A stretch of 34,975 bases of DNA, taken from a virus. Position numbers and translations under genes: made by a program. Below the pieces are notes generated by a model that worked only from the letters and a program-made list of their open reading frames with translations, was not told the origin of the DNA and made no database searches. Below are positions 1 through 34,975 of this stretch, in pieces. Every line of letters starts with the position of its first letter. Within the stretch, counting starts at the first letter, position 1. The DNA lies in IMG/VR virus record IMGVR_UViG_3300030294_000110, positions 1-34,975 of that record; one strand, given 5' to 3'.

Positions 1-292
1 CGGCAGTGACAGAATCATCTCTTTGCAGTTCGTTGTAAATTTCAATTAATGTGTCGAATGCCTGGGGAACGCCATTCTTTAAATTATTAATGGCGGTGGT
101 AATTGCTAAATTGCGTGCAGTTACTTCCGAAGAAATTGCAGAATTAAGAGTAGTATTTCCGGTAGTGTTTAAATCATTGCAAAAATTTATGATTAATTCA
201 AGGGCAGTTCCTATCCTCACGGCTGAATTGGCATCGAATGCTGTTTCATTTTTTACGATATATGCTGCTGCTAAAATGTCTGCTAAAGTCAT
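1..292 (-). CDS. Tail-fibre-like protein, N-terminal part (cut by window edge)
   Basis: The frame opens with ATG at 292 (MTLADILAAAYIV) and runs off the left edge, giving about 97 residues. Near residues 70-90 it carries GVPQAFDTLIEIYNEL, which resembles the short linker (GAPGALDTLNELAAAL-like) that recurs in phage tail-fibre proteins. A tail-fibre or tail-appendage role is therefore likely, acting outside the cell in host recognition. It lies directly downstream of a terminator and of a phage-type promoter (312-348) with a leader of only about 15 bases, so it starts its own transcription unit. The rest of the protein, including any receptor-binding tip, is outside the window. The call rests on one short motif and on position after the tail-completion genes. 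Confidence 0.6.
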   Translation of the reverse strand, partial: MTLADILAAAYIVKNETAFDANSAVRIGTALELIINFCNDLNTTGNTTLNSAISSEVTARNLAITTAINNLKNGVPQAFDTLIEIYNELQRDDSVTA

Positions 293-311
293 ATCTATAA
301 TTTTTATGATA

Positions 312-348
312 CAAATAAACTTTCATTTGCAGGCATAAAAAAAGACAC
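312..348 (-). promoter_or_regulatory. Phage late-type promoter A
   Basis: On the minus strand GTGTC (348-344) and a T-run are followed, 24 bases after the box, by TTTATTTG (319-312). The same layout with identical spacing occurs at 5832-5868, 9381-9417, 14421-14457 and 33831-33867. It drives the tail-fibre-like gene starting at 292. The GTGTC box lies inside the stem of the terminator at 337-367. Confidence 0.75.
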
Positions 349-367
349 TCTAAAAATTTAGAGTGTC
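337..367 (-). terminator. Intrinsic terminator after the head-tail operon
   Basis: Perfect inverted repeat GACACTCTAAA (344-354) and TTTAGAGTGTC (357-367), followed on the minus strand by a run of seven T (343-337). The stem covers the stop codon of the gene ending at 350. Its T-run doubles as the T-run of promoter A. Confidence 0.85.
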
Positions 368-727
368 CATTATCAATGCCTGAAATTCTTCGCCGTACAT
401 CTCGGCTCGCTTTTCTGACAGAACTTTTATCGAGTGGTACCACGCTTTATTGTACCAGGGATGTTGCTTTCTGCCACTTCCCCTTCCGGAATCCGATTTG
501 CTGATTCCGCGTCCTACACCCATATCCTGCATGCGCCCATAATACAGGTACGCAAAAATAATTTTATCAATGTCGCCTCCGGATTGCAAAAATACTTCAG
601 TTGTAAACGATTTATATAGGGCACCGGTATCGCGCAATCCCTGTGCTGCAATTTTATCCTGCCAGATGGTAACCATCATTATTGCCCAGGCTTGCGTATA
701 TTCATTCTTAGTCCCAATCGTTGTCAT
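350..727 (-). CDS. Tail-completion / HK97 gp10-like protein
   Basis: The protein has 125 residues. It contains LRDTGALYKSF (about 30-41), then a FAYLYYGRMQDMGVGRG stretch (about 58-74) and a basic GRGSGRKQHPWYNKAWYHS segment. This order (TG.L..S, then YG...D.GVG, then a basic Trp-rich segment) is the pattern of small neck/tail-completion proteins of HK97 gp10 type in Bacteroidota phages. Such proteins join the head-tail connector to the tail tube. It overlaps the upstream gene by 20 bases, which suggests coupled translation, and its 3' end is embedded in a terminator. The family call is by pattern, not by alignment. Confidence 0.6.
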   Translation of the reverse strand: MTTIGTKNEYTQAWAIMMVTIWQDKIAAQGLRDTGALYKSFTTEVFLQSGGDIDKIIFAYLYYGRMQDMGVGRGISKSDSGRGSGRKQHPWYNKAWYHSIKVLSEKRAEMYGEEFQALIMDTLNF

Positions 728-1184
728 CGTATATCAGTTCAACAGGTTCGTCAAGGGTAGTAATAAAATAAATGCCTGTAGTTCCGGATACAAACATACC
801 GGCAACTTCATGAAAAGGAGTCCGATTCTGGTCCAGGTACATCAGATCATCTACTTCGTTGGAGTCTTTTATCAGTTTTGTCAATAGTTTTTTATGAATA
901 ACCCGGCATTCGTTTAATTTCTCTTCCCGATCGATCTGATCTTTAAAATCATATTTCTTCAGGATATATACAACGATCGATCGACGGTTATAAAAGCTTC
1001 CACCCTTTTTAATAGTTACCCCATCATCGCTATCATCTACCGCCAGATAAGCCATTGCAGATTTTGGAGCCGAGAGTATTCCCTCCAGGTAATTCAATCC
1101 GGAAACACGGCAAAAAGTATACAGTCCTTTTGTCAGTTTCAGTTTCCCGTTCAGGGTTTCAAAATAATCAACTGCGTTCCACAT
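708..1184 (-). CDS. Putative head-tail/tail-completion protein
   Basis: A 158-residue protein with no membrane segment or signal peptide. It opens MWNAVDYFETLNGKLKL and ends GIYFITTLDEPVELIYDDNDWD, a C-terminal pattern I associate with conserved small structural proteins between the portal and tail genes of Bacteroidota phages. It follows the 278-aa gene after a 69-base gap filled by an inverted pair of the interspersed repeat, and it overlaps the next gene by 20 bases. A neck or tail-terminator role is inferred from position only. Confidence 0.45.
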   Translation of the reverse strand: MWNAVDYFETLNGKLKLTKGLYTFCRVSGLNYLEGILSAPKSAMAYLAVDDSDDGVTIKKGGSFYNRRSIVVYILKKYDFKDQIDREEKLNECRVIHKKLLTKLIKDSNEVDDLMYLDQNRTPFHEVAGMFVSGTTGIYFITTLDEPVELIYDDNDWD

Positions 1185-1199
1185 AAATTATTAATATTA

Positions 1200-1269
1200 C
1201 CCCTAACCCCTAAAGGGGAATAAGAGATGTTAGTATTGTTTCTTAACTCCCCTTTAGGGGTTGGGGGTT
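1200..1269. repeat. Inverted pair of the CCCCTTTAGGGG repeat
   Basis: Two copies of the interspersed repeat in opposite orientation (about 1200-1226 and 1245-1269) are separated by about 20 bases. In the leftward transcript they can fold into a long GC-rich hairpin between the 278-aa and 158-aa genes. The right copy supplies the last codons (Pro-Asn-Pro) and stop of the 278-aa gene. Confidence 0.85.
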
Positions 1270-2090
1270 TGCATTTTCTTCATTTCCTTTGCTTCCCTGA
1301 CTTTTGCATTCATTTCTTCCAGTGCATCCCAGGTGTTTGATTTCAGTACCTGGTCCCGTTTGGTGATATCACCTTCAGTGAGCAATCGTACCTGATTCTG
1401 AATAATGGCATACATATCCGGTGCGGTCGGTTCTTCGTCGTCAATACCGGATTCTGTTCGTTCAAACAAATCAGGCCATTGGTGCGAAAAATACTCCTTC
1501 ACTCCCATCATCCACATGATCGTGATCAGTTTCTTGAGTTCCGAAGTTAGCTGGGTGAAAAATCTTCCCCTTTTTTCGGTAAAAGTATTGTCATATTTTT
1601 TACCGGTTTGGTAAAGTGTAGCAATTAGTTTCCCCAGATGAAGTTCATCTTGAGTGAACAGATACGCCTGGTAATAATTCTCCGCTTCCAGGTACTGGCT
1701 AAAAATAGTATCACGTAACAGTTCGTCACAGGCACGATAAGTCAGTATTTTTTGAACCGGACGAATACCGGAATAATGTTTTGTCACGAAATCCATTTTC
1801 TTACTGAAGTATGCCACTTCCTCAATGGTCAGTGAGAAAAATCCTTTCCATTTCTTCTTTACAAAAAAATAAGTATTCCCTACCTGCATAAGTGGTTTAA
1901 TTCCCGTGAACCTGATCAGGCATTTTGTCCATATTGTTTCCTCCGGTTGTCCTGACCGTTGCAAACGTGCCACATATCGAATTTGTTTGTCAGACATTTC
2001 ACTGTAATTTCGTGGAGCGGTTAAGTTAAGAGTACCCCTAACCCCTAAAGGGTGATAAGAGTTGGTTCTGAATTTTTTAAATAATCTCAT
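1254..2090 (-). CDS. Conserved phage structural-region protein, repeat-interrupted at both ends
   Basis: A 278-residue protein of unknown function. It is mostly helical, with an LNLTAPRNYSEMSDKQIRY opening after about residue 20, as in uncharacterised proteins between portal and tail genes of Bacteroidota phages. A tail-assembly role is possible but unproved. Residues about 11-20 (SYHPLGVRGT) are encoded by a copy of the interspersed repeat, and the last residues NP plus stop come from another copy. Start at 2090 is the only ATG giving the full frame; the ATG beginning MSDKQIRY, about 31 codons in, is an alternative that would avoid the repeat-encoded peptide. Confidence 0.6.
   Translation of the reverse strand: MRLFKKFRTNSYHPLGVRGTLNLTAPRNYSEMSDKQIRYVARLQRSGQPEETIWTKCLIRFTGIKPLMQVGNTYFFVKKKWKGFFSLTIEEVAYFSKKMDFVTKHYSGIRPVQKILTYRACDELLRDTIFSQYLEAENYYQAYLFTQDELHLGKLIATLYQTGKKYDNTFTEKRGRFFTQLTSELKKLITIMWMMGVKEYFSHQWPDLFERTESGIDDEEPTAPDMYAIIQNQVRLLTEGDITKRDQVLKSNTWDALEEMNAKVREAKEMKKMQTPNP
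2034..2060 (-). repeat. Interspersed CCCCTTTAGGGG repeat inside a coding sequence
   Basis: A slightly degenerate copy reading, on the minus strand, TATCACCCTTTAGGGGTTAG. It lies within the first 20 codons of the 278-aa gene and is inverted relative to the copy at 2114-2141. Confidence 0.85.
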
Positions 2091-2113
2091 AATACATTAG
2101 TTAAGTTGTTTTT

Positions 2114-2141
2114 CTTCCTCCCCTTTAGGGGTCGGGGGTTT
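2114..2141 (+). repeat. Interspersed CCCCTTTAGGGG repeat
   Basis: Copy with CCCCTTTAGGGGTCGGGGG, immediately after the stop codon of the 283-aa gene (2142). With the inverted copy at 2034-2060 it brackets the start codon at 2090. Confidence 0.85.
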
Positions 2142-2993
2142 CTACATTCCAAAAAAGTACACCGGATCACTCGCCTTATTCACATATTTTGGCGATATCT
2201 TCAACGCATATTCTTCACTTCCGGCATATGTGGGGTAATCGCTCAATTCCTTTTCAAACATATACGCCAGGTTATTGAAAAGTTTATCCGCTTCGTCCGT
2301 GTTTTTATCATACATATTAACCAGTATAAGTTTGCATATTTCCACGATAAACGTATTCGGCACAGTCAGTTCATTGTTCCTGTTCTGTTCTATCAGTTCA
2401 TTCAGATAAGCCAAACTCACTACCTTGGCCAGTTCATTTTTTTGAAATGTCATTAAACTTCCTTTCGCACCGAGAAAATCCGCACGGCTACCTCTTACAT
2501 CCCCTTTAGGGGCTTGGGGTGTATAATCCGCAAAGTCAATACCCGTCAGGAATAAGCAATTTGTCAGGTTATTGAACTTCTTGAATTTCTTCCATTCGGC
2601 AAGTGCAGCTGAGTCATCCATGATCTGCATGATCAACAAATCGGTTGATTTATCAATGTACTTGTCACACCACAATATCAATCGCTCTACCCGTTCCTTG
2701 CTTGCCGGCAACTGATTGCTGTTATTGACTACCGCAAAACCATTGTTTGTCTGAATCAGGTCAACAAACGGAATAGCATCACGGTATAACTGAAAGGCTA
2801 TCAGGTTACGTAATGTTTTTCGTAATGTAGCCGATTCTTCCAATGCTTCGATATAATCGTACAGGTCCGATCCGGTAAGCAATGTCTGTATAGTTGCATC
2901 CGCTGAATTAGCGAACGGTTCGAGTGCCTTCCAATCCGTACCTTCAGCCGTTGGGATAGAGAGCAAAAAATCTTCAAGTGATGTAATGATCAT
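2142..2993 (-). CDS. DUF6712-like head-tail connector protein
   Basis: A 283-residue, largely helical protein. The segment TLRKTLRNLIAFQLYRDAIPFVDLIQTNNGFAVV (given here as the region at about 56-90) followed by NNSNQLPASKERVERL matches my memory of the DUF6712 family found next to portals in Bacteroidota phages; a connector or head-completion role is inferred. It begins two bases after the portal-like gene ends. Residues about 157-166 (YTPQAPKGDV) are encoded by an in-frame interspersed repeat, so the family region carries an insertion. The end (YFFGM) is followed at once by another repeat copy. Confidence 0.55.
   Translation of the reverse strand: MIITSLEDFLLSIPTAEGTDWKALEPFANSADATIQTLLTGSDLYDYIEALEESATLRKTLRNLIAFQLYRDAIPFVDLIQTNNGFAVVNNSNQLPASKERVERLILWCDKYIDKSTDLLIMQIMDDSAALAEWKKFKKFNNLTNCLFLTGIDFADYTPQAPKGDVRGSRADFLGAKGSLMTFQKNELAKVVSLAYLNELIEQNRNNELTVPNTFIVEICKLILVNMYDKNTDEADKLFNNLAYMFEKELSDYPTYAGSEEYALKISPKYVNKASDPVYFFGM
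2493..2521 (+). repeat. Interspersed CCCCTTTAGGGG repeat, in-frame within CDS
   Basis: CCCCTTTAGGGGCTTGGGG inside the 283-aa gene. The reading frame is kept, so the repeat is translated as a Pro/Gly-rich loop (TPQAPKGDV). Confidence 0.9.
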
Positions 2994-2995
2994 GA

Positions 2996-4366
2996 TTATT
3001 TAGTTTTAGCTGGTTGAGTATCCTGATTCTGATTCTGATCAGATGACTGAGCATCCGTTTTTTTGTCGAGCGTGGTAAGCATCATAAACGGAATATCAAA
3101 CTCGATATCCCAGTTATTATAGTGCTTAATGACAAAATAAGGTTCCAGAAGAATATCTTTAGGACCTTTCTCCAACCCTTGTTTCATGGTAAATAGCTCA
3201 CGAATATTGCTTCCGTTCATATTGCTTGAGCTTTTTCCTGGAGTTGCACCAATCATACTTGGATGATTCCCCTGAGCATAGCAAGCCATCGAAGCTCCTT
3301 CTTCCACATCTTCTATCCAGTCGCCACCTTCCTTGGTATTATTGATGACTGTTATTCGAACCATTGATTGCTCTTTTCCGTTTGGGTCAATATAGAATCC
3401 GGAAAACCATACCTTACCGGCATTCACCATTCCTGTTAGGAACGACTTAATATTTTCCTTTTCCAACGTGATCCGCTCAACTTTTTTTACCGGATCAGTT
3501 ATATTTTCCCTACTAAGAAGAATATCCCAGTATTTATCATTTATTTCTACCTGGTATTTAATAACCAATCCGTTTGTAAATTTGGCCTTTTTACCTGCAG
3601 GGATTAATGCCTTGATATCATACCATCCTGAATTGAATATGGCCCAGTAATAAGGGAACGGGTAATATTTGTTTCCGGGGATGGGGATCCGGTTCACCAT
3701 CGCAAATTTGCGGGTCTTTGTTGGAGTTCTGTTTTTCCCTGTATCGTCCGGAAGTTTTCCCATGCGAACCATTAAGTCTCCCAGCGGATCATCAACGTCT
3801 AATAATTCAATTTCTTCACGTACATCTTTTTTAGGTGCACCTTTCTCCCAGTTTCCATAATACACATGTTCCAGGGTACCGGTTTTAGGGTTACAGGTTT
3901 CGAGTCGGCAATACAATGCCTCCTTATGTCGGAGCTTTACAATTTTAGTACCGTCCATACTCAGGATAAGTACACTAACGGAAAAGAAAAAATGTTTCAT
4001 ATCCGTTTGTTGTTCTAACAGGTATTTTGCAGGTCTGTTGTATTTAAAAAAATCAACAATTCCCTGATCAGTCACCTCCGTTTTATCTTTTTTCGTATAC
4101 GTTAACCCATTACTATATGATGCTAAAATATTAAAAAAAACATTAGAACTCATAACCTCATCATTCCGCATAAGCCTTAAAACTTCATTAGGTCGTAAGT
4201 TATCATCACCCCATGGAACATACCCGCGCAACGTACCTGCCTCCGGAAGCGTTAGTGGAACTATATCATCTGTATCAAAAACGGTCGTTCCTTCGTTCAT
4301 TTTCTCAATGGCCTTCCGTGCGTTTTCTCCAATCGGAATTTCAAATACGTTGACTTCTCTCTTCAT
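2996..4366 (-). CDS. Portal-like protein
   Basis: A 456-residue protein. The N-terminal GYVPWGDDNLRPNEVLRLMR (about 48-67), followed by a helical segment NDEVMSSNVFFNILASYSNG, is the arrangement seen in portal-type proteins of Bacteroidota phages, as are size and position next to head-tail connector genes. The middle is rich in beta segments and the tail is a low-complexity Gln/Asp/Lys stretch (about 436-456). Portals form the dodecameric ring through which terminase pumps DNA. The terminase lies about 6 kb upstream rather than adjacent, which is unusual for this module. I cannot exclude another large head protein, but no better portal candidate exists in the window. Confidence 0.6.
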   Translation of the reverse strand: MKREVNVFEIPIGENARKAIEKMNEGTTVFDTDDIVPLTLPEAGTLRGYVPWGDDNLRPNEVLRLMRNDEVMSSNVFFNILASYSNGLTYTKKDKTEVTDQGIVDFFKYNRPAKYLLEQQTDMKHFFFSVSVLILSMDGTKIVKLRHKEALYCRLETCNPKTGTLEHVYYGNWEKGAPKKDVREEIELLDVDDPLGDLMVRMGKLPDDTGKNRTPTKTRKFAMVNRIPIPGNKYYPFPYYWAIFNSGWYDIKALIPAGKKAKFTNGLVIKYQVEINDKYWDILLSRENITDPVKKVERITLEKENIKSFLTGMVNAGKVWFSGFYIDPNGKEQSMVRITVINNTKEGGDWIEDVEEGASMACYAQGNHPSMIGATPGKSSSNMNGSNIRELFTMKQGLEKGPKDILLEPYFVIKHYNNWDIEFDIPFMMLTTLDKKTDAQSSDQNQNQDTQPAKTK

Positions 4367-4397
4367 AATAATAAATTGTAAATAGCTAAATAGTAAA

Positions 4398-4625
4398 TTA
4401 TATACAGATTTCTTCGTCGTTTACTTCAAAAATACTTATCACTCTCACCGTTCGGACTTCACGGCTTTCTACAAAAATCAGGTTTGCCGTATTCCGTTTA
4501 AAATTGGAGGAAGTACACACCACGTTGTTATAAGTCAATATTTCACCCGTGGTGCCCTTCCATACCCTGCAATTAAAGGGTTTCCCCTCTCTCAATATTT
4601 TCCTGACTACACTTATATGTATCAT
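4398..4625 (-). CDS. Small conserved phage protein, unknown function
   Basis: A 75-residue protein, probably beta-rich (CRVWKGTTGEILTYNNVVCTSSNF, about 19-42, then a REVRTVRVISIFEVNDEE end). This pattern of a GEI turn, CTSSN and an R-V-R-x-I-x-x-IFE-x-N end recurs in small proteins next to tail genes of Bacteroidota phages. It sits between the 375-aa structural protein and the portal-like gene, in the same direction. A structural or connector role is inferred from neighbours only. Confidence 0.5.
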   Translation of the reverse strand: MIHISVVRKILREGKPFNCRVWKGTTGEILTYNNVVCTSSNFKRNTANLIFVESREVRTVRVISIFEVNDEEICI

Positions 4626-4640
4626 ATTTTCTTTCTTTTC

Positions 4641-4671
4641 TTATATTCCTACCCTTTAGGGGTCGGGGGTA
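4641..4671 (+). repeat. Interspersed CCCCTTTAGGGG repeat
   Basis: Copy with ACCCTTTAGGGGTCGGGGG in the gap between the 375-aa gene (stop at 4675) and the 75-aa gene. Confidence 0.85.
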
Positions 4672-4674
4672 GTC

Positions 4675-5802
4675 TTAATTAAAAGTTTTATCAAACGTCC
4701 TGTCAAATATCCCTTTAGCAGCATTCGCAAACACCAGGTTATTATTCTTTGCCCGGCGATATCCAAACGAGAATGCCTGAAGCTCGTTGGACGTGATATC
4801 CGTTTTGTCCACACCTACCAGCGTTATTTCCTCACTCATTCCGTCCGTTGGCGTATAAAGTCCAACCGTGTAACTCGTTATCAGGTCATCAATCCATTCC
4901 ATCTCCACATCGCTCAGGTACCCGCTATTCATAGTTTTTTCACTTACAAAGTCCTGTGTAATCTTCCGGTAATGGTTATCAATATTGCCCAGGTTATATT
5001 CATTCGTTTTTTTGTTGATCATCTTACCGGTGGCAGTAAATGTTTCCATTACGCCAAAGCTGTTGATATAAACAAAGGAAGTATGATCACGGTAAAGGGT
5101 ATTGTCAACCAGGTAGGTGTAATGGTTTGTCTCAAGTCCGATACCTGCAATCCAGATATCATACTGAAGTACTATTGTATCGAGTGGTAAGCCGGCAGAT
5201 GTGAGTATCCTACCGATAGAAGTATTGAATGTTACAATTTGCCGGGCAGTTGAAATAGGTAATACGTCAAGACCGGTACTAAATTCTGTCATTACACCGG
5301 CTTTCAGATATACAAGTTTATATCGAATCACAAGTTCATCATAGGTGTCCAGTTTGTAAAACGATAGGTATTCGTTTCTGCCTTTGGCTGTAATTTTTTC
5401 GCGATAAGCACGTGTCAGAAAGTTTACTTTTGTCCATGGAGCCGCATCAACAATCATATCAGCCTCACATTTCAGAGCTATAAATGAATTTTCAAGCTTT
5501 ACAGTTCCTTCGGTAATGGCATACAAGAATAAACAATTAGCCAGTCCCGGAGTATGAACTGACGTTATATTCATTGGCATAACAGGATTTGAGACTAAAT
5601 ACTTTGAAACAATGTCACCCAGGTTCCTTATCCTGATCAGTCCATCCACATCGTATACATACTTTTCACTCAATATAAGCTCAGAACCCCTCCTGAATTC
5701 AAAAGTTACCGATTCATTCGCATCCGTTTTCTGAATGAGTATGTCCGGGATGTTGTTCTGAAAATAGGTGCCCGATGCCGTAGGTTCTTGCGTAATAGTC
5801 AT
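4675..5802 (-). CDS. Phage structural (tail/appendage-like) protein
   Basis: A 375-residue protein made of repeated beta-rich segments, without signal peptide or membrane segment. The stretch LYRDHTSFVYINSFGVMETF (about 236-255) is a pattern I recall from uncharacterised tail-region proteins of Bacteroidota phages. It is the first gene behind the phage promoter at 5832-5868 with a leader of about 25 bases, and it heads the 75-aa, portal-like, connector and tail-completion genes, so it belongs to the late virion operon. Which part of the virion it occupies cannot be read from sequence. Confidence 0.5.
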   Translation of the reverse strand: MTITQEPTASGTYFQNNIPDILIQKTDANESVTFEFRRGSELILSEKYVYDVDGLIRIRNLGDIVSKYLVSNPVMPMNITSVHTPGLANCLFLYAITEGTVKLENSFIALKCEADMIVDAAPWTKVNFLTRAYREKITAKGRNEYLSFYKLDTYDELVIRYKLVYLKAGVMTEFSTGLDVLPISTARQIVTFNTSIGRILTSAGLPLDTIVLQYDIWIAGIGLETNHYTYLVDNTLYRDHTSFVYINSFGVMETFTATGKMINKKTNEYNLGNIDNHYRKITQDFVSEKTMNSGYLSDVEMEWIDDLITSYTVGLYTPTDGMSEEITLVGVDKTDITSNELQAFSFGYRRAKNNNLVFANAAKGIFDRTFDKTFN

Positions 5803-5831
5803 AAAAATAGCGGTTGATTAATTTGATAATA

Positions 5832-5868
5832 CAAATAAACTTCAACCCATTCCCGCAAAAAAAGACAC
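5832..5868 (-). promoter_or_regulatory. Phage late-type promoter B
   Basis: Minus-strand GTGTC (5868-5864), T-run and TTTATTTG (5839-5832) with 24 bases between box and -7 element, as in the other four promoters. It is followed by the start codon at 5802 and preceded at once by a terminator (5869-5895). Confidence 0.78.
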
Positions 5869-5895
5869 AAAAAAACCCGAACACTTCTGTCCGGG
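5869..5895 (-). terminator. Intrinsic terminator ending the accessory block
   Basis: Hairpin CCCG-A-ACA / TGT-C-CGGG with a CTTC loop (5876-5895), followed on the minus strand by seven T (5875-5869). It lies directly upstream of promoter B. Confidence 0.75.
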
Positions 5896-5900
5896 CCTTT

Positions 5901-5930
5901 TCTTATTCCCCTTTAGGGGTTAGGGGTTCT
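5901..5930 (+). repeat. Interspersed CCCCTTTAGGGG repeat, supplies a stop codon
   Basis: Copy with CCCCTTTAGGGGTTAGGGG. Read on the minus strand it encodes the last residues Asn-Pro and the TAA of the 86-aa gene. Confidence 0.9.
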
Positions 5931-6180
5931 CTATTTCATACCTCGGGTTTTTCCGCATTAGCCACACTACCGTCGTATCTTCAAATCCTACCGTATATCC
6001 TTTCGCTATCAGGTACTCCGCAATCTCATTCGTTGAGAAGTTAGCAATGGGCCTAAGTTCCATCTTTATCTGCTCACTTGTTTTACGTTCCGTTGCATTC
6101 AGTTCGGAAGCAGGGACATACTGTCCGGTATACCGGGCAAGGATGGTTTCTTTGAAATCGGGGGCTTCGTTGTCTTTCAT
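5920..6180 (-). CDS. Small protein, possible winged-helix fold
   Basis: An 86-residue protein. The C-terminal half (SEQIKMELRPIANFSTNEIAEYL, about 35-57, then a hydrophobic hairpin ending VVWLMRKNP) could be a helix-turn-helix followed by a beta wing, but I do not recognise a family. Its start overlaps the upstream stop as ATGA, so the two are translationally coupled. The last two residues and stop are supplied by an interspersed repeat, implying the original C-terminus was replaced or shortened. Confidence 0.5.
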   Translation of the reverse strand: MKDNEAPDFKETILARYTGQYVPASELNATERKTSEQIKMELRPIANFSTNEIAEYLIAKGYTVGFEDTTVVWLMRKNPRYEIENP

Positions 6181-6482
6181 GATCCAACCTCCTCTTTAAA
6201 AAATATCATTTTTACAAAATCACTTTCGGATAATCTTCCATGTGAAAAGCAGTAATGAGCCAGAACAAAATTCCATGATACTATTTTATCCGGTTCGTAT
6301 TCTATAGTGACGCTTTCGTCAGCCATCGGTAATACCATTTCAAAAAGCCGGTCAAAAATTTTTTTCGACAATTCTTCCAATCCTGTGTAATTAATCTTAA
6401 AATCATCCCAGTCCAAAAAATGGATAATGGCTGTCTTTGTTGAATTTATAGTACGTATCCTGTGTATTATTGTTTTTTTCAT
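6177..6482 (-). CDS. Hypothetical protein, accessory block
   Basis: A 101-residue soluble protein with a basic N-terminus (MKKTIIHRIRTINSTK) and an acidic, aromatic C-terminus. No motif is recognised. It is AT-rich, as are its neighbours up to 7166. ATGA overlap with the downstream 86-aa gene; five-base gap to the upstream gene. Confidence 0.5.
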   Translation of the reverse strand: MKKTIIHRIRTINSTKTAIIHFLDWDDFKINYTGLEELSKKIFDRLFEMVLPMADESVTIEYEPDKIVSWNFVLAHYCFSHGRLSESDFVKMIFFKEEVGS

Positions 6483-6487
6483 GATGT

Positions 6488-6898
6488 TTAGTATAATTGA
6501 ATTACTTGATAATAATAACGAGGAGATTTTTCATCTATTTTCTTTGATGCCTTTTTAAATCCCATTGAACTTAACGTTATCCCAATTTTCACATCCGAGA
6601 TTTCAACTAATGTACTTTTTATAAGCTTACCTGAATTGTATAAATCTTCACGGATTTGCTTTGGTTGTTTCCAAATCGGACTTTCACCTTCTAATGGAAC
6701 TCTATAGCATTCTTCAATTACATTGTAAATATCACCTTTTGGTTTTATATTGGGTAAATCTTTAGCTATTCTTAGGGCTGTTCTTGATGCTTTAAGAACA
6801 TATTTAGCTCTTTTATACGCAATTAAATTTAATTGGCATTCTTTTTCAAGTTTTAAAATTAGCAAATCGTTGGCTTTTTCAGATTTTATTTTTTCCAT
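6488..6898 (-). CDS. Stand-alone copy of the VapE-like helicase C-terminal domain
   Basis: Starting at the ATG at 6898 (an upstream TTG at 6907 is possible), the protein has 136 residues. Residues about 57-136 align without large gaps to residues 335-411 of the VapE-like helicase at 20097-21332: both share YRVP/FRIP, KQPK, a V-x-IG-x-x-LSS-x-GF core and a PRY-x-Y-x-V-x-QL end. That part is probably a winged-helix-like DNA- or protein-binding domain. The N-terminal 55 residues are helical and Lys/Ala-rich, unlike the helicase. It could modulate the helicase or a host counterpart. It is in an AT-rich accessory block, not in the replication operon. Confidence 0.6.
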   Translation of the reverse strand: MEKIKSEKANDLLILKLEKECQLNLIAYKRAKYVLKASRTALRIAKDLPNIKPKGDIYNVIEECYRVPLEGESPIWKQPKQIREDLYNSGKLIKSTLVEISDVKIGITLSSMGFKKASKKIDEKSPRYYYQVIQLY

Positions 6899-6899
6899 A

Positions 6900-7166
6900 T
6901 TATTCAATTTTTACGATCGGTAATATCTTTGATATTTCTACAAATTCATCCTTTATAAAAATGATACCTTCCAACATTTCACCCATTTGCTTTAATTCTT
7001 CTAATTCCGTATCACCTACATGTCTGCAAAGATAGTCTTGAATTTTATTTAATGAATTAATATAGGCAGTAAGTATTGAATCTTTATCCTGTTCAGATTG
7101 AGGACACCATAATTTCAAAATTTTTATAAGTTCCGGACTTACCTGGAAACCATCTACTGTAGTCAT
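6900..7166 (-). CDS. Hypothetical helical protein
   Basis: An 88-residue protein, helical and acidic, with no recognised motif (LIKILKLWCPQSEQDKDS near the N-terminus). Its start overlaps the upstream stop as ATGA and its stop is one base before the helicase-domain paralogue, so it is part of a coupled series. Confidence 0.5.
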   Translation of the reverse strand: MTTVDGFQVSPELIKILKLWCPQSEQDKDSILTAYINSLNKIQDYLCRHVGDTELEELKQMGEMLEGIIFIKDEFVEISKILPIVKIE

Positions 7167-7414
7167 ATGGCCTTCCTCCCTTCGATAAAATTAAGCGATA
7201 GATTAAAACCATCGGCAACGAATGAAACGCTGGTAGCAGTAGTGGCAGAATGCAACGATACCATGGTAGAACCTTTAATTTCCTTCTTTACTTCCATGTA
7301 AAAGTCGTGAAGTATTGATAATGCACTTTTTTGATCAACAATTCCGGAACCTTGTACGGGTTCTGGTCTTAGTGGCTTGGCAGGACGGTTCCTGCGGATA
7401 GATGTGTTACTCAT
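7163..7414 (-). CDS. Hypothetical protein
   Basis: The frame is open from a GTG further upstream, but the ATG at 7414 (MSNTSIRRNRPAKPL) is preferred because it overlaps the upstream stop by eight bases. This gives 83 residues: a basic Pro/Arg-rich N-terminus (about 1-22) followed by a helix and a beta hairpin. No family is recognised. Confidence 0.5.
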   Translation of the reverse strand: MSNTSIRRNRPAKPLRPEPVQGSGIVDQKSALSILHDFYMEVKKEIKGSTMVSLHSATTATSVSFVADGFNLSLNFIEGRKAI

Positions 7415-7667
7415 GTGTAGCCTCCTTCCAACTTTTAATGATCGGATCGGAAGCAAGTGGAAGCACACGGGTAAATACTCCTTTGGTTATGCATCCAAAT
7501 AATTTGTGTACTGCCGACCATGCAGCATCGAATACATCTCCGGGGTGTGCTGTTGGTGACTGTGTTTTGAAAGTGTACTCCCGATTGGGTTGGTAGGTTC
7601 GGTTGCCATTGACAACGGATTCGGTGAATGTTACCGAGTAGGTAACTGAAATCTTTGGTTTGTTCAT
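7407..7667 (-). CDS. Hypothetical protein downstream of a nested palindrome
   Basis: The first in-frame ATG beyond the palindrome (7667, MNKPKISVTYSVTFTESV) gives 86 residues; starting further upstream would require translating through the palindrome at 7671-7741. The N-terminal half looks like a beta sheet, the C-terminal half like a helix (DAAWSAVHKLFG). No family is recognised. The palindrome ends three bases before the start codon, so initiation here is likely controlled by structure or by a bound protein. Confidence 0.5.
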   Translation of the reverse strand: MNKPKISVTYSVTFTESVVNGNRTYQPNREYTFKTQSPTAHPGDVFDAAWSAVHKLFGCITKGVFTRVLPLASDPIIKSWKEATHE

Positions 7668-7670
7668 TTT

Positions 7671-7741
7671 GATTGATTTGTTTTGCGTTTTATTGTACAG
7701 GAAAACGGCTGTACAAATTCCGGTCGCAAAACAAATCAATC
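7671..7741. repeat. Nested palindrome in the 5' region of the 86-aa gene
   Basis: Outer arms GATTGATTTGTTTTGCG (7671-7687) and its exact complement (7725-7741), 17 bp; inner arms TTGTACAG (7693-7700) and CTGTACAA (7709-7716), 8 bp, loop GAAAACGG. A third copy of the outer motif, ATTTGTTTTGCGTT, is at 7857-7870. Confidence 0.9.
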
Positions 7742-7810
7742 CCGAGCAAGCTCAAAAAAGAACGGAAAATAATACAGCCGTCGATCTTTAATATCTTCGG
7801 GTTTGGGCAT

Positions 7811-7835
7811 AAAAAAAGCCCTGGATAATGGGCAA
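7811..7835 (-). terminator. Weak intrinsic terminator
   Basis: Short hairpin GCCC/GGGC (7818-7821, 7830-7833) followed on the minus strand by seven T (7817-7811). It lies after the 126-aa membrane protein gene. The stem has only four pairs, so efficiency is doubtful. Confidence 0.45.
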
Positions 7836-7937
7836 CATTTCTGTTACTCGGTAATAATTTGTTTTGCGTTGCAAATATCGTAATAGTATTTGAATTGACA
7901 ATGCATAAAACGAATTATTTTCAATTAATATCGAATT

Positions 7938-8318
7938 TCAGTTTTTTTTCTTTACAAATTTTTTCCTCATGTTTAAGGATTTAAAACTATCCAGGTAAAT
8001 AAAACCTCCTATTAAACCGAGACCACCACCAATAATAGGAAAAGGATTTATATCCGTTGTTTTATCAGGTTTATAAAGGAAAACACCGGCTAACGTTATA
8101 ATAGTTCCAGTTATCAAAAGAAACTGGCTATTCCGGTTTGAATCATGGAATGAAGTCAATCGTTCCTTAATATTAGTAAGTTCCTGGTATTGTACAGTAT
8201 CAATATCTACCACTACAATACTTTTACCGGTTGTATTATTTTGTACTACAGGCTTTAATTGTTGGCCGTAGGTAGTAAACGATAAGAAAATTAAAAAGAA
8301 AAACATAATTTTTTTCAT
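7938..8318 (-). CDS. Secreted or membrane protein with signal peptide
   Basis: A 126-residue protein with a classical signal peptide (MKKIMFFFLIFLSFTTYGQQ, predicted cleavage after the Gly), a short soluble helical part, and two hydrophobic segments near residues 68-82 and 93-109 separated by KPDKTTDINPFP, then a basic tail. It could be an envelope-modifying accessory (moron) protein; a holin role is possible from the two membrane spans but the signal peptide argues against it. Overlapping hairpins stand on both sides and a host-like promoter may precede it, so it may be expressed independently, perhaps in the lysogen. Confidence 0.55.
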   Translation of the reverse strand: MKKIMFFFLIFLSFTTYGQQLKPVVQNNTTGKSIVVVDIDTVQYQELTNIKERLTSFHDSNRNSQFLLITGTIITLAGVFLYKPDKTTDINPFPIIGGGLGLIGGFIYLDSFKSLNMRKKFVKKKN

Positions 8319-8352
8319 ACATATTTTATTTTAAAGGTTAATAATAATGTTA

Positions 8353-8360
8353 CAAAGATA
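8353..8360 (-). promoter_or_regulatory. Possible Bacteroidota -7 element
   Basis: TATCTTTG on the minus strand fits TAnnTTTG and lies 35 bases before the start of the 126-aa gene. I see no convincing TTTG -33 box at the right distance and no GTGTC box, so it would be a host-type rather than a phage-late promoter. Confidence 0.35.
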
Positions 8361-8377
8361 TGTAAAAACATTAACAT

Positions 8378-8411
8378 AAAAAACCCCAATACTATTAGTA
8401 GAGGGGTTTTT
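8378..8411. terminator. Bidirectional intrinsic terminator
   Basis: AAAAAACCCC (8378-8387) and GGGGTTTTT (8403-8411) form a stem with T-runs on both strands; the loop holds an inner TACT/AGTA pair. It separates the DUF6261-like gene from the 126-aa gene. Confidence 0.7.
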
Positions 8412-8448
8412 ATCATTCCCCTTTAGGGGTTAGGGGTTCTTAGGGGTT
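8411..8448 (+). repeat. Interspersed CCCCTTTAGGGG repeat, extended
   Basis: CCCCTTTAGGGGTTAGGGG followed by a further TTCTTAGGGGTT unit. Read on the minus strand it encodes the final TPKNP and the stop of the 253-aa gene. Confidence 0.9.
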
Positions 8449-9191
8449 AAAGTTTCTTTCTTTTTTTCTTTCTCAGCCGCCAGTCGTGCTATTCGGGTAT
8501 CTACCTGCTGTTTGAAATACACGATATGGTAATTTATCTGATCAATCAACGCATCATATTCATTTGCTGTATTAAATACTGCAAAGGCATTTATATTCAA
8601 TACAAGTTCCCTATAATCGGAATCAAGCGCCAGGCGTGTATCTGTTACTTTTTTTTGCAAAATAGCATTTACTTTCTCAGCACAACGGGCACTGATACTC
8701 ATGTTGAACTCATTGTTGCTGCTTTCAATGGAAGAAAACAGCAATTCGGCACCGATGGTTTTCAGGTCCGCTTTCAGGGTGTCGGATATCTCTTTATAGC
8801 GTACTGACATCATCGCACTTTTTTCAGCATATGATAACTGTTTTACATTGCCGTATTTGTTAAGTACGAACATAATGCGGGTACCGGCATCGCGTACCTC
8901 CGGATCCATTTCAAGCATGGATGATTTTACTTTCAAACGAAAGCTGGAGTCTAACCGGTTACGTTGATGATTTGCCTGAGCAACTTCCTGCGTACGGGCA
9001 CTGCCACGCGTTTTACCCATTGCGGTTTCTTGTAACTGGTGATCATCGAAATAATTAGTTACCAATGCAATCATATCCGAGTTTGACATAAGTACTGACG
9101 CACGTTGCATGCTATCATTTACTACTGAATGAAATTGATGATGCTCACCGTTGTTTAGGCGCATCAAACAGATTTTTGAAATTTGTTTCAT
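8430..9191 (-). CDS. DUF6261-like protein
   Basis: A 253-residue, almost entirely helical protein. The N-terminus (ICLMRLNNGEHHQFHSVV, about 7-24) and overall size match my recollection of DUF6261, a Bacteroidota family of unknown function often found near mobile DNA. It has no membrane segment. A phage-type promoter lies about 190 bases upstream (9381-9417), giving a long leader. The last five residues and the stop come from an interspersed repeat. Family assignment is from memory and should be treated as tentative. Confidence 0.5.
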   Translation of the reverse strand: MKQISKICLMRLNNGEHHQFHSVVNDSMQRASVLMSNSDMIALVTNYFDDHQLQETAMGKTRGSARTQEVAQANHQRNRLDSSFRLKVKSSMLEMDPEVRDAGTRIMFVLNKYGNVKQLSYAEKSAMMSVRYKEISDTLKADLKTIGAELLFSSIESSNNEFNMSISARCAEKVNAILQKKVTDTRLALDSDYRELVLNINAFAVFNTANEYDALIDQINYHIVYFKQQVDTRIARLAAEKEKKKETLTPKNP

Positions 9192-9380
9192 AACGAATAA
9201 TTTTTTAAGTGGAACATTTATTTAATTGAATCAGAGAATTTCAGTTGATAAGCCGCAATATATTGACTTACATTATTTCAACTCACAAAATAAACCGTAG
9301 TAGTTTAACTAATTCCGTTTTTTTTCTCAGGATATATCCGGATGTATTCATTGAATTCAATAGTCATTTAAAAATATATA

Positions 9381-9417
9381 CAAAAATAAAAGGACAATAA
9401 AATACAAAAAAAGACAT
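9381..9417 (-). promoter_or_regulatory. Phage late-type promoter E
   Basis: Minus-strand ATGTC (9417-9413; one mismatch to the GTGTC box), T-run, and TATTTTTG (9388-9381) with the same 24-base spacing as the other four copies. The next gene downstream is the DUF6261-like gene at 9191. Confidence 0.65.
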
Positions 9418-9574
9418 ATAGAATAAACATTGTTTTAATAGCTTTTAAGTTCATTTCGAAAATTATTGATTTTTTATTTTTATCAATATATCTGTTATTT
9501 AAAACTATATTTAATTCATTTTGAACATAATAACTTTAAATAATGAAAAATAAAATAAAAATAAAAAGCGGAGT

Positions 9575-9794
9575 CGGTTACTACCTACTATTTATATTTA
9601 TATATTTAATATTCAAATGTTTAATTGTATAAAAAAGGTAGTACAACCCCATTAAAAAACAATGAGTAGTAACCGGTAGTACCTTTGATTAAATGCATAT
9701 TTTTACTATTTTTTGTACCCAACTTACTATTGTATTTAATTGAATATAAATAACGTAGTAAGTATTTTTAAACTTCACACGTTACCATAGTAAG
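9575..9794. repeat. Cluster of TAGTAA/TTACTA motifs
   Basis: CGGTTACTAC (9575-9584) is inverted to GTAGTAACCG (9667-9676); GGTAGTAC occurs at 9637-9644 and 9675-9682; ACTTACTA (9722-9729) is inverted to TAGTAAGT (9756-9763); TAGTAAG recurs at 9788-9794. The same core forms the early operator palindrome at 26014-26030. Confidence 0.65.
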
Positions 9795-10061
9795 CACTTT
9801 TACAGTTATTTTGTTTTGCCATATATATCTTTCTTTATTTATATAACATCATGATAATGTGTGTATTATAAAGAAAAAGATATAAATAAAATAAAAAATA
9901 TATGGTATTAAAATTTTTGTTTTGTTTCCAAATCATTTTTTAAAATAAAAATAAAATAAAAATGGTTAGTCCACAGATAGTTATAGCATATATTACCGAA
10001 TTTCTTTTCGGGTTTTACGGGAGTTTTCCGGCTTTCACATATATAAAACATTGATTATCAA

Positions 10062-10103
10062 TAAAAAATGCCAGTGTTAAAGTAATAAAAGGGTTTAACA
10101 CTG
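10062..10103 (-). terminator. Hairpin with downstream T-run
   Basis: Perfect 10-bp arms CAGTGTTAAA (10072-10081) and TTTAACACTG (10094-10103). On the minus strand the hairpin is followed after GGCA by six T. It could be a second terminator or a structural element. Confidence 0.5.
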
Positions 10104-10135
10104 CACGTAGACCCCGTCCCGCCCTCTCGCTCGCT
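10101..10135. other. GC-rich island near terminase (possible packaging site)
   Basis: A C-rich stretch (ACCCCGTCCCGCCCTCTCGC and flanks) in an otherwise AT-rich, non-coding region 250 bases downstream of the large terminase gene. Position and composition would suit a cos or pac site, but there is no direct proof. Confidence 0.3.
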
Positions 10136-10333
10136 TGTAATTACCGACCTCCAAAAGTGCGTTATATGCAACGTATGTTAATATATTCGGGTGAAAATTA
10201 ACAAAAACGGGCGGTAATACGCACATTACGGTTAAAATTATGGTATTCCCATAAATCTATCGGTAATGACATTGCAAATCCCTACAAATTGGATGAACGA
10301 AGTGATTGAATTTGGGATTACATTGCCGGGCAC

Positions 10334-10362
10334 AAAAAAACCACTGACAATCTGCCAGTGGT
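10334..10362 (-). terminator. Intrinsic terminator after the terminase operon
   Basis: ACCACTG/CAGTGGT stem (10340-10346 and 10356-10362) followed on the minus strand by seven T (10340-10334), 25 bases after the stop of the large terminase. Confidence 0.85.
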
Positions 10363-10386
10363 ATGCATGAATAAGTGAATACGTAA

Positions 10387-12051
10387 TTACATAAATGAAC
10401 TAATCAGTCCACCACCAAATGAACTCTCGGAAGGGAAGTTATTCATGCCAAGCCACAGTGTATCCCAGGCATCGGTACCATCAGTACGGTACTCGAGTTT
10501 GTCCTCTTCACTCTCTGCCAACTTCTCACCACGTTTATCCTTCTTGAATCCGTTAGGACCCTGATGAATGCCTGTCTGTTCCATAGCCAGTAACAATGCT
10601 TCGTTGTTGTTCTTGTTGAACATAGGGAATAGCAAAGGCTTGCCTTCGAACGACTGTCCCTTGAGCGCCATGTTGATCATGTTGTGTTTCTCCATGTGAT
10701 TTATCGGGTTACCAATGTGTATCCCTTTGACCTGCCACTTCATTGCCTTGAATGTATCAATGATCACTGAAGCAAAGTCGATATCATTCACAGCATAGTT
10801 GCTGTTGAGTGCTGTGCTGTCATAGTAATAGATCACTTCCTTACACGTGTGATGCCGGTAGTAGTGGCAGAAGTCCTTGACTAACTCAACCAACTTATTC
10901 TCATACTTCACAAACATTGACTTCACTGTCTTGAGTCGTATGCCTGAGCGTTGCCCTGCTACTAACCAATTGATCTTGCCATTGTAATCGAATGCAATAC
11001 AGATAGGCTTATTCTTATCCACATCACCATCCTGAAGAGAGGACAGATCCTTTGTCTTATCAAAGTTATAATCCAGGTTCTGAAGGTAGGAGTTATCGAA
11101 TGCCGTGTAATAATGATCGGCTTCCTTGAGGTTGTTGTAAAATCCGTCCTTAAGCAATCCTACCCGTTTACACAGGATAGAAGTTTGAAATACCAGGGGT
11201 GGAAGATCACGCTTCATTTGCTTGATATAACTTTCACCTAATACCTGCAGGTTTTCAATCGAACTAAATACATTGTAATCAACTGCCAGGCGCTGGAACT
11301 CCACCAACGATTGACAGAGTGATTTATAATAATCGAACAAATAAGCTTTTGGTTGGATACCTTTTGCCTGGAACTCTTTGAATTTTCTGAGGATACGCCA
11401 TTTTTCATTGATAATGCCGTCAATCTGTTCAATAAGCTCATTATCGCATTTATCTTCGTATGACAGGAACCAGCTCCCTTTTTTGGTAGTAGGCATGTCG
11501 GATACGATAAGCATGCTGTGGTGGTACGGAGAATTGCCAAAATGCGCACGTGTACCTCCATTAGCAGGAATAGTTTCGTCGTTCAGCTTTTGGAAGTTCA
11601 AAAACTTAGCTTCATCGCATGTCAGTGAATCAAAAGTCTGTGAATTGGACGAACCTGTCACATCCTGTGAAATGATAGGATAAATGGATCCGTTATAAAG
11701 GCTGAGAATATGGTCATAACTTGCCGGCTCTACTTTGGGTTTTTCAAACTTTGCCGCTTTTGGTGGTTTTACACCTAAATAATAGTGCATATTGCGTTTA
11801 AACCCCCAACTTTCCCAGGCTGATAATGTACCGGGCAATGTTCTGGTTAATGCCTGTTGAAAAGTGCTGGCTATAATTCCATGATTTCCTCCGGCCATAC
11901 GTTGACCATTACGAAGCAGAAAAGGCGCTACAACACCATGCGATTTGCCCAGACGACGTCCGCCCACCACAACGACGGTATTGCACCCCCGAAACATAAC
12001 TTTCTGCTGAGCGGCATTAAAATATACCTTTTGTCTTTCAGGTTTCTGCAT
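10387..12051 (-). CDS. terL: Terminase large subunit
   Basis: The 554-residue motor and nuclease that cuts concatemeric DNA and pumps it through the portal. The ATPase domain shows Walker A GGRRLGKS (30-37) and Walker B FDSLTCDE (140-147, with D146 and E147), then a SDMPTT coupling segment (about 185-190). The C-terminal RNase H-like nuclease has acidic residues at AFDYN (D355), YYYDST (D411) and DGTDAWDT (D527 or D530). Length is as expected. The start overlaps the small-terminase-like gene by 14 bases and the gene is closed by a strong terminator, so it is the last gene of the packaging operon. Confidence 0.93.
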   Translation of the reverse strand: MQKPERQKVYFNAAQQKVMFRGCNTVVVVGGRRLGKSHGVVAPFLLRNGQRMAGGNHGIIASTFQQALTRTLPGTLSAWESWGFKRNMHYYLGVKPPKAAKFEKPKVEPASYDHILSLYNGSIYPIISQDVTGSSNSQTFDSLTCDEAKFLNFQKLNDETIPANGGTRAHFGNSPYHHSMLIVSDMPTTKKGSWFLSYEDKCDNELIEQIDGIINEKWRILRKFKEFQAKGIQPKAYLFDYYKSLCQSLVEFQRLAVDYNVFSSIENLQVLGESYIKQMKRDLPPLVFQTSILCKRVGLLKDGFYNNLKEADHYYTAFDNSYLQNLDYNFDKTKDLSSLQDGDVDKNKPICIAFDYNGKINWLVAGQRSGIRLKTVKSMFVKYENKLVELVKDFCHYYRHHTCKEVIYYYDSTALNSNYAVNDIDFASVIIDTFKAMKWQVKGIHIGNPINHMEKHNMINMALKGQSFEGKPLLFPMFNKNNNEALLLAMEQTGIHQGPNGFKKDKRGEKLAESEEDKLEYRTDGTDAWDTLWLGMNNFPSESSFGGGLISSFM

Positions 12052-12628
12052 ACTTTTCTAATTGTTCAACGTCAATTTCATCATAGGTTACATCTTCAAT
12101 CTGATCCATGTATTTTTTCTTCATATCCGCAATTTTCTGCCGGATATTTGGAATAGGTTTAATTCCCAATACCGATGGGTCCTCAGTAGGTTCGAAAAGT
12201 TGTGGTATAATTTCATCCCAGGGAATGCGTTCGGCATCCTCCTTATCCAGCTGGTTGTATTTGCCATATACATTCATTGCCTTTACCATTGAATCAGCAT
12301 CATTCAATAAATCGGCCCTGTCATACGCTTTTTGAATTTGATGGTTGAACTTGAATCGGTGCCAGTCCTTTGATTGCTTATTGATACTGCCCAGTAAATC
12401 CTTTATGATCCGTAAATCTTCATACGCAGCTGATCGTTCCACCTGGCCAAGACTCATAATGTGCAGAATAATTTCCCGATCGGCTTTGGAAGGATATTCA
12501 TTCATAAGCGTATACCCTGAACGTATGCGAAGCAACCGGTCACGGATTTGAGGTGACAGGTGAACCAGTTTATCAGCATCATCATACAGGTGCTGCACAC
12601 AAATATCGTATGTCTGTTTTTTACTCAT
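12038..12628 (-). CDS. terS: Putative terminase small subunit
   Basis: A 196-residue helical protein. Residues about 42-75 (YPSKADREIILHIMSLGQVE region) have the Ala/Arg pattern of a DNA-binding helical domain, and the C-terminus is acidic (DVTYDEIDVEQLEKYAET). It lies directly upstream of terL with a 14-base overlap, the usual place of the DNA-recognition subunit. The neighbouring 91-aa HTH-like protein is the other candidate for this job, and both might contribute. Confidence 0.6.
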   Translation of the reverse strand: MSKKQTYDICVQHLYDDADKLVHLSPQIRDRLLRIRSGYTLMNEYPSKADREIILHIMSLGQVERSAAYEDLRIIKDLLGSINKQSKDWHRFKFNHQIQKAYDRADLLNDADSMVKAMNVYGKYNQLDKEDAERIPWDEIIPQLFEPTEDPSVLGIKPIPNIRQKIADMKKKYMDQIEDVTYDEIDVEQLEKYAET

Positions 12629-12896
12629 TACCGTATTGATTTAGGATATAGGTTTGTGTGAGTTCCACTGCCATGGGTGATCCCAATTTAGCCAGGGCAA
12701 TTTCTTGGCGGTGTAGTTCCAGGATCATTTGTGTTTTACTAAGCCGGTACCCCCTGGATACTTCAGTTGATTTATCGGTTATATCACTACGCAATTCATC
12801 TTCATCAATATTCATCAATACTGCGATATCGGTTATTGTCATCAATAGCCCGGCATATTCACTGATTTTTATGAGATCATCATCGTTGTATTCCAT
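12621..12896 (-). CDS. Small HTH-like protein of the packaging operon
   Basis: A 91-residue protein. MTITDIAVLMNIDEDELRSD (about 19-38) has the shape of a helix-turn-helix, and the rest is helical. Many Bacteroidota phages have such a protein ahead of the terminase genes. It overlaps its neighbours by 17 and 8 bases. DNA binding is inferred, with a role in packaging-site recognition or operon control. Confidence 0.55.
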   Translation of the reverse strand: MEYNDDDLIKISEYAGLLMTITDIAVLMNIDEDELRSDITDKSTEVSRGYRLSKTQMILELHRQEIALAKLGSPMAVELTQTYILNQYGNE

Positions 12897-13359
12897 TTTC
12901 TTTAATACGTTGTATTTCAGTTTGTAATTTTTCGGCTATTCGTGGATCCGTGGTTACGATTCCACTCTCTTCACGGTTTCCCCTGGTGCAATTCTGACTA
13001 CCGGTTATACTTACCTGATAAATTTTTGATTCGATTAAAACCACTTTTGCGTGTGTTTTAGAAAAATGGATATCGCTGAAAACGTTTTGAGAAAAACGGA
13101 TCAGCTGCTGTGTTTTTTGGATTGCTTTAAAATCAAGGATCAGCGTTATTTTTCCGGTTAATCCCATTTCTTTTAATATCCATATCTTTCGGATAAATTC
13201 TTCCGAAATGCTGAAAGTCATAATTGTGATATCGGATTTTCCTGTTTGAAGTAATATCCATTCAATGATATCATACAACTGTACTCCTGCATTTAAATAA
13301 GCCCCGACATAATCGGGGCCTATAGGTTTCAATATGCGATCGACTTTATTCAACAGCAT
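12880..13359 (-). CDS. Phospholipase D-like protein (single HKD half)
   Basis: A 159-residue protein with one PLD-type active-site half: H103-A-K105 followed by E110 in place of the usual Asp, then GSQN (120-123) and E130/E131. The N-terminus (YVGAYLNAGVQLYDIIEWIL, about 17-36) is the conserved lead-in in Bacteroidota phage homologues. Single-HKD proteins form dimers; relatives include nucleases such as Nuc and BfiI. Its place in a tightly overlapping operon with terminase genes suggests a role in DNA processing, but the Asp-to-Glu change leaves open whether it is an active enzyme. Confidence 0.65.
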   Translation of the reverse strand: MLLNKVDRILKPIGPDYVGAYLNAGVQLYDIIEWILLQTGKSDITIMTFSISEEFIRKIWILKEMGLTGKITLILDFKAIQKTQQLIRFSQNVFSDIHFSKTHAKVVLIESKIYQVSITGSQNCTRGNREESGIVTTDPRIAEKLQTEIQRIKENGIQR

Positions 13360-14374
13360 TCATTTCCTGCTCAACAGCTTTGTTGTACAAATCTTCCACT
13401 ACTTCCGGAGTGAGGACCAATTCACCAAATTTACCAAGCGAAGAAATCGTTGAAAGAATCACGTCCTTTGGAATACTGTTATTCAACAGGGTTTTAATCT
13501 GAGAAATAACATTTTCTTCGTGCGTTTCTTCATCTTTTTCTCCTGCAGGTGCAAGTACTTCTTCGCCTTCAGTAACAACCTGAGTTCCGGCAACCGGTTC
13601 TTTTTCCATTTCTTCAGTAACGGCAACAATCAATCCCAGGGATTGCAGTTCTGTCATCTGATCGGGTGCAAATGTTTCACCATTTAGAATTAATTCATCA
13701 AAACGGATCTGCATTCTGGCCAATAATTCAGCTGCTTTATCGGTTTTATTATCAGCAACTAAAAGCGTGTATTTTGCTTTGTTATCGCTCAAATATTTAC
13801 GATTGGCCGATACACGTTTTGCATCAATTGAAACGCCTGGAACAACTCCCGTTTTTATTTTCTCGTATACCGGTGCATTTACGTCGAATGTGTCGTAAGT
13901 TTCCCAATTAGCAGTAAGGGTTGCATCGAGTTCCAATAATTCGCTCAGGAATGGGAAACGTTCAGCTTCAGTATGGCCATCTTCACTCAATACCTTCAAC
14001 CGTTCGAACAGGGAACGCATCGTGTGATAAATCTCCACATTATTTTCAAGGATCAGTTTAATTTCTTCCGGCAGGGAATCATGATCCGCACGTTTACCGG
14101 TGATTTCAGGTTTAAGTTCAATAGTTGCAACTTTCTCCTTTATTTCTTCAATATTTTCAGGAATTGCGATGGTGATGGCACGTTCATTACCAATCATCTT
14201 GGTAAGTTCGTAAATCACTTTATCAAAGTTTGATTTCCGGAGTACATTTTCGTGTAATATCCGGTTACGGTTACCCTGAAGCATCAGTCTTGCACCTACT
14301 TCGATAGTGCGGGTGGCAGGATCAGCATTCAGCCAGTCGTTCACCTTTTCTACATACGTTTTTTCATTCTCCAT
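13346..14374 (-). CDS. Conserved phage protein heading the packaging operon
   Basis: A 342-residue acidic protein. The N-terminus (WLNADPATRTIEVGARLMLQ, about 14-33, then NRNRILHENVLRK) is a pattern I recall from Bacteroidota prophages, where it often precedes PLD and terminase genes. Residues about 255-285 are a Glu/Val/Ala-rich linker. It is the first gene behind promoter D (14421-14457). Its role, perhaps structural or in head assembly, cannot be read from sequence. Confidence 0.5.
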   Translation of the reverse strand: MENEKTYVEKVNDWLNADPATRTIEVGARLMLQGNRNRILHENVLRKSNFDKVIYELTKMIGNERAITIAIPENIEEIKEKVATIELKPEITGKRADHDSLPEEIKLILENNVEIYHTMRSLFERLKVLSEDGHTEAERFPFLSELLELDATLTANWETYDTFDVNAPVYEKIKTGVVPGVSIDAKRVSANRKYLSDNKAKYTLLVADNKTDKAAELLARMQIRFDELILNGETFAPDQMTELQSLGLIVAVTEEMEKEPVAGTQVVTEGEEVLAPAGEKDEETHEENVISQIKTLLNNSIPKDVILSTISSLGKFGELVLTPEVVEDLYNKAVEQEMNAVE

Positions 14375-14420
14375 GAATTTGTTTTTTTTGAGTGAAATAA
14401 TTTTTATTTTAATTGAGAAT

Positions 14421-14457
14421 CAAAAATAGATTTATGTAATTACATCTAAAAAGACAC
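14421..14457 (-). promoter_or_regulatory. Phage late-type promoter D
   Basis: Minus-strand GTGTC (14457-14453), T-run, TATTTTTG (14428-14421), a full TAnnTTTG match, with 24 bases in between. It abuts the terminator at 14458-14490 and drives the operon from 14374 to 10387. Confidence 0.78.
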
Positions 14458-14490
14458 AAAAAACCCTCACAACATTCATTGTGAGGGTTT
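14458..14490. terminator. Intrinsic terminator after the head operon
   Basis: Stem AAACCCTCACAA (14461-14472) and TTGTGAGGGTTT (14479-14490), six-base loop, with T-rich tails on both strands. It separates the head genes from the packaging operon. Confidence 0.88.
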
Positions 14491-14513
14491 CAGAAATTTA
14501 CGATTTAAGAGGA

Positions 14514-15071
14514 TTATACTCCCGGATTGATTGTTCCATCCTCGGTGATGATTTCACCGGTGTAGAATAAACCAGGTGCGACGTCCGTTACCGTTACGGT
14601 CAGGGTGGTTCCCATTTCGTCGGTAGCAGCTCCACCCAATTTTTGATCAATGGCAGTATCGGCTTGAAACATTTCGTTACCAATCACTCTCCACTTTTTC
14701 TTTTTGGTCTGGCATAGATAAACGAGGTCATCGTTATTTGCCTGCAAACAGAATGCAGAGGCTTCTTCTTCCACTCCCGGATGTTGCAAAACAACCGTGT
14801 TCAAAAAAGTTTTACTTGGACGAGTTCCCTGGCTCTTACCATCCAGTGGGCTTTTATCAACGATAATTCCCACTTTCTGAAACTTGGCAGTTAAAGCCAG
14901 CGTGAAGTCACCTACATACGTCACCAGTTCGCCCATATTAGTAACATAGGTTTCCGGTAATGTTGGCCAGGCTAAAATGTCACGCTTTGCGATTGCATAT
15001 ACATTTTGCATGATGCCCGGAAGGTTACGGGTTCCGACTACCCAATCAAGGGATTTATATTTAATATTCAT
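14514..15071 (-). CDS. Structural protein after the capsid gene (possible major tail or decoration protein)
   Basis: A 185-residue protein, probably beta-rich. The C-terminal half has KKWRVIGNEMF (about 125-135) and GTTLTVTVTDVAPGLFYTGEI (the segment at about 154-174), a pattern I know from abundant but uncharacterised virion proteins of Bacteroidota phages. It lies 33 bases after the major capsid gene and is followed by a strong terminator, as the last gene of the head operon. Tail-tube and capsid-decoration roles are both plausible. Confidence 0.5.
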   Translation of the reverse strand: MNIKYKSLDWVVGTRNLPGIMQNVYAIAKRDILAWPTLPETYVTNMGELVTYVGDFTLALTAKFQKVGIIVDKSPLDGKSQGTRPSKTFLNTVVLQHPGVEEEASAFCLQANNDDLVYLCQTKKKKWRVIGNEMFQADTAIDQKLGGAATDEMGTTLTVTVTDVAPGLFYTGEIITEDGTINPGV

Positions 15072-15104
15072 ATTCTATTTCTCCTATTTTAAGTGAATGA
15101 ATAA

Positions 15105-16067
15105 TTAAGCCCCGGCGTATAACTTAGCCACCAACAAACGTTGAGGGCTTACGCTTTCGAACTGAACACCAAAGAACATGGCCATAACGAATTGCAAAAC
15201 AAATGCAGCGTGTTTTTCAACGGTGATCGTTTCGGTGTCGCTCTGCTGATCCACACCAACCAACATATTACCTTTGGTGGTTAAATGGATATAAGGCGAA
15301 TTCTTTTTGTTTGGCAATGCTACCAATTCGCAATTATCGTCCGATCCTTCCAAAAACGTTTTCTTGAAAGCAGTATTGTAAGGCAGTGCACCGTGTGAAG
15401 CCTGATAGTCGTCGTTATACGCATTGTATATCGTTTTCGTAACGAACATCTTGGTCTTTTCACCCTGAAGTTCATCAGTTGCCGAGCGATAAATTTCTTT
15501 CAGTTGATCAACACAATTGCTATCGGTAATAGCAGCTGTCAATACTTTCAGATTCCCTTTTGCAACCGAAATCTTTGGAGTAGCACCTGCCATGTCAGCA
15601 GTAGTGATCGTGTCAAAACCATCAAACAAATCAGCAGTTCCGTTACCGGCTGAATTACGAACGGCTGACCAAAGAACGTCATTTAGTTTCTTTGAAATCT
15701 TTTTGGCCAAAAATGCTACTACCAATTGAGTAATGGCTGTATTAGTTAATCCGGCACCACTCAATACTGCATCTCCATAAATGGACTTAGCCACTGAGTT
15801 AGGAGAAAAGTTTTTCACCACTGAACCGAAATAGGTTTCCAGGTCACGACCTACAACCTTTGAACCGGTTTCGTCAACACGTGTTTCGCTGTAAGGTCCA
15901 ATTTCAATGTCACCATCGAGTTCGCCTACCGTTTCTTTGCCGCGAATGCCTACACGGAGCGACATGTGATCCAGTGAGCTTTGCAAGGCAATCACGGGCA
16001 TCATCAATAAATCTTTGCGATACTTCTTGGCACTGTTTGCCAATTCTTCGGGGGTTATTTCTACCAT
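15105..16067 (-). CDS. Major capsid protein, HK97-like
   Basis: A 320-residue protein following the protease/scaffold gene after 32 bases. The order of features fits an HK97 fold: a long N-terminal helix (about 5-30), a strand-rich E-loop region (IEIGPYSETRVDETGSKVVG near 55-74), a central AAKKxxKKLND-type spine helix (about 117-136, LVVAFLAKKISKKLNDVLW), a P-domain/A-domain with FVTKTIYNAY, and a C-terminal hydrophobic strand. Size and neighbours are as expected for a capsid cleaved by the upstream protease. It was assigned by order and pattern, not by a profile search. Confidence 0.75.
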   Translation of the reverse strand: MVEITPEELANSAKKYRKDLLMMPVIALQSSLDHMSLRVGIRGKETVGELDGDIEIGPYSETRVDETGSKVVGRDLETYFGSVVKNFSPNSVAKSIYGDAVLSGAGLTNTAITQLVVAFLAKKISKKLNDVLWSAVRNSAGNGTADLFDGFDTITTADMAGATPKISVAKGNLKVLTAAITDSNCVDQLKEIYRSATDELQGEKTKMFVTKTIYNAYNDDYQASHGALPYNTAFKKTFLEGSDDNCELVALPNKKNSPYIHLTTKGNMLVGVDQQSDTETITVEKHAAFVLQFVMAMFFGVQFESVSPQRLLVAKLYAGA

Positions 16068-16099
16068 TGCAGTAAATTTATTTAAAAATGAATAATTAA

Positions 16100-17125
16100 T
16101 TAATCAGCAAGTGAATTGAACAACTTACGGGCACTGGCCACAGTATTCATGAATGAGTCTTTAACTTCACCATTTGGTTCGTCAGTCTCCTGAGTACTTG
16201 AATTGGTTTTATCACCGGCACCTGCTTTCAGGTTGGTGATTTGAAGGTTTAAGGCTTCAATGTCGGTAGCCTGTGTTTTTACAGTGGCTTCGGCGGCATT
16301 CGCACGTTCGTCAGCTGCTACGGTAGCCTCTTTTTCGGTCGCTACATTGGCTTTTTCGGTATTTACCGAATTCTCCAGTGCACTCAGGGTGGTATCGATT
16401 GACTCGATTTGAGTTTCATTCAGAAAAACTCCCTCTTTGTCCGATTCCAATTTTTCAACGCCAATTACGGCATTGACTTTGACAAATTGTTTCTTCATTT
16501 CAATGTTATTTTTAGTAGTAAATAATTCTTCGTTATTGATCCGGTTCATTGGAAGCCCAAATGCGTTTAGCTTTTCTTTCATGGATATCATATTCACTTT
16601 TTCGGGAGCGTCAATGATTTCATCTACAAAACCCCATTGCAATGCTTCCTTGGCATTCATCCAACCGCCTTTGGTCATCAGCTGGAGCATCTCATCCATA
16701 GTCTTACCGGTTCTGTTCGCATACATTTGCGCCATAACCTGGTCAAGTTTATCATTTTCAAGTTTGTCAGCCATCAAATCGGTGATCAGTGCTTCCAATT
16801 GGTCTGCATTCAGATTGTCCCAGATAGACACAGAACTCATCACTTTATGAATCAGATAGAATCCATTGGATGACATGCATACTTTTTTTGCCTTCAAAGC
16901 CGCAAGTGTAGCAGCTGAGGCATTGAATCCCATCAGATACACGGTTACATCTCCATGTTCTTGCACCCTGTCTGAAATTGATAGACCATTCGATAAACTT
17001 CCGCCATTCGAATTCATACGCATAGCAACCGGCTTGCCTTTGTTTGAGTCAAGCTTTTGTTTTACATATTGGGCTGAATAACCCCAGTCACCAATAAATC
17101 CGTCGATATCAATCTGATAATCCAT
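16100..17125 (-). CDS. ClpP-like prohead protease fused to scaffold
   Basis: A 341-residue protein. Residues 1-180 form a ClpP/S49-type serine protease: MNSNGGSLSNGL (about 37-48) is the oxyanion-region loop, MGFNASAAT carries the nucleophile Ser70, and FYLIHKV carries His93. Residues about 225-315 are a long coiled coil (ENSVNTEKANVATEKEAT and following), expected to act as internal scaffold that is digested after capsid assembly. It is directly upstream of the major capsid gene and preceded by a terminator, so either readthrough or an unrecognised promoter drives it. Confidence 0.85.
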   Translation of the reverse strand: MDYQIDIDGFIGDWGYSAQYVKQKLDSNKGKPVAMRMNSNGGSLSNGLSISDRVQEHGDVTVYLMGFNASAATLAALKAKKVCMSSNGFYLIHKVMSSVSIWDNLNADQLEALITDLMADKLENDKLDQVMAQMYANRTGKTMDEMLQLMTKGGWMNAKEALQWGFVDEIIDAPEKVNMISMKEKLNAFGLPMNRINNEELFTTKNNIEMKKQFVKVNAVIGVEKLESDKEGVFLNETQIESIDTTLSALENSVNTEKANVATEKEATVAADERANAAEATVKTQATDIEALNLQITNLKAGAGDKTNSSTQETDEPNGEVKDSFMNTVASARKLFNSLAD

Positions 17126-17135
17126 AATAGGGCAT

Positions 17136-17171
17136 AAAAAAAGTTGCAGTATGAAAATTCACACTGCAACT
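17136..17171 (-). terminator. Intrinsic terminator before the protease gene
   Basis: Stem GTTGCAGT (17143-17150) and ACTGCAAC (17163-17170), extendable by TGA/TCA, followed on the minus strand by seven T (17142-17136). It separates the 147-aa gene from the protease. Confidence 0.82.
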
Positions 17172-17200
17172 TTACGGCTATACCTGGAAGTAAAAAAAGA

Positions 17201-17644
17201 CTATAAATCAATAATATCAATGGGTGGAAGGGTTGAAACCCACGTTATCTCGAAGTTTACCGCCCGCATTCCGGAAGGACTGGCTTCATTAACCGGTGAA
17301 AACAGAATCTCAGGGAAGGTCTTTTTATCTGTTCCTATCAGGTATTTATTTTTGTACACGTCAGTTAATCGGTAAGCATGGAATTTTGTTTGTAACCGGT
17401 GTTGCAGTAAACTTTCACTTTCGTCATAAATAATGCCTGCAACTTTCGACGTATATACTAATCCGTTATCCGTGCGTTCGGATGTCGAATTGCACGACGA
17501 AGGTTCTGTTAGTTTTAATTTTGTGAAATTTCCGATAGCTGATGTCGTATCACCAGGTGCGATGAATTTTTTCGGGTAAAGGATCATTTCTTCAGCCGGA
17601 ATATATTCTACAAACAGAATTGTTGGAAGTGTTTTTGTACTCAT
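17201..17644 (-). CDS. Conserved phage protein upstream of the head genes
   Basis: A 147-residue soluble protein. The centre-to-end part (LLQHRLQTKFHAYRLTDVYKNKYLIGT, at about 79-105, then FPEILFSPVNEASPSGMRAV and EITWVSTLPP) looks like a conserved structural protein of Bacteroidota phages, but no function is known to me. It stands alone between a 5' region with tandem 9-base repeats and a terminator, so it is a single-gene unit. Confidence 0.5.
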   Translation of the reverse strand: MSTKTLPTILFVEYIPAEEMILYPKKFIAPGDTTSAIGNFTKLKLTEPSSCNSTSERTDNGLVYTSKVAGIIYDESESLLQHRLQTKFHAYRLTDVYKNKYLIGTDKKTFPEILFSPVNEASPSGMRAVNFEITWVSTLPPIDIIDL

Positions 17645-17661
17645 GGTTTTTGATTTAAATA

Positions 17662-17688
17662 AGTGCGTAAAGTGCTAACAGTGCGTAA
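17662..17688. repeat. Three tandem 9-base units in a 5' region
   Basis: AGTGCGTAA, AGTGCTAAC, AGTGCGTAA in direct succession, 18 bases upstream of the ATG at 17644. Possible protein-binding site or leader element. Confidence 0.6.
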
Positions 17689-17748
17689 TATATAAAGATT
17701 ATTAAAACAAATCGTTTACGACAAAACAGGCGTTTAATATTTATTGTT

Positions 17749-18207
17749 TTAACTTACTTTAATGTTTTTATCCTTGGAATATCGTTGGTTCATTCGGTGG
17801 TAAATTTGGCTGACCGTATCCCAGTGTTTTTCATCAATTCCATGTTTCTCCATAAATGCATAAATCAGAGTCGATCTTTTCACGTGTCCGTTCTTTAGCG
17901 CCGAAATCTCAGTGAAAAGGTTTTTCTTGAAAAGAGTCGAAAAACTTTCCTCCAGGGCGTTCTTTCCGGTTTCATGAATATAATTGTAGTATACCGGGTC
18001 TTTGCCTTTAAAATACGGGATCGGGATGGTGATATTCGAATCCTCTCCGGTGTCCGCTGTCTTATTACAAGGCAATCGAACCAATAGCTCGTTAAGCAGT
18101 CGCATTTCGGGGCTGTCCTTAATAAGTTCTACCGGATTACCAAAGGTGTGTGTTATCCACTGAGCCATGTATTCGGGTACTTTCAGATATACGTTGTAGT
18201 CGCTCAT
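17749..18207 (-). CDS. Conserved Bacteroidota phage protein, unknown function
   Basis: The ATG at 18207 (MSDYNVYLKVPEYMAQWITH) is chosen over an upstream TTG; it gives 152 residues. The opening (YLKVPEYMAQWITHTFGNPV), an ITIPIPYFKGKDPVYYNYI centre and a LIYAFMEKHGIDEKHWDTV C-terminal segment recur in Bacteroidota prophage proteins. The last segment looks like a helix-turn-helix, so DNA binding is possible. It is the last gene before the head module. Confidence 0.5.
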   Translation of the reverse strand: MSDYNVYLKVPEYMAQWITHTFGNPVELIKDSPEMRLLNELLVRLPCNKTADTGEDSNITIPIPYFKGKDPVYYNYIHETGKNALEESFSTLFKKNLFTEISALKNGHVKRSTLIYAFMEKHGIDEKHWDTVSQIYHRMNQRYSKDKNIKVS

Positions 18208-18266
18208 AATTAAATGCAATATTAGGGGAATAAAAAGTATTTTAAAAATTCAAAGTTGTTTTGGTA

Positions 18267-18485
18267 TTAAGAAACGGATATCAGTTCTATGTCCTTTACT
18301 TTTATAGCTTTCATTACTGGCAATACTTCAGAAAATTTATAGCTTGCTAATTCAACAATTAAATCGTTTTCACTTTCATATTCTTTTACGATTTCATTTG
18401 TTTCATCAAGTTCAATTGTATATTTATAGGAAACTTCAATTTCTATTTTTTTCAAATTATTTGTGAAATTTATAAGGGCGTTCAT
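18267..18485 (-). CDS. Hypothetical acidic protein
   Basis: A 72-residue acidic protein, probably a small alpha/beta fold. No family is recognised. Its start lies 29 bases inside the 3' end of the upstream gene, which supports coupled translation and hence that it is real. Confidence 0.45.
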   Translation of the reverse strand: MNALINFTNNLKKIEIEVSYKYTIELDETNEIVKEYESENDLIVELASYKFSEVLPVMKAIKVKDIELISVS

Positions 18486-18954
18486 ATCCTTTAGTTTTTT
18501 TCTTCTTATTTTGATAACTCAGATCAATCATATTTTCTCCAAGACTTTTCAATGCTTCAGTTGATAATTTAGCATGTTCAATTATTGGAGGTTGGTTTAA
18601 AAATTCATTTTTAAATTTATCAAATGACATTTCTAATTTTAGTTGGCCAAGGTATCTTTCAGCATCTTCCGATTCCGGCCATTCTAAAATCGCTTCAGGT
18701 AAATCAGGATACTTTGATATATGTTCTTTTCTGATAATGATACCCCTTGCTTCATCCATTCCGCAAATTATTCCTGTTACACCAGGATAACCAATAATGC
18801 CAATACGACTTTTTCCTTTCAACCATGGATCAGACAATAACTGCTTTGCTTTTTCCCAATCTTCGCGATCGACTATTACATGATTTTCATCAAGTCCTAA
18901 TTTCTTTTCGGTACCGGGATGATTGTGTAGAAAATTAGTTTCCATATTATTCAT
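18457..18954 (-). CDS. Hypothetical protein
   Basis: A 165-residue protein (162 if the second ATG at 18945 is used). The centre has RIGIIGYPGVTGIICGMDEARGIIIR (at about 50-75), a beta-rich region, and the C-terminus is strongly basic (NKKKKTKGYERPYKFHK), which suggests nucleic-acid contact. No family is recognised. It overlaps the upstream gene by eight bases. Confidence 0.5.
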   Translation of the reverse strand: MNNMETNFLHNHPGTEKKLGLDENHVIVDREDWEKAKQLLSDPWLKGKSRIGIIGYPGVTGIICGMDEARGIIIRKEHISKYPDLPEAILEWPESEDAERYLGQLKLEMSFDKFKNEFLNQPPIIEHAKLSTEALKSLGENMIDLSYQNKKKKTKGYERPYKFHK

Positions 18955-19162
18955 TTATTGTTTGTATTTTCTCTGCATTTTCCTGAAATAATGGAGAATT
19001 AATGATAACAGAAAATTGATCCTTTCCAAGATCAGCACCACAATGTGGACATTTCTTATTATCAATCATTTCAATAAATACTGTCGCTTCATCAGTTGTA
19101 CCGATTATCTTAGCAAGTCTATCCAACCATTTTAAATAATCTCCAAGTTTTACTTTTTTCAT
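18947..19162 (-). CDS. Small protein with CxxC knuckle
   Basis: A 71-residue protein, helical N-terminus and a single zinc-knuckle-like CPHCGADLG at about 38-46. A single CxxC could bind zinc only as a dimer or with other ligands. It is followed by the 165-aa gene with an eight-base overlap and preceded by the TOPRIM gene. Confidence 0.45.
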   Translation of the reverse strand: MKKVKLGDYLKWLDRLAKIIGTTDEATVFIEMIDNKKCPHCGADLGKDQFSVIINSPLFQENAEKIQTINE

Positions 19163-19179
19163 TATTTATTGATTTAATA

Positions 19180-19836
19180 TTAATCTTTTAGCCCATTTAC
19201 AAAATCAATTAGACTTTCTTTGTATTCCACTCGTTCGATTACTTCCACTTCATTTAAATCAGAATAAAGATTATCATCGAAATATTCAGATATAGCATCC
19301 TGACATAGCCGCTGTAGTTTCTTTGGTTCAATTGCATCTAATTCAACCTGACCTAAGCCATCCCAATTTTTCGTTCTACTATCACCCTCTTTAACCGGTG
19401 CATGTGGTAATTCCCATTCAATGACCTGATGTTGCATTAAAGCAAAACGTTTGACTTGTATAGATTCACATCCTAATCGTTTTATATTTTCCTCAATTGA
19501 CCTTGGAATATCCTCGCCTGATGGGTCGTAATCTCCAAAATATAAAATGATAGGAATTTTCCCATTTTCTTCAGCTTTCATAAATCGATTATTAGCATCA
19601 TTCAAGAACGTAAGTGAAGGATATCCTTTGCAGGCTCCAAGTGTAACACTATTTGTTCTGCAGACTGACCCGAAAACACCTTGTAGGGCTTTTTTCTCAA
19701 TAAATACTTCAGGGTAGTACGGTTGATTTTCCCATCTATTTTTGAAATAGTAATTCATCCAATTTGTAATACTTTCTTTTGCCCGTTCAATTTCAGCTTC
19801 TAAAATTGTTTCTTCATAATCTGTTTCTCCAATCAT
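19180..19836 (-). CDS. Spo11/TopoVI-A-like TOPRIM protein (C-terminal half of a split protein)
   Basis: A 218-residue protein carrying a TOPRIM domain of the Spo11/topoisomerase VI A type: catalytic Glu47 in VFIEKKAL, then GYPSLTFLNDA (71-81), and the DxD pair D102/D104 in YFGDYDPSG. Such domains bind Mg2+ and act with a winged-helix domain carrying a tyrosine to cleave DNA. That winged helix is encoded separately, in the gene just upstream, with ATGA overlap. Bacterial and phage proteins of this kind normally have both domains in one chain and have no known B subunit; their function is not established. It lies in the replication operon. Confidence 0.7.
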   Translation of the reverse strand: MIGETDYEETILEAEIERAKESITNWMNYYFKNRWENQPYYPEVFIEKKALQGVFGSVCRTNSVTLGACKGYPSLTFLNDANNRFMKAEENGKIPIILYFGDYDPSGEDIPRSIEENIKRLGCESIQVKRFALMQHQVIEWELPHAPVKEGDSRTKNWDGLGQVELDAIEPKKLQRLCQDAISEYFDDNLYSDLNEVEVIERVEYKESLIDFVNGLKD

Positions 19837-20060
19837 AGAACGGTCATGTCGGAAAAAGTATCGAAGTCAACTAAACCAGCCCAACGAGCTTCAATCATTG
19901 CATTTACGACTCTCTTATAATGGCTAATCGTATTTGTCATTCCGACAGAAACTAACTGATAATGTAGTCCCCTGAGTGTTAATATCCCTTTTTCGTAACG
20001 TTTGATGATTATTAATGAGTTATCCGTAATCCATTGCTTCGTAAATAAATCTTTTGCCAT
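19833..20060 (-). CDS. Spo11/TopoVI-A-like winged-helix protein (N-terminal half of a split protein)
   Basis: A 75-residue protein matching the 5Y-CAP-type winged helix of Spo11/TopoVI-A-like proteins: GILTLRGLHYQLVSVG (25-40) with R30 and Y34 in the place of the R-x-x-x-Y catalytic motif, followed by AMIEARWAGLVDFDTFSD. In one-chain relatives the text continues directly into the TOPRIM half. Here the frame ends at SDMTVL and the next gene starts MIGETDYEE in an ATGA overlap. Either this is a natural split kept together by coupled translation or a recent frameshift. Confidence 0.65.
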   Translation of the reverse strand: MAKDLFTKQWITDNSLIIIKRYEKGILTLRGLHYQLVSVGMTNTISHYKRVVNAMIEARWAGLVDFDTFSDMTVL

Positions 20061-20096
20061 AATTATATTCTTATTAAGTTGATTTTTATACTAAGT

Positions 20097-21332
20097 CTAT
20101 TCAAATAATTGCACCACTTCATATCCATATCTCGGCTGTCCGTTCACCTTTTTCATTTTGTGTTCAAAGCCCAGGGAACTCAATGCCATCCCGATCGTGA
20201 CTTCTGAAACATTTTTCATATCTGAGGTAATTTTTTTAACCCGATTTAACTCCTGAAGTATTTCCTTTGGTTGCTTGTTTACCGATTCTTCACCCAGTTC
20301 CGGAATACGGAAATTTTTATTGATCAATGTGTAAACTTCTGATTCCTTTACGTACCGGGCATTGTATTCCTTAAACTCTTCAAAGTCGGTATCATTCCAT
20401 ATATAATCGAAATCGGAGTTCTTAAACAGTACGTAAGCCTCTGCCCACATTTGATCAACATCTATTTCCACGCTGTATTTCTTCCAGTTTATGGTATCAA
20501 GTTCTATAGTTGCCCATCGTCTGTATCCCATGGTAGTTGGGAATAGGAACCCGCCAAGTTCTTTATTTTTATTCGAGGTAAACGCGCCGTTACCCATTCG
20601 GGGCACTGCATTGGTATCACGCAATGACAATCTGTATTCTGTATTCGAAAGTAAGTTTTTCACCTGTTCGGCCGAATTCTTGGTGATCCCGTTAAATTCG
20701 TCGAAGTTGATAATGAAGTTTTGCGAAAAGGCCGATGTGACATTAAAATACCGGGAGTCTTTATTCGATTCAACATAATATGCCTTCAGTGGTTGTGGGG
20801 TCAGGAACTTCAAAATGCGTGTTTTCCCGATTCCTTCTTTTGGATGTACGAACCCGATCATGACATCATTCTCTTTTATTCCCAACGAACAGGCAATACT
20901 GGCGGCCATCCATTTTTTAATGATCCGTTTAAATCGTTCCTGGTAATATTCCGGATCTTCTTTATCTTCAAAATTACGGACCGTAATATATTTGCAAAAC
21001 TTTTCAATATGGCTGTCACCCTTCCATTGTCCTTCAAGGCTCTTAATGTAGTCGAGAATAGGGTTGAATGTATTGATATGATACCCTGAGCGTATTATCT
21101 TCCGGAGAATGGTATCACACCCCCGAATGTTTTCACGCTCCATATGAAGCGATATCAACATTTCGTTTGGTTCCTGCTCATACAGGGTTTTATCTTTGGC
21201 AACGATAATCGATTTGGAAGGATCGAAAATGTTGATTTTAATTTCGTAATGCTTTGACAGAAAGTTTTCGACAGTTTGTACACGATCGCCGGAATGTTCG
21301 GGTACTATTATTTTGGTAGGAGTGTAGGCCAT
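20097..21332 (-). CDS. VapE/VirE-like P-loop replication helicase
   Basis: A 411-residue protein of the virulence-associated E (VapE) group, SF3-like helicases used in phage replication initiation. Walker A is in GFVHPKEGIGKT (160-171), Walker B FIINFDEF (D211, E212), sensor-type FTSN (251-254) and a TTMGYRRW segment (266-273). The C-terminal 77 residues (335-411) form a separate domain that occurs again, alone, at 6488-6898. No primase domain is visible, so priming must be supplied elsewhere. It acts with the DnaC-like loader encoded just upstream. Confidence 0.82.
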   Translation of the reverse strand: MAYTPTKIIVPEHSGDRVQTVENFLSKHYEIKINIFDPSKSIIVAKDKTLYEQEPNEMLISLHMERENIRGCDTILRKIIRSGYHINTFNPILDYIKSLEGQWKGDSHIEKFCKYITVRNFEDKEDPEYYQERFKRIIKKWMAASIACSLGIKENDVMIGFVHPKEGIGKTRILKFLTPQPLKAYYVESNKDSRYFNVTSAFSQNFIINFDEFNGITKNSAEQVKNLLSNTEYRLSLRDTNAVPRMGNGAFTSNKNKELGGFLFPTTMGYRRWATIELDTINWKKYSVEIDVDQMWAEAYVLFKNSDFDYIWNDTDFEEFKEYNARYVKESEVYTLINKNFRIPELGEESVNKQPKEILQELNRVKKITSDMKNVSEVTIGMALSSLGFEHKMKKVNGQPRYGYEVVQLFE

Positions 21333-21472
21333 TTGTGTTTTTCAATTTTTAATTCTTCAATTCTTTCGTAAATACAATACAAAGCATTTTTCGGCACAAG
21401 TTCTATCAATTGATTCAATTCATATATCCTTGAATCAATCTCTAAAATGTATATGGCCTGTTCATTGGTCAC
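21308..21472 (-). CDS. 54-residue helical protein with GTG start
   Basis: A short ORF between loader and helicase: GTG at 21472 overlaps the stop of the loader gene as GTGA, and the end lies 25 bases inside the helicase gene. The product (VTNEQAIYILEIDSRIYEL and on) is helical, amphipathic and coiled-coil-like. Filling the gap exactly, with overlaps at both ends, argues that it is translated. It could be an accessory subunit of the loader-helicase pair. Confidence 0.55.
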   Translation of the reverse strand: MTNEQAIYILEIDSRIYELNQLIELVPKNALYCIYERIEELKIEKHKWPTLLPK

Positions 21473-22152
21473 TTAGGCTGGTTAATGGAGAAATCCGGAC
21501 GACGATCTTCTCCGGGAAGAAACACCAGGTTAACATGCTCGGTGATTCGTTTTGAAATAAACTCTTTGTAAGCTTCACCAAACGATTTCAGGGTCATGTT
21601 GGTACTTCCGAATGTCAATGCTCCGTATTCGGCACGTATGGCCAGCAATTCACTAATGGGGTTCACTATGGTACCGAAGTTATTCAGTTCCTTTTTTTCC
21701 TTTCCAAGGTCCTGGATCAGGAGGGGTTTATGTGCGTAAGGTATCACCCCTACTTTTTTTATTTGTTCAGCCAGTTCTATGGCATGAACGGATTCAATCT
21801 TGTTTTTTTCACTCCATGCCAGGTCATTCAACACCATGCAAAGCGTTTCAATAAGCACCGATTTTCCACAACCGTATTTTCCGTTTAATATAATTCCTAT
21901 ATAAGTATTAAGCTCACATTCTTGCAGGGTGACATACTTATATAGCAGGTTGATCACATTCCGGTTGCTGTCGTCGATAATAAATTTCGTGAAGTTTTTG
22001 CGGTCGGCCATGGCTTGCTGTGCCCTGGTAGTAAAAAGAAGTTTGAAATCTTCTATACTCACAGCTTTGCGTGTATTCGCCAGGCGTTGTAATTGCTTTT
22101 GATGTTCAGCCTTTGCAATTTGAATCAGTTCGGTAATTGTTTGTTGTCCCAT
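21469..22152 (-). CDS. DnaC-like AAA+ helicase loader
   Basis: ATG at 22152 (MGQQTITELIQIAKAEHQK) is preferred to an upstream TTG, giving 227 residues. The AAA+ core has Walker A GKYGCGKS (91-98), a degenerate Walker B LLIQDLGKE (144-152), sensor 1 GSTN (182-185) and a C-terminal SKR with a likely arginine finger at R202. The N-terminal 60 residues are the helicase-binding part in DnaC-like loaders. It starts two bases after a small membrane-protein ORF and ends in a GTGA overlap. Confidence 0.8.
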   Translation of the reverse strand: MGQQTITELIQIAKAEHQKQLQRLANTRKAVSIEDFKLLFTTRAQQAMADRKNFTKFIIDDSNRNVINLLYKYVTLQECELNTYIGIILNGKYGCGKSVLIETLCMVLNDLAWSEKNKIESVHAIELAEQIKKVGVIPYAHKPLLIQDLGKEKKELNNFGTIVNPISELLAIRAEYGALTFGSTNMTLKSFGEAYKEFISKRITEHVNLVFLPGEDRRPDFSINQPK

Positions 22153-22154
22153 GA

Positions 22155-22304
22155 TTAAGAAAATATAGAGTAAAGTACGCAAGCAATAATAAATACAATA
22201 AATGAAATCACTAATTTATCAGTTCGTAGGTCATCCAACTTGTCACACTCCCGTTGAACTGCATTTTCAAATTTCCGTTGTGTAGGTGTTTTATTCAATA
22301 CCAT
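22155..22304 (-). CDS. 49-residue single-pass membrane protein
   Basis: ATG at 22304 lies 14 bases inside the upstream gene; the stop is two bases before the loader start. The product is MVLNKTPTQRKFENAVQREC (1-20), a charged soluble part, then a C-terminal membrane span LVISFIVFIIACVLYSIFS (31-49). It is a tail-anchored type, probably in the inner membrane. It might attach replication proteins to the membrane, or be an early host-takeover peptide. No family is recognised. Confidence 0.6.
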   Translation of the reverse strand: MVLNKTPTQRKFENAVQRECDKLDDLRTDKLVISFIVFIIACVLYSIFS

Positions 22305-22554
22305 GATCTTTAAGTTTTTGTTTAAGTTCCTGTATCTTTTCTTCCTGAAGGCGAAGCATATTCGATACCGACAGTTGCTTCCTTCTTTCAGTTTCTATTC
22401 GGGTGGCTTCATCCACAGGTTGATATTTCGCCATAATCCTGCCATAACTATCCCTATCCGGTTTCGGTGCCGGTACCGACTTTCTTCGTGTCGATCGGTA
22501 TGCGATACGAACAAAGTCAAATAGGTCGAGCTGTATGGGGAATTGTGGTTGCAT
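22291..22554 (-). CDS. Small basic coiled-coil protein
   Basis: An 87-residue protein. An N-terminal LDLFDFVRIAYRSTRRK is followed by a basic Pro-rich linker (KSVPAPKPDRDSYG) and a coiled coil from about residue 50 to the end. No family is recognised. It stands three bases after a 47-aa ORF and overlaps the following membrane-protein ORF, in the replication operon. Confidence 0.5.
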   Translation of the reverse strand: MQPQFPIQLDLFDFVRIAYRSTRRKSVPAPKPDRDSYGRIMAKYQPVDEATRIETERRKQLSVSNMLRLQEEKIQELKQKLKDHGIE

Positions 22555-22557
22555 GGG

Positions 22558-22701
22558 TTAATTCACTGGACTGTTAGAATTTCTCACTATGTCTTTACGG
22601 AAAGGTATTCCTAAAAAATAATAGGTTGTTACTTTAAATGGTTTCGTTGATCCAATGTGACAATTTCTCAAGGTTTCTTCAGTAATTACTTTAATTAGCA
22701 T
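22558..22701 (-). CDS. 47-residue hypothetical protein
   Basis: ORF from ATG 22701 (MLIKVITEETLRNCHIGST) to TAA at 22558, ending three bases before the next start codon. Probably a small beta-rich domain. Tight fit between neighbours and ordinary amino-acid composition support it; no family is recognised. Confidence 0.45.
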   Translation of the reverse strand: MLIKVITEETLRNCHIGSTKPFKVTTYYFLGIPFRKDIVRNSNSPVN

Positions 22702-22732
22702 AATTGTAAATTGTAAATGAATAAATAGTAAA

Positions 22733-22760
22733 TTCTTATTCCCCTTTAGGGGTTAGGGGT
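22733..22760 (+). repeat. Interspersed CCCCTTTAGGGG repeat
   Basis: Copy with CCCCTTTAGGGGTTAGGGG right after the stop of the 153-aa gene (22763). It is the only copy in the early region. Confidence 0.9.
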
Positions 22761-22762
22761 AT

Positions 22763-23224
22763 TTAAAAGTCGCTTCCACTCCCGGTATCTCCCTTAGCCG
22801 GTTGTTTCATGTCCTTTTCTTCAATGGCAAAGAAACTTTTATATCTTCCGTGCATGGCATACCGCAGGAACTTAACTGCTTTTTCTTCATCACCTTTCGA
22901 ATACTCCTCAAGTTGTTCCAGGGAAGATTGTTCCGAATAGGTCCGCATCAGTTGTCCGTGTTGCTCAGCAAGGTAATTCTTCCACCGTTTCCACATTTCG
23001 GTCATGGCTTCCGTTTTGAATGGGAATTTAATCTCCATGGGTTCTACCGGTGCAATGTAGTTATCAAAATCTTTAATAAGTAATTGGAATGAATTCCATT
23101 CTTTAATGAATTTCTTTGATTTGCTGATTGCCGGGGTCGATAGTCCACCATTATCCAGGAAGTCCTGAAGTTCCTTTTCGGTTTTTACAAGCTGGTTGGT
23201 TATAAGCTCCCATTTCTTTTTCAT
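22763..23224 (-). CDS. Phage replication-region protein, unknown function
   Basis: A 153-residue helical protein. The C-terminal half (MTEMWKRWKNYLAEQHGQ, about 75-92, then LEQLEEYSKGDEEKAVKFLRYA and GRYKSFFAIEE) resembles the helical end domain of several phage replication initiators (W..W..Y, L..LS.GD, then a Trp/Phe-rich helix). The N-terminal half is a coiled coil. It is coupled (ATGA) to the SEC-C microprotein upstream. A replisome-organiser role is possible. Confidence 0.5.
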   Translation of the reverse strand: MKKKWELITNQLVKTEKELQDFLDNGGLSTPAISKSKKFIKEWNSFQLLIKDFDNYIAPVEPMEIKFPFKTEAMTEMWKRWKNYLAEQHGQLMRTYSEQSSLEQLEEYSKGDEEKAVKFLRYAMHGRYKSFFAIEEKDMKQPAKGDTGSGSDF

Positions 23225-23376
23225 TCGCTTCTGAATATTTTAGTGACACACCCACAACATTTCTTTGCTTTCTTTCCACTGCCACATGCACAGCTGGCGT
23301 TCCTTTCTATTTTCTGTGTATGCATTGGTTTTCCGTTGCCTGCAAAAAACTTTACTTTACGATCAGGTTTATTCAT
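23221..23376 (-). CDS. SEC-C motif microprotein
   Basis: A 51-residue ORF, ATG at 23376, with ATGA overlaps to both neighbours. It contains the complete SEC-C zinc motif CACGSGKKAKKCC (C29, C31, C40, C41), known from the SecA C-terminus and from many uncharacterised proteins, behind a basic 28-residue leader. In SecA this motif binds zinc and SecB or the ribosome. A free-standing phage version may mimic or intercept such contacts; that function is inference. Confidence 0.75.
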   Translation of the reverse strand: MNKPDRKVKFFAGNGKPMHTQKIERNASCACGSGKKAKKCCGCVTKIFRSE

Positions 23377-23558
23377 GATATTGGTATTTCGATTAAATTA
23401 CTTTTTACTGAATTAAATGTTAGCCACCTTGTACAACCTTCGCCTTTAAAAACATGATGGTTTAGCGTTTCAAACATATATGTCACTGTTTCAATCTTCC
23501 CCGTACATGGTTCATTGAATTGGTAGTCCTTACCGTGGATCAGATCACGTGTTTCCAT
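23373..23558 (-). CDS. Hypothetical small protein
   Basis: A 61-residue, probably beta-rich protein (LIHGKDYQFNEPCTGKIETV). No family is recognised. It overlaps the upstream gene by 14 bases and the SEC-C ORF by an ATGA. Confidence 0.5.
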   Translation of the reverse strand: METRDLIHGKDYQFNEPCTGKIETVTYMFETLNHHVFKGEGCTRWLTFNSVKSNLIEIPIS

Positions 23559-23757
23559 TCCAGGGAGTTTTTATACTTAGGTTTAAAGCAGCTATCAATT
23601 TTACTTCATTCTCATATTCCGGAACTGTCATTTCTTTCGGTGTAATTGTCATCGGTTCACCATCCGGTGATTTATCAAGTTCGTTCCACACATCCATAAA
23701 GTCAGTAGTAATATAATGTGTCCTGGTACTTTCCTGTTGAATTATAAATGCCTTCAT
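23545..23757 (-). CDS. Hypothetical small protein
   Basis: A 70-residue acidic protein, alpha/beta, without known motif (THYITTDFMDVWNELDKSPD near the N-terminus). Three-base gap to the upstream gene and overlap with the downstream gene place it in the early operon. Confidence 0.5.
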   Translation of the reverse strand: MKAFIIQQESTRTHYITTDFMDVWNELDKSPDGEPMTITPKEMTVPEYENEVKLIAALNLSIKTPWNGNT

Positions 23758-23760
23758 AGT

Positions 23761-24273
23761 CTACGTATTTAAAGGTTTGCAGGTGTATTGCCAAATCCAT
23801 GGGTTTGCATAAATCTCCAGGATATCATATTTTTTACACCATAACGAATGAAAAGACCCGACAGCAGTGGTGAAGTAAGGATGTCCCGGTTCCTGTTTAT
23901 TCAAAATTGATTTTGGATAAAACTTTTCAGGACAATAATGTATCCACCGCGAATCTCCTATTGACTCGACTCCGGTTCTTAATGCCAATTCTTCGGTAAT
24001 GTCACATAACTGAATCAGATTAACCTCCGATATTTGTACCTGCACTCCAGGTGACCATAATATCACATCACCTACTTTATGCATACACATACTTGCAATG
24101 GATATTTGCAGACCCGGGGTTTTCTTATGAATCAGTCTGTTTTTCTGCTCATTCAAAATATACAAGCCAGGTGTCTTATTAATTAGGGTTAATCCAACTT
24201 TATCAAATAACAGATCGGTTTTGTTCTCTTCAAATGTTGCGAAAAATCCTTTAACTTTACTTATTTTTTTCAT
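23761..24273 (-). CDS. ASCH/PUA-like phage protein
   Basis: Start ATG 24273 overlaps the stop of a small membrane-protein ORF as ATGA, giving 170 residues; a longer frame to 24345 exists but conflicts with that ORF. The pattern HKVGDVILWSPG, a beta strand leading to LCDITEELALRTGVES (about 108-124), and the end SFHSLWCKKYD...YANPWIWQYT match a widespread phage protein family with an ASCH-like (PUA-fold) core, in which the two halves read ...DITEEDA.AEG... and ...SLW...NPWVW.... These are suspected RNA- or modified-base-binding proteins; no reaction is established. Confidence 0.6.
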   Translation of the reverse strand: MKKISKVKGFFATFEENKTDLLFDKVGLTLINKTPGLYILNEQKNRLIHKKTPGLQISIASMCMHKVGDVILWSPGVQVQISEVNLIQLCDITEELALRTGVESIGDSRWIHYCPEKFYPKSILNKQEPGHPYFTTAVGSFHSLWCKKYDILEIYANPWIWQYTCKPLNT

Positions 24274-24377
24274 TTTGTAGTTGTATTTAAAACAATGATG
24301 ATACAGATTAAAAGCATACAGGCTATCAGAGAAATTCCAGCCCATTGTAATGAATTCCTAAGCCGTTTGTTCTTCAT
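24270..24377 (-). CDS. 35-residue single-pass membrane protein
   Basis: A tiny ORF with ATG at 24377, 20 bases inside the end of the 75-aa gene, and ATGA overlap to the next gene. The product has a basic N-terminus (MKNKRLRNSLQWAG) and one hydrophobic span (ISLIACMLLICIIIVL), ending NTTTK. The basic start predicts N-in orientation in the inner membrane. Overlaps at both ends and the composition argue against chance. Confidence 0.6.
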   Translation of the reverse strand: MKNKRLRNSLQWAGISLIACMLLICIIIVLNTTTK

Positions 24378-24585
24378 TGCTATCAGGTGTTTTATTTTCA
24401 AACTTCAAATCATTTTCAGGCATCCGTACTTTGTGAAAGAAGCACTGGCCGGTTTCATTCCAGGTAAGGCGTTTTCCGTCTTTATAACCGATTGCCTCGC
24501 GAACCTTACCGTTAGGTGTTTTTATTTCTTCTATTTGCACTTTGATTGCAAGAAGTGCTGTTTCGAATTGGTTAGTTGTATACAT
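24358..24585 (-). CDS. Hypothetical small protein
   Basis: A 75-residue protein. The middle (VREAIGYKDGKRLTWNETGQ, about 28-47) suggests a small beta sheet; the C-terminus is acidic and disordered. No family is recognised. It is three bases after the 95-aa gene. Confidence 0.5.
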   Translation of the reverse strand: MYTTNQFETALLAIKVQIEEIKTPNGKVREAIGYKDGKRLTWNETGQCFFHKVRMPENDLKFENKTPDSNEEQTA

Positions 24586-24588
24586 AAT

Positions 24589-24876
24589 TTATTGAAATTC
24601 TGTTTTAAAGCAATTTTTGAATAATACTTTTCCTTCTACTGGAAATTTGAATATGTAATTAATAAATGTAAATCCATCATCTTCGACCTTTTGAATATTA
24701 CAATAGAATCTTTTTTCTCTATCCAGAATACACCTACTTGTATATCCTGTCATTTCTATGCTTTTAAGATTATATGTATCAATGTTCATTGGGTCGGATT
24801 TGGAGTAAACAAAGAAATCCACTCCGGCTTCAAATTCTTCCCGGGTGATGGGCTGTGGGGTTTCGTTTACTTCCAT
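24589..24876 (-). CDS. Hypothetical protein
   Basis: A 95-residue protein: REEFEAGVDFFVYSKSDPM near the N-terminus and an FINYIFKFPVEGKVLFKNC strand pair near the C-terminus. Probably a single alpha/beta domain. No family is recognised. One-base gap to the gene upstream. Confidence 0.5.
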   Translation of the reverse strand: MEVNETPQPITREEFEAGVDFFVYSKSDPMNIDTYNLKSIEMTGYTSRCILDREKRFYCNIQKVEDDGFTFINYIFKFPVEGKVLFKNCFKTEFQ

Positions 24877-24877
24877 A

Positions 24878-25099
24878 TCATTCTACAATTGAATCCAATG
24901 AATAGCACCCTGAAATTTCTTCGAACCAACCAACGGCACTATGTCCACCTAATATGGTCGCCTTATTACTTACTGTAACTTCAATTACTCCTCCAAAATC
25001 CTTTTTCAATTTCAATTTTGAACCTACAGGGTATTTACCATTGAAATACTCTACCTGATCTTCCAATTCTCTTTGAGATGGTTGTTTTTGCTTTGCCAT
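24878..25099 (-). CDS. Hypothetical small beta-barrel-like protein
   Basis: The frame could open at a TTG at 25141, but the ATG at 25099 (MAKQKQPSQRELEDQVEYFN) is preferred; this gives 73 residues. GKYPVGSKLKLKKDFGGVIE followed by VSNKATILGGHSAVGWFEEI has the look of a KOW/SH3-like small barrel (SxLxLKKDFGG..VTVSNKA). Function unknown. Confidence 0.5.
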   Translation of the reverse strand: MAKQKQPSQRELEDQVEYFNGKYPVGSKLKLKKDFGGVIEVTVSNKATILGGHSAVGWFEEISGCYSLDSIVE

Positions 25100-25242
25100 A
25101 AAATAATTGTTAAGTTGATATTTAAAATTAAGTTGTTTCAAATTAAAAGGAGTCGCTTGTGACCCCGTAAGACTTTCGGCATTCCAAATTCACTATCACA
25201 TAAATTTTAGAGGTTAATGTCTTATTTCACTCCTTTTTTGGG

Positions 25243-25797
25243 TTATTTCATATTATGCTGATGCCAGTAAGTAACCAGGGCAGCATTATTATGGACATTT
25301 AATTTTCGAAGCATATTATTGGTATGGTTTTCTACCGTTTTAGGACTGATAAAAAGTTCTTCAGCAATTTCAGTAGTTTTCTTTCCAACGGAAATCAAGC
25401 GTAGTACTCTTATCTCAGCGTCCGAAATGGCGGTATTTTCTTTCGGTTCACAAGTTTCCTTCCATTCCTTGCATTCACCGGCTAATGGACATTGACAAAA
25501 TTCGAAATGAAATATCCCGTAACTATCGACATCCATTTTATTGTCATGGGCACCCAGGTTGCATTTAATAAATCCACAAACAACCAAAAATTCATAGTAT
25601 GTTTTATTTTTAATGCTCAAAGCATATCGTTTGCAAAGGTTTTTAAATGCTATTGGATAACGTTCACGTATGATTGAAAACATAGATGTCACAAAATCAC
25701 GATGACTTTCAGTTAATATATATGGTATTTCTATAAGTGGACGGACTTCAACTTCACCATCCGGAAGTGCTGTAAATTCAATATTCTTTATTTCCAT
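25243..25797 (-). CDS. LuxR-type regulator with cysteine cluster
   Basis: A 184-residue protein. The C-terminal GerE/LuxR helix-turn-helix is clear (about 122-178: ISDAEIRVLRLISVGKKTTE, then SPKTVENHTNNMLRKL). The N-terminal part has no autoinducer or receiver domain; instead it has seven Cys (C55, C74, C79, C101, C103, C109, C116), with FEFCQCPLAGEC as a likely metal site. Similar proteins occur early in Bacteroidota phage operons. As second gene of the early operon (20-base overlap) it is a good candidate for the activator that switches on later phage promoters; that is inference. Confidence 0.78.
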   Translation of the reverse strand: MEIKNIEFTALPDGEVEVRPLIEIPYILTESHRDFVTSMFSIIRERYPIAFKNLCKRYALSIKNKTYYEFLVVCGFIKCNLGAHDNKMDVDSYGIFHFEFCQCPLAGECKEWKETCEPKENTAISDAEIRVLRLISVGKKTTEIAEELFISPKTVENHTNNMLRKLNVHNNAALVTYWHQHNMK

Positions 25798-26011
25798 GAT
25801 TCCCTTTAAATATTGTCACTATTTTTTCAATAGTTTCGATTTGTAGCTGTGAATAATTCTTATTAGTCAACTTATAATGAAATGTACCTCCCTTGAAGCT
25901 ACATGCTTCACTAATCAGTTTAATCAACACCCCACGGTTTTTGGTAGTGAGTGATCGATAGTAAGTGATAAACTTCATTATTCGTTTTTTTTCTTCCTTT
26001 TGTAGCTTCAT
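25778..26011 (-). CDS. First early gene, possible Cro-like protein
   Basis: A 77-residue basic protein. SEACSFKGGTFHYKLTNKNYSQLQIETIEKIV (residues about 34-65, quoted here as one region) resembles the recognition half of small phage Cro-like or XRE-like DNA-binding domains (ST-FYYKL...LS..E...I). It is the first gene of the leftward operon, divergent from the CI-like repressor and next to a 17-bp palindrome, the classical place of Cro. The family match is weak. Confidence 0.5.
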   Translation of the reverse strand: MKLQKEEKKRIMKFITYYRSLTTKNRGVLIKLISEACSFKGGTFHYKLTNKNYSQLQIETIEKIVTIFKGNHGNKEY

Positions 26012-26013
26012 TG

Positions 26014-26030
26014 TTAGTAATTATTACTAA
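26014..26030. promoter_or_regulatory. Palindromic operator candidate
   Basis: TTAGTAATTATTACTAA is a perfect 17-base palindrome (8-1-8), three bases upstream of the first early gene. It overlaps the expected leader of the leftward transcript. Confidence 0.7.
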
Positions 26031-26040
26031 TTTTATAGTG

Positions 26041-26071
26041 CAAAACTAAACTATATTTTCATAACACACAA
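26041..26071 (-). promoter_or_regulatory. Early leftward promoter
   Basis: TAGTTTTG on the minus strand (26048-26041) is a full match to the Bacteroidota -7 consensus TAnnTTTG, with TTG (26071-26069) 20 bases upstream as a -33 element. There is no GTGTC box. Transcription would start about 25 bases before the first early gene and run through the palindromic operator. Confidence 0.65.
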
Positions 26072-26110
26072 CTATTTTTGTGTATATTTTTAAACTATTT
26101 TTGAGTGTAT
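26070..26110 (+). promoter_or_regulatory. Direct repeats with -7 elements at the repressor start
   Basis: AACTATTTTTGTGTAT (26070-26085) and AACTATTTTTGAGTGTAT (26093-26110). Each contains TATTTTTG, a TAnnTTTG match, and the second runs into the ATG at 26109. One may be the repressor promoter, giving a short leader, and both may be regulator-binding half-sites. Confidence 0.55.
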
Positions 26111-26498
26111 GTATAATTTACAGAATATCAAAGCAATAGCCACTAAAAGAAATATGAGTGTCAAGGAGTTGACAAGGCGTGTCAAATCGACTGAGCAGGG
26201 TTTTTACAAATCATTGGAGAATAATTCCATGAATATTAAAACCGTTGCTAAGATTGCAGATGTTTTGGAGGTAAGTATATCGGAATTGATAAGTGATAGT
26301 AGGTTCAATGTCGGGCAAAATAAAAGTTTAGTTGCATCGCCTGACGCTGAATATGGGAAAGAATCAGAGTTATATAAAATAATGTATCAGCAGCAAAAAG
26401 AGATATCCGATCTGAAAGATGAGAAGATGGATTTGAAATTAGAGCTTGAGAGGACAAAAAACGCCTCTGCACCCGACAGGAGTGCACTCGCCGTGTAG
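26109..26498 (+). CDS. CI-like repressor, XRE-family HTH with coiled-coil tail
   Basis: A 129-residue protein, plus strand, divergent from the early operon. Residues 1-62 are an HTH_3/XRE domain (LQNIKAIATKRNMSVKELTR, then TVAKIADVLEVSISELI). Residues about 83-118 form a coiled coil (ESELYKIMYQQQKEISDLKD and on), probably for dimerisation, replacing the LexA-type protease domain of lambda CI. Induction therefore cannot use RecA-stimulated self-cleavage; an antirepressor or another signal is needed. Start at 26109 is required for an intact first helix. Confidence 0.8.
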   Translation: MYNLQNIKAIATKRNMSVKELTRRVKSTEQGFYKSLENNSMNIKTVAKIADVLEVSISELISDSRFNVGQNKSLVASPDAEYGKESELYKIMYQQQKEISDLKDEKMDLKLELERTKNASAPDRSALAV

Positions 26499-26578
26499 TC
26501 ATGTGGATACTTTACCCAAAGGAGCGGATTTTATTTATACTAATTTTTAATATTGTGTATGAATTCACTACAACTTGG

Positions 26579-26608
26579 TAGACCGTAATATACTGATAGA
26601 CCGTAATA
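26579..26608. repeat. Direct repeats, possible integrase arm sites
   Basis: TAGACCGTAATA at 26579-26590 and 26597-26608, six bases apart. The inverted core CGGTCTA recurs at about 26751-26757. They flank the candidate att core. Confidence 0.6.
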
Positions 26609-26660
26609 GCCGAAATACACGGTTATACAATCGAATAACAAAGCAGGTTTAACGAAAAAT

Positions 26661-26682
26661 GGAGACTCCCTCCAGCTCCACA
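26661..26682 (+). other. Candidate attP core, tmRNA 3'-end-like
   Basis: GACTCCCTCCAGCTCCACAA (26664-26683) resembles the end of a bacterial tmRNA gene: CAGCTCC is the 3' strand of the conserved tmRNA acceptor stem (pairing with GGGGCTG and including the G-U alanine identity pair), preceded by a C-rich T-arm strand. Many integrases of mobile DNA use this site. No tmRNA gene is present here, so this is only the short identity block. Confidence 0.5.
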
Positions 26683-26692
26683 AAAACCAATC

Positions 26693-26726
26693 AAACGCTT
26701 GTTATTCAACAGAATAACGAGCGTTT
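26693..26726. repeat. 15-bp inverted repeat beside the att core
   Basis: AAACGCTTGTTATTC (26693-26707) and GAATAACGAGCGTTT (26712-26726), one mismatch, four-base loop. It may be an integrase-binding arm or a terminator-like hairpin ending the repressor transcript. Confidence 0.75.
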
Positions 26727-26810
26727 ATAATTTAAAATAACAGTCTATTCCGGTCTATTTTTAGCAATCAATTATATATCAATTACTTATAACCACTTTA
26801 GCAGACTGTT

Positions 26811-28019
26811 ATGCCACGCAAACAAACAATCATCATATTTCCACACCTGAACGATTACAAGGGTGATTTATCTAAAAAATGGTATGTCGAGTATAAATGG
26901 CGGGTACCAGGAGAAGTTGATCAGCGCAAAGAACGGATTTATCGGGGCCTGTTTGAAGGAACCAGGGCATCACGTTATAAGTTGGCTAAAGAAATAATCA
27001 AGGACAAAACAGAATGGCTGAAATCAGGCGCATACCTTCAGGGGAATGTAAAGAAGGTATATGCAGATGAACTTCTTTATCGCAATGAAGCTAAAATGTA
27101 CGGTGAAGCTCGTAAGCAGGTAGTTACTACCCGTACTAACCTGAGTGAATATTTGACGGTAATGAAAGAAAAAGTGAATGCTAAAAGTTACGAAAGTTAT
27201 GTATCGAAATTGCGAATTTTCAATGCCTGGCTAAAAGTAAACAGGTTGGACGAATTATCCATTGCTAACATAAGTCGGCAGCATATAATCGACTTTTCAG
27301 TATATCTTTCGTCCGAACAAAAACTCAGCCGGTTAACGATAAAAAAGTACATTCAAAACATTCACGGATTCTTTAACTTCGAATTGGATCGTAATGCGAT
27401 TACCGTGAATCCGGCAGAACGTATTCCTGCCATGGGAAAAATAGTCGATTGCGCAGCTGTACCATTCCAGGCTGATGACCGTACCAAACTAAAAGTAGCA
27501 ATATCAGTTGCAGATCCACAATTGTGGTTGGCATGCCAGGTGCAATATTATTGTGCCATTCGTCCGGGAACTGAATTGCGGTTAATGAAGTTAAAGTGGA
27601 TAGACTTTGAGAATTCTAAGTTCCGGATCCCAAATGTTGAAGCTAAAAATAACAAGTCTGAAATTGTGGATATACCTGATTTTCTTATTGTTGAAATGAA
27701 ATCACAGCAGCTGCACACATACACCGAAAAAAACCTGTTTGTATTCGGAAAATTCGGTCGTCCCGGAACTGAACCATTAGGTAAAAACACACTCCGGAAT
27801 AGGTTTAACCGGTACCGTGAAGCGTTGGGAATTTCTCCTGAGCATAAATTCTACAGTTGGAAACATAGCGGGGCAATTTCATTGATTAATGCAGGAGTAC
27901 AGCCGTATGATATGAAAAACCATTTAAGGCATGCCAGTTTTGCCACTACCGAAATTTATCTAAAAAAACAAAGTGGAAATGTCAAGAACAACATTTCCAC
28001 TCTAACAACCGAAATTTAA
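26811..28019 (+). CDS. int: Tyrosine-recombinase integrase
   Basis: A 402-residue protein. An N-terminal arm-binding-type region (1-105) precedes a core-binding domain (about 108-205, LSEYLTVMKEKVNAKSYESY and on). The catalytic domain has R251 (CAIRPGTELRLMKLKWID), a candidate Lys at 279-282, a FYSWKHSGAI box, H374 (NHLRHASFATT) and the nucleophile Y383 (TEIYLK). In the second box the usual H-x-x-R is Y348-x-x-K351. The start codon overlaps an inverted repeat (26737-26746 and 26803-26812), possibly for self-regulation. Its end overlaps the convergent hub-like gene by four bases. Confidence 0.9.
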   Translation: MPRKQTIIIFPHLNDYKGDLSKKWYVEYKWRVPGEVDQRKERIYRGLFEGTRASRYKLAKEIIKDKTEWLKSGAYLQGNVKKVYADELLYRNEAKMYGEARKQVVTTRTNLSEYLTVMKEKVNAKSYESYVSKLRIFNAWLKVNRLDELSIANISRQHIIDFSVYLSSEQKLSRLTIKKYIQNIHGFFNFELDRNAITVNPAERIPAMGKIVDCAAVPFQADDRTKLKVAISVADPQLWLACQVQYYCAIRPGTELRLMKLKWIDFENSKFRIPNVEAKNNKSEIVDIPDFLIVEMKSQQLHTYTEKNLFVFGKFGRPGTEPLGKNTLRNRFNRYREALGISPEHKFYSWKHSGAISLINAGVQPYDMKNHLRHASFATTEIYLKKQSGNVKNNISTLTTEI

Positions 28020-29875
28020 TCAAGCATTATATAGCATTTTGCCAATACCGTTTTCTGTGTTCTGGTTCTCTCCCTATCGAGTGATATGGGCATATATTTT
28101 AGATTATTGATCATAAATAGATTATTTGCATTTATATCAGGTCCATCAACCAACGTAAAGTTATATTCTTTTGTCGTATCAATTATGACCTTTTGTTGAT
28201 AATCTGCAACAACACCTCCTATTCCATTTAATCTCATTGTTTCGGTAGCAACAGGTGTAAAATAGGTGTTTTTCCATGTTTCAAAATCTGAAAACCGAAC
28301 AGCACTTGTGCCGTATGCTCCAAATTCAGAATAAAAATCAACATGCGAAAACGGATAAATCAAATCTACTTTTCCGGCCATTGTCCATGCAGTATTTAGC
28401 ATCTTTATTTTACCGGTATACAATGCCACTTCAAGTTTATTTCCACGACTAACAGATTTAATCCCATTTTCAACCGTATCAACGAATCCCTGTTTATCGC
28501 CAATAAAATATGAATTACTGCATTTTGGCAGTTGATAAGCGACTTCATTAGTATTCTCAGCTCCGGTAGTAGTATACCATTTTACAGTACGTTTTTCTAC
28601 TGTAACTTCTGCCGGTACAATTTTAAGTTCAAGAACCCGATCAATCACATCCCCATACGGACTGAATTTATTAATCAGATTTACATATTGAGTCAACGAA
28701 TTCATAGGGATAGAATACAAATTTACAGTAGGAGTACCAAAAAAATAGTCGTTTTTCAGGGCTTTATCTCTATAAATATATAACTGATCCGTAAATTCTC
28801 CGCTAACTTTAATAAAGGTGCTTAAGGCCGCAAAATTCTCAAATTCAATGATTTTACATTTCGCAATGGCATCATCACTCAATTGTTGGTATTTAAAATA
28901 GGTTGTATCTGCTACATCATATTTTATTCGTGTAAAGTCAAGTCTTACAGCCTTCGAATCCTGGGAAAAATCACGTTTATAGGGATCTAATACCAGTTCT
29001 GCATTGACAGTCTTTTTATTAGCAAGATTGGAAGATTGATTTTCAATAGAAATAGATTTATCTTTTGAATCAACCAAAAACTCTACATTGAAAAATTCTT
29101 CTATTGCCTGTTGAAACTCTGTCACCGTCATATCTGGCAAAGCATCTGCATAGTTCAATGAATCAACAGAATTGAGAAGATACATAACTTTCGCCCTTGG
29201 ATCATCATTAATTACATTATGCTTCAGTGTATATCCTAATAGTGATGGTAATTTATTGATATAATAAAGCAAATAGGGTTGCATCATGAGTCCATTAATA
29301 CCATTAATTGTTGAAGGGATATTTAAATTTCCCTCGTTAAATGTATATTCATTATAGACTTTGCCGGCAACAAGTACAGGTGTACAAACAAAATTATTCA
29401 TATAATCCGCTTCGCCGTGATATCCTGGATAATTCCCATATCCTAATAAAGATGTTGTTTTCAATGCTCGGTCAAAATCTATTGCTGTTTCAGTTCCCCA
29501 GTCAAGAAACCATATTTTCAACTCGTTTTTAGCAATGTATTTTAACTCTGAATTCCCGGCAATAAATTGAAAGGTAACATCTATATCAGTATTATTCGTA
29601 ATGATAATGGTTCCCGAACGTACTTTCCCATTATCTATTGATTTTGCATCGGCTGTTTTACTGATATCCGTTTTGTTCTGCCTATTCATAAATGAAAAAG
29701 CAATAATATTCTTTGCTTCCAATAGGGATACAGTTATATCAAGCGTATACTCACCATCTGTTGTTATTTCGGGGTTTTCTTCTGTTTCGGTAAATGAATA
29801 ATCATCCGGTAGAAGTATTTCGTGCCATTCAGGTTCTGAAGGTGTCGTTTTAAAATTTACAAAAAATTGAATCAT
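28016..29875 (-). CDS. Baseplate/tail-hub-like protein
   Basis: A 619-residue protein encoded directly after the tape measure (ATGA overlap), where distal-tail and hub proteins are found. It is beta-rich at the N-terminus (domain at about 1-130) and has an LPDMTVTEFQQAIEEFFNVE segment (near 246-265), typical of hub proteins that contain a gp27/gpD-like domain (a short helix with ...TV.EFL..ia..FN..f..d...). No lysozyme or peptidase motif is visible. It ends with the tail genes and meets the integrase gene head-on without a terminator between them. Confidence 0.6.
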   Translation of the reverse strand: MIQFFVNFKTTPSEPEWHEILLPDDYSFTETEENPEITTDGEYTLDITVSLLEAKNIIAFSFMNRQNKTDISKTADAKSIDNGKVRSGTIIITNNTDIDVTFQFIAGNSELKYIAKNELKIWFLDWGTETAIDFDRALKTTSLLGYGNYPGYHGEADYMNNFVCTPVLVAGKVYNEYTFNEGNLNIPSTINGINGLMMQPYLLYYINKLPSLLGYTLKHNVINDDPRAKVMYLLNSVDSLNYADALPDMTVTEFQQAIEEFFNVEFLVDSKDKSISIENQSSNLANKKTVNAELVLDPYKRDFSQDSKAVRLDFTRIKYDVADTTYFKYQQLSDDAIAKCKIIEFENFAALSTFIKVSGEFTDQLYIYRDKALKNDYFFGTPTVNLYSIPMNSLTQYVNLINKFSPYGDVIDRVLELKIVPAEVTVEKRTVKWYTTTGAENTNEVAYQLPKCSNSYFIGDKQGFVDTVENGIKSVSRGNKLEVALYTGKIKMLNTAWTMAGKVDLIYPFSHVDFYSEFGAYGTSAVRFSDFETWKNTYFTPVATETMRLNGIGGVVADYQQKVIIDTTKEYNFTLVDGPDINANNLFMINNLKYMPISLDRERTRTQKTVLAKCYIMLD

Positions 29876-32800
29876 CCTTTTGCGTTTTTAAGGAGTTTAT
29901 TATAATCATCAATTGCTTTTGCAATTCCTGAAGTTCCTGAAATTACATTAACAGACCTTATTCCTTTTTGTATTTCGGCTAATAACGCTGCATTTACAGC
30001 ATTTGATTGTTGCATCGTAGAAACAACTGCGGACATATCCATATTTACAGATTGATTTCCACCGGTAGTTGATTTCATTGCTGAACCTCCAACATTACCC
30101 AATCCTTGCCGTATTCCAACTGCCCGGGCAATATCATCATTGCTGATCCTTGCCACGGTATTTGTACGCTGGGCATAATCCACCAAATTAAATATTTTTC
30201 GAATGGGTGTACTTCGTACGGCTTCCTGATTGGCTACAAATTCACCGGCATGGACAATTCCCCTGGGGGCATACTTATCTCCCGGATCAGTAAAACCACC
30301 GGTCCACAAATTAGCTGTTGCCTGGCGTTGCTGAACTGCAAGTCCTAATTGTGCAGCACCCAAAACGCCTTCGAGAATTTGTAAAGGAACATTTGGTGCA
30401 GATTTCATTACCGCCAATGCAGTATTCGCAATTATTTGTCCAATTGAAATTACAAAATCAATATCAGCGTATTTCTTTTTAATCGCCTTTTTTTCTTCCT
30501 CTATCTGCGATTCCAGGGCAGTGGTGTCCTGTCCTGATTTTTTTGCGGCATCTAATTGTTTTGCATACTTATTATCAACGGCTAACGTTTCGGATTCCTG
30601 TAACTTCTGAGATATATCACTGGCTTTATTCAAAATATCGGAAATATCCTGAGCCAGTTGTTCTGCTTCTGAAAGTTTTATCTTTGCAACAGCTTTCTGA
30701 TAATCTTTTTCAAGTTTTAATTTCTCATCATTAGTTTTTGAAATATCCGCCATCTCAAGTTCATGATCTTTTTTTAATCTATCGAGATCGTCTTTGAATT
30801 CTTTTCGTTTATCTTTATTTGTACCAATGCCGTATTTCTTTTCAATTTCCTCAATTTCCTTCCTGATCTCTTTCTTATCCGCTAAACTTTGACGATAGAT
30901 TTTCTTTTCGGCTTCCGTTAATCCTTTTTCGGCTTCCTCAATGGCTTTATTGGCAGCAATAGTAGCCGCAAGTCTTTCTTCATCCGATTTATATTTGAAA
31001 TTCTTTATCTCGTTGGCATTTTCTTTAGCAGTATCTACCCGCAAATCGCCCAACACTTTATCATGTGCCAGGATTTTATTATCATATTTTTTTTGGTCAA
31101 TTAATCCATCTTCCAACTGTTGATTTAATAACCCTCTTTCCTGATTGTCATACAGGACTATTGCATTAAGCCGTTCATCCTGCAATTCTTTCATCGCTTT
31201 CAGGCTTATTTTTTCGGCATCATCCTGAAGTTTCAAGTCTATAGTAGAAATTTGTTCTTTATAGTCCAGATATTCCTTACTTCCTTTTTCATAAATAGAC
31301 ATTTTCCAGGTTAATGATTCTCGAGCTATATTCACCAGGTTCTTTTGATAGATTTCTTCACTATCCAAATTATCCAAGTGTCGTTTTTCGAATTTTATTT
31401 TCTCTTTTATAATCCATTTATCAACAGCAGCCAGTTCATCTTTATGATCTGAAGCATCTGGAGGGGGTACGTTACTATTATCACTACTACTCGATGATTC
31501 TACTGCTACGGCTTTTGGTTTTGTTCCAAATTTTAATTCTGCCTTTTTATTTATATCATTAAATATATTCTGAGCATACAAACCTAAATCTAATAATTTT
31601 TTAAGTTCGTTTTCAGTTTCTTCGTACGTTATTGTCCCGCCGATTGATTTTGTAGTAGTCTTATCAAAAACTTTGGCGAATTGTTTATTCAAAGCTGCAG
31701 CACCTTTTCCCGATTCAATAACCGGTTCAATTTGCGCATAAATTTTCATAGAATTATAACTATCCTTGCCGTATTTTTCATCAAGGAGTTTTTTCATTTT
31801 TTCTTTCAATTCCCCTTGTGTTTTAGCTAAGTCATCTGCTGCTACTTTTGTTGAATCAGCCAATGCACGAGCTTTAGCCGATTTTACAGCCTCGTCGGTT
31901 ATTGTTTTATAAGCCAGGGCGACATTATTCAAAGCATTCTTTTCATCTCCCAATCCTTTTAAATATTGACCATACTTTGTCATAATTGCATCCTTAGCGG
32001 TCTGATATTCTTCAGTTCCTTTTTTTGCAATTTTCAAACGATTAAAAAGAATGTCAATCTGTACTCGTTCTGAAGAAATAGCATCTTCGGCAGAACGAAA
32101 ACTTTCATTTAATTTCTCATGTGCTTTTTGAGCATCCGTTTGAGCCGTTGTCATTTTGTAAAATAAAACTATAACTGCTGCAATAGCGACTCCCATGGCA
32201 ACATAAGGGTTTGTAAGTAATGTTTTGAAAAACTGAACTGTTTTACTATTAGCAATAGTTGTAGCTTCGGATACCAACTTTGTCCACAATACGTTTACCA
32301 TCATAGCCACCGTGTTGGTAACATATGCCAACGTAAGTAATCCTACAGCAGATATAAGTCCAATTGCCAATGCGGGATATTTGACAAAAACTTTAATCAA
32401 TGCAACACCTGTATTCGTAATAGCAAGCATGGCAGGTTCCAGGTTCTCAACCAATGCCATCCCGGCTTCATTATAATTATTCTTTGCCTGTTTTAATTTA
32501 GCGGATGTAGTTTCGGTATTTATCGCGGCTTGTTTTTCGGCAACTGTAGTACCGGTAATCGCTTTGGTAAGTTTATCATATGAATCAACATTATCCAGTA
32601 AGATCATGCCGGCAGTGATATTTTCAATACCAAATACCTTCTGCATATAGGCATCTTTATTTAATGCCTTCGTTTTATCAGCTAACCTGGCATTTATTTC
32701 TATTATTGCATCACGCATATTGAAAGCGCCACTCACGTAACCTACTCCGGCTTCTTTCATTTTAAGCAATGCACCACGGAGTTTTGTTCCGGCTTCCTCT

Positions 32801-33810
32801 CCAAGTAATTGTTTTTTTGCTAAAACTTCTAATGCTGCTACTGTTTGCTCCAAACTCATATTAGAATTAGCAGCAACCGTACCGACATTCTTCATGGATC
32901 CAGAGAGATCGGCTATTTCGGCACTTCCTTCCAGTGCACCTGCACCAAGAACATTGATAATCCGATTAGCCTGATCCGCTCCCAGGTTAAACTGATTCAT
33001 GGAGGCTGTCACCGCTTCGAATGCCGGAACTACGTCCATCTTACCGGCAGCTGCCAGTGTCAATGCCTGTTCGGTAACAGATGCCAGTGCTTCTTTATTT
33101 TTAAGCAAATCGGGTCGTTTGCTTCCGATCACCGTGTAACCGTCAATAATTTCTTTACTTGATGCGGTAATTCTTACCCCTGCCTCGGTAGTTCCGGTAG
33201 ATAGTTTCTTTGCCTGGGTAGTCAACCATTCAATGTCTTTATCTTCGAGTCCTGTTATTGCTTTAAGGTTTGCTTTGCTATCTTCCAATTCCATTCGTAG
33301 CTCCATGAACCTTTTTAAGGCCATATATACACCTGTCAATGCTGCAATCCCAGCCATGGCACCCATGAATATCTGTCTGAATCCTCCGGAGAACTTTTCA
33401 GCACCTGAAGCACCTGCTTTTGTTTCAGCATTTACATTGGATATTTCAGTTCTGACTTTTTTTAATTGCTCCTTATATTCATTCCATTCTTCAGTACCTC
33501 GTTTCACATCCCCACTTCTCAGTGTAGCATTCAACTTTTTTTGAGCCGCTTCCAGGTCCTTAATACCGGCACCCGACAGATTATCCAACACTTTTTTGAC
33601 ATCAAAGGCCTCTTTAGCCATTTGATTCATTTGTTTATTGGTTTCCTTCAGTTGTTTATTGTATTTTTCAAACGCCTTTCCGTCACCCGCTTCATTGGCT
33701 TCCTTGAGCATCATGCGCAGGTTATTTGCCTTTTGTGTCAGGGCTGTCATTTCCTGCTTTGCCTGTTCTCCATTGAGGGTTACGGTACTTTGTGAGGCTT
33801 CGTTTTGCAT
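29872..33810 (-). CDS. Tail tape measure protein (TP901 type)
   Basis: A 1312-residue protein, the longest here. Residues 1-130 are coiled coil. About 150-370 is the TP901-type tape-measure core (KAITGLEDKDIEWLTTQAKK, then SGSMKNVGTVAANSNMSLEQ and LLGEEAGTKLRGALLKMKEA). Hydrophobic spans near 470-560 probably enter the host membrane at ejection, and about 700-1130 is a long charged coiled coil. It sets tail length: 1312 residues at about 1.5 angstrom each suggest roughly 200 nm. It has its own promoter (33831-33867) with a leader of about 15 bases. Confidence 0.93.
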   Translation of the reverse strand: MQNEASQSTVTLNGEQAKQEMTALTQKANNLRMMLKEANEAGDGKAFEKYNKQLKETNKQMNQMAKEAFDVKKVLDNLSGAGIKDLEAAQKKLNATLRSGDVKRGTEEWNEYKEQLKKVRTEISNVNAETKAGASGAEKFSGGFRQIFMGAMAGIAALTGVYMALKRFMELRMELEDSKANLKAITGLEDKDIEWLTTQAKKLSTGTTEAGVRITASSKEIIDGYTVIGSKRPDLLKNKEALASVTEQALTLAAAGKMDVVPAFEAVTASMNQFNLGADQANRIINVLGAGALEGSAEIADLSGSMKNVGTVAANSNMSLEQTVAALEVLAKKQLLGEEAGTKLRGALLKMKEAGVGYVSGAFNMRDAIIEINARLADKTKALNKDAYMQKVFGIENITAGMILLDNVDSYDKLTKAITGTTVAEKQAAINTETTSAKLKQAKNNYNEAGMALVENLEPAMLAITNTGVALIKVFVKYPALAIGLISAVGLLTLAYVTNTVAMMVNVLWTKLVSEATTIANSKTVQFFKTLLTNPYVAMGVAIAAVIVLFYKMTTAQTDAQKAHEKLNESFRSAEDAISSERVQIDILFNRLKIAKKGTEEYQTAKDAIMTKYGQYLKGLGDEKNALNNVALAYKTITDEAVKSAKARALADSTKVAADDLAKTQGELKEKMKKLLDEKYGKDSYNSMKIYAQIEPVIESGKGAAALNKQFAKVFDKTTTKSIGGTITYEETENELKKLLDLGLYAQNIFNDINKKAELKFGTKPKAVAVESSSSSDNSNVPPPDASDHKDELAAVDKWIIKEKIKFEKRHLDNLDSEEIYQKNLVNIARESLTWKMSIYEKGSKEYLDYKEQISTIDLKLQDDAEKISLKAMKELQDERLNAIVLYDNQERGLLNQQLEDGLIDQKKYDNKILAHDKVLGDLRVDTAKENANEIKNFKYKSDEERLAATIAANKAIEEAEKGLTEAEKKIYRQSLADKKEIRKEIEEIEKKYGIGTNKDKRKEFKDDLDRLKKDHELEMADISKTNDEKLKLEKDYQKAVAKIKLSEAEQLAQDISDILNKASDISQKLQESETLAVDNKYAKQLDAAKKSGQDTTALESQIEEEKKAIKKKYADIDFVISIGQIIANTALAVMKSAPNVPLQILEGVLGAAQLGLAVQQRQATANLWTGGFTDPGDKYAPRGIVHAGEFVANQEAVRSTPIRKIFNLVDYAQRTNTVARISNDDIARAVGIRQGLGNVGGSAMKSTTGGNQSVNMDMSAVVSTMQQSNAVNAALLAEIQKGIRSVNVISGTSGIAKAIDDYNKLLKNAKG

Positions 33811-33830
33811 ATCTGTATAAATTAGTTATA

Positions 33831-33867
33831 CAAATAAATACCATACTGTTGATGCTAAAAAAGACAC
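33831..33867 (-). promoter_or_regulatory. Phage late-type promoter C
   Basis: Minus-strand GTGTC (33867-33863), T-run and TTTATTTG (33838-33831) with 24 bases in between, identical in layout to the other copies. It drives the tape measure and hub-like genes. Confidence 0.78.
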
Positions 33868-33878
33868 AGAAACTGAAT

Positions 33879-33905
33879 TCTTATTCCCCTTTAGGGGTTA
33901 GGGGT
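33879..33905 (+). repeat. Interspersed CCCCTTTAGGGG repeat
   Basis: Copy with CCCCTTTAGGGGTTAGGGG between terminator and promoter upstream of the tape measure gene. Confidence 0.9.
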
Positions 33906-33908
33906 CAC

Positions 33909-33948
33909 AAAAAAAAACTGCCCCCGTCTCACGACGATAGCAGTTTTA
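33909..33948 (-). terminator. Intrinsic terminator after the lysis genes
   Basis: Stem AACTGC (33916-33921) and GCAGTT (33940-33945) with an inner GTC/GAC pair, followed on the minus strand by nine T (33917-33909). Confidence 0.7.
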
Positions 33949-34035
33949 TCAACTTAACCTTAAATTCTAAACTATGAAAAAATCACAAAACCAAAATGGC
34001 AAACAGGATTGTGTTTTAAATTGCAGTATAAAGAT

Positions 34036-34608
34036 CTACATTTTCCTTGTCCATAAAAAAGACAAAAAATTGTACCACTTAAATCGGATAATAAACCAAA
34101 TTGAAACAGGAATACAAATTCCGACCAGTATCCACTTCCACCAGTTACTCACCGGGACCTGTTTTGATTCCGATTTACTTTGCAGCGAACTATTTACTTT
34201 TTGTAAACTATCAACTTTTAATTGTAGTCCCCTGGTATAAGATATTTGCAAATTTAGTTTCTCAGTCAATCCCTCCTGTATCTGAATATCCTTTTCGTTA
34301 GATTCTTTTACGATCCGGATCGTTTCTTTGATTACCGGTGGTTTATTGGTTCCCGGGACAATCGGTTTTGTTGGATCGTAATCAGTTGTTTGGGTTTCAA
34401 TCGTTTTATTCTTCTTTTCCGAAGAATCCGTTTTCTTATCCGAAGTTTTTAAAGACTGATCACTCACAGAACCGGTCTGTTTTTCGTCCAATTTTTTTGA
34501 CACTTCAGTATCTGTTTTTACGGTTGAAGAAACATTTGACTTCTCCAGTTTTTTTGTTCCGGAACACGAGCAAATAAAAATCAAAAGGATAAATAGTATT
34601 TTTTTCAT
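34036..34608 (-). CDS. u-spanin-like lipoprotein
   Basis: A 190-residue protein, ATGA-coupled to the endolysin gene. It has a lipoprotein signal (MKKILFILLIFICSCSG, lipid-carrying Cys15), a long charged coiled-coil middle (about 18-150, Lys/Ser/Thr/Asp-rich, then ESNEKDIQIQEGLTEKLNLQ), and one C-terminal membrane span (WWKWILVGICIPVSIWFIIR, about 157-176). A lipid anchor in the outer membrane plus a C-terminal inner-membrane span is the layout of unimolecular spanins such as T1 gp11, which fuse the two membranes at lysis. Sequence gives no family match, so this is a call by topology and neighbourhood. Confidence 0.7.
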   Translation of the reverse strand: MKKILFILLIFICSCSGTKKLEKSNVSSTVKTDTEVSKKLDEKQTGSVSDQSLKTSDKKTDSSEKKNKTIETQTTDYDPTKPIVPGTNKPPVIKETIRIVKESNEKDIQIQEGLTEKLNLQISYTRGLQLKVDSLQKVNSSLQSKSESKQVPVSNWWKWILVGICIPVSIWFIIRFKWYNFLSFLWTRKM

Positions 34609-34975
34609 ATGTATCGACTTACTTTATAAATTTGTGTTTTCAATCTTCTTTTTCTGAAACATCCTTCACCTTCCCTACTCCCTTGGGAGTTAGTATTACC
34701 CTCAACGGTGATGGCTACAGAAGAACCAGGAGCCCAATCATCAATAAAAAATGTATGCGCTATTCTTCCTTTATCCGCAAAATAAAGACCACCCACATCA
34801 GCCGTTTGAGGTATCAGATTATTTTTTTTACCTCTAAAATAGATCACGTACTTTGATGTGAACCAATTCGGTGAATAACCCGAAACAATCGCTTTTATTC
34901 CTGCTTTTTTGAATGTCCAACAAACAAAAGCTGCACACCATGGTTGACCTCGCTTTAGATTACAGGATGCCAGGT
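34605..34975 (-). CDS. Endolysin, CHAP/NlpC-like Cys peptidase (5' end cut)
   Basis: The frame enters from the right edge and gives at least 123 residues. It shows the Cys-His-Asn signature of a CHAP-like peptidoglycan amidase/endopeptidase: GQPWCAAFVCWTFKKAG with the nucleophile Cys, GRIAHTFFIDDW with the His, and EGNTNSQGSREGEGCFRKRR with the Asn. The last pattern is common in Bacteroidota phage endolysins. It acts on the cell wall at lysis, followed by the spanin-like protein in the same operon. No signal peptide can be judged because the start is outside; a holin is not in the window. Confidence 0.85.
   Translation of the reverse strand, partial: LASCNLKRGQPWCAAFVCWTFKKAGIKAIVSGYSPNWFTSKYVIYFRGKKNNLIPQTADVGGLYFADKGRIAHTFFIDDWAPGSSVAITVEGNTNSQGSREGEGCFRKRRLKTQIYKVSRYI

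Follow-up and report, generated by a model that had tools for sequence, protein, structure and literature searches.

Two copies of a short DNA repeat lie in frame in neighbouring genes of a tailed phage. Both are best read as copies of a 27-nt, REP-like repeat of the Paludibacter clade, which spread to the phage, most likely as doublets, and persists where it is tolerated; we give this reading a probability of roughly three in four. The window, meaning the whole stretch of DNA that was analysed, is the 34,975-nt tailed-phage contig of IMG/VR record IMGVR_UViG_3300030294_000110, and its genes include those for a tape-measure protein, a portal-like protein, a Clp-type protease and an integrase. 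Three genes matter for the two sites:

2996 to 4366, minus strand: portal-like gene, 29.7% identity to the portal protein of Polaribacter phage Leef_1
2142 to 2993, minus strand: 283-aa gene with an in-frame repeat copy, Pfam DUF6712, adjoining the portal-like gene
1254 to 2090, minus strand: 278-aa gene whose N-terminus is read through the repeat, start ATG at 2090 (from sequence)

The consensus of the unit is TCTTATT-CCCC-TTTA-GGGG-TTA-GGGG-T, and conservation drops outside these 27 nt in the column frequencies around 183 host copies. Its 19-nt core, CCCCTTTAGGGGTTAGGGG, occurs 10 times in the window at up to three mismatches, five of them exact, while the maximum at that threshold in 100 first-order Markov sequences was 0. 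The 12-nt core at up to one mismatch also gives 10 matches, against a mean of 0.08 expected from 100 dinucleotide shuffles. The copies, and the doublet formed by two of them at the junction of the 283-aa and 278-aa genes, are located as follows:

1199 to 1225, minus strand: left half of the second inverted doublet; core match
1242 to 1268, plus strand: right half of the second doublet; gives the 278-aa gene its last residues, TPNP, and its stop codon
2034 to 2060, minus strand: left half of the junction doublet, at the 5' end of the 278-aa gene; encodes SYHPLGVRG
2113 to 2139, plus strand: right half of the junction doublet, directly past the stop codon of the 283-aa gene
2028 to 2145, no strand assigned: inverted doublet at the 283-aa/278-aa junction; predicted single-stranded DNA hairpin
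2494 to 2520, plus strand: copy within the 283-aa gene; the minus (gene) strand reads PQAPKGDVR in frame
4644 to 4670, plus strand: single copy past the stop codon of a 375-aa gene; core match
5901 to 5927, plus strand: single copy giving an 86-aa gene its stop codon; core match
8411 to 8437, plus strand: single copy giving a 253-aa gene its last residues and stop codon; core match
22734 to 22760, plus strand: single copy directly past the stop codon of a 153-aa gene; core match
33879 to 33905, plus strand: single copy upstream of a 1312-aa gene; core match

An earlier note on this DNA, made from the letters alone, had placed a copy at 2493-2521, in frame, within the 283-aa protein. That placement holds, and it can be refined to 2494-2520, where the protein reads Y-T-PQAPKGDVR-G-S-R. 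The protein was aligned with its homologues (18 of 29 distinct ones, leaving out two that equal aligned ones, the incomplete L128 and L186 and nine remote sequences), and the repeat was found in two of the 18, the window and the near-identical L008, and was absent from the other 16. In the window, TAT ACA is followed by the 27 nt that encode PQAPKGDVR and by GGT AGC CGT; in its nearest relatives, L017 and L020 (about 70% identity), 9 nt encoding KTD lie between TAT ACA and GGC AGC CGT. The length of the insertion, which the earlier note had wanted defined, is by this alignment a net 18 nt (6 residues) relative to L017 and L020, and a net 21 nt relative to L009, L010 and L011 (283 versus 276 residues). 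Since 27 nt stand where L017 and L020 have 9, the repeat replaced a few target bases and kept the frame, so that the word insertion is right as to frame but the event was not a clean one. The reading frame is intact in the three near-identical contigs found.

It is highly improbable that the in-frame match is a chance likeness in a fast-evolving loop. Loop length does differ among the relatives, but the core at 2494-2520 departs from the consensus at only two positions, both within the variable 3-nt second loop, and matches of that quality number 10 in the window with none expected. Besides the lack of the repeat in 16 of the 18 aligned proteins, the same residues without the DNA repeat, which the earlier note had named as evidence against its claim, were sought in those homologues and seen in 0 of 16. 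Judged from these alignments, the copy at 2494-2520 is a real in-frame insertion.

In the best AlphaFold model of the 283-aa protein (mean pLDDT 80.6; the other four models were lower, at 54 to 65), residues 156-169, among them the inserted ones, form a coil between helices 151-155 and 170-192, with a local confidence near 61. Gene order makes the description of this protein as connector-like plausible, since the adjoining gene, 2996-4366, encodes a product with 28-30% identity to annotated portal proteins, but Pfam gives only DUF6712 and a fold search found no solved structure at E values up to 0.001. In a viral structure library one uncharacterised phage protein passes E 0.001, and a "structural protein" of Cellulophaga phage phiST ranked 11th at E 0.1. 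No relatives of the 283-aa and 278-aa proteins were found in isolate phages at E values up to 0.01.

The other copy, at 2034-2060, is in frame near the N-terminus of the 278-aa protein, as had been noted, and reads N-SYHPLGVRG-T-L. It also pairs in inverted orientation with the copy at 2113-2139, a pairing absent from the earlier note. At the repeat-free junctions of L021, L022 and L009, the 283-aa gene and the one after it abut, stop codon and start touching or overlapping, and the second of the two reads M-x-T-I-(N/D)-L from its start. L020 has a single repeat copy ahead of the ATG at this junction, and the doublet is present in the window and in L017, L018 and L019, the last two of which have a further partial unit. 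The ancestral ATG of the 278-aa gene is missing in the window, and, judged from the sequence, no upstream in-frame start but the ATG at 2090 retains the conserved NLTAPRNY segment; translation must therefore cross the repeat, adding MRLFKKFRTNSYHPLGVRG. The copy at 2034-2060 would then be an N-terminal rewrite that replaces the ancestral start, and not a loop insertion. The idea that both copies are tolerated insertions in loops thus stands for the 283-aa protein, with its repeat-free homologues, kept frame and predicted coil, but not for the 278-aa protein, where the repeat lies at the gene junction and N-terminus and has displaced the ancestral start codon. Both altered proteins would presumably be expressed.

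Most other copies, in the phages and in their presumed hosts, lie between genes. In hosts, the gaps that hold a repeat are flanked by co-directional genes in 93 cases, convergent genes in 8 and divergent genes in 3, against 160, 38 and 33 for gaps without a repeat (p 5e-5; each gap counted once, with gene calls made simply from the longest frame). Among the single phage copies that lie between co-directional genes, 28 of 34 share one orientation relative to the genes (p 0.0002). Such a pattern could mean that the repeats are selected phage elements, either terminators or mRNA-stabilising 3' ends, with the intragenic copies as spill-over. The orientation of those 28 phage copies, the co-directional setting of 93 of 104 host gaps with a repeat versus 160 of 231 without, and the several copies that provide a stop codon (in the window, the preceding gene takes its stop codon from the repeat at 1242-1268, 5901-5927 and 8411-8437) all fit it. 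We nevertheless consider it quite unlikely, as the folds of three single units are no more stable than those of shuffles (z -0.28 to -1.25), no T-run follows the hairpin on the gene strand by reading of the sequence, relatives have no repeat at several of the same junctions, and host single copies between co-directional genes have no preferred orientation (11 versus 14). The site homologous to 4644-4670, for example, holds a copy in L020 and none in L009, L011 or L017.

The reading as a spreading repeat draws on the geometry of the doublets. Close pairs in a first host sample comprised 64 in the "-+" arrangement, 12 "++", 9 "--" and 0 "+-", and those in a second sample, which was drawn with a shorter pattern and shares 3 of its 60 regions with the first, comprised 47 "-+", 4 "++", 1 "--" and 1 "+-". 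With each pair counted once across both samples, there are 108 "-+" pairs, 26 same-direction pairs and 1 "+-" pair. The start-to-start spacing of the doublets ranges from 54 to 216 nt, and the spacer is AT-rich. Predicted folding is strong for the doublet at 1193-1274 (z -6.99, 0 of 200 shuffles as good) and moderate for the one at 2028-2145 (z -2.39, 2 of 200 shuffles as good). A MITE with a conserved interior was also considered and is ruled out by the spacers, which differ between doublets. The doublets at 1193-1274 of the window and at 2557-2641 of L183 occupy the same gene junction and have similar spacer sequences as well; the likeness points to shared ancestry or recombination and not to two separate events of insertion, and some copies may accordingly have been inherited or exchanged by recombination.

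The inverted doublet, two outward-facing units around an AT-rich spacer, is in our view the most likely mobile unit; in single-stranded form it would fold into a long hairpin in the fashion of a REPIN. Single copies would be partial or decayed doublets. Copies would settle chiefly between co-directional genes, where some would give a stop codon or take over a start codon, and intragenic copies would last only when they are in frame within a tolerant stretch. The 283-aa protein of the window would have tolerated one copy in a loop, and a doublet would have rewritten the start of the 278-aa protein. Movement is ascribed to a postulated host enzyme, which may be of the Y1 family or another. The empty sites have flanks about 66-96% identical to the filled ones. 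Neither the matches listed nor the eight places aligned included two near-identical sequences that differ by the presence of one copy, and those eight places have no clear target-site duplication.

The repeat belongs to the host clade, that is, to Paludibacter and other Bacteroidales. An exact 26-mer of it was found in 66 bacterial contig stretches, 45 titled Paludibacter and 14 other Bacteroidales, with the remainder titled only Bacteroidota, Bacteroidetes or Bacteroidia (5), Pedobacter (one) and Cytophagaceae (one). All 25 genomes chosen from these stretches have copies, with 2 to 239 exact ones each. In a sample of the host family, exact copies occur in 60 of 200 genomes, and a reversed control pattern had 0 matches among the matches listed for this sample. 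The phage itself probably infects Paludibacter-like bacteria, and a homologue of the 283-aa protein, 62% identical, in a genome of that host family (G103) fits such a host range. A tyrosine-recombinase integrase gene lies at 26811-28019 on the plus strand of the window. The phage is therefore probably temperate, and host repeats could enter it during integration; transfer of the repeat would have run from host to phage.

Matches to the exact pattern are about four times denser in the window than in the densest host (8 in 35 kb versus 239 in 4.3 Mb). Other dense phage records hold 11 copies in 34 kb, 9 in 25 kb and 7 in 18 kb, in a set where 36 of 39 records were picked for holding a copy and many have only one. 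Three phage records picked for a homologous gene instead (G254 to G256) have no copies.

The unit seems, from its sequence and distribution, to work like a REPIN or a BoxC-type repeat. Like REPINs as described in PMC3116915, it has inverted doublets in excess, a less conserved spacer, a predicted hairpin and a preference for extragenic sites, and it shares with REPs and REPINs a high copy number (2-239 exact copies per genome) and a mostly extragenic placement (4 of 130 copies intragenic). It differs in spacing, which is 54-216 nt here, while 71 and 110 bp are given there as the commonest in REPINs. It also differs in that no RAYT gene was found beside the unit and in that the GTAG foot is lacking: neither a GTAG nor a CGTC tetranucleotide foot is present in the consensus of 183 host copies.

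These likenesses raise the question of whether the unit is a REP moved by a RAYT, an enzyme of the Y1 family, acting from elsewhere in the genome. Subclass 2.6, described in PMC6006769 as mostly from Bacteroidetes and with atypical flanking structures, would be an example. Apart from the REPIN-like doublets, the gene counts speak for it: Y1 genes were found in 10 of 10 repeat-bearing genomes tested, they are commoner in genomes with the repeat than in those without (47 of 60 versus 69 of 140, p 0.00015, a raw value that may reflect kinship or genome size), and they occur in 18 of 21 genomes with at least 20 copies versus 98 of 179 others (p 0.009, also raw and uncorrected for kinship and genome size). 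The loci themselves point the other way. A repeat lies within about 1.5 kb of the Y1 gene at 2 of 30 loci and then at 4 of 28 further ones, where a few are expected on a rough estimate from copy numbers; the first set covered 30 of 56 places and the second 30 loci of a longer list, with subclasses pooled, and two of those four further loci come from genomes with no or few exact copies. No fetched Y1 locus has a close flanking repeat pair, and the one with a copy on each side of the gene, L283, has them more than 1 kb off and in the same direction. Moreover, 69 genomes have Y1 genes without the repeat, three repeat-bearing genomes (G100, G115 and G021, with 79, 77 and 25 copies) have no Y1 match, though their assemblies may be incomplete, and the consensus has no GTAG or CGTC foot. 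We regard movement by a RAYT as rather unlikely.

In its layout the unit equals the BoxC/TM_ECO triplex motif of E. coli and its relatives, described in PMC4666352 as a C-block, a loop, a G-block, a 3-nt loop and a second G-block. The two share the block order, the TTA second loop (type A), the inverted pairs and a dispersed, intergenic placement. They differ in block length, 9 nt there but 4-5 nt in nearly all Bacteroidales copies, which is also less than the 6 nt required as a minimum in the published search for triplexes. Another difference is that the BoxC motif was, in that study, always intergenic in E. coli MG1655 and was not seen in phages, whereas the Bacteroidales unit occurs in phages and has some copies in frame within genes.

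A C-G-G triplex or hairpin of this kind might stall replication, and repair or template switching would then copy the unit without a dedicated enzyme. The shared layout, including the TTA loop and the inverted pairs (PMC4666352), and sites that resemble replacement of a few bases are consistent with this, as is the tendency of block lengths to agree. Of 203 motif instances, counted with a pattern that omitted second loops starting or ending with G, 173 are 4-4-4, 11 are 5-5-5 and 11 are 5-4-4. However, where the C-run is five and the G-blocks are four or five, 11 of 22 instances are 5-4-4, so the C-block agrees only in part. Descent of two subfamilies that differ in block length would produce an equal correlation, and the blocks of 4-5 nt are short of that 6-nt minimum. 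On balance, copying of this kind seems unlikely. The unit is not called a member of the REPIN or the BoxC family here, because one defining feature of each was tested and was not found.

Copies inside genes were also compared across hosts and phages. They make up 2 of 186 host copies in the 26-mer sample, 4 of 130 in the shorter-pattern sample and 13 of 165 phage copies, while 72-75% of random positions (74-75% in the host samples) fall within genes, which suggests that gene interiors are avoided or purged. A larger intragenic share in phages was at first indicated by 13 of 165 versus 2 of 186 (p 0.002), a comparison rejected as biased since the 26-mer has stops in most frames. The less biased comparison, 9 of 102 distinct phage copies versus 4 of 130 host copies (p 0.083; the nine phage cases were listed by hand and include one weak match, L133), leaves a tendency towards a greater share in phages.

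Eleven of the 13 intragenic phage copies read P-x-x-P-K-G. The copy in L194 sits in a variable linker, the two relatives of the L136 gene, at 47% identity, differ from it without a clear gap, and the homologues found for L129 are all identical. In L192, a gene for a Mu-type portal protein (2287-4839, plus strand) has two in-frame repeat copies just past the portal domain.

In a host genome (G001), a gene for an RffA/WecE-like sugar aminotransferase (L312, 2060-3307, plus strand) holds a whole doublet in frame, at residues 162-199. The best PDB match of the protein is 4piw, a TDP-4-keto-6-deoxyglucose transaminase family protein, and its two best solved homologues align on both sides of the doublet with three residues between. 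This loop is also filled in related genomes: by a similar doublet in L356, by a different one in L357, by a long-armed relative of the repeat in L361, by a decayed form of that relative in L359, or by other short stretches. It behaves like a landing site that is permissive.

Small repeats in frame within genes are already known (PMC3733652, PMC2759123, PMC10969869). The unit resembles intragenic REPs and Rickettsia palindromic elements (RPEs) as small palindromes that last in frame (PMC3733652, PMC10969869), and behaviour like that of RPEs, in frame and absent from homologues, is seen in the 283-aa phage protein and the RffA/WecE-like enzyme. RPEs differ in being about 150 bp and often intragenic, as against 27 nt and rarely so here, and the present cases, unlike intragenic REPs and the Rickettsia elements, include phage genes. 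Enterobacterial RU elements are likewise small mobile repeats with reading frames inside annotated genes, but they are elements of 103-168 bp from Enterobacteria (PMC2759123). A literature search by topic, covering mostly open papers by their titles and abstract openings, found, among the papers listed, no description of this Bacteroidales repeat family, and nothing on the phage-gene copy beside the portal gene or on the repeat-loaded aminotransferase loop. A search for the core 12-mer in either orientation gave a single paper, which concerns E. coli NarL and, going by title and abstract, has nothing to do with the repeat.

A bolder reading, which we hold only tentatively, is that these are seemingly new 27-nt, triplex-type Bacteroidales units, maybe moved by something else than a Y1 transposase, that pass as inverted doublets between host and phage and remodel proteins in frame at gene ends, at start codons and in permissive loops, with at least the RffA/WecE-like loop hit repeatedly. 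The system offers a clean, testable case of dispersed small repeats altering viral and host proteins, with filled and empty versions of one loop both present in related genomes. Doublets that have triplex-motif geometry and no flanking transposase may give a handle on what moves such units. The repeat also accounts for recurring peptide tags in proteins of the clade, PLTPKGE, SPLGVRG and terminal TPNP, which could otherwise be mistaken for conserved motifs.

Two further observations were made along the way. The long-armed relative of the repeat, CCCCTCTCC-TTTA-GGAGAGGGG, has arms nearer in length to those of E. coli BoxC, and this form, with 9-nt arms, has 7 matches in 3 of 12 genomes (G005, G013 and G017), a low copy number. 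As a second type of insert at a single site, the RffA/WecE-like loop of other genomes (L363 and L365) holds short direct repeats of the AAGAGCC or AAGAGG type.
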